Assembly (NCBI RefSeq): GCF_943737005.1
Contig: NZ_CALSFU010000014.1
Location: forward strand, 62,001 to 126,000
DNA length: 64,000 nt
Direction of reading: 5' to 3'
Origin: Achromobacter sp. Marseille-Q4962
Lineage (GTDB): Bacteria; Pseudomonadota; Gammaproteobacteria; Burkholderiales; Burkholderiaceae_B
Numbering within the stretch: position 1 is the stretch's first letter; each line of letters starts with the position of its first letter. This document shows positions 1 through 64,000 of this stretch, piece by piece. Both the position numbers and the translations under genes were made by a program. The notes beneath the pieces are model-generated. The model made no database searches and had not been told where the DNA came from. It was given only the letters and a program-made list of their open reading frames with translations.

Positions 1-22
1 AAGCGGTAGCAAGGGTTTTCAT
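1..22 (-). CDS. N-terminus of a gene running off the left edge (partial)
   Basis: A minus-strand ATG at 22 opens a frame reading MKTLATA before the window ends. An excellent ribosome binding site (GGAGGT) lies about 7 bases upstream of it. The short basic start followed by small hydrophobic residues would suit a signal peptide. Too little is visible to name a product. Confidence 0.45.
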
Positions 23-288
23 GGCAGACCTCCGTGTCTCTTGAGCTGGGAGCCGAACCTCGGGCTGGATTGCTGGGGGTTCGCTTGCTGTGTCCCGATG
101 AGTTGCATTCTGTGCTCAAAACACCCTGGGATAAACCCGGATTGCCTGAAAACATTTTTCCATATTATTGGCTAATCATCATAGATTTCGCCAAATGGCA
201 CCATAGGTGGTGATATTTCCATGAGATGGCGGGCCAAGGCGGCGGCCGCCCGTACAAGCGGCCGGGGGCGTATCTGCGGGACAGCACG

Positions 289-687
289 CTAGCGGTTCAG
301 TTCGGCCAGCGCCCGGTCGTAGTCGGTCCGCGCTTCCTGCAGCTTGCGCTGCGCCTTGGCGATCTTGTCCGGCTTGCCCTTGCCGCGGGCCTCGGCAAGC
401 TCGCGTTCGCGCTCTTCGACCTTTTCCTGTTTCTCGCGCACGTCGGCCTCGCGCCGGGCCTGCAGGCGCTCGTCGGTGCAATGGGCCTGGGTTTCGGCCA
501 GTGCTTTGCGCAGACCGGCCTCGCGGCGGCTGTTGTTCTGGGCCTGGGCGGCGGCGATGTCGTTTTCGACATGGCAGATCTTGGCGGCGCAGCCGCGCTG
601 CGCGGCGCAATCGGCCGCGGCGTGCGCGGCAGGGGCGAGCAGCGCGGCCGCGCACGCCGCGGCCAGGGACTTGAGGACGGGGAACAT
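289..687 (-). CDS. DUF1090 (YqjC-like) periplasmic protein
   Basis: The 132-residue product begins with a typical signal peptide that ends near residue 23 (AHA). The mature part has a cysteine-containing segment (CAAQRGC, KIC) followed by a long, highly charged helical region rich in Glu, Arg and Lys that probably forms a coiled coil. This order matches the DUF1090/YqjC family of small secreted proteins of unknown function. The 266 bases on its 3' side, up to the partial gene at the left edge, hold no other gene that I can see. The family call is good; the cellular role is unknown. Confidence 0.8.
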   Translation of the reverse strand: MFPVLKSLAAACAAALLAPAAHAAADCAAQRGCAAKICHVENDIAAAQAQNNSRREAGLRKALAETQAHCTDERLQARREADVREKQEKVEERERELAEARGKGKPDKIAKAQRKLQEARTDYDRALAELNR

Positions 688-794
688 GGGAGCGCGTCTC
701 CGGTAAAAGGGCCAGGCACCATCTTCGCCCAGCCCGTCTCCCTGCACAACGTGCCGGCGCGTTGCGTCGGCGCGCTGCGCCGGCGCAGCGGGGT

Positions 795-1721
795 TCAGGC
801 GATCAGCGCGCCCGCCAGCGCGGCGGCGATGAGCAGCACGCCCAGCCAGAGATTGGCGCGGAACAGCATGAAATTGCGGTCCGGGCGCTGGATGTCGAAC
901 ACCTTGAGCTGCCAGGCCAGGTGCAGCGCCACGACCGCCATGCCCACGAAGTAGGCCCGCGACATGCCCATGGCGTAGCCGCCCCAGGCCCACAGCGCCA
1001 CGGTTGCGAGGTAGAAGCCGCCGATCCAGAGCTTGCCCTGGTCGCCGAAGCGCATGGCGGTGGAATGCAGGCCCAGCCTGCGGTCGTCGCGCACGTCCAC
1101 GTAGGCGTAGATGCTGTCGTAGCCCACCTGCCACAGCACCGCGCCGGCCCACATGGCGATGGCGGCCAGGGGCACCTGGTTCTGCGTGTCGGACCAGGCC
1201 ATCAGCATGCCCCAGTTGAAGCAGATGCCCAGCACCACCTGCGGCCAGTAGGTCACGCGCTTGCACAGCGGATAGATGAAGACGAAGGGCAACACCGCCA
1301 CGGCCAGCCAACGGCTCATCTCGTTGATGAAGAAAAGCAGCGATCCGCACACCAGCAGCTGGCCCAGCAGGAACCAGACCGCGTTGCGCATGCTCAACTG
1401 GCCGCTGGTGAGCGGTCGGAAGCGCGTGCGCTCCACGTGCTTGTCGAAGTTGCGGTCGCACATGTCGTTGACCGTGCAGCCGATGCCGCGCATGAGCAGC
1501 GCGCCCAGCGAAAAGACGATGAGGCGCTTCAGGTCGGGCAGGCCGCCCGCGGCCTGCACCAGCGCCGCAATGCACGGCAGCAGCGTCAGCCAGGTGCCGA
1601 TGGGCCGGTCGAGCCGGCAGAGGCGCGCATAGGGGCGCCACGACCGGGGAAGCCAGCGTTCAACCCAGTCGGTAAAGACGATGTCGCTGAGATCGGCGGG
1701 AGTGGAGTTGGGGGCGCTCAC
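795..1721 (-). CDS. ubiA: 4-hydroxybenzoate octaprenyltransferase
   Basis: This is an integral membrane prenyltransferase that joins the polyprenyl tail to 4-hydroxybenzoate in ubiquinone synthesis. The first aspartate-rich motif is seen at residues 85-93 (NDMCDRNFD) and the second as DVRDD further on. Several hydrophobic segments and the length of 308 residues fit UbiA. I chose the GTG at 1721 (protein starting SAPNSTPADL after the initiator) because the longer frame from 1784 would begin inside the terminator hairpin of the upstream aminotransferase gene. It appears to be transcribed alone. Confidence 0.9.
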   Translation of the reverse strand: MSAPNSTPADLSDIVFTDWVERWLPRSWRPYARLCRLDRPIGTWLTLLPCIAALVQAAGGLPDLKRLIVFSLGALLMRGIGCTVNDMCDRNFDKHVERTRFRPLTSGQLSMRNAVWFLLGQLLVCGSLLFFINEMSRWLAVAVLPFVFIYPLCKRVTYWPQVVLGICFNWGMLMAWSDTQNQVPLAAIAMWAGAVLWQVGYDSIYAYVDVRDDRRLGLHSTAMRFGDQGKLWIGGFYLATVALWAWGGYAMGMSRAYFVGMAVVALHLAWQLKVFDIQRPDRNFMLFRANLWLGVLLIAAALAGALIA

Positions 1722-1753
1722 GGTAATCGCGGTGACGGGAACTCGAAACGGAC

Positions 1754-1794
1754 AGCATAAAACAACGACGGCCGGGCATTGCACCCGGCCGTCG
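1754..1794 (-). terminator. Rho-independent terminator of the aminotransferase gene
   Basis: A perfect 11-bp stem (CGACGGCCGGG pairing with CCCGGCCGTCG, 1766-1776 with 1784-1794) has a 7-base loop. On the minus strand it is followed by a T-rich run (TTGTTTT). It sits 12 bases past the end of the aminotransferase gene. Confidence 0.8.
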
Positions 1795-1806
1795 GCGAGG
1801 CGGCGG

Positions 1807-3009
<1,203 letters not shown>

Positions 3010-3191
3010 GGAAGTGCTTCTTGAGGAAGAAGAGGAAAAAGAGGCGCCCGGGAGGCGGACGCCTTCGGCCTGCCGCCCCTCGGAGTAAGGCGCCTATTGT
3101 CACATACGGCGGCGGGCCGGCCCTTTTTGCGCACGCGGCGCCTAAAATCACTTGCATCGAAAACCGCCGGTACAGTTACATTTTTCCCGCC

Positions 3192-3677
3192 ATGTTCCAC
3201 GCCGCTGCCCTTTCCGCCGCATCCAAGCCCGAGCTGTATGCCGGGCTGGCCGCCCAGGCCCGCGCCCTGCTCGAAGGCGAGCGCGACCGCATCGCCAACG
3301 CCGCCAATCTGAGCGCGCTGGCGTTCAACGCGCTGCCCGGCCTGAACTGGGCCGGCTTCTACTTCTACGACGGCGCCGAGCTGGTGCTGGGGCCGTTCCA
3401 GGGCAAGCCGGCCTGCGTGCGCATTCCGCTCGGCCGCGGCGTGTGCGGCGCGGCGGCCAGCCAGCGCCAGACCCAGGTGGTGGCCGACGTCGACGCCTTT
3501 CCCGGCCACATCGCCTGCGACGCGGCGTCGCGTTCGGAAATCGTGGTGCCGCTGGTGCATCGCGGCGAGCTGATCGGCGTCTGGGATGTGGACAGCCCGC
3601 TGCCCGGCCGCTTCGACGACGACGACCGCCAGGGCATGGAGGCGCTGTGCCGCGTCTTCATCGACAGCCTGGGCTGA
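3192..3677 (+). CDS. msrC: Free methionine-(R)-sulfoxide reductase (GAF domain)
   Basis: A single GAF domain of 161 residues, the normal size for fRMsr. Three cysteines lie where the family has its catalytic and resolving residues: C75 (GKPACVRI), C85 (GRGVCGAA) and C109 (HIACDAASRSEIVVPL). The last two motifs are close to the E. coli YebR/MsrC sequence. The enzyme reduces the R epimer of free methionine sulfoxide in the cytoplasm. It is transcribed divergently from the aminotransferase gene. A TAAAAT box at 3143-3148 could be its -10 element, but I see no clear -35. Confidence 0.88.
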   Translation: MFHAAALSAASKPELYAGLAAQARALLEGERDRIANAANLSALAFNALPGLNWAGFYFYDGAELVLGPFQGKPACVRIPLGRGVCGAAASQRQTQVVADVDAFPGHIACDAASRSEIVVPLVHRGELIGVWDVDSPLPGRFDDDDRQGMEALCRVFIDSLG

Positions 3678-4034
3678 GCGCCCGCCTGCTTGCGCCCGCC
3701 TACTTGCGCGCGCCCGCTTGCGCGCGCCCGCGTTGACAGCCGCCGGCGTGGCGGGTAGATTGCCCTTCCCGCATCGCCGGTCGTTTTCCGCTTTCCCATG
3801 ATCCAGGTTCCGCCGTCCGCCAGCTTTTCCCGCGCCCCGTGCGCGGCGCTGGCCGCTGCCGGCCTGAAATCCAAAAAACAGCCGCTCGTCTGACCGGAGC
3901 GTGCCGTTCCGTCAGATGGGCGACGGAACAGCGGCTTCGCGGCGGCGCCAGGCGGCGCGCGCATCTTCCCCGGCGGTCTTCCCGAGCACTTCTGAACGGT
4001 TCTTCCCCTCGGTCCGTTTACTGAAGGAGTGTTC
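3678..4034. other. Intergenic region, no gene seen
   Basis: The first part (about 3684-3735) is a low-complexity run of imperfect GCGCCCGCCTGCTT-like units. Further on there is an 8-bp inverted repeat (GTTCCGTC 3906-3913 with GACGGAAC 3922-3929) without a T-run. An AAGGAG ribosome binding site at 4024-4029 serves the next gene. Confidence 0.5.
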
Positions 4035-4928
4035 ATGTCATCCCCCGATTCCGTCTTCCAGGGCGTCTGGATTCCGCTCGTCACCCCCTTTTCCCATGGC
4101 GCGGTCGACGGCGCCGCGCTGCGGCGCCTGGTGCGCCACCTGCGGGTCGCCGGCGTGGACGGCCTGGTGGTCTGCGGCAGCACCGGCGAAGCCGCCGCCC
4201 TGGACGACGCCGAACAGCTGGCCGTGCTGGACGCTGTGCTGGGCGAGGCCGACGGGCTGCCGGTGGCGATGGGGCTGGCGGGCAACCACCAGGGCCACGC
4301 GCTGCGCCGCCTGGCCGCCTTCGGCACGCGGCCGCTCGCCGGCATCCTGGCGCCGGCTCCGTACTACGTGCGGCCGGGCCAGGAAGGCGCGGCGGCGTAT
4401 TTCCGCGCCCTGGCCGACAGGGCGCCGTTTCCGCTCATGCTCTACGACATCCCGTACCGGACCGGCGCCGAGCTGGCGCTGGACACGCTGCTGGCGCTGG
4501 CGGCGCATCCCAACATTGCCGCCATCAAGGACTGTGGCGGTTCGCTGGACAAGTCGGCTGCGCTGATCGCCGACGGCCGGCTGCGCGTGCTGGCCGGCGA
4601 AGACCTGCAGGCGTTCGCGCTGCGCTGCCTGGGCGCCAGCGGCATGATCGCCGCGGCGGCCCACATCCGGCCGGACCTGTTCGTGGCGCTGGACCGCGCG
4701 GTGCGCGCGCAGCAGCTGGAGCGGGCGCGCACGCTGTTCCACGGGCTGGCGCCGCTGATCCGGCTGGCGTTCGCCGAGCCGAACCCGGGCCCGGTGAAGG
4801 CGCTGCTGGCGCAGCAAGGCCTGATGCGCGCCGAGCTGCGCGCGCCGATGCCGGCGGCCAGCGCCGCGCTGGCGGCGCGGATGGCGGCGGCCGCAGCCGA
4901 GCTGGACGGCCGCTTTCCCCCGCCCTGA
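4035..4928 (+). CDS. Dihydrodipicolinate synthase family aldolase
   Basis: A 297-residue TIM-barrel aldolase of the DHDPS/N-acetylneuraminate lyase superfamily. The Schiff-base lysine is K165 (AAIKDCGGS), the catalytic tyrosine is Y137 (LYDIPYRTG), and the substrate loop reads GSTGE at 48-52. Classical DapA has two threonines in that loop (GTTGE), and the DHDPS arginine region is not clearly kept, so another 2-keto acid substrate is possible. The ATG at 4035 has an AAGGAG site 5 bases upstream. It stands alone between two intergenic stretches. Confidence 0.8.
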   Translation: MSSPDSVFQGVWIPLVTPFSHGAVDGAALRRLVRHLRVAGVDGLVVCGSTGEAAALDDAEQLAVLDAVLGEADGLPVAMGLAGNHQGHALRRLAAFGTRPLAGILAPAPYYVRPGQEGAAAYFRALADRAPFPLMLYDIPYRTGAELALDTLLALAAHPNIAAIKDCGGSLDKSAALIADGRLRVLAGEDLQAFALRCLGASGMIAAAAHIRPDLFVALDRAVRAQQLERARTLFHGLAPLIRLAFAEPNPGPVKALLAQQGLMRAELRAPMPAASAALAARMAAAAAELDGRFPPP

Positions 4929-5040
4929 ACCGGGAGGTCGTCGGAGTTTGTGGCGTCCGGAATTATTTTGTAATTAACAGTTCGACCGCCCCGGGCCGGA
5001 TTGCTTATGATGCGCCCATTCCCCGGGTGAGGCCCCAAAT

Positions 5041-5820
5041 ATGGCCCAAGCTTTTGAAGCGCTTTCCGCCTGGCAGGTCATGCTGGCGGGCCTGCTGTTC
5101 TTCGGCGGCATCTATCTTCTGTTCGGCGCGGTCACGTGGCTGCTCACGCACCACATCCTGCCCGCGCTGGGCATCGGCCGGCCGCTCGATCCGCGGCCGC
5201 TGGCGCCCGGCCAGCTGCGGCGCGAGCTGGCGCAGTCCGGCGTGTCGGTGCTGCTGTTCGGCACCGGCATGATTTTTCCCTGGGGGCTGCTGAAGCTGGG
5301 CTGGGCGCGGCTGGACCCGGACGCGGGCTGGGGGCGGATCACGCTGGAGATCCTGTTCCTGCTGGCCTGGAACGACGTGCATTTCTGGATCAACCATCGC
5401 CTGCTGCACACGCGCCTGCTCAGGCGTTTCCACCTGCCGCACCACCGCTCGGTGGTGACCACGCCGTTTTCCACCTACAGCTTCCATCCGCTGGAGGCGC
5501 TGATGCTGGGCAACGTCATCCTGCTGCCCATGGTGGTGCACGACTTCAGCTTCTGGTCGCTGTTCTCGGTGCCGCTTTTCAGCCTGTTCTTCAATTGCGT
5601 GGGCCACGCCAACTACGACTTCTTTCCCGGCGTGTCGTATTCGCACTGGTTTGCCGCCAGCCGCCGGCACCATCTGCACCACGCCTGCTACCACGGCAAT
5701 TACGGGTTCCAGTTCACCTTCATGGACCGCCTGTTCGGCACGCGGCTGGCGGCCGATGCCGCCGACGCCCAGCTGCGCACGCACGCGCGGCGCCAGACGG
5801 CGCAGGGCCATGCGTCCTGA
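5041..5820 (+). CDS. Sterol desaturase / fatty acid hydroxylase family membrane protein
   Basis: A 259-residue membrane protein with the full histidine set of the fatty acid hydroxylase superfamily: H114, H119 and H123 (HFWINHRLLH), H131, H134 and H135 (HLPHH), H189, and the cluster at 210-218 (HHLHHACYH). Hydrophobic segments precede and separate these boxes. Such enzymes use a di-iron centre to hydroxylate or desaturate lipids. It is the first gene of a tight four-gene set (next gene overlaps by 11 bases). An AT-rich stretch at about 4960-4985 may hold the promoter. The substrate is unknown. Confidence 0.85.
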   Translation: MAQAFEALSAWQVMLAGLLFFGGIYLLFGAVTWLLTHHILPALGIGRPLDPRPLAPGQLRRELAQSGVSVLLFGTGMIFPWGLLKLGWARLDPDAGWGRITLEILFLLAWNDVHFWINHRLLHTRLLRRFHLPHHRSVVTTPFSTYSFHPLEALMLGNVILLPMVVHDFSFWSLFSVPLFSLFFNCVGHANYDFFPGVSYSHWFAASRRHHLHHACYHGNYGFQFTFMDRLFGTRLAADAADAQLRTHARRQTAQGHAS

Positions 5821-6715
5821 GCGCGCCCGGCTGCCGCGCCTGCGCAACCGGCGCGACTGGCAGAGCCTGGCCTACCTGGCGGCGCTGCCCGCGCTGGCGG
5901 CCTGGCAGTGGGTGCATGGATTCTGGTGGCCGCTCTATGGGCTGATGCTGTTCCTGACGCTGGGCATCGGCGTCATCCACCACAACCACACGCACCTGCG
6001 CATGTGGCGCGGACGCGCCGCCAATCGCCTCACCGACTACGCCATCACGCTGCTGCAGGGGCATCCCACCTTTGTGTTCTTCCCCGCGCACGTGGCCAAT
6101 CACCACCGCTACAAGCACGGCCCGCGCGACGCGGCGCGCACCTATCGCTTCGGCGGCGACACCAATCATCTCTGGGGCTATCTCATCCACCCCGCGCAGG
6201 CGGTGTGGGTGCTGTACCCGCTCTTCTTCGCCTGGCTGGGCCGGCTGCGCCGCCACTGGCCGGGCGCGTGGCGCTATTGCATGGGCCAGTACGCGGCCTG
6301 GCTCGGGTTGTGGGGAGGGCTGCTGGCGCTGGACCCGGCCAAGGCGCTGCTGTTCGTCATCGTGCCGCAGCTGCACGGGCTGCACTGGCTGCTGGCCACC
6401 AATTACCTGCAGCACGCGCACGCCGACGGCGGGCCGCAGCGCGTCGCCCGCCTGAGCTACGCGCGCAACTTCGAGGGGCTGGTCAATCCGCTGCTCTTCA
6501 ATATCGGCCTGCACACCGCGCATCACGAGAATCCGCGCGCGCACTGGTCGGAGCTGACCGCCCTGCACAACAACCATTACTGCGCACGGGTCGACCCGTC
6601 GCTCAACGAGCCGGGCCTCGTGCCCTACATGTTCCGCGTCTTCGTGCTGGGAACGGTGCTGCCGCGCTGCCGCACCCGTTCGCGCATGACGCCCGGGCGC
6701 CCGAGCCACTCCTGA
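5810..6715 (+). CDS. Membrane fatty acid desaturase
   Basis: A 301-residue integral membrane desaturase of the PF00487 type. Histidine boxes are seen at residues 57-62 (HHNHTH), 94-103 (HVANHHRYKH) and in a C-terminal HTAHHENPRAH motif. Hydrophobic stretches separate the first two boxes from the third, as usual for the family. The start ATG lies inside the end of the preceding hydroxylase-like gene, which implies coupled translation. With the two genes downstream it probably acts on an acyl chain made by the ketosynthase. The regiospecificity cannot be read from the sequence. Confidence 0.85.
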   Translation: MRPERARLPRLRNRRDWQSLAYLAALPALAAWQWVHGFWWPLYGLMLFLTLGIGVIHHNHTHLRMWRGRAANRLTDYAITLLQGHPTFVFFPAHVANHHRYKHGPRDAARTYRFGGDTNHLWGYLIHPAQAVWVLYPLFFAWLGRLRRHWPGAWRYCMGQYAAWLGLWGGLLALDPAKALLFVIVPQLHGLHWLLATNYLQHAHADGGPQRVARLSYARNFEGLVNPLLFNIGLHTAHHENPRAHWSELTALHNNHYCARVDPSLNEPGLVPYMFRVFVLGTVLPRCRTRSRMTPGRPSHS

Positions 6716-6729
6716 GGGAAAACCCACGC

Positions 6730-8667
6730 ATGCCCATTGCCTTTCATCGCGTCTACCTCGAAAGCGCCGGCTATTTCATGCCGGGCGAGCCCGTTTCCAA
6801 CGAGGAAATGGACCACTACATCGCGCCGCTCAACCGGCTGTCGGGACGCATCAAGCAGCGCATCCTGGCCGAGAACGGCATCCGCCAGCGCTACTACGCC
6901 ATCGGCCCGGACGGGGCCACGCGCTACAGCAATGCGCAGCTCGCCAGCCAGGCCATCCGCGACTGCCTGGGCCGCGCCCGGGCCGGGCTGGCCGACGTGT
7001 CGCTGCTGGCCAGCGGTTCGTCGGGCGGCGACGCGCTGATGCCGGGCTTTGCCAACATGATCCAGGCCGAACTCGCGGCGCCGCCCATGGAAGCGCTGTC
7101 GGTGCACGGCATCTGCGCCGCCGGCGTGTCGGCGATCCAGGCGGCGGCGCAGGGCGTGGAGATGGGCGGGCATGCGCGCGCGCTGGCCGTGGCCAGCGAG
7201 CTGCCGTCGCGCCTTTTCAAGCGGTCGCGGTTCGCCGCGCGCGGCTACGACGCCGACTTCGACGCGCATTTCCTGCGCTGGATGCTCTCGGACGGCGCCG
7301 GCGCGGTGCTGCTGGGCAAGGGAGAGGGCGCGCTGCCCGGCGCGTCGCAAGGCGTGCGGCTGCGGCTCAAGTGGGTCCACCAGCGCTCGTTCTCGGGCGA
7401 CTACCCGGTCTGCATGCAGCTCGGCCTGTCGGCCGACCGCAGCAAGGGGCACCTGGACTATCCGTCCTGGAGCGACGCCGAGGCCGACGGCGCGCTGTCG
7501 CTGCGCCAGGACATCCGGCTGCTGCCGCACCTGTTCGACATCGGCATCCACGAGTACGCCAAGCTGGTGCGCGATGGCTGGGTCGATCCGGACCAGGTGG
7601 ACCACTTCCTCTGCCACTATTCGTCGGAGAAGTTCATTCCGGTGGTGGCCGACCTCATGGAGAAGGCCGGCCTGGCCATCGCGCGCGAGCGCTGGTTCAG
7701 CAACCTGGCCTGGCGCGGCAATACGGGCGCGGCGTCCATTCTCATCATGCTGGCCGAGTTCCTCGAAACGCGCGAGGTCAGGCCGGGCGAACAGATCTTC
7801 TGCTACATCCCCGAGTCCGGCCGCTTCATGACCGCCTACATGCTGCTGGAGGCCGAAGCGGCCGACGGGCCGGCGCGGGCATCCGCCGCCCCGCAAGCGC
7901 CGGCCCGCGCGCCGGCCGGCGTCTCCGACGCGCACAGCGCCGACGCGCAGGCCATTGCGCCGCCGCACGACCCGGCCGCCGCGCCCCAGGGCCTGGGCCA
8001 GCTGCTCACCGAACTGGCCTCGATCTGGCACGACTACCGCTCGCGCGTCTGGCGCACGCCGCTGGTGCGGCGCCTGCGCAACCGCCGGTTCACCACCGAC
8101 GACTACCTGAACTGGATGGCGCAGTGGATTCCGCAGGTGCGCGAAGGCAGCAAATGGATGCGCGAAGGCGCGGCCTCGCTCAGCGAGCCCTACCGGCCGC
8201 TGGCCGCGCTGATCGACACCCACGCCGGCGAGGAGCAGAACGATTTCGAGATCCTGTTCCGGGACTACCGCAACGCCGGCGGCACGGCAGAGGACATCGA
8301 CGCGCTGCGCCGCAATCCGGGCGGCGAGGCACTGAACGCCTACCTGCACGGCCTGGCCGCCACGCGCGACCCGATCGGCCTGCTGGGCGCGATCTACATC
8401 ATCGAAGGCACGGGCCAGCGCATCGTGCCGGCGCTGCTGCCCCTGCTCAAGGCCAGCCTCCGGCTGCCGCCCGATGCCTTCCGCTTTCTGGAATACCACG
8501 GCCACAACGACGAGCATCACCTGGCGCGCTGGCTGTCGGCGGTGGAGCTGGCGCTGGATTGCGACGAGGACGGGCGCGCCGAGCGCCGCATCGTGGACAC
8601 CGCAAGGCGCACCGCGGCCCTGTACCTGATGCAGTTCCATCACGTCATGGAGGAGGACCCGGCATGA
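6730..8667 (+). CDS. Ketoacyl synthase III-like protein fused to a haem-oxygenase-like di-iron domain
   Basis: The 645-residue protein has two domains. Residues 1 to about 375 form a thiolase-fold KAS III (FabH-like) enzyme with an intact catalytic triad: C129 (HGICAAG), H296 (HFLCHYSS) and N331 (RGNTGAAS). An Ala/Pro-rich linker spans about 376-420. Residues 421-645 form an all-helical haem-oxygenase-like domain with candidate iron ligands H498 and E501/E502 (THAGEEQND), E559 (IIEGTG), and D594 and H596/H597 (HNDEHH). Enzymes of the second type include UndA, which oxidatively decarboxylates fatty acids. The fusion suggests condensation followed by oxidation of the product. Its stop overlaps the next ATG. 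Confidence 0.8.
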   Translation: MPIAFHRVYLESAGYFMPGEPVSNEEMDHYIAPLNRLSGRIKQRILAENGIRQRYYAIGPDGATRYSNAQLASQAIRDCLGRARAGLADVSLLASGSSGGDALMPGFANMIQAELAAPPMEALSVHGICAAGVSAIQAAAQGVEMGGHARALAVASELPSRLFKRSRFAARGYDADFDAHFLRWMLSDGAGAVLLGKGEGALPGASQGVRLRLKWVHQRSFSGDYPVCMQLGLSADRSKGHLDYPSWSDAEADGALSLRQDIRLLPHLFDIGIHEYAKLVRDGWVDPDQVDHFLCHYSSEKFIPVVADLMEKAGLAIARERWFSNLAWRGNTGAASILIMLAEFLETREVRPGEQIFCYIPESGRFMTAYMLLEAEAADGPARASAAPQAPARAPAGVSDAHSADAQAIAPPHDPAAAPQGLGQLLTELASIWHDYRSRVWRTPLVRRLRNRRFTTDDYLNWMAQWIPQVREGSKWMREGAASLSEPYRPLAALIDTHAGEEQNDFEILFRDYRNAGGTAEDIDALRRNPGGEALNAYLHGLAATRDPIGLLGAIYIIEGTGQRIVPALLPLLKASLRLPPDAFRFLEYHGHNDEHHLARWLSAVELALDCDEDGRAERRIVDTARRTAALYLMQFHHVMEEDPA

Positions 8668-9560
8668 GTCCCCAACCGGATTTCCTGGCGCAGGGCCACG
8701 ACCCGGCCGACCCCAGCCCCTGGCTGGCGCTGTACCTGGACCGCAGCACGCCGCTGCCCGACGAGGTCAAGCGCGCCTGGCTCACGGACTCCAGCAGCGC
8801 GTCGCGCCAGTACCTGCTGCCGTTCCTGCGGCCGCTGGCGCGCGCCTTCATCATCCTCATCCAGATCGTCAAGACCTTCCTGCCGCGCCGCTGGTCGCAC
8901 TCGCGCCTGCTGCACCGCATCCTGGCCTGGGGGCTCAAGCGCTTCGTCTCGCCCGAGGCCAACTGGCTGATCCTGCGGCATTTCCACCTGGGCGCGCAGA
9001 TCCTGTCCTTCATCGCCGCCAATTCGCCCGTGCCCGTCAGCACCACGCCGCTGGAGCCGCGCGAGATCGACGACCTCAAGGACGAGCTGTTCGTCAAGCA
9101 TGACCTCAACCTCTTCAACTTCGTCATCCGGCTGAACCAGGCGCTGCGCGAGGCCGGCGTGGAGATGCACGCGCCGGCCGAGGTGGATTTCGGCATGATC
9201 CGCGACCCCGGCCTGCGGCTCGAAGACCTGCCGCACGGCCGGCTCAACTTCCTCGACCTGCAAAGCGCCATCGAGCTCTTCACGCCGCTCTACCAGCTCA
9301 TGCTGACCGACAACGACTTCTGGCGCGCGGCCAACTCGCTGCAGCTCGACGAGACCATCGGCATCTACGCGGCCAAGCTGCTGGGCGCGCCGCAGCACCT
9401 CATCCTGGTCAACAACAAGCATCCGCTGGTGCCGATGTCGACCTTGCGCGCCGGCTACCGGCTGGTGCTGCACGGCCTGTCCACCGAAATGCTGCACAGC
9501 CTGCTGTGCGAGATGAAGGCGGAAAAGGAAGGCGGCGAGCCGGTGGCTCCGATCGCCTGA
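8664..9560 (+). CDS. DUF6999-like protein of unknown function
   Basis: A 298-residue protein whose ATG overlaps the preceding stop (ATGA). It has one or two hydrophobic segments near residues 50-70, a region rich in charged and aromatic residues, and no motif that I can tie to a known enzyme. I recall such proteins as DUF6999, found next to ketosynthase and desaturase genes, but that family name is from memory. The overlap places it firmly in the same transcript as the two membrane oxygenases and the ketosynthase fusion. It may be a membrane-associated partner or acyl-processing protein. Confidence 0.6.
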   Translation: MSPQPDFLAQGHDPADPSPWLALYLDRSTPLPDEVKRAWLTDSSSASRQYLLPFLRPLARAFIILIQIVKTFLPRRWSHSRLLHRILAWGLKRFVSPEANWLILRHFHLGAQILSFIAANSPVPVSTTPLEPREIDDLKDELFVKHDLNLFNFVIRLNQALREAGVEMHAPAEVDFGMIRDPGLRLEDLPHGRLNFLDLQSAIELFTPLYQLMLTDNDFWRAANSLQLDETIGIYAAKLLGAPQHLILVNNKHPLVPMSTLRAGYRLVLHGLSTEMLHSLLCEMKAEKEGGEPVAPIA

Positions 9561-9718
9561 TAGGCAGGCTGCGCGCGGGGCGGAGACCCGGGAGTGCAGG
9601 CGCGCCCTAGCAATCTCCCTGAGTGGCCGCGACGGGACGCTGCGGTATAGTCCGTCGCTTGTCCGTGCTGCCGGGCCGCGCTTTCCAGGCGCCGGCGCTC
9701 ATTCCCAAAGCTCTCGAT

Positions 9719-11002
9719 ATGCCTCACTCCATGGAACTCATCGCCACCCTGCTGTTCGCGGTGGCGGTCCTCCACACGTTTTCCGTGCCCGTGTTCGCGC
9801 GGCTCGCGCATCGCGGCGGGCCGCATGCGGGCATCTGGCATCTGTTCTCCGAGGTCGAGGCGGTGTTCGGCGTATGGGCCTTCGTGCTCATCGTTGCGAT
9901 GGCGGCGCTGTCGGGTCCGTCGCACGCCATCGAGTACATGGACACGCGCAACTTCACCGAGCCGCTGTTCGTCTTCGTCATCATGGTGGTGGCTTCCAGC
10001 CGGCCCATCCTCGACCTGGTGGGGCAGCTGGTGCGCGTGGTGGCGCGGCTGCTGCCGGTGCGCCGCGAACTGGCCACCTTCTTCGTGGTGATGTCGCTGG
10101 TTCCGCTGGGCGGTTCGTTCATCACGGAGCCGGCCGCCATGACCCTGGCCGCCATCCTGCTGCGCGACGCCTATTTCCGCACCAGCGGGCGGACGGGCTT
10201 CAAGTACCTGACGCTGGGCGTGCTGTTCGTCAACGTGTCCATCGGCGGCGTGCTCACGGCCTACGCCGCGCCGCCCGTGCTCATGGTGGCTTCGTCCTTC
10301 GGCTGGGACACGGGTTTCATGCTGGCGCATTTCGGCTGGCGCGCGGCCCTGGCGGTGTGCCTGAACGCCGCGCTGCTCACGCTGGTCTGCCGCAAGGTGC
10401 TGCTCGACGGCGAGGTGGGCACCGGCGGCGGCGTGGACGCGCCCGACGGCGCGCAGCCGCGCCCGCCCGTGCCCTGGCCCGTGACCGCGGTGCACATGGC
10501 CATTCTGGTGGCCGTGGTGCTCACCGCGCACCATCCCGCGATCTTCCTGGGCCTGCTCATGATGTTCATCGGCTTTGCCGAGGCCTACAAGCGCCACCAG
10601 AACCGGCTGCTCATCAAGGAAGGCCTGATGGTGGGGTTCTTCCTGGCCGGCCTGGTGGTGCTGGGCGGCCTGCAGAAATGGTGGCTGCAGGATCTGCTGG
10701 GCGGGCTGGAGCCCTTCGTGCTGTTCTGGGGCGCCACCGCCCTGACGGCCGTCACCGACAACGCGGCCCTGACCTACCTGGGCTCGCTGGTCGAAGGCAC
10801 CAGCACCGTCTGGCACTACATGCTGGTGGCCGGCGCGGTGACGGGCGGCGGGCTGACGGTGATCGCCAATGCGCCCAACCCGGCGGGCTTCGCCATCCTC
10901 AAGAACCATTTCCCCGACGGCAGCATCTCCTCGGGCCGTCTGTTCCTGTGCGCGGCCGGCCCCACGGCCGTGGCCGCCCTGATGTTCCTGCTGCCCGTAT
11001 AG
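9719..11002 (+). CDS. Putative Na+/H+ antiporter (Na_H_antiport_3 family)
   Basis: A polytopic membrane protein of 427 residues with about ten hydrophobic segments. Conserved-looking stretches include GGSFITEPAAMTLAAI and TAVTDNAALTYLGSL, polar breaks inside helices of the kind found in ion transporters of this family. The call rests on overall resemblance to putative Na+/H+ antiporters (PF07399), whose transport activity is little tested. A TATAGT hexamer at 9646-9651 may be the -10 box. It stands alone between the lipid cluster and fmdB. Confidence 0.7.
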   Translation: MPHSMELIATLLFAVAVLHTFSVPVFARLAHRGGPHAGIWHLFSEVEAVFGVWAFVLIVAMAALSGPSHAIEYMDTRNFTEPLFVFVIMVVASSRPILDLVGQLVRVVARLLPVRRELATFFVVMSLVPLGGSFITEPAAMTLAAILLRDAYFRTSGRTGFKYLTLGVLFVNVSIGGVLTAYAAPPVLMVASSFGWDTGFMLAHFGWRAALAVCLNAALLTLVCRKVLLDGEVGTGGGVDAPDGAQPRPPVPWPVTAVHMAILVAVVLTAHHPAIFLGLLMMFIGFAEAYKRHQNRLLIKEGLMVGFFLAGLVVLGGLQKWWLQDLLGGLEPFVLFWGATALTAVTDNAALTYLGSLVEGTSTVWHYMLVAGAVTGGGLTVIANAPNPAGFAILKNHFPDGSISSGRLFLCAAGPTAVAALMFLLPV

Positions 11003-11238
11003 GGCGTGCCGGGCGGGCGCGCCGGCCGCGGCGGCCGGCCCGGCGGGAGCCGCCGCCGCCCGCCGTGCGCGGGCGGGCAGACCGGCGGGCGCCGACGCTT
11101 CGAGAAAACCCGCTAAAATTCAAGACTTTCCCGTATTTTCCCTGCCTTGCCCATCCGCCGGGCGGCCCGGTTCCGACCGGCGCCGCGCGGCGGGCGGGCG
11201 GCGACTTTGAATGCGCCGGGCCGAGCCCGGAAGTTCCG

Positions 11239-11574
11239 ATGCCCATCTACGCCTACAAGTGCAGCGCCTGCGGCCATGCCAAGGACGTCCTGCAGAAAAT
11301 CTCCGACGCGCCGCTGACGGTCTGCCCGGCCTGCGGCGCAAGCACGTTCACCAAGCAGGTCACTGCGGCCGGTTTCCAGCTCAAGGGCTCCGGCTGGTAC
11401 GTCACCGACTTCCGCGGCAACGGCAGCGGCGGCCAGGGCGCGCCTGCCGGTTCGTCCCCGTCGTCGGAATCCGCGCCCGCCGCCAGCCCGGCCGCGGAGT
11501 CGTCCTCCGGTTCGCCGGCCGCCGGTGCGCCGGCCGCCGGATCGCCGGCCGCCGGTTCGTCCGCGGCCACCTAG
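11239..11574 (+). CDS. FmdB family zinc-ribbon protein
   Basis: The first 55 residues form the FmdB zinc ribbon, starting MPIYAYKC, with two CxxC pairs (CSAC and CPAC). The rest, from about residue 65, is a low-complexity Gly/Ser/Ala/Pro tail that includes three 15-base repeats encoding AGxPA units. FmdB proteins are proposed regulators; the function is not settled. A TAAAAT box at 11114-11119 may be the -10. DUF502 and aspS follow, probably in one transcript. Confidence 0.85.
   Translation: MPIYAYKCSACGHAKDVLQKISDAPLTVCPACGASTFTKQVTAAGFQLKGSGWYVTDFRGNGSGGQGAPAGSSPSSESAPAASPAAESSSGSPAAGAPAAGSPAAGSSAAT
11512..11556 (+). repeat. Three tandem 15-bp repeats in the fmdB tail
   Basis: Units at 11512-11526, 11527-11541 and 11542-11556 share the core CGCCGGCCGCCGG and differ only at their edge bases. 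They stay in frame and encode Ala/Gly/Ser/Pro residues. Confidence 0.8.
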
Positions 11575-12228
11575 AGCGCATGCGATGCGTATGCGCGTCA
11601 TCAAGAAGTACTTCATCACCGGCCTGCTGATCTGGGTGCCGCTGGTCATCACGGTATGGGTGCTGGGTCTGCTGATCGCCACCCTGGAAGGGTTCGTGCC
11701 CAGCTTCCTGTCGGCCGAATCCCTGTTCGGCATCGACATTCCCGGCTTCCGTTTCGTGCTGGTCATCGTGGTGGTGCTTCTGACGGGGGTGTTCGCCGCC
11801 AACCTCATCGGCCGCAGCATGGTCGAGCAGTGGGAGAGGCTGCTGGGGCGCATTCCCCTGGTGCGGTCGATCTACAACTCGGTCAAGCAGGTCAGCGACA
11901 CCGTGCTGGCGCCCAACGGCCAGGCCTTCCGGCGCGCCGTGCTGGTGCAGTATCCGCGCGCGGGCGCCTGGACCATCGCCTTCGTCACTGGCACGCCCAG
12001 CGGCGAGGTGGCCGACAAGCTGGCCAGCGATCTCATCAGCGTCTACGTGCCCACCACGCCGAACCCCACCTCGGGGTTCTTCCTGATGGTGCCGCGCGCC
12101 GACACCATCGACCTGGACATGAGCGTCGATGCGGCGCTGAAGTACATCGTTTCCATGGGTGTGGTCGGCCCGGCGCCGATTCGTAACCCTTACGCTACAA
12201 CCAAGCACACACAACGGAGTCATCCCGC

Positions 12229-14013
<1,785 letters not shown>

Positions 14014-14289
14014 ACCCGCTTCCGAAGCGCCCGCGGCGCTCTCCACATGAGGGGCACGCCCGCGGACCGGCGGCGCCGGCTCCGCGGCGCCCTGGCTCGG
14101 AGACGGCGTCCCGGGGCGTGGCGGGCTCGCGGGCGCTGTCTGCGGGCCCGCCGGTTTCCACCAGGGCGTGGGCCGGGGATGCGCGAACGAATGGCTGAAA
14201 TGCGGTAATCTGGCGGACGCCAGCCGGGCCGGAGCATTTCCCGCAAGGGGCGGCCGGCGGTTTTTCGGCTTCAAGGCGCCATCTCTTCT

Positions 14290-15150
14290 ATGTCGCTCAT
14301 TCGTGTCGTCAGTTACAACATCCACAAGGGCCGTTCGGCGCTGGGCCGCCGCGAGTCCCTGAACGAGCTGCGCCTGGGCCTGTACGGCCTGCGTCCCGAC
14401 CTGGTCTTCCTGCAGGAGGTGCAGGGGCGCAACGAGAGCAAATCCCTGCTCGACGCGCAGCACGAATCCCTGGCCGCGGCCTTGCGGCTGGACGTGGCCT
14501 ACGGGCGCAACGCCATACGCAGCCACACCGACCATGGCAACGCGCTGTTGTCGCGCTACCCCATCCTCGAACACGAGAACCAGGACATCTCCGACCACCG
14601 GCTGGAGCAGCGCGGCCTGCTGCACGCGCGCATCGAAGTGGGCGACCGCGCGGTGCATTGCTTCGTGGTGCACCTGGGCCTGTTCGCCGGCAGCCGAACG
14701 CGGCAGATCCTGGCGCTGACCGACCGCATCCAGCGGCTGGTGCCCGAAGGCGACCCCATTCTCGTGGCCGGCGACTTCAATGACTGGGGCGACCGCCTGG
14801 CGCCGCTCTTCGTGCAGCAGCTCGGCCTGTACGAAGTGTTCTCGCACGCCCCGCGCACCCAGGGCGGCGAGCTGCCGCGCCTGCGCGATTCCGTCAGGCG
14901 GCTGCGCAATGCGCTGCGCGGCCTGCCCAACGGCGCCACCGTGCTTGAGCGCACCAACCAGCTGGGCATGGAAGGCGCCGGCCGGCTGCTGCCGCCGCCG
15001 CGCACCTTTCCCGCGGTCTTTCCCTGGTTCCGGCTCGACCGCATCTACCAGCGCGGCTTTGCCGTCCGCAGCGCCCGCGTGCTGCGCGGCCGCGAATGGG
15101 CGCGCCTGTCCGACCACTCCCCCCTGCTGGCCGAGCTGGAACTCCCGTGA
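14290..15150 (+). CDS. Endonuclease/exonuclease/phosphatase family protein
   Basis: A 286-residue metal-dependent phosphodiesterase fold. The expected catalytic motifs are seen in order: an N-terminal asparagine (YNIHKG), the metal-binding glutamate (LQEVQG), the GDFNDW motif, and the C-terminal SDHSPL. It is translationally coupled to the cardiolipin synthase downstream (GTGA overlap). The same pairing occurs in Enterobacteria as ybhP-clsB, so a role in phospholipid metabolism is likely, although the substrate is not known. Confidence 0.88.
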   Translation: MSLIRVVSYNIHKGRSALGRRESLNELRLGLYGLRPDLVFLQEVQGRNESKSLLDAQHESLAAALRLDVAYGRNAIRSHTDHGNALLSRYPILEHENQDISDHRLEQRGLLHARIEVGDRAVHCFVVHLGLFAGSRTRQILALTDRIQRLVPEGDPILVAGDFNDWGDRLAPLFVQQLGLYEVFSHAPRTQGGELPRLRDSVRRLRNALRGLPNGATVLERTNQLGMEGAGRLLPPPRTFPAVFPWFRLDRIYQRGFAVRSARVLRGREWARLSDHSPLLAELELP

Positions 15151-16358
15151 AGGGCGAGCGGGTCGAGCTGGACTGGACCGAGGGCAATGACCTTCGGCTG
15201 CTGCAGAACGGCACGGATTTCTTCCCGGCGCTGTGCGCGGCCATCGACGCCGCGCGCGTCAGCGTCCACCTCGAAACCTACATCTTCATGCTCGACCGCA
15301 CCGGGCGGCGGGTGCTGGAAAAACTCATCGCCGCCGTCCACCGCGGCGTGAAAGTCCGCGTCGTGCTGGACGGATTCGGCGCCGCCGCCACCGCCGACGC
15401 CATCCGCACCGCGCTCACCGAAGCCGGCGCGCATTGCCGCATCTTCCGGCCGGAGCCGCGCTGGCTCGGCAAGTTCGTCTTCTCGCGCAACCGCCTGCGG
15501 CGCCTGCACCGCAAAGTCACCGTGGTCGACGGGCGCATTGCCTTCATCGGCGGCATCAACATCATCGACGACTACGACGACCTCGACCCCGCCGACGGCA
15601 TCGGCGCGCCGCGCTTCGACTTCGCCGTGCGCGTCGAAGGGCCGCTCGCCACCCAGGCCGCCTACGCCCAGGATCTGCTCTGGGTGCGCCTGAACTGGGC
15701 GCGCCTGCGCCGCCATCCCCGCGAATGGCGCCACATGCATCTGCTCAAGCCGCGCCACGAAGACGCCTCGCCGCGCGGCGCCTTGCGCGCCGCCCTGGTG
15801 CTGCGCGACAACCTGCGGTTTCGCCAGACCTTCGAACGCGCCTACCTCTACGGTATCGCCCGCGCGCGGCGCGACATCCTCATCGCCAACGCCTACTTCT
15901 TTCCGGGCATGCGGTTTCGCCGCGCCCTGGCCAAGGCCGCCGCCCGCGGCGTGCGGGTGCGCCTGCTGCTGCAGGGCAAGGTCGAATACCGCATGCAATA
16001 CCATGCCACGCGCTCGCTCTACGACCAGCTCCTGCGCGACGGCATCGAGATCTACGAATACATGCCCAGCTACCTGCACGCCAAGGTCGCCGTCATCGAC
16101 AACGTGGCCACGGTAGGCTCCTCCAACCTCGACCCCTTCAGCCTGCTGCTCGCCCGCGAAGCCAACGTCGTCGTCGACGACCAGCCCTTCGCCTGGGACC
16201 TGCAGGAGCGCCTCGAAACCGCCATCCGCGAAGGCGGCCGCTTCATCCGGCCCCTGGACTACCGCCGCCGCGGCTGGCTGCGCCGCTGCGTGGACGCGGC
16301 CTCGTACACGCTGCTGCGCATCGGCGTGGCGTTGACGGGGAGTTCGGATAAGTACTGA
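15147..16358 (+). CDS. clsB: Cardiolipin synthase B (phospholipase D family)
   Basis: A 403-residue enzyme with two HKD active sites: HRKVTVVDGRIAFIGGIN beginning near residue 121, and HAKVAVIDNVATVGSSNLDP in the C-terminal half. This is the ClsB arrangement without the long N-terminal membrane segment of ClsA. It would make cardiolipin from phosphatidylglycerol, or from PG plus another phospholipid, at the inner membrane. The GTG start at 15147 overlaps the preceding stop; an upstream in-frame ATG is less likely. It ends 15 bases from the convergent EamA gene with no clear terminator between them. Confidence 0.9.
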   Translation: MKGERVELDWTEGNDLRLLQNGTDFFPALCAAIDAARVSVHLETYIFMLDRTGRRVLEKLIAAVHRGVKVRVVLDGFGAAATADAIRTALTEAGAHCRIFRPEPRWLGKFVFSRNRLRRLHRKVTVVDGRIAFIGGINIIDDYDDLDPADGIGAPRFDFAVRVEGPLATQAAYAQDLLWVRLNWARLRRHPREWRHMHLLKPRHEDASPRGALRAALVLRDNLRFRQTFERAYLYGIARARRDILIANAYFFPGMRFRRALAKAAARGVRVRLLLQGKVEYRMQYHATRSLYDQLLRDGIEIYEYMPSYLHAKVAVIDNVATVGSSNLDPFSLLLAREANVVVDDQPFAWDLQERLETAIREGGRFIRPLDYRRRGWLRRCVDAASYTLLRIGVALTGSSDKY

Positions 16359-16373
16359 AGATGGGGGCGGTGT

Positions 16374-17240
16374 TCAGCGCGGGCGCAGCACGCCCAGCGC
16401 GAGCGCCGTGCCCAGCAGGATGATGCCCGCACCGATCGCGATGGAACCGGTGACGTCCTCGCCGAGCAGCCATGCACCCCAGGCGACGCCGAAAATAGGC
16501 ACGAGAAACGTGACGCTGACCGCGCCGGTCGGCCCGACATTGGCGATCAGCCTGAAGAAAACGATGTAGGCGGCGCCGGTACACACCACGGCCAGCAGAA
16601 TGGTTGCCGTCCAGGCCTGCCAGGAGGCAGGCGTTTCCGGCCAAGTGGGGATGGCAAGCGGCAGCAGCACCAGTGTGGCCGCGATCATGCTGCCCGTGGC
16701 GTTGGACAGCGCATCGACGCCCGTGAGAAAGCGCTTGGTGCAATTGGCGGCCACCCCGTAGAAGATGGGAGCGCAGACGGCTGCGAGCACCGCCGGGCCG
16801 GAGCCTCCGGCGCTGAAGTTCAGCTTGTCCCACACCAGCACCACGATACCTGCCAGCGCGATGACCAGGCCCGCCGAGCGTGACCAGGGCAGCCGGTCTT
16901 TCAGCCACAGCCATCCGATTACCGCGCCCCACACGGGTGTCACGGCGTTGGCCACGGACAGGAAACCCGCGCCCAGCGATTGGGCCGCATAGGCATACAG
17001 CAGGAAGGGCAGGGCCGCATTGAAGGTTCCCACCAGCAGGATGGCTTTCCAACGACGGGCGATCAGGGGCAATTTGCCGCGCCACAGCGCGGCAGGCAGC
17101 AGAAACAGCGCCGCCAGACCCACGCGCAGCTCGATGAGCGCCACGGGGCCGAAATCCGGGACGGCGACGCGCATGAACAAGAAAGACCCGCCCCATACGG
17201 CGGCCAGCAGCAGCAGGTCGAGCAGGTCGCGGCGTTGCAT
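16374..17240 (-). CDS. EamA/DMT family transporter
   Basis: A 288-residue membrane protein with about ten hydrophobic segments arranged as two EamA repeats, starting after RDLLDLLLLAAVWGGSF and ending with GIILLGTALALG. Such proteins export amino acids or small metabolites, and the substrate cannot be read here. It lies 10 bases downstream of the MFS gene on the same strand and probably shares its transcript. Confidence 0.88.
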   Translation of the reverse strand: MQRRDLLDLLLLAAVWGGSFLFMRVAVPDFGPVALIELRVGLAALFLLPAALWRGKLPLIARRWKAILLVGTFNAALPFLLYAYAAQSLGAGFLSVANAVTPVWGAVIGWLWLKDRLPWSRSAGLVIALAGIVVLVWDKLNFSAGGSGPAVLAAVCAPIFYGVAANCTKRFLTGVDALSNATGSMIAATLVLLPLAIPTWPETPASWQAWTATILLAVVCTGAAYIVFFRLIANVGPTGAVSVTFLVPIFGVAWGAWLLGEDVTGSIAIGAGIILLGTALALGVLRPR

Positions 17241-17250
17241 GGAAGCGTCT

Positions 17251-18684
17251 TCAGGCGGCTTTGCGGCGGGTGGCCAGGTTCTTCATCTTGACGCGGTGCG
17301 CCAGCACCGCGCAGGCGATTGCCAGCGCGACACACAGGACCAGCCCGGTGCGCACGCCGTCCAGCACATTGCTTTGCGAGATGAGAATGCCGACCAGCGC
17401 CGTGCCGATCGCACTGCCGATGGCGCGCGTGGTCTGCACCAGCGCCGAGGCAACGCCCACATCGCGGCGTTCGCTCAGCATTTGCATGAACAGCGTCAGA
17501 TTGGGCAGGAGGAACCCCAGCGCACAGCCGTTGACGAAGAATGCGGCCAGGATCCACCAGGCGGAAGTGCCCGGCGAGATCAGCAGCACCATCAGCGATC
17601 CGGCGGCCAGCAGGCCCCCGCCAAACACCATCAGGCGCTGCGGCTCCGATTGCTTGGGGAACAGGCGGCCGTTGATGATGCTGCCCACCGAAATGGCCGC
17701 GACCAGCGGGGTCAACAGCAGCCCGGCCTCGCTCGGGCTATAGCCCAGCACCTGCTGCAAAAGCAGCGGGCTGTAGAAAATCAGGATGAACATCACCGCG
17801 CCGACCGTCATGGCCGCCAGATTGAGCAGCTGCGGTTCCCGCCCGGTCACCACGCGCAGGGGGAAAATGGGCGACGCGACGCGGCGCTCGATGGGAATGA
17901 GCAGGGCGATCGCCGCGCAGCCGGCCACCGCCAGGGCCAAGCCCAGCAGGGGATGGGCATGGTCGCCGGGCGCGAATGCCAGTTCGATGGCCGCCAACGG
18001 ACAGCCCACGGCAATCACGAGCAGCACCGCACCAACCCAGTCGACCTTGCGGCTGTCGTCGTGCATGGGGCGGATGAGCGGGAAATAGCGTGCCAGCAGA
18101 AATAGCGCGCCCGCGGCCGCGATGGGCGAAATGAAGAATGCCGCCCGCCAGCCCAGCGCCTGGGTGGCGGCGCCGCCAAGCACGGGGCCGATACCGCTGG
18201 CCATGGCAAATGCGGCGGATACGAGCGCCATCCATTTGACCCGCCGCTTGGCGTCTGGAAACAGGTCGGCCGGCGCAGCAAAGGCCGTGGCGATCATCAT
18301 GCCGCCGCCCACGCCTTGAAGCGTCCGAAAGGCAATCAATTGCGGCATGGATTGCGCCAGCCCGCAGGCGATGGACCCCAGCGCCACCACAGCCACCGAA
18401 ATCAGCATCAGCGGCTTGCGGCCGAACATGTCGCCGAGACGACCGAAAATCAGGATGGACGCCGCCGTGGCCAGCAGGTAGCCCGTGCCGACCCATGCGT
18501 ACAGCGCCATGCCGTTCAGGGCTTCGGCGACGCGGGGCAGCGTGGTGGTGACGATCGTGGAGTCGAATGCGGCCAGCACGACCGTGGCCGCCACGCCGGC
18601 CATGGCCATCAGCAGCTCCCTGCGCGTGTGGGAGGTCGATGGGGCGGCTGGGGACGGAGGCGGCGTTGACATGCCGGCAAGCAT
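17251..18684 (-). CDS. MFS drug-efflux transporter (EmrB/QacA-like, 14 TM)
   Basis: A 477-residue major facilitator protein. About 14 hydrophobic segments follow a short Pro-rich N-terminus. The motif FGRLGDMFGRKPLM is the loop 2-3 signature of MFS transporters, and DSTIVTTTLP is typical of helix 1 in the DHA2 family. Either of two ATGs (18684 or 18672) may be the start. The inverted-repeat copy of the CoxG-like gene ends just 21 bases upstream of this gene on the same strand. Confidence 0.88.
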   Translation of the reverse strand: MLAGMSTPPPSPAAPSTSHTRRELLMAMAGVAATVVLAAFDSTIVTTTLPRVAEALNGMALYAWVGTGYLLATAASILIFGRLGDMFGRKPLMLISVAVVALGSIACGLAQSMPQLIAFRTLQGVGGGMMIATAFAAPADLFPDAKRRVKWMALVSAAFAMASGIGPVLGGAATQALGWRAAFFISPIAAAGALFLLARYFPLIRPMHDDSRKVDWVGAVLLVIAVGCPLAAIELAFAPGDHAHPLLGLALAVAGCAAIALLIPIERRVASPIFPLRVVTGREPQLLNLAAMTVGAVMFILIFYSPLLLQQVLGYSPSEAGLLLTPLVAAISVGSIINGRLFPKQSEPQRLMVFGGGLLAAGSLMVLLISPGTSAWWILAAFFVNGCALGFLLPNLTLFMQMLSERRDVGVASALVQTTRAIGSAIGTALVGILISQSNVLDGVRTGLVLCVALAIACAVLAHRVKMKNLATRRKAA

Positions 18685-18703
18685 AGCATCCGTACCCTAG
18701 GGA

Positions 18704-19319
18704 AATCACTGATAAAACGCGTGGTAGCCCCAGAAAATGGCCACGACCAGCACCACCACCACCCACGACCAGCGGGAATTCGCCAGGCCGCGTTCGGGCG
18801 GTTCGGGCGGCTTGGGCGGCGGCGCCAGGCGGGGCTGCGCCGCCATGTAGTCGATAAAGGCGGTAAAGAACTTGTCGATGATCTTCTCGCCCGCCTTCAG
18901 CACCACGCCTTCGCCATATTCCGCGAGCTTGCCGCCGGTCATGCCGGCCACCGTGTAGGCCACGCGGGTGCCATCGTCCTTGGCGCTCAGATTGACCTGG
19001 GCCGTGCCGATGGCCAGGCAGGCGGCTCGGCCTTTGCCCTCGAAGACCAGCGTGCAGCTATTGGGCGGATCGACGTCGGAAAGCAGGATTTCGCCGTCGT
19101 AGTCGGTATCCAGTCCGGCCACCTTGGCACGCAGCGTGACTGCGTACTCGGTAGGGCTGCGCTTCTCGACCGCGACGCATCCCGGAATGCATCGCTGCAA
19201 CACGGCCGGATCGGTCAGGGCATCCCAGGTCTGGTGCTGGGTCGAAGGAATCCATTGAGCATCAGCAATGCGCATGATCGTCTCCTCGGAGTCGACTACT
19301 TTTGCACCCATTGTGATAC
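18704..19319 (-). repeat. Left copy of the 0.6-kb inverted repeat flanking the O-antigen island
   Basis: The reverse complement of 18704-19319 matches 42425-43037. By direct comparison the two differ by two substitutions (both synonymous, in adjacent Phe codons) and one 3-base insertion upstream of the ATG. Similarity starts 9 bases before the longer possible ATG and ends two bases after the stop codon. Confidence 0.97.
18706..19275 (-). CDS. CoxG-like SRPBCC protein, left copy
   Basis: A 189-residue protein with an SRPBCC fold of the carbon monoxide dehydrogenase subunit G family (start MRIADAQWIP, TLRAKVAGL core, EGKGRAACLAIGTA). A Pro-rich linker (APPPKPPEPPE) and one C-terminal membrane helix (WSWVVVVLVVAIFWGYHAF) follow. 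The ATG at 19275 is preceded by GAGGAGA; a longer start at 19311 is possible. The protein is identical to the right copy at 42466-43035. No CO dehydrogenase genes are nearby, so a general lipid or hydrophobe-binding role is as likely. A ruined waaL gene lies upstream. Confidence 0.88.
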   Translation of the reverse strand: MRIADAQWIPSTQHQTWDALTDPAVLQRCIPGCVAVEKRSPTEYAVTLRAKVAGLDTDYDGEILLSDVDPPNSCTLVFEGKGRAACLAIGTAQVNLSAKDDGTRVAYTVAGMTGGKLAEYGEGVVLKAGEKIIDKFFTAFIDYMAAQPRLAPPPKPPEPPERGLANSRWSWVVVVLVVAIFWGYHAFYQ

Positions 19320-19378
19320 TGCTTCGACTATTTGGCTGCCGCCCTTTCGCGGGCGCCGTCGGAGCAATCTTCCTCAGG

Positions 19379-20600
19379 CTAGGGTATGCTCAGGGCCACT
19401 AACTGGTCGCCTAGGGCGACGTAAAGGCTGATGATGGTGCGCATGCTGCGGAACATCAGTTCAGTAAGGTCAAAAAAATGCAAAACCCAGAGTAAGGGCC
19501 AATCCCATTTCCGCAGCAGCCCGGATTTCGGCAGGGGAACGCTTGGCGAGCCACCGCAGGTACGGTGTATACGGCAAGCAAGGTCAGTCCATCCAACAAG
19601 CCGAAACTGATCAGCATATACAGCATGTCGTTGTGTGGTTCCCCGAAGTCCTCTGTGACAAATGGTGCAATAAATTCTTGAGCGACTCGTGCCTGCAATT
19701 CGTCCGCGAACCCGTTCGTGGAACCCAGTCCAAACCAAGGATACTGCTCAACCCCATGTCCATCGAGGCTCGCCACAACTGGAGTCGTATGCACACGGAC
19801 GTTTCGGCAATCGATAGGTAGTTGTACACTCACGCACCTCCTAGAACCCTTGATCCACCCGTTCGCGCAAGACTTGGCTCGTGGAGCCGAGGGCTGCCAG
19901 TGCGGCGACACCCAGCCGCCGCCAACGCCAACTTGATCGGATGACGGAACTGCCCTGCAGCAGTTGTCCGACAGCAAAGAAGATTGGCAGCGCCATCCAG
20001 CCGGCGCGCGTCTCGGTGAGGATGAATGCTTCAAACAGAACAATCCCCGAAATTACCTTCAGCGCTCTCTCCGCGCGCGGAGAGGGGGCACAACAGTCAC
20101 CGAACGCTGTAGACAATAAAGACGACGGCGAGCAGCCTCAGGTTGCCGTAACCTACAAGCGTTGTATTCAGGTGTATTGGGGTGTTGAAATCTGGGCATA
20201 GCCAGCCGATCAGGATGGATGCGGACGCCCAACCGGCGAGGATGACCCACTCCCAGGTGGATTGACGCAGGACCTTGCGGCCCATGGCGAGAAAGACACC
20301 CTCCAGGATGAGGAATGCAATAGCAAACCGTGCTGCTCTCTCTACCGACGGACCATGGAAGTTGCCATTGGCCAGTTGGGATAACACAGCGGCGAACAAC
20401 GGAGGAAATGTTGCAATAATTAAAATTGATGTTGGGAGAGTGCTCTAACGATCGCGCCACCCGCTATCGCGGACGACGCACTTGATCAGATAGCACGCCA
20501 GAAGCTGATAGAAAATGCCGCTGCCACCACCCGTTGTGAGATTTGGGAGCGGACGTAACGCGACAAGACAGACCAAAGCGAAATCCATGCGATACGGCAT
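19379..20600 (-). pseudogene. Degraded O-antigen ligase (waaL-like) pseudogene
   Basis: Read right to left, successive fragments match the intact WaaL at 41137-42408 in order. The start aligns residue for residue up to TTGGGSGIFY (20600 to about 20450). HGPSVERAARFAI follows (to about 20100), then FILTETRAGWMALP and ALGSTSQVLRERV (to 19850). After that come GLGSTNGFADELQARVA and FGEPHNDMLYML (to about 19560), and finally DLTELMFRSMRT with LVALS at the 3' end. These pieces lie in several frames with stops between them, so at least four frameshifts or deletions exist. The base composition is lower in GC than the intact gene. It cannot make a full-length ligase. Confidence 0.88.
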
Positions 20601-20815
20601 AAAAAATTGAAAATTACGGAATGATGCGAGTACCTCAAGGTGGTAACGCTTTCTGCATTGTGCTTTAAATGGATTCAAGAGATAATAGTGACCAGCTGGC
20701 TGGCACCGGCTTCTTTCGTCAATTTTGGTATCCAAATTATTCGCTATTTGAGCTTATCTGCGATAACGAGCTTTCAATCTGAGTTCAAATTAGAAGCCGC
20801 TGGCACCTGGACCAT

Positions 20816-21937
20816 ATGCTTTATCTGCTCGTTGCATTTCTGATTTCCTTTGCGTCGTCGTTATTGTTGGTTAGGTATAGCTCTCTTCATAGTCGTTATA
20901 CCGCCGACTGCGACACCACGGGAGTTCAGAAGTATCATGATAAACCAGTCCCACGGGTAGGCGGGGTTGCTGTGCTTTTCGCCATGGCTTGTATTCTTGT
21001 AGTAGCGATGGCCCGCGAGCCCGCACTGGGTAGCGATCCGTTAATTCTTTTGCTAGTATCGCTGCCCGCGTTTCTAGGCGGTTTGGCCGAGGATTTAACC
21101 AAGCGGGTAAGAGTCCTTTCTCGTTTAATTCTTGCCATGATTTCAGGGGTTGCCGCCTATTATTTTTTAGGCGCGACCCTTACTCGTTTAGATATATTTG
21201 GAGTGGATTGGCTGCTGCAGTTTGGCGTGGTTTCGCTGGTCTGCACCACGATAGCTATTGCAGGGGCAGCCAATGCTATAAATATAATAGATGGATATAA
21301 TGGGCTGGCTGCGGTTGTTTCGGTCATGATTTTTGCTGGCTTTGCCTACGTTTCATATTATCTCGGGGATCGCTTACTTCTCATTTCTTGTGTTGGAATG
21401 ATTGGGGCAATTATGGGGTTCCTGTTGTGGAACTATCCGAGAGGTTTGATTTTTCTCGGTGACGGCGGTGCATATTTCATTGGTTTCATGATCGGTGCGG
21501 TTTCAGTGTTGATGCTTGCGCGCCACCCTTCCGTCTCTGCATGGTTTCCGCTATTGCTATGCATTTATCCGGTCTTTGAAACTCTCTTCTCAATTTATCG
21601 GAAAAGAATATTGCGCGGGCAATCGCCAGGGATGCCGGACGGGGTGCATTTGCACATGCTGGTGTATAAACGGCTTATACGCTGGGCGTGGGGCGGGAGT
21701 AAAGATATACGGCATAGGCATGGGCGCAACGCAATGACATCTCCCTATTTGTGGTTGTTGTCATCGTTCGCTGTAATACCCGCAGTGTTGTTTTGGCAGT
21801 ACCAGTATGTGCTTATAGCTTGTGTTTTTGCCTTTTCCATTGCTTATGTTGTGCTGTATCGAAAATTGGTCAGGTTCCGTGCTCCGTCCTGGCTAATCAT
21901 TCGCAAGCGACGTCATCGGAAGCAGCTGCGACCCTAG
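20816..21937 (+). CDS. WecA/MraY-family polyprenyl-P glycosyl-1-phosphate transferase
   Basis: A 373-residue membrane protein of the polyprenyl-phosphate N-acetylhexosamine-1-P transferase family, which starts O-antigen synthesis on undecaprenyl phosphate. Family motifs seen are the DKPVPRVGGVA start, NAINIIDGYNGLA, FLGDGGAYFIGF, and the C-terminal MPDGVHLHMLVYKR (HIHH-type loop). The usual DD pair is ED here (GLAEDLTKR). It is the first gene of the acquired island and has visibly lower GC than the backbone. The 215 bases upstream are AT-rich and hold the presumed promoter, but no clear hexamers stand out. Confidence 0.88.
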   Translation: MLYLLVAFLISFASSLLLVRYSSLHSRYTADCDTTGVQKYHDKPVPRVGGVAVLFAMACILVVAMAREPALGSDPLILLLVSLPAFLGGLAEDLTKRVRVLSRLILAMISGVAAYYFLGATLTRLDIFGVDWLLQFGVVSLVCTTIAIAGAANAINIIDGYNGLAAVVSVMIFAGFAYVSYYLGDRLLLISCVGMIGAIMGFLLWNYPRGLIFLGDGGAYFIGFMIGAVSVLMLARHPSVSAWFPLLLCIYPVFETLFSIYRKRILRGQSPGMPDGVHLHMLVYKRLIRWAWGGSKDIRHRHGRNAMTSPYLWLLSSFAVIPAVLFWQYQYVLIACVFAFSIAYVVLYRKLVRFRAPSWLIIRKRRHRKQLRP

Positions 21938-22105
21938 TCAGACTACAATTGCAGCTTAAAAACAACGATTCTGAGTATTTGTAGGACTCATTCTGCGGAG
22001 CAGACGTTGGAGGGTCATATTATCCGGTAATATTCTGGCGTTTGTATTGCTCGCGCTGACCCGTCCCCAAATAAATATATGGCGGTGTCTAAGGGGTGGG
22101 ATGGA

Positions 22106-24028
22106 ATGTTGAGGAAAAAAGATATCTTCGTTATTGCGGCGCTGTTTGCGACGTTTTTTGTACTGCTGCTGCCGGTTCACCCCGAGTGGGAAGCTAACGC
22201 CACGCTGCGCCTGGTGGCGACCGGTCAAAAAAATCCGGCCTCCAAGTCCGCAGAAATCTGGGTAGACGCTGAAACCACGCGCCAGATGTTGGCAAATGTC
22301 ATTCACCGAGATCCAGCGTGGGAGACACGCGAGGGCTTCCTGCTTTCCTTCAGAAATCAGCCGGGCGCGATCGAGGCGAAAATTCATGTCGAACCGGGTA
22401 CCAAGATGACCCTCACTCGTCATGACTACTCCGGAATCCTGGAGCTGACCGTCGACGGGCGCACTCAAACGCTGGACCTCTATTCTCCTGGGCGAGAGTC
22501 GCTCACGATTGATTTAGCGTCGCTCGCAGATATGTCAATCAGCATTCCGCGGACGGCCGACAAGGTTATCCCTAATTTTCTCGGCGCTTTCGTATGCGCG
22601 GTATTGGCTGGCTGGGCCATGGGTCGCAGACGAGCGTTGCTTAGCCTTGACGCGGCCGACACGTCGTTGCATTGGCGCCGGACCATGCTACTGGCGCTGC
22701 CCGCCTTCGCAATTTACATCATATCGCTGTTGGCGTATTGGCCAGCCCAGATGTCGTCGGATTCCATTACGCAGTGGAATCAGCTAGTAACCGGGCGCTA
22801 CGACGACTTGCATCCTGTGTTGTCGACCCTGTTTTATGCAGTTCCGTATGAAGTTTATCCGTCACCTGCCTCGTTGATGGTGTTTCAGGCTGCTTTGTTC
22901 GCGTGGGTTGGTGCAATGGCAATCAGCGAAGCCATGGCTTGGGGGCTCGGACGTCGCTTGGCATTGGTGGCGGCCGTCGCGTTCCCTCTATTTCCACCTA
23001 ACCTTTTGATGGCTTCCACAATGTGGAAAGACGTCCCGTTTGCGATGGCGCTGCTACTTATGACCGTGCTTGCGGCGCGGCAGGTCCGGCTGCGCTTCAA
23101 CTTAAGTAATGGTGCATTGATTGCTTTGACCCTAGCCGGCATGTTGATCGTCGGCTTGAGGCACAACGGACTACTCATCAGCCCGCCGTTCTTCTTGCTA
23201 CTGCTTTGCTTGGCGAGGGGGAAGGCCGCGCGCATCAAGGTCAGCCTGGCACTTGCCGCGCAGATAGGTACTTTCATCATGCTGAAGACCCTCGTTCTAT
23301 CGGTGCTCGGGGCTTCGGGCATCGCAGCGCACTACAAGGCTATTTATGCTCTGCATGTGCTTGGCGCAATGGAGCAGGCCAATGTGCAGTGGGAGCCGCA
23401 GGAAAATCGGCTACTTGAACAAATTTTGCCGAAGGAAGATTGGCTGAAGGGTTACCGATGCGAGAATATTGTGCCCTTGTTCTGGAGCCCTAATATCTCA
23501 TATGAATTCTTGGCGCATAACCAAGCGGCCTTGAACGCGCTGGCGGTCAAGTCAATCATTCGACATCCGCTGGTTTTCTTGAGGCATCAATTGTGCTTGT
23601 CCGGGCTGGTGTGGCGAATCGGGACGAATGAGAACGAGTGGCTGACCTTGTCCCCTTTGAGGATTTACGACATGCCGCTTACCCGCGAGCGGGGGTTGAA
23701 AGAGGATTCAAAACTTCCTTGGCTGAAGCAGCGAATCAGCGCAGCGCATGAGAACCTGCTAGCGAAAGAAAATACGCTTTTACGGCCAGCTTTGTACGTT
23801 TTTGTGGGTTTGTTCGCACTGGTGATGCTTGCAAAGCGGCGTGGTAAGGCTGTTGTGCTTATTGCTGTTCCGCTGCTATTTAATTGTCTTGGGCTCTTGA
23901 TAATGATTGGGTCGCAGGATTATCGCTATATGTGGCCTTCAGTCCTGGCCTCGCTTTTTATTATTTTGCTAGGCGTAACCTTGGCATTTCCAAGGGCGGT
24001 GACAGATGTCTCGGCGTCGAAGGCTTAA
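22106..24028 (+). CDS. GT-C-like membrane glycosyltransferase (DUF6020-like)
   Basis: About 640 residues. An N-terminal membrane helix is followed by about 130 residues of probable periplasmic domain (from HPEWEANATLR). About ten or more hydrophobic segments come next. The first loop after the periplasmic part carries MSSDSITQWNQL and DDLHPVLSTL, and a later MWKDVPFAM; Asp in this loop is typical of GT-C enzymes that use polyprenyl-P-sugars. I chose ATG 22106, which has AAGGGG 9 bases upstream, over ATG 22079. With the next three genes it could form a periplasmic sugar-addition module. Confidence 0.65.
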   Translation: MLRKKDIFVIAALFATFFVLLLPVHPEWEANATLRLVATGQKNPASKSAEIWVDAETTRQMLANVIHRDPAWETREGFLLSFRNQPGAIEAKIHVEPGTKMTLTRHDYSGILELTVDGRTQTLDLYSPGRESLTIDLASLADMSISIPRTADKVIPNFLGAFVCAVLAGWAMGRRRALLSLDAADTSLHWRRTMLLALPAFAIYIISLLAYWPAQMSSDSITQWNQLVTGRYDDLHPVLSTLFYAVPYEVYPSPASLMVFQAALFAWVGAMAISEAMAWGLGRRLALVAAVAFPLFPPNLLMASTMWKDVPFAMALLLMTVLAARQVRLRFNLSNGALIALTLAGMLIVGLRHNGLLISPPFFLLLLCLARGKAARIKVSLALAAQIGTFIMLKTLVLSVLGASGIAAHYKAIYALHVLGAMEQANVQWEPQENRLLEQILPKEDWLKGYRCENIVPLFWSPNISYEFLAHNQAALNALAVKSIIRHPLVFLRHQLCLSGLVWRIGTNENEWLTLSPLRIYDMPLTRERGLKEDSKLPWLKQRISAAHENLLAKENTLLRPALYVFVGLFALVMLAKRRGKAVVLIAVPLLFNCLGLLIMIGSQDYRYMWPSVLASLFIILLGVTLAFPRAVTDVSASKA

Positions 24029-24033
24029 TTCTC

Positions 24034-24387
24034 ATGTCGTTTGCCTTATATTCAATAATTCTGCTTTGTGTATCGGGTCTCGCGGTCGGGAATCTATTGC
24101 TCAAGAAAACGGCGACCACCATCGTTCACGTGCCCCAAGATGTGTTAGGGCTGATTTTCAATCCGTGGTTCTACGCTGCCGTTGCGGTTTACGGCGGTTC
24201 GACGCTGCTTTGGATCATGATTCTGCGCAAAGTGTCGCTCGGCTTGGCGTACCCCATGTTTGCGCTCGGATTCATCATCGTGCCGGTACTGGACTATCTG
24301 TTTTTTAAAGAACAGTTACGTTCAACGACTATCATTGGCGGGTTAATAATTATTGTTGGCGTCGCGGTCGCGACACGGGGAGGCTGA
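24034..24387 (+). CDS. Small EamA/SMR-like four-helix transporter (putative lipid-sugar flippase)
   Basis: A 117-residue protein with four hydrophobic segments and the SMR/EamA-like motif SLGLAYPMFALGF in the third. Half-size members such as ArnE/ArnF flip undecaprenyl-linked sugars. Its place between a GT-C protein and a polyprenyl-P glycosyltransferase points to the same job, replacing GtrA. The ATG at 24034 follows the previous stop by 5 bases, and the next gene starts one base after its stop. Confidence 0.7.
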   Translation: MSFALYSIILLCVSGLAVGNLLLKKTATTIVHVPQDVLGLIFNPWFYAAVAVYGGSTLLWIMILRKVSLGLAYPMFALGFIIVPVLDYLFFKEQLRSTTIIGGLIIIVGVAVATRGG

Positions 24388-24388
24388 G

Positions 24389-25066
24389 ATGCGATCGAGT
24401 ACATGGGTGGTCATCGCCGCTTATAACGAAGGACAAGTTATTCGCGGAGTGGTGACGGGCTTGAGAGCCGAATGGCCCAATGTCGTGGTGGTTGACGACG
24501 GGAGCGCGGACTCGACCGCGCTAGAAGCAGAGGCGGCGGGTGCTTTCGTCATTCGGCATCCCATAAACCTTGGGCAAGGCGCGGCATTGGCGACAGGTCT
24601 TCAGTATTGCATCGAAATCGGCGCTCAATATATCGTTAACTTCGATGCGGACGGGCAGCATCATGTCGAAGATATTCAAGGTCTGGTAGACCGAGCGTCT
24701 AAGCCCGATGTGGATATCGTCATCGGCAGTCGTTTTCTCGGAGAAACACGAGCCATGCCGGGGCGGCGCAAGCTGTTGTTGAAGGCGGCCGTATTGTTTA
24801 CGCGAATCACAACCGGATTGAAGGTAACGGATGCACATAACGGGCTGCGTTGCTTTACCCTGGAAGCGGCTAAAAAAATAAAAATTAACCAGAATCGCAT
24901 GGCACACGCCTCCGAGATTCTGGAAGAGATTGCTCGGCACAAGTTGCACGTCGCCGAGGTTCCCGTGACTATTACATATACGGAGTATTCGCTCGCCAAA
25001 GGTCAGCCCTTGTCCAACTCCATAAACATATTGCTTGAATTGTTCCTGGGGCGGCTGCATAAATGA
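24389..25066 (+). CDS. Polyprenyl-phosphate glycosyltransferase (DPM1/DPG synthase-like GT2)
   Basis: A 225-residue single-domain GT-A enzyme. Motifs are VVIAAYNEGQVI at the start, VVDDGSADST (residues 35-44), HPINLGQGAALATG, and the FDADGQHH metal and acceptor motif at 85-92. It has no C-terminal membrane helices, like the short DPM1 form. It would charge undecaprenyl phosphate with a sugar for use outside the inner membrane. The ATG at 24389 directly follows the flippase gene, and its end overlaps the DUF2304 gene by 4 bases. Confidence 0.85.
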   Translation: MRSSTWVVIAAYNEGQVIRGVVTGLRAEWPNVVVVDDGSADSTALEAEAAGAFVIRHPINLGQGAALATGLQYCIEIGAQYIVNFDADGQHHVEDIQGLVDRASKPDVDIVIGSRFLGETRAMPGRRKLLLKAAVLFTRITTGLKVTDAHNGLRCFTLEAAKKIKINQNRMAHASEILEEIARHKLHVAEVPVTITYTEYSLAKGQPLSNSINILLELFLGRLHK

Positions 25067-25407
25067 TTGCTCAAATTTTCCTTACACTGGGCTTTGCTGC
25101 GCTGGCAGCCTGCGGTTGGTTGCGGATGGGCCGGGTTCGAGTCTTCGCCGGCGCGCTCACACTCATTTGCCTCGCGGGCATCTATTTCATATGGTCGCCC
25201 GCTGATCTGACCGCAGTTGCGAACTTTCTGGGTGTGGGGCGTGGTGCGGATCTGCTGTTGTACATCTTCCTAACGTTCGTGATGTTCGAGCTTTTGATGG
25301 TGCGGATTCGCGATAAGGAGCGTGATGAACTTATCACGCGGCTGGCACGGCGACTGGCTATCGAAGAGGCCAAGCATAGGGCTGAGCGACGTGCTTCTGG
25401 AGCCTAG
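25063..25407 (+). CDS. DUF2304 membrane protein
   Basis: A 114-residue protein with three hydrophobic segments and a basic, amphipathic C-terminal helix (RDKERDELITRLARRLAIEE). This matches DUF2304, small proteins that are often encoded beside DPM1-like glycosyltransferases. The ATGA overlap with that gene here supports a working partnership, perhaps as a membrane anchor for the soluble transferase. No catalytic motif is seen. Confidence 0.75.
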   Translation: MIAQIFLTLGFAALAACGWLRMGRVRVFAGALTLICLAGIYFIWSPADLTAVANFLGVGRGADLLLYIFLTFVMFELLMVRIRDKERDELITRLARRLAIEEAKHRAERRASGA

Positions 25408-25490
25408 TGCGAACCTTCGCCCTGATTTCGTTGCCGTGTGGTTTGACGGTAGATTCTTAAGCTAGTTATGGCTCGGATAACACCGGGTCT

Positions 25491-26858
25491 ATGCACATGA
25501 TCCAAAGCCAGACAGAAGCAAGCAAACGGGCTGAGTCCTCCACTGACGCGGTTGTTGCCAGGGACGAAGCGGTCAAGGAACTCGCACGGTTGAAGGCGGA
25601 GTTAGCCCGTGTGTCGGATGAGTTGGCGGTGGTCGCCGCCCACCGCCAGGAACTTCAACAATCCATGGCATTCCGTGTCGGTACGGCCATATCCAAGAGC
25701 CCGGTGGGTACCCTCTATCGCGCTTTAAAGCGGTCGTCTGGCGGGGCGGCGGCGCCGGAGAGCCCCGCCACTGTCAACGAGCCTTTTTCCAGCGTCGTGC
25801 ATACTGCACCTGAGCTCACGCCCGCTGTTGAGCCCGCCGTAGTGACGACACCGCAAAGAAGTACGCATACGGAATTCGATGCAGCCGCCATCGTCGCGCT
25901 GCCCGAGAACGTGCCAGTTTCCATTGCGCATCCTCACTGGTTGGGGATCCGCAGCTCGGCGAGTCAGTTGTTTGATCACCTGCTGTTGGTTACCGATTTG
26001 CTGACCCCTGAGGACGCGCACGAGTTCGTGCAGTTGCTGCTGTTGCGCAAGCCTCAAGCGGTAGTGCTGCAGGGGTTTCCTTTTGCATATCAGCATATTG
26101 TTGATGCGATGAATCGATTGGCGCCGAACGTGCCGGTTTGCGTCGTCTGGCACGGCACCTTTATGCAGGCGAGCGAGGACTATGCATGGCGTAGCTTCCG
26201 CCGTGTGTGCGCATTAGCTCGAGAAGGAAAGATCCGCCGTATTGGCTGCGTCAAGCAAGGGCAAGAACAGGTGTTGCAGCGTCAAGGCTTGGACGCAGCT
26301 TTCCTGCTTAACCGCTATCGAGTAATACCTGAAGGAGCCGCGCCGGTCAGCTCAGGTCCTTCATTGCTGGGAATCTGGAGTATTTCCGAACTCAAGCATA
26401 AGCCGCCGTATGAGATGCTTGCCGCCGCTTCGATGGTGCCCAACTGCAAGGTCGTTGGCTCTGTCGCTTCACCTCGTATGTTGGAGTTTTGCGAGGAATT
26501 TCGCATCGCCAACGAATTTGTCGGCAAGATGATTCCGCAGGTAGAGATGCCGCGCTATTTAAAGACGGCGCATCTTAATCTGTATGTGACCTTAAACGAG
26601 TGTGCTCCCATGCTGCCACTGGAGAGTTTCGCCGTTGGCGTGCCTTGCATCGTAGGTCCCAATACGCCTTACTTCGCCAATAACGGATATCTGCAGGATC
26701 GTCTGGTGGTGAAGGTGGCGGACGATGCGTACGCAATAGCGCGCTGCATTGAACGGGCGTTAACTGAGCGAGATGAGATAGTCGCCGCTTATCGGGAGTA
26801 CGTAGTCGAGCATAACTCCGAGTCTGCTCGAACAGTGGGGCAATTCTTGGATTTCTAA
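25491..26858 (+). CDS. GT-B glycosyltransferase with N-terminal coiled coil
   Basis: 455 residues. Residues 20-60 form a short coiled coil (DEAVKELARLKAELARVSDE). A Pro/Thr/Ala-rich linker to about 135 follows, then a GT4-type region. The C-terminal donor-binding part shows NLYVTLNECAPMLPLESFAVGVPCIVG, the usual ExxxxxxE-like region of GT-B enzymes. I cannot assign donor or linkage. The stop overlaps the next ATG (TAATG). Confidence 0.65.
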   Translation: MHMIQSQTEASKRAESSTDAVVARDEAVKELARLKAELARVSDELAVVAAHRQELQQSMAFRVGTAISKSPVGTLYRALKRSSGGAAAPESPATVNEPFSSVVHTAPELTPAVEPAVVTTPQRSTHTEFDAAAIVALPENVPVSIAHPHWLGIRSSASQLFDHLLLVTDLLTPEDAHEFVQLLLLRKPQAVVLQGFPFAYQHIVDAMNRLAPNVPVCVVWHGTFMQASEDYAWRSFRRVCALAREGKIRRIGCVKQGQEQVLQRQGLDAAFLLNRYRVIPEGAAPVSSGPSLLGIWSISELKHKPPYEMLAAASMVPNCKVVGSVASPRMLEFCEEFRIANEFVGKMIPQVEMPRYLKTAHLNLYVTLNECAPMLPLESFAVGVPCIVGPNTPYFANNGYLQDRLVVKVADDAYAIARCIERALTERDEIVAAYREYVVEHNSESARTVGQFLDF

Positions 26859-28981
26859 TGCGCACCATCTGCTTTGTTACATACGAGCTTTATCCTGTCA
26901 CCCGAGGCGGGTGCGGCGCGTTGCTATATAACGTGGCGTGCCAACTTCTTCAGGCGGGTCATCGCGTCGTGTTCCTGCTAGATGTAGACCGTCCGACGTT
27001 TGAACGGTTTGACCTCGAAGAAAGGCTGCGCCTGCCGCATCCAGATAATTGCGCCTCCTATCAGTTGTCGGCCGTATTGCCGGAAACCACGTTATTGCGT
27101 GAGAATTTCAGTTCTTGGTATGAGTGGCGGTCTTACCTGCTCTCGCTGGGAGCTCAGCATGTTCACCGGGCCGAGCGCCCAGATCTGATCGAGTTTTTTG
27201 ATTACCACGGGGTCGCTTATTACTCTCTGTGCGAGAAGATTGCACTTGGTCGGTTTGAAGGCAGCCATATCGCGGTGCGTTTTCACGCCACAATTGAGGC
27301 GATGGATCGAGTCGATCTGACCAATTTTCTGAGCCCGGAATTGTGGACGCTGTACTCACTGGAAAGGGGCGCACTGGACCTGGCTGAGACGGTGATTGCG
27401 CCTTCACATTCTTTCTACGAGCGCTCGCTGTCAAATTTATACCCGGGGTCACGGGGGCGCGAACGCATCGCAGTACCTCCATTGCGCAAGGCTCTGGCGC
27501 GACACCAGAGTCCTAAGCCCGATCAGCAGGCCGTGTTGTGCTACGGACGCTTGTTCTCCATAAAGGGCGTGGATTTGATGGTTGACGCCGCTGTCCAGTG
27601 GATGCAGCAGCGCCCGGAGATCCGGCCTAAGTTTTACTTCGTTGGGGGGGACTCGATGCAACCGCCCGACGGAAGCGGGGAATACGCCGAGTACTTGAAG
27701 CGTCGTATCCCCGTAGAGCTGAAGCCGTATTTCCATTTCACCGGTCATATGACGCATGAGGCGATGGAAGAGCTGCTGGCGGACGTGCGCTTTGCGGTGT
27801 TCGCAAACCGTTACGAATCATTTTGCTACGCGGCCCACGAACTTTACGCGGCCCATGTGCCACTTATTGTCTCCGCTATCCCAGGATTTGCTGACTTCTT
27901 CGAGCACGAAAAGAACGCGTTGGTTTTTGACGAAACGCGGACAGACTCGTTGGTTCAAGCCATGGAGCGCCTATGGCACAATGATGACCTGCGCGCCAAG
28001 CTGGCATTTCCCTATCCCGTGATTCCATCGAACGTGGCACCGGTCTACGAAGATGAGCATCTTGAGAGCTGGATGGATGTGGCTCGCAGGAAGGTAGGGA
28101 CGACGCAACTGCGCATTACGACGATGATTGTCGCGAATTCGTTGTCTGACGCCAAGCAAACCGCAAGGCCTCTGCGGGGAGTGGAGGACCACATTTGCCT
28201 CGTTCTTTTGCCGGCGGAGTCCTACCCTGACGAGATCTCTGCGTACCTATTGGGCCGCAATGTGGTGTGTGTCAATCTGGATGGAGAGGTTCAAGATCTG
28301 CACAGCCTGCGAGCGACTGAAGCGATGCTTATCCTGCGCTGTGGGGACTCTATCGATGCGCAGTACCTGACCACGGCTGCGCGAACTCTATCCCAGTTCG
28401 CGGCAGTGCCTTTCGTGACATGTTGGCAACATCGCCTTACCTCCGTCGCCGGTTCCGTTGACACCTACGCGCTATCATTAGCGCTCGATGTCGCACCAAT
28501 GAGCGGACGTAGTCCGTTCACCAGAGCGGTGTTCCGCACAAGTCCGGACAGACTGATCCTTGATAGCTTTGACACCAATCTGGGCGAGTATGCCGAGATA
28601 GGCTTTCTTTGGAACTTGACTGCGGCGGCAGAACCAGGCGTCGTGATTCCCGAAGCGTGGATCAAGCCGAAGGTCGAGAGCTACGCACCGCCTACGCCGA
28701 AGCAGCTTTCGTACTTGTTGAACCGAGATTCGAGCGAGGTCCGTCGCACGCGGTTGGCGCAGTTCGCGGTAGCGAATTGGAATATCGCGCCGAACGTTAT
28801 TGAACGGCAGGAGATAGCTGCAGAAATGCGTGCCTTGCCTCCGGAGCTGACGCACCTGCTTTTGCGGGTAGGGCACAAGATTGTTCGGCTGTATACACGT
28901 TTCGGTCTGGCGCGAACAATCATTAAATGGGTGCGACGGCGAATTCGCGGGACGTCAATGGGTATGCCAAAAATTCGTTGA
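26858..28981 (+). CDS. Large GT4 glycosyltransferase with a degenerate C-terminal domain
   Basis: 707 residues. The first 420 or so form a GT-B fold of the GT4 family: RGGCGALLYNVACQL near the start, LCYGRLFSIKGVDLMVDA around 225, and RYESFCYAAHELYAAHVPLIVSAIPG around 315. The last 280 residues resemble a GT-A-like accessory domain (LILRCGDSIDAQYL, SPFTRAVFRTS, AEIGFLWNLTAA) but show no clear DXD motif, so this part may be inactive or structural. A run of seven Gs lies at 27644-27650 inside the coding region. Confidence 0.7.
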   Translation: MRTICFVTYELYPVTRGGCGALLYNVACQLLQAGHRVVFLLDVDRPTFERFDLEERLRLPHPDNCASYQLSAVLPETTLLRENFSSWYEWRSYLLSLGAQHVHRAERPDLIEFFDYHGVAYYSLCEKIALGRFEGSHIAVRFHATIEAMDRVDLTNFLSPELWTLYSLERGALDLAETVIAPSHSFYERSLSNLYPGSRGRERIAVPPLRKALARHQSPKPDQQAVLCYGRLFSIKGVDLMVDAAVQWMQQRPEIRPKFYFVGGDSMQPPDGSGEYAEYLKRRIPVELKPYFHFTGHMTHEAMEELLADVRFAVFANRYESFCYAAHELYAAHVPLIVSAIPGFADFFEHEKNALVFDETRTDSLVQAMERLWHNDDLRAKLAFPYPVIPSNVAPVYEDEHLESWMDVARRKVGTTQLRITTMIVANSLSDAKQTARPLRGVEDHICLVLLPAESYPDEISAYLLGRNVVCVNLDGEVQDLHSLRATEAMLILRCGDSIDAQYLTTAARTLSQFAAVPFVTCWQHRLTSVAGSVDTYALSLALDVAPMSGRSPFTRAVFRTSPDRLILDSFDTNLGEYAEIGFLWNLTAAAEPGVVIPEAWIKPKVESYAPPTPKQLSYLLNRDSSEVRRTRLAQFAVANWNIAPNVIERQEIAAEMRALPPELTHLLLRVGHKIVRLYTRFGLARTIIKWVRRRIRGTSMGMPKIR

Positions 28982-29007
28982 GTGAATAATAATCACTGAG
29001 GTATATC

Positions 29008-29832
29008 TTGATTAAAGAAGTATGCGCGATTGGACACGACATTGTGTTCAAGCACCGGCATCTGATATTTCAGATGATAAAAAGGGAGGTTCTGGGTCGA
29101 TATCGTGGCTCAGTTATAGGCCTTGGGTGGTCTTTCTTCAATCCTTTGCTGCTACTCATCGTTTACACGTTTGTTTTTTCCGTCGTGTTTAAAGCGCGTT
29201 GGGGGGGGGCAGGTGGCGTGCAGCCGCAGTCTCATGGTGATTTTGCGGTAATCTTGTTCGCTGGCTTGATAATGAATAACCTGTTCGTCGAATGCATGAA
29301 CAGAGCTCCCTCTCTTATTCTCAACAACGTCAGTTATGTCAAGAAGGTCGTGTTTCCGCTCGAAACGCTGATCGTCATCGCCATCGGCTCGGCACTTTTT
29401 CATCTTCTGATCAGTTTTGTGGTTTTAATTATTGCGCAGCTCATTTTCCTTGGACATGTTCCATGGACTGCGATTTACTTTCCTTTGATTCTTGCCCCGC
29501 TGCTCCTGCTGTCGCTTGGGCTTTCGTGGTTCTTGGCTGGCCTAGGCGTATACATCAGAGACATGACGCAGGCAGTTTCACTGGCCACCATTGTGTTGAC
29601 ATTCGTCTCGCCGATCTTCTATCCGTTGTCTGCATTGCCGGCGAATATGCAGGGATACGTCAAGCTGAACCCGATCACGTTTGTCGTCGAAGAAACGCGG
29701 AATGCCGTGATTTTCGGCAAGCCATTTAACTGGTCGGGTTGGCTGGTCTACACCTTGGCGGGTGCGTTAGTGGCGATGGTCGGATTGGCATGGTTCCAAA
29801 AGGTTCGCAAGGGATTTGCCGATGTACTCTGA
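29008..29832 (+). CDS. wzm: O-antigen ABC transporter permease
   Basis: A 274-residue ABC-2 type permease with about six membrane helices, the normal Wzm size. The start MIKREVLGRYRGSVIGLGW and the helix FFNPLLLLIVYTFVFSVVF are typical of polysaccharide exporters. It starts with TTG at 29008. Nine Gs in a row at 29201-29209 (codons 65-68) lie in the first periplasmic loop. Its 3' end overlaps wzt by 11 bases. With Wzt it would move the finished undecaprenyl-linked O-chain across the inner membrane. Confidence 0.9.
   Translation: MIKEVCAIGHDIVFKHRHLIFQMIKREVLGRYRGSVIGLGWSFFNPLLLLIVYTFVFSVVFKARWGGAGGVQPQSHGDFAVILFAGLIMNNLFVECMNRAPSLILNNVSYVKKVVFPLETLIVIAIGSALFHLLISFVVLIIAQLIFLGHVPWTAIYFPLILAPLLLLSLGLSWFLAGLGVYIRDMTQAVSLATIVLTFVSPIFYPLSALPANMQGYVKLNPITFVVEETRNAVIFGKPFNWSGWLVYTLAGALVAMVGLAWFQKVRKGFADVL
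29201..29209 (+). repeat. G9 homopolymer tract inside wzm
   Basis: Nine consecutive guanines cover the end of W65, G66, G67 and the first base of A68. The gene is in frame with nine; a change of one base would truncate the permease. Confidence 0.9.
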
Positions 29833-31216
29833 CGATATTTCTATTCACGTTGAAAATCTCGGCAAACGCTATTCCGCTTACGCAAAGCCTCAAGATCGGC
29901 TGAAAGAAGCGATCTGGGGGCGTGTGTCTAATGCGCTGGGCCGCACTCCGCGCAGCATGGCCCAGGATTTCTGGGCGCTTTCCGACGTTTCCTTCGACGT
30001 CAGGAAGGGTGAAACCGTCGGTATTGTGGGTCGGAATGGCTCGGGAAAATCTACATTGCTTCAGATGATCTGCGGCACCGTAACGCCCAGCCAGGGATCT
30101 ATTCAGACGCATGGTCGGGTGGCGGCGTTGCTGGAGCTTGGAGCAGGCTTCAACCCTGAGTTCACAGGGCGGGAAAATGTATATCTGAACGCCTCGCTTT
30201 TGGGACTAACGCACGAGCAGATCGATGCCAGGTTTGATCGTATCGCGGGCTTCGCAGACATCGGCGAGTTTATCGAGAGTCCGGTAAAGAAATACTCCAG
30301 CGGCATGTTCGCGCGACTCGCTTTTTCTGTCGCGATTCATACCGAGCCGGACATTTTGATTGTCGACGAAATCCTTGCCGTCGGCGATGCTGCGTTTCAA
30401 CGGCGGTGTCTAAAGAAATTCTACGAAATAAGAGACGCTGGCTGCACGATTCTATTCGTCTCACACGACCAGTATCAGGTCAAGAGCATCTGCCAGCGAG
30501 CGTTATATCTGGAACGAGGCAAGCAAAAGGCCTTTGGGCCGGCCGGACGTGTAATTGATCAGTACACGATCGATATGCAGGAGGCGCTCAGAGAGTTTGA
30601 AGCGCGCGAGGAGGTGCTGACCAATAATCAGCCTATTGCGCTTCCGGCTGAGTTGGAGCAGCTCGACACCTCGAATCCGGAAGACATGCCTGGTAAGGAC
30701 GTCTCATCGTCCGAAGGCATCATGCCGATGTCCGAGTTCCCCGCCAAAACCGCCGTGTCCGAGGTGGAGCCGGAACGGTTGTACACGATCGAAGATGCTT
30801 GGTTGACCAATGATGAGGGAGAGCGGATCGAACAGATTGCTACCGGCGAGAATCTGGTCCTGAACGTGGAGTATCGCGCGCTGACCAGCAAGTTACCACC
30901 AGAGACCAGCTTTGTCTTCAATCTCTACCGACACGATGGATTGTATATCTGTGGGACTACAACGCTGATGGATGGACTTGCCGCACATGCATCCGTTGCA
31001 GCCGGCCGGTTTACCGTACGTTTTCCGAAGCTTCCTCTACTGAGCGGATCGTATAAATGGCGAGTTGCGATTAACGATGGTCGCGGATTTGTTGTTTATG
31101 CAGAAGCCAAGGATGTATGTCAGTTCCACGTATTAGACAATTTTGAGGCAGTAGGGGTGGTCTCATTGGAGCGGAGCTGGACTTTTGAGAGTGGATCCTC
31201 TCGCGATGCGGCGTGA
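29822..31216 (+). CDS. wzt: O-antigen ABC transporter ATPase with C-terminal carbohydrate-binding domain
   Basis: 464 residues. The N-terminal ATPase has Walker A GRNGSGKST (70-78), signature YSSGM (158-162), Walker B DILIVDE (177-183) and switch His H215. A linker of about 70 residues follows. The last 150 residues (from LYTIEDAWLTNDEGERIEQI) form the immunoglobulin-like Wzt-C domain, which in other systems recognises the capped end of the O-chain. ATG 29822 is preferred over a TTG two codons earlier. The presence of Wzt-C predicts a terminal modification, and a methyltransferase is encoded next. Confidence 0.92.
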   Translation: MYSDDISIHVENLGKRYSAYAKPQDRLKEAIWGRVSNALGRTPRSMAQDFWALSDVSFDVRKGETVGIVGRNGSGKSTLLQMICGTVTPSQGSIQTHGRVAALLELGAGFNPEFTGRENVYLNASLLGLTHEQIDARFDRIAGFADIGEFIESPVKKYSSGMFARLAFSVAIHTEPDILIVDEILAVGDAAFQRRCLKKFYEIRDAGCTILFVSHDQYQVKSICQRALYLERGKQKAFGPAGRVIDQYTIDMQEALREFEAREEVLTNNQPIALPAELEQLDTSNPEDMPGKDVSSSEGIMPMSEFPAKTAVSEVEPERLYTIEDAWLTNDEGERIEQIATGENLVLNVEYRALTSKLPPETSFVFNLYRHDGLYICGTTTLMDGLAAHASVAAGRFTVRFPKLPLLSGSYKWRVAINDGRGFVVYAEAKDVCQFHVLDNFEAVGVVSLERSWTFESGSSRDAA

Positions 31217-31232
31217 TCTGGTTGGGATATAA

Positions 31233-32579
31233 ATGGAACGACTGAACTTCAATGAAAGCGGCGCGTACGAGGGGATCGAAGCGGCCGTCCACATTGCTCG
31301 CTATTCCTTCGCCAAGCATTGTTGCGCAGGAAAGAGAGTGCTCGACATCGCGTGTGGCGAGGGCTATGGGTCCCGCCTTCTTGCAAATTGGGGCGCGAAC
31401 GCTGTTGTGGGTGTGGATGTTTCGCAGGAAGCAATTGTCAATGCCGAGCGTTATTTTGCAAATGAAAAGGTTTCATTCCTGAGAGGCACGGCGGAATCCA
31501 TTACCGAGCAGTTTGAGCCTCAAAGTTTCGACATGATTGTCTCCTTCGAGACAATAGAGCATGTACAGGATCCGTTGCTGTTTCTACGGAATATGCGTGC
31601 TTTGCTGAAACCCGGTGGAATTATCGCAATCAGTTGCCCTAACGACTGGTGGTATTTCCCGACGGAGGAGCAGCGTAATCCCTACCATTTGCGCAAGTAT
31701 CATTTCGAAGAGTTCAAGGAGCAGGTTGAGAGCGTATTGGGTCGGCCAGATGCTTGGTTTTTAGGCGGACCAATTTTTGGATTCGCCAATCTTCGGCATG
31801 AAGGATATTGGGCGGCGGATGGCGTTTCTGGCCAAATCCAAATGCAACGAACGTCGGCGGCTAGGGACGCGCAGTTCGTACCAGCAGAATTTGGCGGCGG
31901 CCCTCAACCGAAGAATGCGAGCTATTTCTTGGGCATTTGGGGGGCGCCAGACTACGCGCTAACCAGTAATGCGGGGGCTGCGATACTCCCCCTCTCCATG
32001 GATAGCTTCAAGACAGGCATTTTCCAAGGGCATCTGCCGCAGAAAGATGGCCTGCCGATGGTTCATGTTCCTGCGGACGTGGGAGAGAAAGCGAGTGCTG
32101 ACGAGGGATCTGTGGCTCTTAGCGCGCTTGCTCGGTCCATCCGGGATTTCGGTTTGAAGGCAGAAGTGGCGGTCGCGGAGTTGGGTTTGATGCGAGAGCA
32201 GGCAGCTGAAAACCAGATCGCCCGAGAGCTGTATGCGGTGATAGACACTGTGCGATCCGACGCGGTGAAGATGCAACGAGACATTGCGACATTTCGTCCA
32301 CAACTGTCTTGGTATCGGGAGCGAGAAGGAGAGAGAGCGCGCGCGTTAGAGGAAGCTGCCATCTGGAAGGCAGAGTTGGAACGCGCACTGGAGGAGTTAG
32401 GTATTGCTCAGTCGAAGATGCAGAGTACCGCACAGGCGTTGGGCCAGGCTCACGAGGAGATCCAGAGGATTACCTTAGAAGCGGTGCGCTATCGAAAGCT
32501 GTGTGCTATCTTGCCAAGCTGGTTCAGGTCAGGCATTGTGTCGTTGTACAGAAAGCTTAGGCTTGGCAAAAAAAAATAG
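31233..32579 (+). CDS. SAM-dependent methyltransferase with C-terminal coiled coil (possible chain terminator)
   Basis: 448 residues. The class I methyltransferase domain covers roughly 1-240. Motif I is VLDIACGEGYGSRLL (37-51), the acidic residue lies in VVGVDVS, and SFDMIVSFETIEHV follows. About residues 305-425 look like a coiled coil (REREGERARALEEAAIWKAELERALEEL). The domain order resembles WbdD of E. coli O9 and related terminators, although no kinase domain is visible. It lies 16 bases after wzt. It may cap the growing chain by methylation and so set its length. A run of nine As precedes the stop. Confidence 0.75.
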   Translation: MERLNFNESGAYEGIEAAVHIARYSFAKHCCAGKRVLDIACGEGYGSRLLANWGANAVVGVDVSQEAIVNAERYFANEKVSFLRGTAESITEQFEPQSFDMIVSFETIEHVQDPLLFLRNMRALLKPGGIIAISCPNDWWYFPTEEQRNPYHLRKYHFEEFKEQVESVLGRPDAWFLGGPIFGFANLRHEGYWAADGVSGQIQMQRTSAARDAQFVPAEFGGGPQPKNASYFLGIWGAPDYALTSNAGAAILPLSMDSFKTGIFQGHLPQKDGLPMVHVPADVGEKASADEGSVALSALARSIRDFGLKAEVAVAELGLMREQAAENQIARELYAVIDTVRSDAVKMQRDIATFRPQLSWYREREGERARALEEAAIWKAELERALEELGIAQSKMQSTAQALGQAHEEIQRITLEAVRYRKLCAILPSWFRSGIVSLYRKLRLGKKK

Positions 32580-32685
32580 CCGAACTGAGCGCTGCAATCT
32601 CTTTTTTGCCAAAGGCAATTTTTGAAAACAGTATTTGTTTCAAAAAAAGGCTATGCTGATTTGAGTATTTTATTAAGGTCCATAT

Positions 32686-33795
32686 ATGACTCAAACAGCC
32701 CTAGGCATGCAGCGCAAGCCCGCAGAAGAAGAAAATCTGTCGAGTTCGGACCAGATTGCTATGAGTCATCGACCAAAAATTGCTTTGGTCATAGATACTG
32801 ATGATTGGGCTTTTTCGAATATTGCGCGCATGCTCGAAGTGCATATTTCGAACATTTTTGAATTCAAGATTATTCCGTCCTCTGTACTGAGTTGTTTGGA
32901 TCATATATTTCTCGCTGCGGCGGATTGCGATATGGTTCATTTTTTTTGGCGTGAATATCTGCGTTTGATTGAATCGCCGCTTTCCAAGATACATGTCGAG
33001 CGCTTTGGTTTTCCATTCGAGGAGTTCAGGCGTCGGTATTTGAGCAAGCCCATTACGACCGGCGTCTATGATCACCTTTATCTCGGTCCAGAAGAGCGTC
33101 AGTTGCGGGCGAATTTCTTTCATAATGAAGTAACCGCATACAGTGTCGCCTCCAAACGGCTAGAGAAGATATATCGGGAACTCGACGAATATCCACCACC
33201 CGCCGCAGTGTTGGAAGACGGCGTATCGCTCGAAATGTTCAAGCCCGTGGGGCTGGAACGATTCGATCTTCCCGTCGAGCGACCTATAGTGATTGGCTGG
33301 GCAGGCAACAGCAAATGGGCTGCGGAACAAGATGACGTTAAAGGCTTCAATACAATCCTACTGCCCGCAATAAAAATATTGAAAGAAGAAGGCTTCAATA
33401 TATTGTCACGCTTTGCTGACAGGCAGGTCGAGCTCGCTCCCCATGCGAGTATGCCCGCTTACTATAACTCCATAGATATTTACGCCTGTACATCAAAGTT
33501 CGAAGGCACGCCGAATCCTGTTCTGGAGGCGATGGCTTGCGGAATTCCGGTTGTCAGCACGGATGTCGGCGTCGTGCCGGAGGTATTCGGGCCGGAGCAG
33601 CAGAACTTCATTGTGCGGGAGCGTTCAGTGGAGGCCTTTGCGGACGCTTTGCGTGGATTGCTGATCCAGCCCCAGCTTTTCCGCATACTTTCGGCGGAAA
33701 ATCTTCGCTCAATTCAGTCATGGGACTGGAAGTTCAAAGCCCTTGAGTTTGCGAGTTTTTTTGAGCGGGTATTACGCGATCATTGGGTTAGTTGA
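32686..33795 (+). CDS. GT4-family glycosyltransferase
   Basis: 369 residues with a GT-B fold. The N-terminal half starts with KIALVIDTDDWAFSN. The donor half shows IVIGWAGNSKWA and the standard GT4 sequence KFEGTPNPVLEAMACGIPVVSTDVG. ATG 32686 is chosen; a later ATG at 32761 is possible. A run of eight Ts (32940-32947) lies within the gene. The AT-rich 106 bases upstream may carry a second promoter of the island. Donor and linkage are unknown. Confidence 0.8.
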   Translation: MTQTALGMQRKPAEEENLSSSDQIAMSHRPKIALVIDTDDWAFSNIARMLEVHISNIFEFKIIPSSVLSCLDHIFLAAADCDMVHFFWREYLRLIESPLSKIHVERFGFPFEEFRRRYLSKPITTGVYDHLYLGPEERQLRANFFHNEVTAYSVASKRLEKIYRELDEYPPPAAVLEDGVSLEMFKPVGLERFDLPVERPIVIGWAGNSKWAAEQDDVKGFNTILLPAIKILKEEGFNILSRFADRQVELAPHASMPAYYNSIDIYACTSKFEGTPNPVLEAMACGIPVVSTDVGVVPEVFGPEQQNFIVRERSVEAFADALRGLLIQPQLFRILSAENLRSIQSWDWKFKALEFASFFERVLRDHWVS

Positions 33796-33853
33796 TGGTC
33801 GATATATTCCTTTCGTTATAGCGGTGCACGAAACCTATTCCCTCTAAAGGCAT

Positions 33854-36574
33854 ATGAACTTGAAGGAAATTGGCGCATTTGCCAACTTCGGAGCTGAGGC
33901 ATACCGGCTCCTACCTGAGGTACACTATTTTGCAGCGCACAAGCCCATGCCTTGGCCTTCGGCGGCCACGGAATATGTGGTCGCGAGGGGGGGGAGTGCC
34001 TTAGTACTCGGTGATTTTCTGGGTGCGCCTACCGATCTGGACTTGGTTTTTCACCATGCTTCTGGGGCGGATGAAAAGGGTATCCCGCATATTTGGTATT
34101 TTGACAACTGGGCGGGCTACGTCGACGAGATAATCGGCGGTAAGACCGAGGCCGCCGCGTTGGTGGTGTCCTCCGCATTTCTTGCTGCGATGGTCGACCC
34201 CCGTCCAATGCTGCGTACCTTCAAGCGGTTATGTTTGAAGCAGCAGCTCCAAGTATTTTTTGTGCATGCGAAAACCGAGGGTATTTTTCGCACTTGGACA
34301 GCCGGCCAATTTAGACGGTTCCTGGAGTTGAGTGGGTTCGAGCTTAGCAGGGTTCCTGATACGCACGGACTTGAGGCCTACGTCGCAACGATCACGACCG
34401 AGTCTTACCGCGCATATTTGCGCCAACAAGGGCTGGCACCCGAACTGGTAGACGTTGATTTTCTCCTCATTTCAACGGAAGACGCGACCGTCAGGGCTAC
34501 AGGCGGAATTGGCACATATGTAAAGAACATCAAGGCGCTCGACAAACGAGCTGTGGTGTTAATGTGCGATATAGACTTGGCGCCAAACGGACTCGATGGC
34601 AGAACACTAGTGCCTCGTATGTTCGTGGACAGCCTGGGCCGCGAGAGTTTTTTTGACGGCTTGGGTTTGATTGAAGCATGTCGCGCCATTCTGTATCTGC
34701 TGCCGGATGTCGTGGTCATGGAATCTCAGGACTACAAATCTATAGCATTTCGCTTGGTGCAATCCAAGTCTACCGGAGGATTGCCGCATTGGCTTCAGAT
34801 GCGTGTTTTCATGCACGGCTCAATCGACTACATGAAATACGGGGTACAGGATGAGTCGGCGATGGATTACACTCCATATGAATTAGGCCAGGCTATAAAG
34901 GACAGTTATATATTTCAGAGGGCAGATGCATGCTATGCGCCGTCTCGCTATCTGGGAATCGAACTGTTGCAAAAGGAATTTGGTTATCGCTTGAATAACC
35001 TCTCGATCAGGCGGTTGCCTTTCGATCTTGCTACGGTTCCGAGTGAGGCCGGAGTAAACCTTGCCGCCGTCAAGCGTATTGTATTTATTGGGAAATACAG
35101 CCGACTAAAGGGCTGGCCAGATTTTGTGGCGGCCTTGGAGGGTTTGTACGTTTCGGGTGGCCTCGCTGGGATAGAAGAAATCGTGTCCTTGGGACCGGTC
35201 GGCCCGAGCAATGAAGACCGTGCCCGGCTGGAGCGATTGTGCGTATATAAAGACTATCATCTGTCGCATTCTGAAATTCTTGCATTTCTAATCAATAATA
35301 AAAGCGATGCATTGTTTGTAGTGCCATCGAGGGGGGAGAACTATCCTTTTGTCATCCTTGAACAGATGCTGATGGGAACCCGGTTGGTGGCATACAACAC
35401 GGGCGGCGCGGTTGAAGTGGTTGATGATGAAAAATTCGTTCGTAATCATTTTTCCGATCCGAACGCGAGAGCTCTACAGGAAAAGATCCTGGATGCACTA
35501 GCCCGCGATATCCGGGACAGTGAAGTTGAATTGCAGGCGTCGCGCCAGCGAGTGTGGGAGCGGCAGATCGCAGTCAATCGCGAATGGAGCCGCGAAGGCA
35601 AGGTGCAGGCGACTCCGAAGGCCGCACCATTGCCTGAGCTAGGACGCTGCGAAGTCACTATTATCATCCCGGTATTCAACACGCCCCTGGAGATGATCAG
35701 TGAGCTTCTGCAGTCGATATCGGCTTCTCGTGTAAGACCGTCCGAGGTGATTCTGGTTGATGACGGCTCTGCTGAGAACTACGACGCACAGTTGCGCCAA
35801 TGCGTGAAGAAGGCCTTTGGCGATGCCATCAAGTGGCGAGTGCACGCACAAACCAATAAGGGCCTTGCGGGGGCTAGAAACGCCGGCCTAGCATTATCGA
35901 CCAGCCCGTACACCTTCTTTATTGATAGTGACGATCTATTGCTGCCGACGACGCTGGAAGAAGCATGGATCGCTCTACAGCTAGATGTGGAATTGGTAGC
36001 TGCGACAGGTTTTGCTGTGCATTTTTCGGAGAAGAGTGATTTGCCCGCAAATCCTGAACCCGCGCGGGATGGGTGGTTCTGGAAGCCTTTGGGGGTGCCC
36101 GAAGCTCGGGCGCTTGCGATGCTGGAGAACCAGTACATGACCGCCAATGTAATGGCGCGTACTGACATGTTGCGTGAATTTGGGGGATGGGATGACAAGG
36201 ACAAGTCGACCTGGGAAGATTGGGCTTTCTTTTCCAGGCTGGCGTGGGAAGGCAAGCGCTTTTCTCTGATTCCAAGCCTCGGCTATATGTACCGCAACAC
36301 GCCAGGCAGTATGTCAAAGACATACAACCGTTATTTTGGTCGTCGCCGACTGGTCCGCAATATAGCAGGTATGAGCAGATTGGATGCGAATGCGTTACTC
36401 AGCCTGATTAACGTTGACAGCGGTGGCGGGGCGCAGCTTAAAGGGCCAAGCTTGTCAGAGAAAGAGGTGGAGCTGATCAACCTCCTTCGTTCATTGATTC
36501 AAAGACCGCGATTGCGACGGTTGGTGGTAATGGCGTATCGCTTGTACACGAAGTTGCGGAGATCATTCAGATGA
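33854..36574 (+). CDS. Trimodular glycosyltransferase (methyltransferase-like + GT4 + GT2)
   Basis: 906 residues in three parts. Residues 1 to about 190 resemble a small degenerate class I methyltransferase (PTDLDLVFHHASGADE, PRPMLRTFKRL, FRRFLELSGFELSRV). About 195-590 is a GT4 GT-B region with GGIGTYVKNIKAL (217), FIGKYSRLKGWPDFV (409) and SRGENYPFVILEQMLMGT (492). About 599-830 is a GT2 GT-A domain with VTIIIPVFNTP, ILVDDGSAEN and FIDSDDLL. One chain could therefore add two sugars. A run of eight Gs (33987-33994) lies near the start. The stop overlaps the next ATG. Confidence 0.8.
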   Translation: MNLKEIGAFANFGAEAYRLLPEVHYFAAHKPMPWPSAATEYVVARGGSALVLGDFLGAPTDLDLVFHHASGADEKGIPHIWYFDNWAGYVDEIIGGKTEAAALVVSSAFLAAMVDPRPMLRTFKRLCLKQQLQVFFVHAKTEGIFRTWTAGQFRRFLELSGFELSRVPDTHGLEAYVATITTESYRAYLRQQGLAPELVDVDFLLISTEDATVRATGGIGTYVKNIKALDKRAVVLMCDIDLAPNGLDGRTLVPRMFVDSLGRESFFDGLGLIEACRAILYLLPDVVVMESQDYKSIAFRLVQSKSTGGLPHWLQMRVFMHGSIDYMKYGVQDESAMDYTPYELGQAIKDSYIFQRADACYAPSRYLGIELLQKEFGYRLNNLSIRRLPFDLATVPSEAGVNLAAVKRIVFIGKYSRLKGWPDFVAALEGLYVSGGLAGIEEIVSLGPVGPSNEDRARLERLCVYKDYHLSHSEILAFLINNKSDALFVVPSRGENYPFVILEQMLMGTRLVAYNTGGAVEVVDDEKFVRNHFSDPNARALQEKILDALARDIRDSEVELQASRQRVWERQIAVNREWSREGKVQATPKAAPLPELGRCEVTIIIPVFNTPLEMISELLQSISASRVRPSEVILVDDGSAENYDAQLRQCVKKAFGDAIKWRVHAQTNKGLAGARNAGLALSTSPYTFFIDSDDLLLPTTLEEAWIALQLDVELVAATGFAVHFSEKSDLPANPEPARDGWFWKPLGVPEARALAMLENQYMTANVMARTDMLREFGGWDDKDKSTWEDWAFFSRLAWEGKRFSLIPSLGYMYRNTPGSMSKTYNRYFGRRRLVRNIAGMSRLDANALLSLINVDSGGGAQLKGPSLSEKEVELINLLRSLIQRPRLRRLVVMAYRLYTKLRRSFR

Positions 36575-37413
36575 CGACTTGCGCGGCCGACGGCCGCCCT
36601 GGCGCCTTTTCCGTGCTTATGTCTGTGTACGCGGGAGAACGTGCGGTCTGGCTCGATCAGGCGCTGGCGAGCCTGGCTGCGTCAACAATTTGGCCTACCG
36701 AAATCATACTTGTTGAAGATGGTCCCCTCGGGAGGGACCTGCATGAGGTCATTGACCGCTATTGTGCCGTATTGCCGCTGAAGCTGCTGCAATTGGAGCG
36801 CAATGTCGGCCTGGGCCCGGCTTTGGCGGCTGGCCTGTCGTTGTGCCGAGAGGAGTGGGTTGCGCGCTTTGACACGGACGATTTGATTGAGCCTGATCGG
36901 TTCGAACGGCAATTGTCCTATCTGAGTGAGCACCCGGATGTTGACATCGTCGGCGGCTGGATTCAGGAGTTCGAGGCGGATCCGGGGCAAGAGCGAGGAA
37001 GGGTGCGACTCGTACCTGAAGACCATCGGGCCGTGCTAGCGTACGCGCGGCGGCGTAATCCATTCAATCACATGACGGTGATGTTTCGCCGGGTCATGGC
37101 TATGGCTCATGGTGGATACCAAGGCGAGAGGCTTTACGAAGACTATGCACTGTGGGTGAGAATGCTGCAAGGCGGTGCGGTGGCGGCGAACATCCCTGGT
37201 GTCTTGGTAAAAGCCCGAGCAGGGGCAGATATGTTCGAGCGACGCGGGGGGATGGCTTATGTGCGGAGCGAGGTGGCCGTGCAGTGGTCCTTCTTTAGGT
37301 GCGGTTTCATCGGGCCAGGGCGCCTGGTGCTGAATTTGGCGCAGCGACTACCGGTTAGAATTCTACCCGGCACGGTTAGGCGGTGGATCTACCAACGATT
37401 TCTCCGCGCCTAA
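36571..37413 (+). CDS. GT2-family glycosyltransferase
   Basis: 280 residues with a single GT-A domain: FSVLMSVYAGERAVWLDQAL at the start, IILVEDGP, LERNVGLGPALAAGL and the metal motif ARFDTDDL. The sequence resembles capsule and O-antigen glycosyltransferases that add Gal or GalNAc-type sugars, but the specificity is not readable. It overlaps the preceding gene by 4 bases and is followed by galE after 24 bases. Confidence 0.85.
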   Translation: MTTCAADGRPGAFSVLMSVYAGERAVWLDQALASLAASTIWPTEIILVEDGPLGRDLHEVIDRYCAVLPLKLLQLERNVGLGPALAAGLSLCREEWVARFDTDDLIEPDRFERQLSYLSEHPDVDIVGGWIQEFEADPGQERGRVRLVPEDHRAVLAYARRRNPFNHMTVMFRRVMAMAHGGYQGERLYEDYALWVRMLQGGAVAANIPGVLVKARAGADMFERRGGMAYVRSEVAVQWSFFRCGFIGPGRLVLNLAQRLPVRILPGTVRRWIYQRFLRA

Positions 37414-37437
37414 CGTGAATACACCACACACTCCGAC

Positions 37438-38487
37438 ATGACCAAATCTCTACTCGTTACGGGCGGCGCTGGCTACATTGGATCGCATACGCTGCTTGAA
37501 CTCCTCAAGGCTGGCTACAAGCCCGTCGTGTTCGACAATTTCAGTAACAGCTGTGCCGAGGTGCTCAGTAGAGTCGAAGAGTTAAGCGGTTGCGCCATAG
37601 ATGTGATTGAAGGGGATATCCGGGACAAGTCCGCGCTCGTGCGCTTGTTTGAAGCGCGCCGTCTCGCAAATGAACCGGTGGAAGCAGTAGTCCACTTCGC
37701 GGCACTGAAGGCTGTGGGCGAGTCGGTTGAGAAGCCAACAGAGTATTACGACAACAATGTTGGCGGTACGTTGAGCCTGTTGAAGGCTATGGATACCTGC
37801 GGCATTCGAAAATTGGTGTTCAGCTCGTCTGCCACCGTGTACGGCGAGCCTTTGAGGCTGCCATACACCGAAGATCATCCCTTCGCACCCACCAATCCTT
37901 ATGGCCATACCAAGGCGATGGTGGAGCAGATTCTGAAGGATTGGTGCCACGCGTCAGATGAGCGAAGCGCCGTGGCCCTGCGTTACTTCAATCCTATCGG
38001 CGCTCACCCGAGCGGCCGCATAGGGGAGGCGCCACAAGGACGTCCTAACAACCTATTTCCCTTCATAACGCAGGTCGCGGTAGGAAAGCGCGACAAGTTG
38101 AGCGTATTTGGGGACGATTACGAAACGGTCGATGGAACTGGTGTCCGCGACTATTTGCACGTCGTTGACCTTGCCATCGGCCATGTTCTAGCGGTCGCGT
38201 ATATGGCTAGCGGCAATCGCGGATTTCAGGGGATCAATCTCGGCACCGGGCGAGGAACGAGCGTGCTGGAATTGGCGCGGACGTTTGAACGTGTCACGGG
38301 GCGGCCAGTGCCTTATGAAATTCTGCCGCGCAGGCCGGGGGACATTGCTCAGGCCTGGGCGGATCCTACGGTGGCTGCAGCGCTTCTGGGTTGGCGAGCA
38401 AACCGGGATATCGAAGAGATGTGCATTGATGGCTGGCGCTGGCAGAGCCAGAATCCAGACGGTTATCAATCCGTCGTGAAAAAGTAG
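37438..38487 (+). CDS. galE: UDP-glucose 4-epimerase
   Basis: 349 residues of extended short-chain dehydrogenase. The NAD-binding motif GGAGYIGSHT is at the start, the catalytic serine region is FSSSATVYGEP, and the YxxxK pair is in NPYGHTKAMVEQ. It interconverts UDP-Glc and UDP-Gal (or the N-acetyl forms) and would supply galactose-type sugars to the O-chain or core. It is the last gene of the low-GC island; the very next gene (waaC) returns to backbone composition. Confidence 0.93.
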   Translation: MTKSLLVTGGAGYIGSHTLLELLKAGYKPVVFDNFSNSCAEVLSRVEELSGCAIDVIEGDIRDKSALVRLFEARRLANEPVEAVVHFAALKAVGESVEKPTEYYDNNVGGTLSLLKAMDTCGIRKLVFSSSATVYGEPLRLPYTEDHPFAPTNPYGHTKAMVEQILKDWCHASDERSAVALRYFNPIGAHPSGRIGEAPQGRPNNLFPFITQVAVGKRDKLSVFGDDYETVDGTGVRDYLHVVDLAIGHVLAVAYMASGNRGFQGINLGTGRGTSVLELARTFERVTGRPVPYEILPRRPGDIAQAWADPTVAAALLGWRANRDIEEMCIDGWRWQSQNPDGYQSVVKK

Positions 38488-38493
38488 TTGCCT

Positions 38494-39501
38494 ATGCGCA
38501 TCCTCATCGTTCGCACCTCCTCCCTGGGCGATCTCGTCCACATGCTGCCTGCGATCTCCGACATCGCCCGCCACGTGCCGGATGCGGAAATCGACTGGGT
38601 AGCAGAAGAAGCGTTCGCTGAAATCCCCGGTTGGCATCCCGCAGTCAGCGAGGTGATCAAGGTCGCACACCGCCGCTGGCGCAAGGCGTGGTGGTCAGCG
38701 CCGGTCCGGGCGGAGCGGCAGGCATTGAAGGAGCGTCTGCGGTCCAGGCAGTACGACGTCATCCTGGACATGCAGGCCCTGTTGAAGTCAGCCTGGCTGG
38801 TGCGCCAGGCGCGCGGGGTGCGCCATGGGCTGGACTGGCGTTCGGCGCGCGAACCGTTGGCGTCGTTGTTCTACAACGTGCGGCATCGGGTGGAGTTCTG
38901 GCAGCCGGCGGTGATCCGCCAGCGCAAGCTGGCGGGGCTGACGTTCGGCTACCAGTACGCGGGGCAGCCGGATTTCGGCCTGCAGGCGTTTGCCCGCGAG
39001 GTGGCCGAGGCGCGCGAGGCGGAGGCGGGGGGCGGCGAGGGCCGGCTGCATCATCTGGAGGCGGACAAGGGCTACGCGGTGATCATGCCGTCGGCCAGCC
39101 GCGACGACAAGCTGTGGCCGGAGGAGGACTGGCGGGCGGTGTTCCGCCGGCTGCACGAAGCGGGCTGCACACTGAAGCTGCTGGCGGGCAACGAGCAGGA
39201 GGCGCAGCGCGCGCGCCTGCTGGTCGCGGGTGCGGAGGGGGCGGAGGTGATGCCTCGCATGAGCCTGACCGAGGTGGCGCGGCTGCTGGCGGGTTCGCGC
39301 CTGATGGTGGGCCTGGACAGCGGGCTGACGCATCTTTCGGCGGCGCTGGGCCGCCCGACCATCGGTATCTATCGGGCTTCGACGCCGGTGCGCACGCCGC
39401 TGGTGGGTTCCAATTACACCGCCAGCCTGGGCGACCGCGGCGCGTCGCCGTCGCGCGAAGTGGTGATGGCGGCGGTGGAGCAGGCGCTGGCGGCGCGCTG
39501 A
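38494..39501 (+). CDS. waaC: LPS heptosyltransferase I
   Basis: 335 residues of the GT9 family. The start MRILIVRTSSLGDLVHMLPA is characteristic of heptosyltransferases, and the C-terminal GLDSGLTHLSAALGRPTIGIY is the ADP-heptose-binding part. It adds the first L-glycero-D-manno-heptose to Kdo in the inner core. ATG 38494 is used; a TTG two codons earlier overlaps nothing useful. waaA begins 4 bases after its stop, so the two are co-transcribed. Confidence 0.93.
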   Translation: MRILIVRTSSLGDLVHMLPAISDIARHVPDAEIDWVAEEAFAEIPGWHPAVSEVIKVAHRRWRKAWWSAPVRAERQALKERLRSRQYDVILDMQALLKSAWLVRQARGVRHGLDWRSAREPLASLFYNVRHRVEFWQPAVIRQRKLAGLTFGYQYAGQPDFGLQAFAREVAEAREAEAGGGEGRLHHLEADKGYAVIMPSASRDDKLWPEEDWRAVFRRLHEAGCTLKLLAGNEQEAQRARLLVAGAEGAEVMPRMSLTEVARLLAGSRLMVGLDSGLTHLSAALGRPTIGIYRASTPVRTPLVGSNYTASLGDRGASPSREVVMAAVEQALAAR

Positions 39502-39505
39502 TGAG

Positions 39506-40780
39506 ATGAACCGCGCCGTCTATACCCTGGCGCTGCGCGCGCTTTCTCCTTTGCTGTGGCTGTGGATGGCGCGCCGGGCGCGCCGGGCGGGCGGGGAGTG
39601 GGGCGTTTTCTCGGCCGAGCGTTTCGGGCGCGCGGGCGCTGCGGGCGGCTTAGCGCCGTCGCGGCCGGTGTGGGTGCACGCGGTGAGCCTGGGCGAGACG
39701 CGCGCGGCGCAGCCGCTGGTGCGGGCGCTGCTGGACCGCGGGCTGCCGGTGCTGCTGACGCACATGACGGCCACGGGCCGCGCGGAGGGCGGGCGGCTGT
39801 ATGCCGACGCCATTGCCCGCGGGCAGCTGAACCAGGCCTGGCTGCCGTATGACTTTCCCGGCGCGGTGCGCCATTTCTTCGAGACGCACGCGCCGCGCTG
39901 CGGATTGCTGATCGAGCGCGAGATCTGGCCCAACCTGCTGGCAGGCGCGCGGGCCGCGCGGGTGCCGATGGCGCTGGTGAGCGCGCGGTTTTCGGCGTCG
40001 TCGCTGCGGCAGGCGCGCCGGATGGGCAAGGTGATGCGCGAGGCGCTGGCGGGCCTGGACCGGGTGCTGGCGCAGACGGCGCAGGATGCGACCCGGCTGG
40101 CGGAGGCGGGCGCGGGCGCGCCGGTGGTGACGGGGAATCTGAAGTTCGATTTGTCGCTGCCGGCCGCAAAGGTGGAAGCGGGCCGTGCCTGGCGGCAGCG
40201 CGTGGGTCGGCCGGTGGTGGCGGTAGCCAGTACGCGCGAGGGCGAAGATGCGCCCTTCGTCGAGGCGATGGCGCGGGCGGCCGCGGCGCCGGGCGCCCCT
40301 CTCTTTCTGTTGATTCCCCGCCATCCCCAGCGCTTCGAGGAGGCGGCCGGCCGCCTGGCCGCCGCGGGGCTGCGCTATGCGCGCCGTTCCGCGGGGCAGG
40401 AGCCGGACGCCGGCACGGCGGTGCTGCTGGGCGACACGCTGGGGGAAATGGCGTTCTATTACGCGGCGTCCGACGTGGCGATCGTGGCGGGCAGTTTTGC
40501 GCCGCTGGGCGGGCAGAACCTGATCGAGGCCTGCGCGGCGGGCGTGCCGGTGATCGTGGGGCCGCATACGTTCAATTTCCAGCAGGCCGCGGCCGACGCC
40601 ATCGAGGCGGGCGCGGCGTGGCGCGAGCCGGACCCCGCGCAGGCGGTGGCGGCGGCGTTGCGCTGGCTGCAGGACGATGTCGCCCGCGCCGCGGCGGGCG
40701 GCGCGGCGCGGCGCTGGTTCGACACGCACGCGGGCGCGACGGCGCGCACGCTGCAGCCGCTGGCGCCCTGGCTGGAGTAG
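39506..40780 (+). CDS. waaA: 3-deoxy-D-manno-octulosonic acid transferase
   Basis: 424 residues. Hallmarks are a short N-terminal membrane anchor, HAVSLGETRAAQPLV, the IEREIWPNLLAGA motif, and the C-terminal VAGSFAPLGGQNLIEACAAGVPVIVGPHTFNF. It transfers Kdo to lipid A precursor at the inner face of the inner membrane. The gene has strong backbone GC bias. It lies directly downstream of waaC. Confidence 0.95.
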   Translation: MNRAVYTLALRALSPLLWLWMARRARRAGGEWGVFSAERFGRAGAAGGLAPSRPVWVHAVSLGETRAAQPLVRALLDRGLPVLLTHMTATGRAEGGRLYADAIARGQLNQAWLPYDFPGAVRHFFETHAPRCGLLIEREIWPNLLAGARAARVPMALVSARFSASSLRQARRMGKVMREALAGLDRVLAQTAQDATRLAEAGAGAPVVTGNLKFDLSLPAAKVEAGRAWRQRVGRPVVAVASTREGEDAPFVEAMARAAAAPGAPLFLLIPRHPQRFEEAAGRLAAAGLRYARRSAGQEPDAGTAVLLGDTLGEMAFYYAASDVAIVAGSFAPLGGQNLIEACAAGVPVIVGPHTFNFQQAAADAIEAGAAWREPDPAQAVAAALRWLQDDVARAAAGGAARRWFDTHAGATARTLQPLAPWLE

Positions 40781-41136
40781 GGCGAGGCCCCGCTGTCGGT
40801 GTGCGGGGCGGAGAGCAGGGGGCGCGGCACACTGGCTGGCACGCGTGCAAGAGGGCGGCAAGCATTTCCGGTATGCGAGCGGTGAAGGGGGCAGAGGATG
40901 GAGCAGGAGTCCAGGAGTCCGGCTGTTCATCCGCATGAGGCATGAGGAAGCGTCTGGCTCGAGTTTCCGCTAAAACCGGGAGGGAATCAGTCTGTGTTCG
41001 CGGGTTGTACACGTTATGATGCAGCACCCGCGGCGAGAGTCGTTTTCCGGCGCGGCATCGCTGATGGCTACTCTTTGCTCGATCCCTGTTTTTTCGCTCC
41101 GTTGGCCTGATTCCATGGCGGGCCGGCCACCTCACC
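40781..41136. other. Intergenic region upstream of waaL
   Basis: A 7-bp stem (GCCCCGC 40787-40793 with GCGGGGC 40803-40809) without a T-run lies just after waaA. A TATGAT hexamer at 41015-41020 could be the -10 box for waaL, but no good -35 is seen. No coding region is convincing here. Confidence 0.45.
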
Positions 41137-42408
41137 ATGCTTCCGTTCCTAGATATCACCATCATCGCCATCACCGGACTGGCGCCGCTTTTCGCCATGA
41201 CGGTTGGCGGTGGCAGCGCCATTTTCTATGTGCTTCTGTTGTGCTGCCTGCTCGTCTGCTGCCTGCGGGAGGGCGGATGGCGCGCCTCGCTGCACTCGCT
41301 TCGCCCCTACCGCGGCACCATCGCCGCACTTTTCGTTGTGCTGGGAGCAATCGTCATCAGTCTGATTGCACACGGCAGCATGCACGGCCCTTCGCTCGAA
41401 CGCGGCGTGCGCGTGTCTCTGGGGTTCCCGATCTTCCTGGCAGCCATGCTGGGTATCGACCGTGTTCGGCTCAGGCAGGCATTCTGGGGCGTGGTTCTTG
41501 CCGGGTTGGCCAGTGCGGCCATCGTATTCTGGCTGGCGTTTCCTTCATTTGCCCGCCCCGACACGCCTCAGCACAATGCCGTCACTTATGGCAACCTGAT
41601 GTTGCTGTTCCTGGTGCTGGTGGCCTATGGCACGGGCTGGCGATTCACCGCGGCGCATCGCTTCGAGTCCGGGTTCAAGATCGTTGCCGCCGCCGTTGTT
41701 TTCGTCGCCTTCATCCTCACCCAGACCCGCACCGGCTGGATGGCCATCCCCCTGTTCGTCGTCGTCGGGCTCTGGCTGTTTGCCAAGGTGAAACACCCCG
41801 CCAAGATGTTCGCCGCGCTGGGGGTTGCGTGCGCGCTTCTTGTGGCGCTGGGTTCCACCAGCGAGGCCTTGCGCGCCCGAGTCACCCAAGGCATGCAGGA
41901 AGCGGAGGCGTGCCAGGGAGCGGGCGCCACGGCAGATACCTCGGTATGCATCCGCCTCCAGCTGTGGCGCGCATCGCGCCAAATGATCGAGGAGCATCCC
42001 CTGTTCGGCCTCGGCAACACGCAGCGCTTCATGCCGGAGCTGGAAGCGCGCGTAGCCACGGGCGTGGTCTCGCCCTTCGTCTCGCAGAATTTCGGCGAGC
42101 CGCACAACGACATGCTGCACATGTTGACCAGCTATGGGGTCCTGGGAGGCGTGGCGCTGATCCTGCTGTATGGCGCGCCGGCGGTCGTTTTTTTCCGCCG
42201 CCTGGGCGCTGCGCATCCGCGGGAGGTTCGCGTGGCCGCCGCCATGGGGCTTGCGCTGACGCTGGGTTTCGCGGTGTTCGGCCTTACCGAGCTCATGTTC
42301 CGCACCATGAAGACACTGGGCCTTTATGTCATTCTTGTGGCTTGGCTGTTGGCCTTGAGCGACGGCGGAAGCGCCGCCGCACCGCTACACACGCGGGAGC
42401 GCCGATAG
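41137..42408 (+). CDS. waaL: O-antigen ligase
   Basis: 423 residues with about ten to twelve hydrophobic segments, a member of the Wzy/WaaL (O-antigen_lig) family. The long periplasmic loop late in the protein holds LQLWRASRQMIEEHPLFGLGNTQ and GEPHNDMLHMLTSYG, which include the Arg and His positions important in WaaL. It would join the exported O-chain to core-lipid A at the periplasmic face. A broken paralogue lies at 19379-20600 in opposite orientation. T7 occurs near the 3' end. The CoxG-like gene follows 57 bases on. Confidence 0.88.
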   Translation: MLPFLDITIIAITGLAPLFAMTVGGGSAIFYVLLLCCLLVCCLREGGWRASLHSLRPYRGTIAALFVVLGAIVISLIAHGSMHGPSLERGVRVSLGFPIFLAAMLGIDRVRLRQAFWGVVLAGLASAAIVFWLAFPSFARPDTPQHNAVTYGNLMLLFLVLVAYGTGWRFTAAHRFESGFKIVAAAVVFVAFILTQTRTGWMAIPLFVVVGLWLFAKVKHPAKMFAALGVACALLVALGSTSEALRARVTQGMQEAEACQGAGATADTSVCIRLQLWRASRQMIEEHPLFGLGNTQRFMPELEARVATGVVSPFVSQNFGEPHNDMLHMLTSYGVLGGVALILLYGAPAVVFFRRLGAAHPREVRVAAAMGLALTLGFAVFGLTELMFRTMKTLGLYVILVAWLLALSDGGSAAAPLHTRERR

Positions 42409-42424
42409 TCAAATGCGCGGTTTG

Positions 42425-43037
42425 GTATCACAATGGGTGCAAAAGTCGACTCCGAGGAGACGATCATGCGCATTGCTGATGCTCAATGGATTCCTTCGAC
42501 CCAGCACCAGACCTGGGATGCCCTGACCGATCCGGCCGTGTTGCAGCGATGCATTCCGGGATGCGTCGCGGTCGAGAAGCGCAGCCCTACCGAGTACGCA
42601 GTCACGCTGCGTGCCAAGGTGGCCGGACTGGATACCGACTACGACGGCGAAATCCTGCTTTCCGACGTCGATCCGCCCAATAGCTGCACGCTGGTCTTCG
42701 AGGGCAAAGGCCGAGCCGCCTGCCTGGCCATCGGCACGGCCCAGGTCAATCTGAGCGCCAAGGACGATGGCACCCGCGTGGCCTACACGGTGGCCGGCAT
42801 GACCGGCGGCAAGCTCGCGGAATATGGCGAAGGCGTGGTGCTGAAGGCGGGCGAGAAGATCATCGACAAGTTTTTCACCGCCTTTATCGACTACATGGCG
42901 GCGCAGCCCCGCCTGGCGCCGCCGCCCAAGCCGCCCGAACCGCCCGAACGCGGCCTGGCGAATTCCCGCTGGTCGTGGGTGGTGGTGGTGCTGGTCGTGG
43001 CCATTTTCTGGGGCTACCACGCGTTTTATCAGTGATT
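42425..43037 (+). repeat. Right copy of the 0.6-kb inverted repeat flanking the O-antigen island
   Basis: Matches the reverse complement of 18704-19319 with two substitutions and one 3-base gap. The sequence outside the limits is unrelated on both sides, apart from the remote waaL similarity further upstream. Confidence 0.97.
42466..43035 (+). CDS. CoxG-like SRPBCC protein, right copy
   Basis: A 189-residue protein identical to the left copy at 18706-19275: SRPBCC lipid-binding fold, Pro-rich linker and one C-terminal membrane helix. The ATG at 42466 has GAGGAGA upstream. Here the gene sits downstream of the intact waaL, in the same orientation. It converges with the small gene at 43101. The base composition is closer to the backbone than to the island. 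Confidence 0.88.
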   Translation: MRIADAQWIPSTQHQTWDALTDPAVLQRCIPGCVAVEKRSPTEYAVTLRAKVAGLDTDYDGEILLSDVDPPNSCTLVFEGKGRAACLAIGTAQVNLSAKDDGTRVAYTVAGMTGGKLAEYGEGVVLKAGEKIIDKFFTAFIDYMAAQPRLAPPPKPPEPPERGLANSRWSWVVVVLVVAIFWGYHAFYQ

Positions 43038-43100
43038 CCGCCGCACCTCGGACGCTTCGCGGTCTCGCGTGCATATCTGGGGTGCAGGCTACTGTCCGCC

Positions 43101-43265
43101 CTACGACCCTTCCCGCGGCAACACCCGCACCGCGTCCGCGTTCAGCTGTTGCCCGAAGCGCCGCGTGTCCCGCCCTTCGTCTTCCGGGCGCGGCCCCAGC
43201 AGGCCCTGGCCCAGCGCGTACACGCCGAGGTTGGCGAGCAGCAGCAGGATGAAGAGCAGGCGCAT
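43101..43265 (-). CDS. Small membrane-anchored protein, possibly truncated
   Basis: A 54-residue frame starts MRLLFILLLLANLGVYALG, one clear membrane segment or signal anchor, and then has a short polar tail ending LPREGS. It follows coaX by 11 bases on the same strand. In related genomes I recall a longer SPOR-domain protein with this kind of N-terminus after coaX, so this may be a shortened relic; that is inference. It ends 64 bases from the boundary of the inverted repeat. Confidence 0.6.
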   Translation of the reverse strand: MRLLFILLLLANLGVYALGQGLLGPRPEDEGRDTRRFGQQLNADAVRVLPREGS

Positions 43266-43276
43266 GGCGGTCTCCG

Positions 43277-44080
43277 TCAGGGCTGGGCGGGAGCGGCGCT
43301 GGCGAGGGCGGCCAGGCCGTCCAGCACGGGGTGGTCCAGGTAGATGGGGGCGGGCGCGCCGCCGAAGGCGTGGCCGGCTTCGGTGAGCAGGCGTTCGATT
43401 TCGTGGCGGACTTCGGGCCAGCCGCCGCCGGCGGCGTAGATGTGCGGCGCGGCGCCGTAGCGTTCGCGCCCCGCGAGCCATTGGCGCATGACCGCGCCGG
43501 CCTGGGCGGCGGCGATGCCGGAGGCGATGGCTTCGTGCGTGTCGGTGGGGTAGGAGACGACCTGACCCTGCGCCACGGGCAGGTTGGCGGTGCCCTGGGC
43601 CAGGGCGGTGCGCATCATGGCGGGGCCGGGCAGGATGAGGCCGCCGGCAAAGACGTTGTCGGGGCCGACGGTGTCTATGGTGGTGGCGGTGCCGAAGCTG
43701 GCCAGCAGAAAGGGCGGGTGCGCCTGGGGCAGGCGCGAGAGCACGCCCAGCAGCGAGGCCCAGCGGTCTGCGCCCAGCTGCGAGGGGTTGCGGTAGCTGT
43801 TGGTCAGGCCCAGCGTGCAGGCCTGGGAGCGCGACCAGTCGACGCGGCAGCCGTGCCGCGCGAGCAGGGCTGCGATGGCCTGGCCGCGCGCCTGGCCGGC
43901 CACGTTCACGCCCACGGCGCGGCGCGGCGGCTGCGCCAGGGTGCCCAGCCAGCGGTCCAGGGCGTCGAGGTCCAGCCCGTCGAAGGCGGCCACGGCGGCG
44001 TCGCGGCGCCCGGCGGGCAGGCTGTCGTCGAGCCAGCCCACTTTGAGCCGGCTGTTGCCGGAGTCGATGAGAATGATCAT
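43277..44080 (-). CDS. coaX: Type III pantothenate kinase
   Basis: 267 residues of the CoaX (ASKHA) family. The phosphate-binding start is [14 protein letters not shown], followed by [12 protein letters not shown], the DFGTATT-like [11 protein letters not shown] and the FAGGLILPG motif. It phosphorylates pantothenate in CoA synthesis. In Bordetella pertussis the homologue was described as Baf, a Bvg accessory factor. Its ATG overlaps the birA stop by 4 bases, so the two are translationally coupled. Confidence 0.92.
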
Positions 44081-44934
44081 GCCTGGCGCCGTATGGAGAT
44101 TTCGCCGATGGAGACGGGGAGCAGGCCCTCGTCGGTGCGCAGCAGCAGGCGGCCCTGGGCGTCCACGCCGGCGGCCGTGCCGCGCTGGATGATTTCGCCT
44201 TTGTCGAGCACGTTGACGGGGCGGCCGGCCAGGGCGTCGACGCGGCCGAACCGCTCGGTGAAGGCGCCGAAGCCTTCGCGTTCCAGTGTCTGCACGGCTT
44301 CGTGCCAGGCCGAGGCGGCGGCGCAGACCAGGTCGGCGGCGCCGGCCGGACAGCCGCCGCCGGCCTGGGCCACCGCATGCCAGTCGGCGACGTCGCGGCC
44401 CAGGGCGGCGGAAAGCTCGGGCGCGTCGGCGAGGTTCAGGCCCATGCCGATGACGGCCGTGTAGCCGGCTTCGGGGCCGCCGGGGTTGCGCGCGGTTTCG
44501 ACCAGCACGCCGGCGAGCTTGGCGTCGTGCCACTGGACGTCGTTGGGCCACTTCATGCACAGATCCTGCGCGGCGGAACCGGCGACCGCGCGCAGCGCCT
44601 CGCAGGCGGCCAGGCCGGCCAGCGGCGAGAGCGCGGGCAGCTGCGCGGCGGGAAGATGAAGGTCGAAGGCGCAGGAGAACATCAGGGCCGCGCCCACGCG
44701 GTTGCGCCACGGCCTGCCGGCGCGGCCGCGGCCGGTTTCCTGGAGATGCGTGCCCAGCAGCCAGGGCTTGGCGGGCGCGTCGCCGCGGCGCACTCGGGCG
44801 AGCAGGTCGGCGTTGGTCGAGCCGGTGCTGGCGGTCCAGGCGATGTCGCGGAAGGCGGGCAGGCGTTCGCGCAGCAGATGCGCCAGGGCGTCGGGCGCGG
44901 GCAGGTCTGGGGGGCGGACAGAGGTGGCGGACAT
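44077..44934 (-). CDS. birA: Biotin-[acetyl-CoA-carboxylase] ligase
   Basis: 285 residues. The catalytic motifs are [20 protein letters not shown] (biotinyl-AMP loop) and [17 protein letters not shown], and a C-terminal SH3-like domain follows. There is no N-terminal helix-turn-helix, so it is a ligase and not the bifunctional repressor of E. coli. ATG 44934 (MSATSVRPP) is chosen over a longer frame because the upstream region is the divergent promoter area shared with mlaE. Confidence 0.92.
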
Positions 44935-45028
44935 GGCGGCGATTGTAGGGCACGCGGCCGCGCTTGGCCCGGTGACAGGCGCTGCGTATATCATTGGCGA
45001 TACATTTTGCATCGTGCTTATTGCCTAC

Positions 45029-46159
45029 ATGCCGCAATCTTCCGCCACCCCGGTCGCTGCCGAGCCCTTCCGGCTGGAAGGGAACATCTGTCACGTGGCA
45101 GGCGACTGGAGCGTGCTGGCGCTGGCCGAACCGGGCGAGGGCCGGCGGCGCCGGGCCGCGCTGGCCGCCGCGGCGAGCCGGGCGATGCGCTGGGACCTGC
45201 AGCGCGTGAGCCGGCTGGACACCATCGGCGCGCTGCTGATCTGGCAGGCCTGGGGCGGGAAGCTGCCCGAGCGCGTGCGCTGGGGCGCCGGGCAGCAGGA
45301 CGTGTTCAATGCGCTGGCCCTGAACCAAGGCGGCGAGCAGCCGCCGCGCCCGCGCCCCGATCCGTGGGAATGGCTGCGCGCCATCGGCCAGGGCGTGTTC
45401 GATGCGGCCGAGAACGGCCGCGCGCTGCTCATCATGCTGGGCCAGCTCGTGCTGGATTTCCTCGGCATGCTGCGGCGCCCGGCGCTGGGGCCCTGGCGCG
45501 AGATCTCCGCCCAGATCTACCGCACCGGCGCGCAGGCGCTGGGCATCACGGCGCTGGTGGGCTTCCTGATCGGGGTGGTGCTGTCGTATCTGTCGGCCCA
45601 GCAATTGCAGATGTTCGGCGCCGACCGCTTCATCGTGCGCCTGCTGGGCGTGTCCATCGTGCGCGAGCTGGGGCCGGTGCTGGCGGCGATCCTGGTGGCG
45701 GGCCGCTCGGGCTCGGCCATTACCGCGCAGATCGGCGTCATGCGCGTGACGCAGGAGCTGGACGCGATGCTGGTGATGGGCATTTCGCACGGCCAGCGCC
45801 TCATCCTGCCGCGCGTCATCGCACTGGCCGTCACCATGCCGCTGCTGGTGCTGTGGACCGACACAATGGCGCTGCTGGGCGGCATGCTGGCCGCGCAGAT
45901 GCAGCTGGGGGTGTCGGCGCAGTGGTTCCTGCAGTCGCTGCCGGACGCGATTTCGCTCACCAACTACTGGATCGGCCTGCTCAAGGGCGTGACGTTCGGC
46001 GTGCTCATCGCGCTGATCGCCTGTCATTTCGGCCTGCGCATCCAGCCCAATACCGACAGCCTGGGACGCGGCACCACCACGTCGGTGGTGACCGCGATCA
46101 CCGGGGTGATCCTGCTGGACGCGGTGTACGCCATCATTTTCAGCATGGTGGGCATCTGA
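45029..46159 (+). CDS. MlaE-family lipid ABC transporter permease with N-terminal STAS-like domain
   Basis: 376 residues. The first 100 or so resemble an MlaB-type STAS domain ([28 protein letters not shown]). The remainder is the MlaE permease with the family signature [26 protein letters not shown] and about five membrane helices. Fusion of the STAS part would explain why no separate mlaB is present. It opens a four-gene operon for phospholipid traffic between the membranes. The stop overlaps the next ATG. Confidence 0.88.
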
Positions 46160-47001
46160 TGGCGATGGACTCCGCCCAGCACCGGCTGTTCTCGGAAGAC
46201 GGCGTCACCGTCGAGCCGGTGATCCTGGTGCGCGGGCTGCGCACCGCGTTCGGCGACCACGTGGTGCACGAGAACCTGGATCTCATCGTGTTCCCGGGCG
46301 AGATCATGGTGCTGGTGGGCGGCTCGGGCTCGGGCAAGACGGTGCTGCTGCGGCAGATCATCGGCCTGGCGCAGCCGGCGGCGGGCACGGTGCGCGTGCT
46401 GGGCCAGTCGCTGCCGGATCTCACGCCGGCCGAGCGGCGCCGGCTATCCCGCCGCTGGGGCATGCTGTTCCAGGCGGGGGCGCTGTTTTCCGCGCTGTCG
46501 GTGTTCGACAACATCGCCCTGCCGCTGCGCGAATTGCGCACCGTGCCCGAGGACATGGTGCGCGACGTGGTGATGTGCCGGCTGGCCATGGTGGGCCTGT
46601 CGGCGCGCGACGCGGACAAGATGCCGTCCGACCTCTCGGGCGGGATGATCAAGCGCGTGGCGCTGGCCCGCGCCCTGTCGCTGGACCCGGAGCTGCTCTT
46701 CCTGGACGAGCCCACGGCCGGGCTGGACCCGCTGCGCTCGGACGAGTTCGTCGAGCTGGTGCGCAGCCTGCACCGCCAGCTGCGCTTTACCGTCGTCATG
46801 GTGACTCACGACCTGGACACGCTGATCGCGCTGGCCTCGCGCGTGGCGGTGCTGGCGGACAAGCGGGTGGTCGTGTGCGACACGCTGCCGGAAGTGCTCA
46901 AGTTCGAGCATCCATTCATCAATACATTCTTCCTGGGCGAGCGCGGCCGGCGCGCGCTCGGGGACCTGGCGCCGAAGGGATTGCACAATGGAAAACCGTA
47001 G
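46159..47001 (+). CDS. MlaF-family lipid ABC transporter ATPase
   Basis: 280 residues. Walker A is [11 protein letters not shown], the signature is [15 protein letters not shown], Walker B is [14 protein letters not shown], and the switch His lies in VTHDLDTL. It pairs with the permease encoded just upstream (ATGA overlap) and with the MCE protein downstream, whose ATG lies 14 bases inside its end. Confidence 0.9.
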
Positions 47002-47944
47002 TCATGCGCTCATGGCCGGTATCTTCACACTGGCCTTGCTGGCCGCGGCCGCGCTGGTCGCGATCTGGATCGGGCACGATCACACCAAGTTGCAGACGTA
47101 CGAAATCATCTCCGCCACCCCGGTGAGCGGCCTCAATCCGCAATCCACTGTGCGCTACCAGGGCGTGCCGGTGGGCAAGGTGCAGTCGCTGGCGCTCAAC
47201 CCCGCCAAGCCGGGGCAGGTGCGCATCCGCATCGGCGTGGCGCCGTCCACGCCCATTACCGAGTCCACCTGGGCCGAGCTGGGCGTGCAGGGCGTGACCG
47301 GCCTGGCCAATGTCGAGCTGCGCGACGACGGCACCTCGCGCACCTTGCTGCAGTCCTCGGCCGAGCATCCGGCCGCCATTCCGCTGCGCCCCGGGCTTTT
47401 CGAGCGCATCGAGGAGCGCGGCGGCAAGCTGCTGTCCCACGTGGAGCAGGCCACCGCCCAGCTGAGCCGTGTGCTGAGCGATCAGAATGTGCTGGCGCTG
47501 ACGGCCACGCTGCAGAACGCCACCGATATTTCGCAGTCGCTGCGGGAAGCCACGCGCGACCTGGGGCCGGCCCTGGCCCGGCTCGGGCCGCTGATGGCGT
47601 CGCTGGATTCCACTTCGCGCCAGGCCGACCGCGCGGCGCGCGAGATCGGCGACCTGGCGCGGCAGGCGCGCGAGTCGCTGGCCCGCCTGAACGCGCCCGA
47701 CGGGCCGCTGGCCATGGCCACGCGCAGCCTGAATGACATTGCCTGGGCTGCCGCGCGCCTGGACAACGCGACGCTGCCGGCCGTGGGCGGAATGGCCGAC
47801 AGTGTGCGCGATGCGGCGCGCGCCGCCACCGCCACGCTGCGGCGCGTGGACAATTCGCCGCAATCCATTCTGTTCGGCCCGGCGCCCGCGTTGCCCGGGC
47901 CGGGCGAGCCCGGCTTTGCCGGATTCGGGAGACTGCCTCAATGA
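46988..47944 (+). CDS. MlaD-family MCE-domain protein
   Basis: 318 residues. One N-terminal membrane helix (LMAGIFTLALLAAAALVAIWI) precedes an MCE domain (YEIISATPVSGLNPQSTVRYQGVPVGKV). A long helical, Ala/Arg/Leu-rich tail follows, longer than in E. coli MlaD. It would form the periplasmic hexameric lipid-binding ring. Its stop overlaps the start of the lipoprotein gene. Confidence 0.9.
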   Translation: MENRSHALMAGIFTLALLAAAALVAIWIGHDHTKLQTYEIISATPVSGLNPQSTVRYQGVPVGKVQSLALNPAKPGQVRIRIGVAPSTPITESTWAELGVQGVTGLANVELRDDGTSRTLLQSSAEHPAAIPLRPGLFERIEERGGKLLSHVEQATAQLSRVLSDQNVLALTATLQNATDISQSLREATRDLGPALARLGPLMASLDSTSRQADRAAREIGDLARQARESLARLNAPDGPLAMATRSLNDIAWAAARLDNATLPAVGGMADSVRDAARAATATLRRVDNSPQSILFGPAPALPGPGEPGFAGFGRLPQ

Positions 47945-48540
47945 AGATCCGTAGCGTGCTTGCCGTGCTGGGCCTGGGCCTGGCGCTCGCGGGGTGCGGC
48001 GTGGGCCGCGTGGCCGCGCCGCCTTCCGTGTTCGATCTGGGGCCGGACAGCCGGCCGGTGCCGGCCCTGCCGGCGCGCCCGGCGCTGGCGCTGTCTTTCT
48101 CCGCCGTGCCCATGCTGTCGGAAACCGGCGTCATCTGGCGCGTGGGAGACAGCGCCGCGCCGCATTCCTACGCCACCTATCAATGGGCCACGCCGCCGGC
48201 CGAGCTGGTGCGCCAGCGCCTGGCGGACCGCCTGTCGCGGCAGGGGCCGCTGCTGGCCGAGCGCGCCAGCGCGCAGATGCCCCAGCTGCAGGTGACGCTG
48301 TCGCGCTTCGAGCAGGTGTTCCAGCCCGACGGCGCGGCCAGCGAAGGCCGTGTGCACCTGCAGGCCGTGCTGCTGCGCGGCCACTCGGTGCTGGGCCAGA
48401 CGCGCATCGTCACCCGCGCGCCGGCGCCGACCCAGGACGCCGCGGGCGGCGTGGCAGCGCTGCGCGCGGCCACCGACGAGGCGGCCGACCAGCTCGCGCA
48501 GTGGCTTTCCTCCATGCCGCTGCGCGATGCCGGGGGTTAA
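47941..48540 (+). CDS. PqiC-like ABC-type transport auxiliary lipoprotein
   Basis: 199 residues. The lipobox LAGC places the lipidated cysteine at residue 19. The remainder matches the ABC-type transport auxiliary domain found in PqiC, including the start VFDLGPD and the TYQWATPPAELVRQRL region. It probably sits in the outer membrane as the far end of the MCE bridge. The ATG overlaps the mlaD-like stop. No MlaC or MlaA is encoded nearby. Confidence 0.85.
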   Translation: MKIRSVLAVLGLGLALAGCGVGRVAAPPSVFDLGPDSRPVPALPARPALALSFSAVPMLSETGVIWRVGDSAAPHSYATYQWATPPAELVRQRLADRLSRQGPLLAERASAQMPQLQVTLSRFEQVFQPDGAASEGRVHLQAVLLRGHSVLGQTRIVTRAPAPTQDAAGGVAALRAATDEAADQLAQWLSSMPLRDAGG

Positions 48541-48572
48541 CATTTCTTCTTTTTCGCAGCACGAGAGTCTCC

Positions 48573-49226
48573 ATGCCCGCACGCACTGAAACCGAGATCT
48601 ACACCGGCGGCGCCGGCCGCATCGATTGCGCCGTGGATTGGCCCGACGCCGATCCGCGCGGCTGGGCGCTGGTGCTGCATCCGCATCCGCTGCAGGGCGG
48701 CGCGCGCGAAAACAAGGTGGTGACGACCATCGCGCGGGCCTGCGTGCAGCACGGCCTGGTCGCCGTGCGCCCGAATTTCCGCGGCGTGGGCGCGTCCGAA
48801 GGCGAGTTCGACAAGTCGCGCGGCGAAACCGCGGACATGGTCGCGCTGGTGGCGCAGGTGCGCGAGCGCCATCCGGCGCTGGCGCCGGCGCCCTGGGTGC
48901 TGGCGGGCTTTTCGTTCGGCACCGCGGTGGCGGCGCAGGCCTATGCGGCGCTGGCCGGGCAGGGCGATGCCAACCTGCCCAAGGCGCTCATGCTCATGGG
49001 GCCGGCCGTGAACCGGTTCCAGTCGCACGAGGTGCAGGTGCCCGGCGACACGTTGATGGTGCATGGCGAGGAGGACGAGGTCGTGCCGCTGTCCGAGGCC
49101 ATGGACTGGGCGCGTCCGCGCGCGATTCCCGTGGTGGTGGTGCCGGGTGCTTCGCACTTCTTCCACGGCAAGCTGCTGGTGCTGCGCCACCTGGTGCAGG
49201 CGCGGCTGAAGGTGGCGCTGGACTGA
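48573..49226 (+). CDS. Alpha/beta hydrolase
   Basis: 217 residues. The family features are LVLHPHPLQGGARENKVVTT, the FRGVGASEG strand-loop, the nucleophile serine in LAGFSFGTAVA, a late Asp (GEEDEVVPL) and the terminal histidine in GASHFFHGK. This small hydrolase type is widespread and its substrate unknown. It starts 32 bases after the lipoprotein gene and may be part of the same transcript. Confidence 0.85.
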   Translation: MPARTETEIYTGGAGRIDCAVDWPDADPRGWALVLHPHPLQGGARENKVVTTIARACVQHGLVAVRPNFRGVGASEGEFDKSRGETADMVALVAQVRERHPALAPAPWVLAGFSFGTAVAAQAYAALAGQGDANLPKALMLMGPAVNRFQSHEVQVPGDTLMVHGEEDEVVPLSEAMDWARPRAIPVVVVPGASHFFHGKLLVLRHLVQARLKVALD

Positions 49227-49325
49227 AGCGGCGACACCGCGATGCGCCACGGCGCGTTGCATCAAGTTGCATGTTTTCGCCGCGCGGGGAACCCCGCGCG
49301 GCGCGGCCGGGTCGTATCGCCTGCC

Positions 49326-49331
49326 TATAAT
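49326..49331 (+). promoter_or_regulatory. Probable -10 box of dacC
   Basis: A perfect TATAAT lies 54 bases before the dacC ATG. No good -35 is seen 17 bases upstream. A 10-bp inverted repeat (CCGCGCGGGG, 49281-49302) sits just before it and may end the hydrolase transcript. Confidence 0.45.
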
Positions 49332-49384
49332 TGTCAGCTTCTTGCCCCGCGCCAGCGGGCGTCTTTCCTGGACTCACGTTGCCG

Positions 49385-50644
49385 ATGAAGACTCTGTCCC
49401 ACTCCGCTCACTCTCCTCTCGTTGTTTCCCGCCGCGTCCTGAGCGGCGCCGTGTTGTCGGCCATGCTTGCCATGTCTGCGCCGGCGTGGACGCAGCAGGC
49501 GCCGGCGGCTCCGGCGGCGGCGCAACCCGCGGCGCCGGCCCCGGCCGCGGCGGGCGCGGTTGCGGTGGGCGATGTGTCCGCGGTGCCGGCGCCCACCATC
49601 GCGGCCAAGGCCTGGATCGTCATCGACGTCAACAGCGGCCAGACGCTGGCGGCTTCCAACGCCGACATGAAGGTCGAGCCGGCCTCGCTCACCAAGATCA
49701 TGACGGCCTACGTCGTGTTCGATGCGCTCGAAGAAAAGCGCCTGACGCTGGAGCAGACCGTGCCGGTTTCCGAGCACGCCTGGCGCACGGGCGGCTCGCG
49801 CATGTTCATCGAGCCGCGCAAGCCCGTGACCGTCGACGAACTCAACCAGGGCATGATCGTGCAGTCGGGCAACGACGCCTCGGTGGCGCTGGCCGAGGCG
49901 GTGGGCGGCAGCGAGTCCGCCTTCGCCGCGCTCATGAACCAGGAGGCCGAGCGCCTGGGCATGAAGAGCACGCACTTCGTGAACGCCACCGGCCTGCCCG
50001 ACCCGCAGCACATGACCACCGCGCGCGACCTGGCCACGCTGTCGGCGCACCTCATCACCGATCACCCCGACTTCTATCACTACTACAAGCAGAAGAGCTT
50101 CACCTACAACAAGATCACGCAGCCCAACCGCAACCGCCTGCTGTGGGCCGACCCGTCGGTGGACGGCATGAAAACCGGCCATACCGAGTCGGCCGGCTAC
50201 TGCCTGGTCTCCACCGCGCTGCGCGGCGACCGCCGCGTGCTGGCCGTGGTGCTGGGCACCGACAGCGAGGCCACGCGCGCCGAGGAAAGCCTGAAGCTCC
50301 TGAACTGGAGCTTCCAGAACTTCGACACCGTCAAGCTCTTCGACAAGAGCCAGCCCGGCATCGATGCCCGCGTCTGGGAAGGCACGGTCGAGAACGTGAA
50401 GCTGGGCCCGCCCAAGCCGGTGACCCTCGCCGTGCCGCGCGGCAAGGCCGGCGACCTCAAACCCGTGGTGCAGCGTACCGACCCGCTCATCGCGCCGCTG
50501 TCCAAGGGCCAGCAGGTGGGCACGGTGCAATTCACGCTGGACGGCAAGGTGCTGCGCACCGAGCCCCTGGTGGTGCAGGACGCGGTGGAGCGCGCCGGCT
50601 TCTTCGGCCGCATGGTCGACACCGTCAAGCGCTGGTTCCAGTAA
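49385..50644 (+). CDS. dacC: D-alanyl-D-alanine carboxypeptidase (PBP5/6 family)
   Basis: 419 residues. A signal peptide (to about residue 36) is followed by an Ala/Pro-rich linker. The penicillin-binding motifs are S101-xx-K104 (ASLTK), S161-G-N163 and K263-T-G. A C-terminal beta domain and an amphipathic end (MVDTVKRWF) anchor it to the periplasmic side of the inner membrane. It trims the terminal D-Ala of peptidoglycan pentapeptides. A D-amino acid aminotransferase gene follows after the terminator. Confidence 0.9.
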   Translation: MKTLSHSAHSPLVVSRRVLSGAVLSAMLAMSAPAWTQQAPAAPAAAQPAAPAPAAAGAVAVGDVSAVPAPTIAAKAWIVIDVNSGQTLAASNADMKVEPASLTKIMTAYVVFDALEEKRLTLEQTVPVSEHAWRTGGSRMFIEPRKPVTVDELNQGMIVQSGNDASVALAEAVGGSESAFAALMNQEAERLGMKSTHFVNATGLPDPQHMTTARDLATLSAHLITDHPDFYHYYKQKSFTYNKITQPNRNRLLWADPSVDGMKTGHTESAGYCLVSTALRGDRRVLAVVLGTDSEATRAEESLKLLNWSFQNFDTVKLFDKSQPGIDARVWEGTVENVKLGPPKPVTLAVPRGKAGDLKPVVQRTDPLIAPLSKGQQVGTVQFTLDGKVLRTEPLVVQDAVERAGFFGRMVDTVKRWFQ

Positions 50645-50671
50645 AACCGCCGGCCGCGGGTGTAATCTACG

Positions 50672-50700
50672 GGACGGGCCCAGGGCCCGTCCTTTTTATT
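50672..50700 (+). terminator. Rho-independent terminator of dacC
   Basis: A 10-bp stem (GGACGGGCCC 50672-50681 with GGGCCCGTCC 50683-50692) is followed by TTTTTATT. It lies 27 bases after the dacC stop. Confidence 0.85.
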
Positions 50701-50725
50701 TTCATTCGACACTCAGGAGTTCCTC

Positions 50726-51592
50726 ATGATCCCGGGCGTGCCTGGCGACAGCCAGGTGTATCTCAACGGCGAGTTCCTGCGGCTGGATGAGGCGAAAGTC
50801 TCCGTCCTCGACCGCGGCTTCATTTTCGGCGATGGCATCTACGAAGTGGTGCCCGTCTACAACGGCAATGCCTTCCGCATGGCCGAGCACCTGGACCGCC
50901 TGGACCGCAGCCTGGCGGCGCTGCGCATTGCCTCGCCCCTGGACCGCGCGGGCTGGATCGACCTGGTTGCCGAACTCATCGCGCGCGGCGGCATGCCCAC
51001 CTGCCTGATCTACCTGCAGGTCACCCGCGGCGTGTACAAGCGCGACCACGCCTTCCCGCCCGAGCCCGTCGCGCCCACGGTCTTCGGCATGGCCTCGGCC
51101 TGGTCGCCGCCTTCGGCCGAACAGCGCGCCCGGGGCATCTCGGCCATCGGCATTCCCGACGAGCGCTGGCTGCATTGTGAGATCAAGTCCGTTTCGCTGC
51201 TGGGCAACGTGCTGGCCCGCCAGCAGGCGGTCGACGCCCACGTGGACGAAGTCGTGCAGTTCCGCGACGGCTACCTGACCGAAGGCTCCTCGTCCAACAT
51301 CTGGGTGGTGTCGCAGGGCAAGCTGCTGGCCCCGCCCAAGAACAACCTCATCCTGGAAGGCATCCGCTACGGCCTGCTGGGCGAGCTGGCGGCCGAGACC
51401 GGCATCCCGTTCGAGGCGCGCCGCATCACGCGCGAGGAAGTCGAGCGCGCCGACGAACTGCTGGTGACCTCGGCCACCAAGGAAGTGCTGCCCATCCTCT
51501 CCCTGGACGGCAAGCCTGTGGGTTCGGGCAAGCCCGGCCCGGTTTATGCGCAACTGCGGGCGGGTTATGATGCCCGCATCGCCGCGCTCTGA
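50726..51592 (+). CDS. dat: D-amino acid aminotransferase (class IV)
   Basis: 288 residues, fold type IV. The start VYLNGEFLRLDEAKVSVLDRGF and the FGDGIYEVVPV motif match D-alanine transaminases. The PLP lysine is K154 (EIKSVSLLGNVLA), and EGSSSNIWVV follows. It interconverts D-Ala and D-Glu with 2-keto acids, which fits its place beside a D,D-carboxypeptidase. A branched-chain specificity cannot be ruled out. Confidence 0.85.
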   Translation: MIPGVPGDSQVYLNGEFLRLDEAKVSVLDRGFIFGDGIYEVVPVYNGNAFRMAEHLDRLDRSLAALRIASPLDRAGWIDLVAELIARGGMPTCLIYLQVTRGVYKRDHAFPPEPVAPTVFGMASAWSPPSAEQRARGISAIGIPDERWLHCEIKSVSLLGNVLARQQAVDAHVDEVVQFRDGYLTEGSSSNIWVVSQGKLLAPPKNNLILEGIRYGLLGELAAETGIPFEARRITREEVERADELLVTSATKEVLPILSLDGKPVGSGKPGPVYAQLRAGYDARIAAL

Positions 51593-51678
51593 CGCCGGCC
51601 GGCCTCGTCCGGGGCCCTTTGCCCGCGCGGGCCCTGCCCGCGCGGCGCCCGGAACGCCGCCACCCTCGCAGGTTCATC

Positions 51679-51951
51679 ATGCACATTCCGCCCGAAGAAT
51701 CCCTCATCGAGTATCCCAGTGACTTTCCCATCAAGGTCATGGGCAAGCACCATCCCGACTTCGCGCAGACGCTGACCGAAGTCGTGCTGCAATTCGATCC
51801 CGGCTTCGACGCCTCCACGGTGGAGATGCGGCCCAGCAAGGGCGGCAACTACATGGGGCTGACCTTCACCGTGCGCGCCACCTCGCGCGAGCAGCTCGAC
51901 GCGCTCTACCGCGCGCTGCACGGCCATCCCATGGTGTCCATCGTTCTCTGA
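51679..51951 (+). CDS. DUF493 (YbeD-like) protein
   Basis: A 90-residue ferredoxin-like fold protein. YPSDFPIKVMGKHHPDF near the start and SKGGNYMGLTFTVRA in the middle are the family's conserved parts. YbeD-type genes commonly lie between dacA/dacC and lipB, as here. The exact function is unknown. lipB starts 3 bases downstream. Confidence 0.9.
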   Translation: MHIPPEESLIEYPSDFPIKVMGKHHPDFAQTLTEVVLQFDPGFDASTVEMRPSKGGNYMGLTFTVRATSREQLDALYRALHGHPMVSIVL

Positions 51952-51954
51952 GCC

Positions 51955-52599
51955 GTGGCGGTCGTCATCAAATGGCTGGCGGGGCCGGCCGAATACCTGC
52001 CGGTGTGGCAGGCCATGCAGGCCTACACCAACGAACGCGGCGCCGACGCCGCCGACGAGATCTGGCTCTGCGAGCACCAGCCCGTCTATACGCTGGGGCA
52101 GGCCGGCCAGCCCCGGCACCTGCTCAATCCCGGCCACATCCCCGTGGTGCATTGCGACCGCGGCGGGCAGGTCACGTATCACGGCCCGGGCCAGGTCATG
52201 GGCTACGCGCTGTTCGACCTGCGCCGCGCCGGCGTCCACGTCAAGGAATACGTGACCCTGCTCGAAGGCGCCGTCATCGGCACCCTGGCCGAGCTGGGCG
52301 TGCCGCATGCCTGCCGCAAGCCCGGCGCGCCCGGCGTCTACGTGCCGGGCCCGGATGGCGAGCTGGCCAAGATCGCTGCGCTGGGCATCAAGATCCGCAA
52401 CGGCCGCGCCTATCACGGCGTGTCGCTGAACGTGGCCATGGACCTGCAGCCCTTTCTGGGCATCAACCCCTGTGGTTACGAGGGGCTGCGCACCGTGGAC
52501 ATGCGCAGCGTGGGCGTCGAGGTGCCCGCCGCGCTGGCCGGCGACACCCTGGGACGCAATCTTGCCGCCGCCTGGAAGGCGGTCCGGAGCCTGGCTTGA
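51955..52599 (+). CDS. lipB: Octanoyl-[ACP]:protein N-octanoyltransferase
   Basis: 214 residues. [22 protein letters not shown] is the LipB signature. The catalytic pair is K139 ([12 protein letters not shown]) and C173 (NPCGYEGL). It moves octanoyl groups from ACP to lipoyl domains. The start is GTG at 51955, three bases after the DUF493 gene. Its stop overlaps the start of the Sel1 gene. Confidence 0.93.
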
Positions 52600-53327
52600 G
52601 CACATTCACCGCCGCCGACGTCGCGGCCACCACCCCCGAGCAGCTGACGGCCCTGCGCGCCGGCCCGCCCGCCGTCTACGCCGCGTGGGTCCGCGCCGCC
52701 GCCGACCTCGGCCTGGTCGAGGCGCAGGCCATCTACGGGCAGATGCTGCTGGACGGCGCCGGCGTCGAGCGCGACCCGGCCGAAGCCCTGTCCTGGTTCA
52801 AGCGCGCCGCCCACGCCGACCACCTCATGGCCATCAATATGGTGGGCCGCTGCTACGAGAACGGCTGGGGCGTACCCCGCGACGATGTCGTCGCGGCCTA
52901 CTGGTTCCGCCTGGCGGCCGACCGCGGCCTGGACTGGGGCATGTACAACTACGCGCACATGCACCGGCAGGGCCGCGGCGGCGTGCCGCAGGACCAGGCC
53001 GCCGCCCTGGCGCTCTACCGCAAGGCGGCCGAACTGGGCCACGTCAAGTCCATCGGCATGCTGGGCCGCTACTACGAGGCCGGCACCGTGGTGGAACGCG
53101 ACCCGGACCAGGCCTTCGACTGCTACCGCCGCGCCGCCGAGGGCGGCGACTTCCGCGGCATGTTCCACCTGGGCCGCCTGCTGCTGGCGCGCGACCGGGC
53201 GGAAGACGCCGAACCATGGCTGACGCGCGTGCCCGAAACGGCCACGCCGGCCTTTCTGCGCGAAGCCGACGCCATGCTGCGCGCAGAAGGCTTCGCGCCC
53301 CGCTACGGGACTGCCGAAGCCCGCTGA
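52596..53327 (+). CDS. Sel1-repeat protein
   Basis: 243 residues. At least four Sel1-type (TPR-like) repeats are visible: [25 protein letters not shown], then [36 protein letters not shown] and [19 protein letters not shown] place the start at the TTG that overlaps the lipB stop (TTGA). No signal peptide is seen, so it is probably cytoplasmic. It lies between lipB and lipA on the same strand. Sel1 proteins are scaffolds; the partner is unknown. Confidence 0.8.
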
Positions 53328-53443
53328 CGGCCCTGCGCGGGCGGCCTGGCTGCGCCGCGCGCCCGGCGTCGCCGCCCGCCGGGGGTAAAATGCCCTTTTC
53401 ATTGCGGACCGGGCGCGGCGCGCACCGGTCATGAAGGTGGTCC

Positions 53444-54448
53444 ATGTCTACGCTTGCCGAGTCTCCTGTTCCCCCGAACGAATCCGCCGCCCGCACCACG
53501 GAAGCGGCCTACGATCCGACGCAAAAGCAGAAATCGCAGGCCAAGACGGCGCGCATTCCCATCAAGATCGTTCCGGCCGAGCGCCTGAAAAAGCCCGAAT
53601 GGATACGCGTCAAGGCCGCCGCGCCCGGCTCGCGCTTCTACGACATCAAGCGCATCCTGCGCGAGCACAACCTGCACACGGTGTGCGAGGAAGCGTCCTG
53701 CCCCAACATCGGCGAATGCTTCGGCAAGGGCACGGCCACGTTCATGATCATGGGCGACAAGTGCACGCGCCGCTGCCCCTTCTGTGACGTGGGCCACGGC
53801 CGCCCGGATCCTCTGGACACCAACGAGCCCCTCAACCTGGCGCGCACCATCGCCGCGATGAAGCTGTCCTACGTGGTCATCACCTCGGTGGACCGCGACG
53901 ACCTGCGAGACGGCGGCGCCGGCCACTTCGTGAACTGCATCAACCACATCCGCGAGCTCTCGCCCAGCACCCGCATCGAAGTGCTCGTGCCCGACTTCCG
54001 CGGCCGCCTCGACCGCGCCCTCGCCATCCTCAACGCCGGCCCTCCCGACGTCATGAACCACAACCTGGAAACCGTGCCCCGCCTGTACAAGCAGGCCCGC
54101 CCGGGTTCCGACTACATGCACTCGCTCAAGCTGCTGGCCGAATTCAAGAAACTGCACCCCGAAGTCCCCACCAAGTCCGGCCTCATGCTGGGCCTGGGCG
54201 AAACCGACGAGGAAATCCTCCAGGTCATGCGCGACATGCGCGAGCACAACGTCGACATGCTCACCATCGGCCAGTACCTGCAGCCGTCGGAGCACCACCT
54301 GCCGGTGTTGCGCTACGTTCATCCGGACACCTTCGCCATGTTCGAGCGGGAAGCGTACGCCATGGGGTTCTCGCATGCGGCGGTGGGTGCGATGGTGCGT
54401 TCTTCGTACCACGCCGACGAACAGGCGCATGCGGCTGGGGTGAATTGA
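53444..54448 (+). CDS. lipA: Lipoyl synthase
   Basis: 334 residues, a radical SAM enzyme that inserts two sulfurs into octanoyl groups. The auxiliary-cluster cysteines lie in [12 protein letters not shown] and the radical SAM cluster in CTRRCPFC. The C-terminal RSSYHADEQ includes the RSSY motif. The N-terminal extension of about 70 residues is basic. It ends one base before the convergent rfbC gene. Confidence 0.96.
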
Positions 54449-54449
54449 A

Positions 54450-54992
54450 TCAGTAGGCCGGCGCGTCGGCAAACGACGCGCCATTGCGATCCTTCTCGGA
54501 AAGCAGCGGCAGTTGCCGGCAGGGCCAGGCGATTGCCAGCTCCGGGTCGTCCCACCGGATGCAGCGTTCGTGCCGTGGAGCGTAATAGTCCGTGGTTTTG
54601 TACAGGACCTCTGCAAAATCCGATAGCGTCAGAAAGCCGTGGGCGAAGCCCTCGGGGATCCACACCTGGCGCTTGTTCTCCGCGCTGAGCAGAGTGCCTA
54701 CCCATTTCCCGAATGACGGCGAACTGCGCCGCAAATCCACCGCGACGTCGAAGATCTCGCCCGCGCATACGCGGACGAGCTTGCCCTGGGGCTGTTCGAT
54801 CTGGTAGTGCAGCCCGCGCAACACGCCCTGGATCGAACGCGAATGGTTGTCTTGCACGAAGCGGGGCTGCAGTCCCGTCGCCGCTTCGAACGCGGCCTGG
54901 TTGAAACTTTCGAAGAAAAAGCCGCGTTCGTCACCCAGCACCCTGGGCTCCAGGAGCAACACTTCGGGAATGGCTTGGGGGATGGCCTTCAT
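54450..54992 (-). CDS. rfbC: dTDP-4-dehydrorhamnose 3,5-epimerase
   Basis: 180 residues of the RmlC cupin family. QDNHSRSIQGVLRGLHYQ carries the catalytic His region, and GFAHGFLTLSDFAEVLYKTTDYY is the second family motif. It is the last gene of the rhamnose operon (order rfbB, rfbD, rfbA, rfbC). Its ATG shares a base with the rfbA stop. Confidence 0.95.
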   Translation of the reverse strand: MKAIPQAIPEVLLLEPRVLGDERGFFFESFNQAAFEAATGLQPRFVQDNHSRSIQGVLRGLHYQIEQPQGKLVRVCAGEIFDVAVDLRRSSPSFGKWVGTLLSAENKRQVWIPEGFAHGFLTLSDFAEVLYKTTDYYAPRHERCIRWDDPELAIAWPCRQLPLLSEKDRNGASFADAPAY

Positions 54993-55873
54993 CAGAACAC
55001 CTTGTCCATCACGAGACGCATCAGGTACTGACCATAGCCGCTTTTGGCCAGGGGAGCTGCCAGTTTTTCCAGTGCGTCGGCGCTGATCCAGCCCTGGCGA
55101 AAGGCGATTTCCTCGGGGCAGGCCACTTTCAGCCCTTGGCGATGTTCCAGCGTGGCGATGAACTGGCCAGCCTCCAACAGCGATTCATGGGTGCCGGTGT
55201 CCAGCCATGCGTAGCCCCGGCCCATGATCTCCACGGCCAGCCGGCCTTGTTCCAGATAGTGCTGGTTGACGTCGGTGATTTCGAGTTCGCCCCGCGCGGA
55301 CGGCCGGATTCCCCGCGCGATGTCGATGACGTCGTTGTCGTAGAAATACAGTCCGGTCACTGCATAGCTGGAGCGCGGCCGGGCTGGCTTTTCCTCGATG
55401 GAGAGGACCTTGCCATGCTGGTCGAACTTCGCCACGCCGTAGCGTTGGGCATCCTGGACATGGTAGGCGAACACGGTGGCGCCGTCCGCACGCGCATTGG
55501 CGCGTTGCAGCAGCTGGGGCAATTCATGGCCGTAGAAGATGTTGTCTCCCAGCACCAGCGCCGAAGCCTCCCGGCCGATGAAGGGCGCGCCAATAAGGAA
55601 GGCTTGCGCCAAGCCGTCGGGAGACGGTTGCACCGCATACTCGAGGTTCAGTCCCCACTGCGAACCATCGCCCAGCAATTGCTGGAAGCGCGGCGTGTCC
55701 TGGGGTGTAGAAATAACCAGGATGTCACGGATGCCCGCCAGCATCAGGGTCGTGAGCGGGTAATAGATCATCGGCTTGTCGAAGACCGGCAGCAGCTGTT
55801 TGCTGATGGCCAGCGTCGCCGGATGCAGCCGGACGCCCGAGCCGCCGGCCAGAACTATGCCTTTGCGCGCCAT
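54992..55873 (-). CDS. rfbA: Glucose-1-phosphate thymidylyltransferase
   Basis: 293 residues. The nucleotide-binding loop [23 protein letters not shown] has Val where most RmlA proteins have Thr. [16 protein letters not shown] and [11 protein letters not shown] follow. It makes dTDP-glucose, the first step towards dTDP-L-rhamnose. It overlaps rfbD by 19 bases. Confidence 0.95.
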
Positions 55874-56766
55874 GCGGGGTCTCCAGGTTTGACGAGTTGA
55901 TCCAGGACACGGTCGACCGGCTCGGTCCAGGGCGGCATTTCGCGTTGCAACGCGTTTGAGAGCAGGGACGTGTCCAGTATGGAATTGCGTGGCCTTTGCG
56001 CGGCGGCCGGGTAGTCGCGCGCCGCGACTGCGCGGATTTTTTCGGGAACCAGCTTCAGGGCAGCGCCGCGCGCCGCAGCGCCGGCGATGATGTATTTTGC
56101 GAAGCCATGCCAGCTGGTAGAGCCGCTTGCCGCCAGATGGTAGGTGCCGGCGGGCAATAGGCCCGCTCGGCGGCGCTGGATCGCCTGCACGCTAAGGTCC
56201 GCGACCAACTCGGCCGAAGTCGGCGCGCCATGCTGGTCCGCCACCACGTCCAGGGTTTCGCGTTCCCGCGCCAGGCGCAACATGGTTTTCAGAAAATTGC
56301 TGCCATGCGCCGAGTAGACCCAGCTGGTCCTGAACACCAGCGCATCGCAGCCGCTTGCATGGATGGCCTGTTCGCCGGCGAGCTTGGTGCTGCCGTATAC
56401 GTTCAAGGGATGCGGGGTGTCGGCTTCCGTGTAGGGCCGCGCCAGCGCGCCGTCGAAGACGTAGTCGGTCGAATAGTGCACCAGCAAGGCGCCAGCGGCG
56501 CGTGCATGACGCGCCAGGACGGAGGCCGCGCTTGCATTGACCTGGAGGGCGGTGTCGGGATCGCTTTCAGCCTTGTCCACTGCGGTCCAGGCTGCGGCGT
56601 TCACGATTACGTCGGCCGGGCAGGTCGCCAGAGCTGCGAGCAGCGCGTCCCGGTTGCGCAGGTCGGCATCGCTGCGGCCCAGCGCCACGACCTCTCCCAA
56701 CGGGAGCAGGGCGCGACACAGTTCCCGGCCCACCTGGCCGTCTTTGCCCAACAATAAGATCTTCAC
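55855..56766 (-). CDS. rfbD: dTDP-4-dehydrorhamnose reductase
   Basis: 303 residues of the RmlD family. Motifs are [37 protein letters not shown] and [12 protein letters not shown] with the YxxxK pair. The start is GTG at 56766, ten bases after the rfbB stop, since frames further upstream run through rfbB. It catalyses the last step to dTDP-L-rhamnose. Confidence 0.94.
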
Positions 56767-56776
56767 GCGGCCTTTG

Positions 56777-57838
56777 CTAAGTTTCGTAGCGTTCTTTGGC
56801 CCAGTCGCGATAGGCGCCACTGGCGACATTCGCCACCCACTGCGGGTGGCCCAGGTACCAGAGTACCGTTTTTCGGATGCCGCTTTCGAATGTTTCCGCA
56901 GGCTTCCAGCCCAGTTCGCGCCGCAGGCGGCTGGCGTCGACCGCATAGCGGCGGTCATGGCCGGGCCGGTCGGCGACGTGCGTGATCTGGGCGGCGTAGG
57001 GCTGCCCGTCGATCCGGGGACTGAGCTCGTCGAGCAGCGCGCAGACGTGCCGCACTACGTCGAGGTTGGTCTTTTCGTTCCAGCCGCCCACGTTGTAGGT
57101 CGCTCCCGGCTGGCCAGCGTCCAGTATCTTGCGGATCGCATCGCAATGGTCGGCCACGTATAGCCAGTCGCGGATTTGCATGCCGTCGCCATAGATGGGC
57201 AGGGACTTGCCGGCGAGCGCATTGTGGACGACCAGCGGGATCAGTTTTTCCGGGAACTGGTAGGGGCCGTAGTTGTTTGCACAGTTCGAGGTCAGCACCG
57301 GCAGCCCGTAGGTGGTGTGAAAGGCCCGCACCAGATGGTCGCTTGCCGCCTTGCTTGCGGAGTAGGGACTATTGGGCGCGTAGGGAGTCATCTCCGTAAA
57401 CGCTGGATCCGTCTTTCCCAGCGTGCCGTAGACCTCGTCGGTGGACACGTGCACGAAGCGGAAACCTGTTTGCGCGCTTGCCGGCAGACCGGTCCAATAG
57501 TCGCGCACTGTGGTCAGCAGGCGGGAGGTGCCGACGATGTTGGCCTGGACGAAGGATTCGGGGTCGGCGATGGAGCGGTCGACATGGGTCTCGGCCGCGA
57601 AGTTGATCACCGCTCGCGGCGCATGGGTGCGCAAAAGGCGTGAAACGGTCTCCGGATCGCCGATATCGCCCTGGATGAGGGTGTGCCGGGGATCGCCTCG
57701 TAGAGACGCCAGGTTGTCGGGATTGCCGGCGTAGGTGAGCTTGTCCAGCGTAACGACGGGCTCGTCGCTGCAGGCGAGCCAATCCAATACGAAGTTGGAG
57801 CCGATGAAGCCAGCCCCGCCCGTCACCACAATGCTCAT
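56777..57838 (-). CDS. rfbB: dTDP-glucose 4,6-dehydratase
   Basis: 353 residues of the RmlB family. The NAD motif is VTGGAGFIGSNFV. HVSTDEVYGTLG carries the catalytic Thr/Asp/Glu, and YSASKAASDHLV the YxxxK pair. RDWLYVADHCDAI is also typical. It is the first rhamnose gene of the operon and lies 50 bases downstream of the adenosyltransferase gene on the same strand. Confidence 0.96.
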   Translation of the reverse strand: MSIVVTGGAGFIGSNFVLDWLACSDEPVVTLDKLTYAGNPDNLASLRGDPRHTLIQGDIGDPETVSRLLRTHAPRAVINFAAETHVDRSIADPESFVQANIVGTSRLLTTVRDYWTGLPASAQTGFRFVHVSTDEVYGTLGKTDPAFTEMTPYAPNSPYSASKAASDHLVRAFHTTYGLPVLTSNCANNYGPYQFPEKLIPLVVHNALAGKSLPIYGDGMQIRDWLYVADHCDAIRKILDAGQPGATYNVGGWNEKTNLDVVRHVCALLDELSPRIDGQPYAAQITHVADRPGHDRRYAVDASRLRRELGWKPAETFESGIRKTVLWYLGHPQWVANVASGAYRDWAKERYET

Positions 57839-57888
57839 ATTCTTCAAATCCTCAGGGCCTGGCGGCGCCTGGCCCTCTTGGCGCGGGA

Positions 57889-58443
57889 CTATTTGCGCGC
57901 CTGGGCGCCCGCCCAGAACGTGTCTTTCTGCCCCGCATGCTGGTTTATACAACGCGCCAGCACGAACATCAGGTCCGACAGGCGGTTCAGGTATTGGCGC
58001 ACGGGCGGGTTCACCGAGTCGGTACGAGCCAGCGTCACGACGGCACGTTCGGCGCGGCGGCACACCGTGCGAGCCACGTGCGCCTGCGCCGAGCCGCGGG
58101 AACCGCCCGGCAGGATGAATTCGCGCAAGGGCGGCAGGGTCTTGTTGTAGTGGGCCAGGCGCGCATCCAGACGGACGATGTGTTCATCCGTCAGCGCAGT
58201 GTGGCCCGGGATGCAGAGTTCCGCGCCCATGTCGAACAAGTCGTGTTGAATGGTCAGCAGGTCGGCGGATATCTCGGCGGGCAAGTCTTCGGTCAGCAGG
58301 ACGCCGATCACGCTGTTCAATTCGTCGACATCGCCGATCGCCGCGATGCGCACGGCATCCTTGGGCGTACGGGATCCGTCCCCAAGACCCGTGGTGCCGT
58401 CGTCTCCCGTGCGGGTGGCAATGACAGATAGGCGGTTGGCCAT
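57889..58443 (-). CDS. Cob(I)alamin adenosyltransferase (PduO type)
   Basis: 184 residues. ATRTGDDGTTGLGDGSRTPKD is the ATP-binding N-terminus, and the later RTVCRRAERAVV and YLNRLSDLMFVLAR are family signatures. It makes adenosylcobalamin from cob(I)alamin and ATP. ATG 58443 is chosen; upstream sequence in frame is poorly conserved. It may share a transcript with the rhamnose genes although the functions are unrelated. Confidence 0.92.
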   Translation of the reverse strand: MANRLSVIATRTGDDGTTGLGDGSRTPKDAVRIAAIGDVDELNSVIGVLLTEDLPAEISADLLTIQHDLFDMGAELCIPGHTALTDEHIVRLDARLAHYNKTLPPLREFILPGGSRGSAQAHVARTVCRRAERAVVTLARTDSVNPPVRQYLNRLSDLMFVLARCINQHAGQKDTFWAGAQARK

Positions 58444-58652
58444 GAAAATTCCTGAAATAGTGACGAATGGTTCGGATTTTGTGTCCGGGCCCGAGGAGGG
58501 CGGGCGTGCGGCCCGCGGGACGCAATCAATGGTCAGGACTGTTGCGTTCCTTTCGGGTGACTGTTGCACAAGGGCGGTATCCTAGCACTACGGATAGCAG
58601 GGTAGCGGCGCACGCCGGTTCCACGCTTTTCTTGCAATCGGAGGATATCTGC

Positions 58653-58958
58653 ATGGCTTTCAACCGCAAATACGCAGCGCCGATGGCGGTGGCGACCGCG
58701 ATGGCCGTGGTGTCGCTGGCGACACCGCTGGCGTTCGCGCAGCAGGCCCAGGCCAGCGGCGAGGTGCGCCGCGTGGATCCGGCCGCGGGCAAGGTGACGA
58801 TCAAGCACGATGCGATCAAGGCGCTGGATCTGCCGGCCATGACGCTGGTGTATCAGGCCGATCCGGCGCTGCTGGCGAAGATCAAGGCGGGCGACAAGGT
58901 GAAGTTCACTGCCGAGCGCAAGGACGGCAAGTATGTGGTGACGGCGATCAGCAACTGA
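58653..58958 (+). CDS. CusF-like periplasmic copper-binding protein
   Basis: 101 residues. A signal peptide ends near residue 29 (AFA). The mature OB-fold has GEVRRVDPAAGKVTIKHDAIKALDL and PAMTLVYQ. H52 and M63 match CusF metal ligands, but the CusF tryptophan is L60 and the second methionine is L65, so copper binding may be weaker or different. It has GGAG upstream of the ATG and stands alone, with a terminator after it. Confidence 0.85.
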   Translation: MAFNRKYAAPMAVATAMAVVSLATPLAFAQQAQASGEVRRVDPAAGKVTIKHDAIKALDLPAMTLVYQADPALLAKIKAGDKVKFTAERKDGKYVVTAISN

Positions 58959-58980
58959 GGCGGCGCGCCTGCAAAACAAG

Positions 58981-59020
58981 AAAGCCGGAACCGCCTGGCA
59001 GGGCGGGTTCCGGCTTTTTA
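58981..59020. terminator. Bidirectional terminator between the cusF-like gene and hslU
   Basis: A long stem (AAAGCCGGAACCGCC with GGCGGGTTCCGGCTTT) has a loop around 58996-59002. T-runs follow on the plus strand (CTTTTTA) and, less strongly, on the minus strand. Confidence 0.85.
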
Positions 59021-59057
59021 TGCGCGCGGTGGCGGGGTGCGCCGCCGGCGGATGCCG

Positions 59058-60392
59058 CTACAGCACGTAGCGGGCCAAATCCTGGCTGCTGGCGGCTTCC
59101 GACAACTGCGCGTTGACGTAGGCGGCGTCGATCTTCACATGTTTGTCCTGGCTGGACGTGGCGTCGAACGACAGTTCCTCCAGCAGTTTCTCCATCACCG
59201 TGTACAGGCGGCGGGCGCCGATGTTTTCGGTGGTTTCGTTGACCTCGTAGGCCAGTTCGGCCAGCCGGCGCACGCCTTCGTCGGTGAATTCGAGTTCGAG
59301 CCCTTCGGTTTCCATCAGCGCGGCGTATTGCTTGGTGAGCGAGGCGTCGGTGTCGGAGAGGATGCGCACGAAGTCTTCGGCCGTGAGCGAGTCGAGTTCG
59401 ACGCGGATGGGGAAGCGTCCCTGCAGTTCGGGAATCAGGTCGGACGGGCGCGAGAGATGGAAGGCGCCGGAGGCGATGAACAGGATGTGGTCGGTGCGCA
59501 CCATGCCGTAGCGGGTGTTGACGGTGGTGCCTTCGACCAGCGGCAGCAGGTCGCGCTGCACGCCCTGGCGCGAGACGTCGGCGCCGCCGGTTTCCTGGCG
59601 CGCTGCGATCTTGTCGATTTCGTCGAGGAAGACGATGCCGTTCTGCTCCACGTTGGCGATGGCGGCGGCGCGCAGGTCTTCTTCGTTGACGCGCTTGCCG
59701 GCTTCTTCGTCGACGATGAGCTTGAAGGCTTCGCGCACTTTCATTTTCTTGGATTTCTTCTTGTCGCGCGCCAGGCCGGCGAACATGCCGCGCAGCTGCT
59801 CGGCCATTTCTTCCATGCCGGGCGGCGTCATGACGTCCATCTGGGGCACGGGCTGGGCGATTTCGATCTCGATTTCGAGGTCGTCGATCTTGCCTTCGCG
59901 CAGGCGCTTGCGGAAGGTCTGGCGGGCGCTGTTGTCTTCGCCGCGGTCGGGTTCGCCGTTGGCGCCGCGCGCCGGCGGGACGAGGGCGTCGAGGATGCGG
60001 TCTTCGGCGGCGTCTTCGGCCTGGGTGCGCACGCGGCGCATTTCCATCTCGCGGGTCTGCTTGATGGAGTATTCGGTGAGGTCGCGGATGATGGTGTCCA
60101 CGTCGCGGCCCACGTAGCCGACTTCGGTGAACTTGGTGGCCTCGATCTTGATGAAGGGCGCGTTGGCCAGCTTGGCCAGGCGGCGGGCGATCTCGGTCTT
60201 GCCCACGCCGGTGGGGCCGATCATGAGGATGTTCTTGGGGTGGATTTCATGGCGCAGGGGCTCGGCCACCTGCTGGCGGCGCCAGCGGTTGCGCAGCGCC
60301 ACGGCCACGGCCCGCTTGGCGCGGTTCTGGCCGATGATGTATTTGTCGAGTTCGGAGACGATTTCTCCGGGCGTCATGTTGGATGCGGACAT
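59058..60392 (-). CDS. hslU: ATP-dependent protease ATPase subunit HslU
   Basis: 444 residues. The start is [19 protein letters not shown], Walker A is [15 protein letters not shown], Walker B is [10 protein letters not shown], and the C-terminus ends LARYVL as needed to dock on HslV. The unfoldase works with HslV in heat-shock proteolysis. It lies 57 bases downstream of hslV on the same strand. Confidence 0.97.
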
Positions 60393-60449
60393 GGGGCGGA
60401 TCCTTGGGGCGGAGCGGGCCGGCGGAGCTGGGCGCCGGCCGGGCGGGCG

Positions 60450-60989
60450 TCAGGCGCCCAGCGTTTCGATGACGTGGTTCTGGTTGGTGTAGATGCAGAG
60501 GTCGCCGGCGATTTCGAGCGACTGCTTGACGATGTCTTCGGGCGGCAGCTCGGTGTTGCGCAGCAGCGCCAGGGCGGCGGATTGCGCATAGGCGCCGCCG
60601 GAGCCGATGGCGGCCAGACCGTGCTCGGGCTCCAGGACGTCGCCGTTGCCGGTGAGCACCAGCGTGTGTTCGATGTCGGCCACGATGAGCATGGCTTCCA
60701 GGCGGCGCAGCACGCGGTCGGTGCGCCAGTCGCGAGTGAGCTCGACGGCGGCGCGCATCAGGTTGCCCTGGTGCTTTTCGAGCTTGGCCTCGAAGCGTTC
60801 CTGCAGGGTGAAGGCGTCGGCCGTGGCGCCTGCGAAGCCGGCGAGGATCTTGTCCTGGTAGAGGCGGCGGATCTTGCGCGCGGTGCCCTTGATGACGATG
60901 TTGCCCAGGGTGACCTGGCCATCGCCGCCGAGCGCGACGCGGTTGCCGCGTCGCACGCATACGATGGTGGTGGCGTGAAATTGTTCCAT
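60450..60989 (-). CDS. hslV: ATP-dependent protease subunit HslV
   Basis: 179 residues. The catalytic N-terminal threonine after processing is T7 ([10 protein letters not shown]). GGDGQVTLG and the later [19 protein letters not shown] are HslV motifs. The propeptide is longer than in E. coli (6 residues instead of 1). The promoter should lie in 60990-61060, after the dksA terminator. Confidence 0.96.
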
Positions 60990-61060
60990 GCGTTCCTTCC
61001 TTTGAAGGGATTAGCTGGGGGCGCTGGGGTGAAAATCAAGACTTGCGCGCCGGACGGCGC

Positions 61061-61101
61061 ACAAAAGAAAAAGGCCATGCTGGAAAACCAGCATAGCCTT
61101 T
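61061..61101 (-). terminator. Rho-independent terminator of dksA
   Basis: The stem pairs AAGGC-C-ATGCTGG (61071-61083) with CCAGCAT-A-GCCTT (61088-61100) around an AAAA loop. On the minus strand it is followed by a TTTTTCTTTT run. It lies 38 bases after the dksA stop. Confidence 0.85.
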
Positions 61102-61138
61102 CATCCGTCGGCTTGAAAACGGGACGGGTCGGCGGGGA

Positions 61139-61603
61139 TCAGTCGCCGTAGAGCTTCTGGCGCATTTCGCGGCGTTCCTGGGCTTCCAGGGACAGGGTGG
61201 CCGTGGGGCGGGCCAGCAGGCGGGGGATGCCGATGGGCTCGCCGGTTTCTTCGCACCAGCCGTATTCGCCGCTGTCGATGCGCGCGATAGACTGCTGCAC
61301 CTTCTTCAGGAGCTTGCGTTCGCGGTCGCGCGTGCGCAGTTCGAGAGCGTGCTCTTCCTCGATGGTGGCGCGGTCGGCCGGATCGGGCACGAACTGCGTT
61401 TCGCGCAGGTGCTCGGTGGTTTCGCCCGCGTTGGCGAGGATGTCCTGTTCGAGTTGTTTGAGCCGTTCCTTGAAGAACGCCAGCTGGCGCTCGTTCATGT
61501 AGTCGGACTCGGGCATGGCCAGCATTTCCTCTTCGCTGGGCAGATCAATCGCCGTATCGCTCGTCGACTTGCTTGATTTTTTGGTTGCTGCCTTGGTAGC
61601 CAT
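61139..61603 (-). CDS. dksA: RNA polymerase-binding transcription factor DksA
   Basis: 154 residues. The coiled-coil tip aspartates are present at D74 and D77 (DPADRA), and LELRTRDRERKLLKKV follows. In the globular end only C117 of the four zinc-finger cysteines remains; the others are T120, S138 and A141 (WCEET, LSLEA). The fold is therefore presumably kept without zinc. It mediates the ppGpp response at RNA polymerase. A Lys/Thr/Ser-rich N-terminal extension of about 20 residues is present. Confidence 0.94.
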   Translation of the reverse strand: MATKAATKKSSKSTSDTAIDLPSEEEMLAMPESDYMNERQLAFFKERLKQLEQDILANAGETTEHLRETQFVPDPADRATIEEEHALELRTRDRERKLLKKVQQSIARIDSGEYGWCEETGEPIGIPRLLARPTATLSLEAQERREMRQKLYGD

Positions 61604-61734
61604 GAAAACACTCCACTATGAATCGATCCTGGCGCGGGTGTCCCTGTTCCCGACCGTGTTGCTGATTGCCTACGCTATTCGTACCTCACAGTACTGCCAT
61701 CGTCGCGTTGCGTCACGTATCTGAAAGAGGGGGT

Positions 61735-62835
61735 TTACCCCGCCAGGCACTGCTCCAAGCCCCGGGTGAAAATCTCCTGGGGCAGCTTGCGGCCGATGAA
61801 CACCATTTTGGTGGACGGTTTTTCGGCCGCGGTCCACGGCTTGCCGGGTTCGGCGCCCATCATCATGTGCACGCCCTGGAACAGCATGCGGCGGTTGATG
61901 CCTTTCATGTACAGGATGCCCTTGTACCGCAGCAGGTCGGGTCCGTAGACCTGCACCACGCCGCCCAGGAATTCTTCGAGGCGCACGGGATCGAACGGCT
62001 TGTTCGAACGGAACACGAAGGCGCCGATCTCGTCGTCGTGGTGGTGAGGGTGATGATGGTGGGCATGATTGCAATGCGCCCCGCACTCGCCCTCGTGGTC
62101 ATGATCATGGCCATGATCGTGATCGTGCCCATGGTCGTGGGCGGCGTCGGGGTGCTCATCGGCCAGGAAGTCCGGGTCGATGTCGAGGATGGAATTCAGG
62201 TTGAAGCCGCTGATGTCGATGATGGACTTCAGGTCGGCCTCGCCGAAGTTGACCGGCGTGATGGGCGCGCGCGGATTCATGTGCACCAGGCGCGAGCGCA
62301 GCGCTTCGTAGTCGACCTCGTTGACCAGGTCTTTCTTCGAGATGAGGATGCGGTCGGCGAAGCCGACCTGCTTCTGGGCCTCGGGCTGCTCGTCCAGCGT
62401 GGCCATGCCGTGCTTGGCGTCGACCACCGTGACCACCGCGTCCAGGCGGTAGTACTCGGCGATGTCGTCGTCCATGAAGAAGGTCTGGCACACCGGGCCG
62501 GGGTTGGCCATGCCGGTGGTCTCGATGATGACGCGCTCGAAGTTCAGCGCGCCGGCTTCGCGCTTGGCGCGCAGGTCGGACAGCGTGCGCATCAGGTCGC
62601 CGCGCACCGTGCAGCAGACGCAGCCGTTGGACAGCTCGATGATTTCCTCGTTGCTGTCCTGCACCAGCAGGTCGTTGTCGATGCTCTCGGGTCCGAACTC
62701 GTTTTCGATGACCGCCACGCGGCGGCCGTGGAATTCGGTGAGGATGCGCTTGAGCAGGGTGGTCTTGCCCGCACCGAGAAAGCCGGTGAGGATGGTGACG
62801 GGAACCATTTTGTCCAAACTGCGCGGGGTGTTCAT
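61735..62835 (-). CDS. COG0523 (CobW-type) zinc-homeostasis GTPase
   Basis: 366 residues. Walker A is GFLGAGKT (18-25), the metal motif is CVCC in ELSNGCVCCTVRGDL, and ISKKDLV is the guanine-binding motif. A long His/Asp-rich stretch (about residues 231-270) can bind several metal ions. The C-terminal CobW_C domain follows. The nearby Zur gene and Zur box suggest a zinc chaperone rather than a cobalamin role. It lies 295 bases downstream of zur with no gene between. Confidence 0.9.
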   Translation of the reverse strand: MNTPRSLDKMVPVTILTGFLGAGKTTLLKRILTEFHGRRVAVIENEFGPESIDNDLLVQDSNEEIIELSNGCVCCTVRGDLMRTLSDLRAKREAGALNFERVIIETTGMANPGPVCQTFFMDDDIAEYYRLDAVVTVVDAKHGMATLDEQPEAQKQVGFADRILISKKDLVNEVDYEALRSRLVHMNPRAPITPVNFGEADLKSIIDISGFNLNSILDIDPDFLADEHPDAAHDHGHDHDHGHDHDHEGECGAHCNHAHHHHPHHHDDEIGAFVFRSNKPFDPVRLEEFLGGVVQVYGPDLLRYKGILYMKGINRRMLFQGVHMMMGAEPGKPWTAAEKPSTKMVFIGRKLPQEIFTRGLEQCLAG

Positions 62836-63130
62836 GGCGAAGCGGCTAACGTGAAGTCAAGGCGTCGGACACCGGGCCGGTGGGGCCGGGCGGCGCAGGC
62901 GCCGGATGGGTGCCGGGCGGGCGCCAGGTGTCTTGGGCCACGGGCTGCGTGGGCCGCCAATCGCGGCCGGACGCAGGATTACAGCACAGTCGGCGGCGGT
63001 GGGCAAACCCCGGAGCAACCCGGGGCCGCGCCCGGGCCGGATCGCGGCCGTACGCCGCCAGGTATCGGGCGATACCATCAATTGGGGGCGGGTTGGGGGA
63101 AATCAAGTCCCCGCGCGGCCAGGCCCCCGT

Positions 63131-63631
63131 TCAGTGGTGATGAGGGTGGCCGCCCTCGGCCGGCTGCTTTTGCTGGCATTGAGGGCAAAGGGCGCGGATT
63201 TCGGTTTCGTGGGTGGCCAGCACGTAGCCCGTCTGGGCCACGCGCTCGGCGAGCTGGCGGCTCATGGCCGGGTCGCTCAGTTCGGCCACCGCGCCGCAGC
63301 CGGTGCAGACCACCAGCAGGTCGTGCGGCGCGCCGCCCGCGTCATGACAGGCGCTCCAGGCATTGACCGCGTCCAGGCGGTGGATGAGGCCTTCGTCCAT
63401 GAGGAAGTCCAGCGCGCGGTATACGGTGGGGGGCGCGGCGCCGGGGTGCACGGCGCGCATGGCGTCGAGCAGCTCATAGGCCTTGAGGCTGCGGCCATGG
63501 CGCAGCAGCAGCTCCAGCACCTTGCGGCGGATGGGGGTGAGACGCCGGCCGCGCTGTTCGCACAACGCCTCGGCGACGCTGAGCTGGGCGCCTACGGTGT
63601 CGTTGTCGGGAGAACCGGAAGGGGCGGGCAT
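63131..63631 (-). CDS. zur: Fur-family zinc uptake regulator
   Basis: 166 residues. The winged-helix part has LTPIRRKVLELLL and PPTVYRALDFLMDEGLIHRL. The structural zinc site is formed by C109/C112 (CTGC) and C149/C152 (CPQC). The end GGHPHHH could hold a further metal. The regulatory site HDAGGAPHDLLVVC fits Zur rather than Fur. A strong Zur-box-like sequence lies 105 bases upstream. The 295 bases after this gene contain no convincing feature. Confidence 0.87.
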   Translation of the reverse strand: MPAPSGSPDNDTVGAQLSVAEALCEQRGRRLTPIRRKVLELLLRHGRSLKAYELLDAMRAVHPGAAPPTVYRALDFLMDEGLIHRLDAVNAWSACHDAGGAPHDLLVVCTGCGAVAELSDPAMSRQLAERVAQTGYVLATHETEIRALCPQCQQKQPAEGGHPHHH

Positions 63632-63735
63632 GGCGGGCGGTTTCTGAAAAAGAGGACGGCGCGCGAGGCGCGATGCCTGGAAGGTATCAGAAAACCTCCG
63701 GGTATGGACACGCTGGCCAGGCTACAAGGCAGTTT

Positions 63736-63750
63736 GGTTATGATATAACA
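63736..63750. promoter_or_regulatory. Candidate Zur operator
   Basis: GGTTATGATATAACA matches the recalled core TGTTATANTATAACA at 12 of 14 fixed positions, and contains the perfect inverted repeat GTTAT-GAT-ATAAC (63737-63749). It lies between the divergent zur gene and the small gene at 63812. Confidence 0.7.
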
Positions 63751-63811
63751 TAATCATTTTTCGGGGCGGGCTTCGGCCGCCCGGTTTTTCCGTTTTCCAC
63801 GTCTTTTTCCC

Positions 63812-63979
63812 ATGCCGCATTCTCTGCCTTCGGTGTCCGCCGGCCCCGCCTCCGGGGCTGCGGCGCGCCGCTCCGCTTTCCTGGTTTCCGCCTGGCGCCG
63901 CATGGCGTGGGCGCTGGCCGCCGTGGCCGGCCTCTGGCTGCTGACGGGCTGGGCGCTGCAATGGTGGCCGCCGCAATGA
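63812..63979 (+). CDS. Small single-helix membrane protein, first gene of a putative Zur-controlled operon
   Basis: A 55-residue frame: a Ser/Ala/Gly-rich N-terminus, a basic stretch (SAWRR) and one hydrophobic helix (MAWALAAVAGLWLLTGWAL) ending WWPPQ. I do not recognise the family. It starts 61 bases after the Zur box, and its stop overlaps an ATG of a further frame (ATGA), both signs of a real operon leader gene. Confidence 0.55.
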   Translation: MPHSLPSVSAGPASGAAARRSAFLVSAWRRMAWALAAVAGLWLLTGWALQWWPPQ

Positions 63980-64000
63980 CGGCCGCCAGCGCGGCTTGCG
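63976..64000 (+). CDS. Start of a gene running off the right edge (partial)
   Basis: The ATG overlaps the stop of the small membrane protein gene (ATGA) and reads MTAASAAC to the window end. From context a zinc-import component such as an ABC transporter subunit is likely, but the sequence itself says nothing about function. Confidence 0.35.

Follow-up and report, generated by a model that had tools for sequence, protein, structure and literature searches.

We found that a StlD/DarB-like ketosynthase (KS) and a haem-oxygenase-like oxidase (HDO) are joined in one chain in Achromobacter sp. Marseille-Q4962, and that this fusion is real and conserved. The HDO stands where DarA, the flavodoxin-like aromatase of classical dialkylresorcinol pathways, stands beside stand-alone ketosynthases, and DUF6999 is the third constant member of the KS/HDO module. 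The best description of the protein, referred to here as KS-HDO, is a ketosynthase from a pathway like that of the dialkylresorcinols, with an oxidase of the iron-oxygen type exchanged for its redox partner. The partner exchange, a changed ligand motif in the oxidase and the tie to DUF6999 are new in KS-HDO.

Architecture and spread of the fusion

The window analysed here (the whole 64,000-nucleotide stretch of DNA) carries KS-HDO as the third gene of a tight cassette of four, in the order fatty acid (FA)-hydroxylase, FA-desaturase, KS-HDO and DUF6999 (Table 1). The hydroxylase and desaturase genes overlap by 11 nt, counting the desaturase from its likely ATG at 5810, which was picked by inspection. 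A gap of 14 nt precedes KS-HDO, and its end shares 4 nt (ATGA) with the start of DUF6999; stop overlaps of the A/G/T-TGA type occur in 58 of 80 relatives. The initial annotation proposed a ketosynthase and a C-terminal HDO on one chain, and this holds, with one open reading frame whose two parts both score above their cut-offs. The KS part matches ACP_syn_III_C at 37.1 bits (cut-off 26.6), and the HDO part matches PF14518 (Haem_oxygenas_2) at 47.9 bits over residues 508-632 (gathering score 28.9). The separately encoded HDOs of two split loci described below (L126 and L127) also exceed the PF14518 gathering score.

Table 1. Features of the KS-HDO cassette, with positions in the window
Feature	Position	Strand	Size or evidence
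FA-hydroxylase / sterol-desaturase family protein (PF04116), cassette gene 1	5041..5820	+	Pfam E 3.8e-21
FA-desaturase family protein (PF00487), gene 2	5810..6715	+	Pfam E 5.1e-23 on ORF from 5651
KS-HDO fusion gene	6730..8667	+	645 aa, single ORF, free of internal stops
KS domain, StlD/DarB-like	6745..7851	+	residues ~6-374; NF005293, 5gk0, triad conservation
KS triad codons	C129 7114-7116; H296 7615-7617; N331 7720-7722	+	
Ala/Pro-rich linker between KS and HDO	7852..7962	+	residues ~375-411; length and sequence variable (alignment)
HDO domain	7963..8664	+	residues ~412-645; PF14518 and conservation
HDO candidate metal ligands, N-terminal set	E472 8143-8145; H498 8221-8223; E502 8233-8235; D505 8242-8244	+	
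HDO candidate metal ligands, C-terminal set	E559 8404-8406; H590 8497-8499; D594 8509-8511; H597 8518-8520	+	
DUF6999 protein (PF22523), gene 4	8664..9560	+	Pfam E 3.5e-133

A search for this architecture in other genomes, which had been suggested along with the initial annotation, returned it repeatedly. At E ≤1e-20, 14 of 200 genomes of the order match the KS-HDO protein, 11 of them (the own genome included) with the full fusion and three with the ketosynthase alone. A wider contig scan found 308 relatives, and the best 80 of the 308, a sample biased to close relatives, are all full-length fusions, mostly from Achromobacter, Variovorax, Bordetella and Advenella. Given this full-length recurrence in 11 of 200 genomes and in 80 loci of the contig scan, KS-HDO is not an assembly artefact. 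No characterised enzyme of this architecture had been known to the initial annotation, and likewise we found none among the matches listed in a mostly open-access literature, as judged from titles and the starts of abstracts. The words 'ketosynthase' and 'fused' are also absent from the available part of an HDO review (PMC13108848).

Among the best 80 of the 308 loci, the FA-hydroxylase and DUF6999 genes are present in all 80 and the FA-desaturase gene in 79. All six tested Achromobacter-type flanking genes are missing from 50 of the 80 loci, each longer than 14 kb, so the four-gene cassette stays together while its surroundings vary. The Na+/H+ antiporter (9710-11002) is among the genes missing from those 50 loci and was rejected as a member of the system. 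Farther along the window (20816-42479) lie surface polysaccharide genes, encoding glycosyltransferases, an ABC transporter with a Wzt_C domain, a member of the GDP-mannose dehydratase family and a Kdo transferase; three of the ten open reading frames scanned there have no Pfam match.

Exchange of DarA for an HDO

Ketosynthases of the StlD/DarB family are associated with cyclohexanediones and resorcinols. Among solved structures, the KS domain is closest to StlD (5gk0; E 3.5e-60, residues 6-373), and its top NCBIfam match is the StlD/DarB family NF005293 (E 6.4e-94). The triad C129-H296-N331, which the initial annotation had already recognized, aligns with that of StlD and is invariant in all 91 aligned fusions (90 distinct, as L002 and L023 are the same in sequence). 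The scores against the curated StlD/DarB models lie below their cut-offs (315 versus 450 bits for NF005293 and 248 versus 550 bits for NF053539) and no DarA is present, so the protein is not to be classed as DarB.

We questioned which proteins accompany such ketosynthases. With the KS-HDO profile at E 1e-30, matches were found in 20 of 398 Pseudomonadota genomes; scoring at most three candidates per genome gave 21 KS loci, of which seven are fused to an HDO, two lie beside a separate HDO and 12 are stand-alone. Neighbours were then surveyed by BLASTP at 46 loci (43 distinct), with the fusion of genome G558 added by tblastn and with plasmid KS matches H7 and H8 (Bacteroidota) and H3 and H4 (Streptomyces) left out. 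A DarA homologue lies beside 15 of 15 distinct stand-alone KS loci, namely the 12 of the 398-genome search, L012 and L013 of the order, and the Streptomyces plasmid L136. By comparison, the 21 fused and eight split loci with a linked HDO, 29 distinct loci in all, have no DarA homologue beside them; for eleven fused loci (L002-L011 and L108) the survey had only approximately 1.5 kb of flank. Within the 398 Pseudomonadota genomes alone, the counts are 12 of 12 stand-alone loci and zero of nine HDO-linked loci.

The same pattern was found at the level of whole genomes. In a search of 21 chosen genomes, which left out the split genome G687, DarA was found in four. In three of these, G024, G111 and G143, the ketosynthase found is stand-alone; the fourth is G558. 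DarA was not found in 17 of the 18 KS-HDO genomes searched, the own genome included. G558 has a KS-HDO cassette and, apart from it, a stand-alone ketosynthase with an adjoining DarA, and is useful for asking whether the two give different products. NCBIfam and Pfam scans gave no name to the DarA homologue, which we take to be DarA by the usual annotation of such proteins and by its place beside the ketosynthase. Its identity rests as well on the darA-darB order given in the available part of PMC3949708, where DarB is the DAR-cyclase and DarA the DAR-aromatase.

Two ketosynthases on Prevotella and Bacteroides plasmids (L181 5001-6116 and L182 5001-6119) lack both DarA and an HDO within 11 kb, and it follows that such a ketosynthase can do without both partners. 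In this orphan form, the StlD/DarB-like gene lies directly 3' of a gene for a TetR or helix-turn-helix regulator.

Genetic work on the classical pathway gives the exchange a chemical frame. In Pseudomonas chlororaphis, hexyl-propyl-resorcinol is absent from darA and darB mutants and still produced by a darC mutant (PMC6403133, excerpt), and cyclohexanediones are intermediates ahead of resorcinol in the pathway (PMC4414361, excerpt). That an HDO occupies the place of DarA does not entail that it carries out the same reaction. Nevertheless, genomic position, read together with the DarA/DarB literature, suggests that the HDO oxidises the ring product of the ketosynthase. From the partner exchange we infer that this product would be a cyclohexanedione-type ring and that the HDO would replace DarA as its oxidase.

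We hypothesized that KS-HDO is a ring-lipid synthase whose HDO oxidises the KS ring in place of DarA, a reading that we favor while holding it tentatively. The ketosynthase would take two acyl thioesters of fatty-acid metabolism, join them by Claisen condensation and close a six-membered 1,3-dione, like StlD and DarB. The HDO, with O2 and a non-haem iron centre, would then convert this ring by oxidation into either a dialkylresorcinol or a ring carrying more oxygen, filling the position that the aromatase has in the classical route. In Burkholderiales, two membrane iron enzymes, the FA-hydroxylase and the FA-desaturase, might tailor the alkyl chains. No HDO is described with aromatase activity in the HDO literature examined, as far as the available parts of those sources extend.

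The order of steps might also be the reverse, with the HDO desaturating or hydroxylating a fatty acyl group (e.g., to a 2-enoyl chain for ring closure) that the ketosynthase then condenses, perhaps to a non-aromatic product. The fused cassette also has FA-desaturase and FA-hydroxylase genes, and UndA is an HDO that acts on fatty acids (PMC13108848, available part). We consider this order unlikely, since, with cyclohexanediones preceding the resorcinol (PMC4414361, excerpt), it leaves unexplained why HDO and DarA are mutually exclusive beside the ketosynthase at the Pseudomonadota loci examined.

Candidate metal site of the oxidase

Characterised HDOs share the motif E-H-E-H-(D/E)-H with a variable spacing of the first two ligands, and approximately 85% of the analysed HDO groups (of 150) are predicted to have E-H-X-H-(D/E)-H, according to the available part of PMC11363339. 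In our alignment, the KS-linked HDO departs from this motif at position two, which is Asp, and keeps the other five. E502, E559 and H590-x3-D594-x2-H597 lie at the places usual for HDOs (UndA, CADD, BesC, AetD and SznF), and these five residues are invariant across 17 HDO domains, fused and split. AetD, with D76-x2-H79, E140 and H172-x3-E176-x2-H179, has the same spacing as KS-HDO (PMC11611611, excerpt). As one motif position is unmatched, the domain is not a standard HDO with three His and three carboxylates. It differs from these five HDOs also in being tied to a ketosynthase.

We next compared the 17 KS-linked HDOs with the 21 nearest other HDOs with loci, taken from 75 weaker profile matches. 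At the second motif position, all 17 KS-linked HDOs have Asp (D505) and all 21 others have His, giving E-x2-D for the usual E-x2-H. Position 498 is His in all 17 and Tyr in all 21, and position 469 is Gln in all 17 and His in all 21. Position 472 is more variable, with Glu in 13, Asp in three and Gln in one of the KS-linked HDOs and His in 18 of 21 others. Among the 91 fusions, positions 469, 472, 498 and 505 are fixed, save E472 (90 of 91). The ligands listed in the initial annotation can be sorted accordingly. H498, E502, E559, D594 and H597 are invariant in all 91 fusions; E501 (85 Glu, 6 Asp) and H596 (50 His, 40 Asn, 1 Arg) vary and drop out, and H590 and D505, which the list had missed, are invariant as well.

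H498 sits one helical turn ahead of E502. Since HDOs differ in how far apart their first two ligands lie, H498 could substitute for the lost second-position His and so keep three His at the site. Among solved structures, only 3dde (E 1e-11) matches the HDO profile significantly. It is a TENA/THI-4 protein of haem-oxygenase-like fold that in the alignment shares the His of position 498 with KS-HDO and has His, not Asp, at position 505. A His at 498 thus also occurs outside the KS-linked HDOs, and it is D505 that distinguishes them here. The domain is a probable iron-oxygen oxidase. A more specific form of our preferred reading can be stated: in a flavin-free, O2-dependent pathway of the dialkylresorcinol type, an HDO with the ligand set E-D-E-H-D-H and, a turn ahead of its first Glu, a further His that never varies would oxidise or aromatise the ring made by the fused ketosynthase, with DUF6999 as the third constant family. 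We regard this form as possible and hold it with less confidence.

The same substitutions, D505 for His and H498 for the Tyr of near HDOs, raise the question of whether the site supports di-iron O2 chemistry. It could be mononuclear, as in FlcD, or metal-free, as in PqqC and TenA, and the domain could oxidise or isomerise the ring by another mechanism or serve a structural role only. In FlcD a different cofactor accompanies the altered ligand motif, and PqqC and TenA do not require a metal (PMC11363339, available part). FlcD loses its last two ligands (V, R), while KS-HDO changes the second position and keeps the last three. All 91 fusions keep the five remaining motif positions unchanged, and three His and several carboxylates remain on offer, which makes an altered site of this kind quite unlikely.

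A reading offered by the initial annotation was that an acyl group lengthened by the ketosynthase is decarboxylated oxidatively by the HDO, as by UndA, to an alkene or ketone. PF14518 is common to UndA and the KS-linked HDO, and E502, E559, H590, D594 and H597 are in place. The first ligand pair of UndA is E-H (PMC11363339, excerpt, and our alignment), and the pair in KS-linked HDOs differs, with Asp for the usual His after E-x2 in 17 of 17. In addition, the ketosynthase is StlD/DarB-like, and in its gene context the HDO stands at the position of an aromatase. We therefore set the UndA-type alkene synthase aside as very unlikely. Another HDO, on a Variovorax paradoxus VAI-C replicon (L135 3780-7460), has the usual motif and adjoins genes annotated as thermostable hemolysin, AMP-binding protein and SDR oxidoreductase, and looks like part of another HDO pathway.

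Split forms and the third member

Condensing enzyme and probable oxidase were initially viewed as one unit, and this is borne out by eight distant loci in which each has its own gene, side by side, the remaining HDO-linked loci having the fusion. The two split cases of the 398-genome search, G547 and G412, have a KS gene and a neighbouring HDO gene followed by DUF6999. DUF6999 occurs in nine of the 398 genomes, and these are exactly the nine with an HDO-linked ketosynthase. An HDO-only profile recovers the same nine at 318-362 bits, with the next match at 98 bits; the profile was built with rows from seven of the nine, and its informative part is the gap in score below them. Six of 240 genomes of the class of G412, a class other than that of the window and perhaps Alphaproteobacteria, contain DUF6999, and all six have the order KS, HDO, DUF6999, with KS and HDO directly upstream. 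In the order of G547, only G547 itself contains DUF6999 (1 of 148 genomes). DUF6999 is also encoded by Caulobacter vibrioides, which served as a control in the search for this family. On a Pseudoalteromonas plasmid, genes for a 186-aa membrane protein, KS, HDO and DUF6999 are consecutive, and the same four are found in G547.

Across the eight split loci, KS, HDO and DUF6999 are present, and neither an FA-hydroxylase nor an FA-desaturase was found. In fused genomes, no desaturase was found in G144 and G169 and no hydroxylase in G101, the wider regions L128-L130 included. The two membrane enzymes were therefore rejected as core components, and the content of the split loci argues for a core of KS, HDO and DUF6999.

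In the KS tree, the 20 fused rows form one clade (100/100), whose sister group consists of the rows from Pseudoalteromonas and G547 (99/98). Together with the separate but neighbouring genes for KS, HDO and DUF6999 in distant genomes, this makes a single later fusion event from a split ancestor the simplest reading. The branch that divides HDO-linked from DarA-linked ketosynthases is weak (85/58).

HDO-linked ketosynthases also differ near an FLRW motif. The distance from the active-site Cys to FLRW is 52 in all 20 fused ketosynthases measured, 52-57 in six split rows and 61-62 in six DarA-linked rows, counting readable rows only (six of eight split and six of 15 DarA-linked). HDO-linked ketosynthases thus lack up to approximately 10 residues before FLRW that are present in StlD and in the readable DarA-linked ketosynthases, and the ring or the substrate of the ketosynthase may for this reason differ from that of StlD/DarB. 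Compared with StlD/DarB and DarA pathways (dialkylresorcinol and isopropylstilbene), KS-HDO is alike in its KS homology, its Cys-His-Asn triad and a directly adjoining partner, and differs in the missing insertion and in having an HDO and DUF6999 as partners, with the HDO fused in Burkholderiales. The missing insertion, the separate clade of fused ketosynthases and the pyrones made by the ketosynthase-like PpyS (PMC4414361, available part) would fit a linear beta-keto or pyrone-like lipid that the HDO hydroxylates, in place of a six-membered dione, and with StlD as the nearest solved relative we rate this the least probable outcome.

DUF6999 could bind a metal, judging from H106, H146, D147, D198, D229, H270 and E275, which are invariant in 15 aligned members. 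Searches against solved structures gave no significant match for DUF6999, the FA-hydroxylase or the FA-desaturase, and no mention of DUF6999 was found in a mostly open-access literature. The KS-HDO module would place this family in a pathway, and KS, HDO and DUF6999 form a defined three-protein module with an experimentally testable product.

Approximately a dozen HDOs have been functionally validated, mainly on fatty or amino acids (PMC13108848, available part). If our preferred reading, oxidation of the KS ring by the HDO, is correct, the reaction would be new to the HDO superfamily, and its products would be a new class of lipid or signal across Achromobacter, Bordetella and Variovorax, the split forms belonging to other Pseudomonadota. 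Since bacteria are known to signal with dialkylresorcinols and cyclohexanediones (PMC4414361, excerpt) and hexyl-propyl-resorcinol affects biofilm formation (PMC6403133, excerpt), a second, O2-dependent route to resorcinol-related molecules would matter for Burkholderiales signalling and membrane biology.

The surroundings of individual loci offer further observations. Membrane-like proteins of 186-188 aa are encoded directly upstream of the split ketosynthase in two of the eight split loci (L134 9436-9993 and L127 11443-12006) and have several His, Glu and Asp in common; Pfam gave no match for either, and NCBIfam none for that of L134. Downstream of the G412 split cassette lies a gene for a 1133-aa protein (L126 5699-9097), the start of which resembles that of LplT-acyltransferase-acyl-ACP synthetase fusions. 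In G101, a prokaryotic diacylglycerol kinase gene (L128 6174-6557) adjoins DUF6999, and a glycosyltransferase family 9 gene lies beyond the desaturase.
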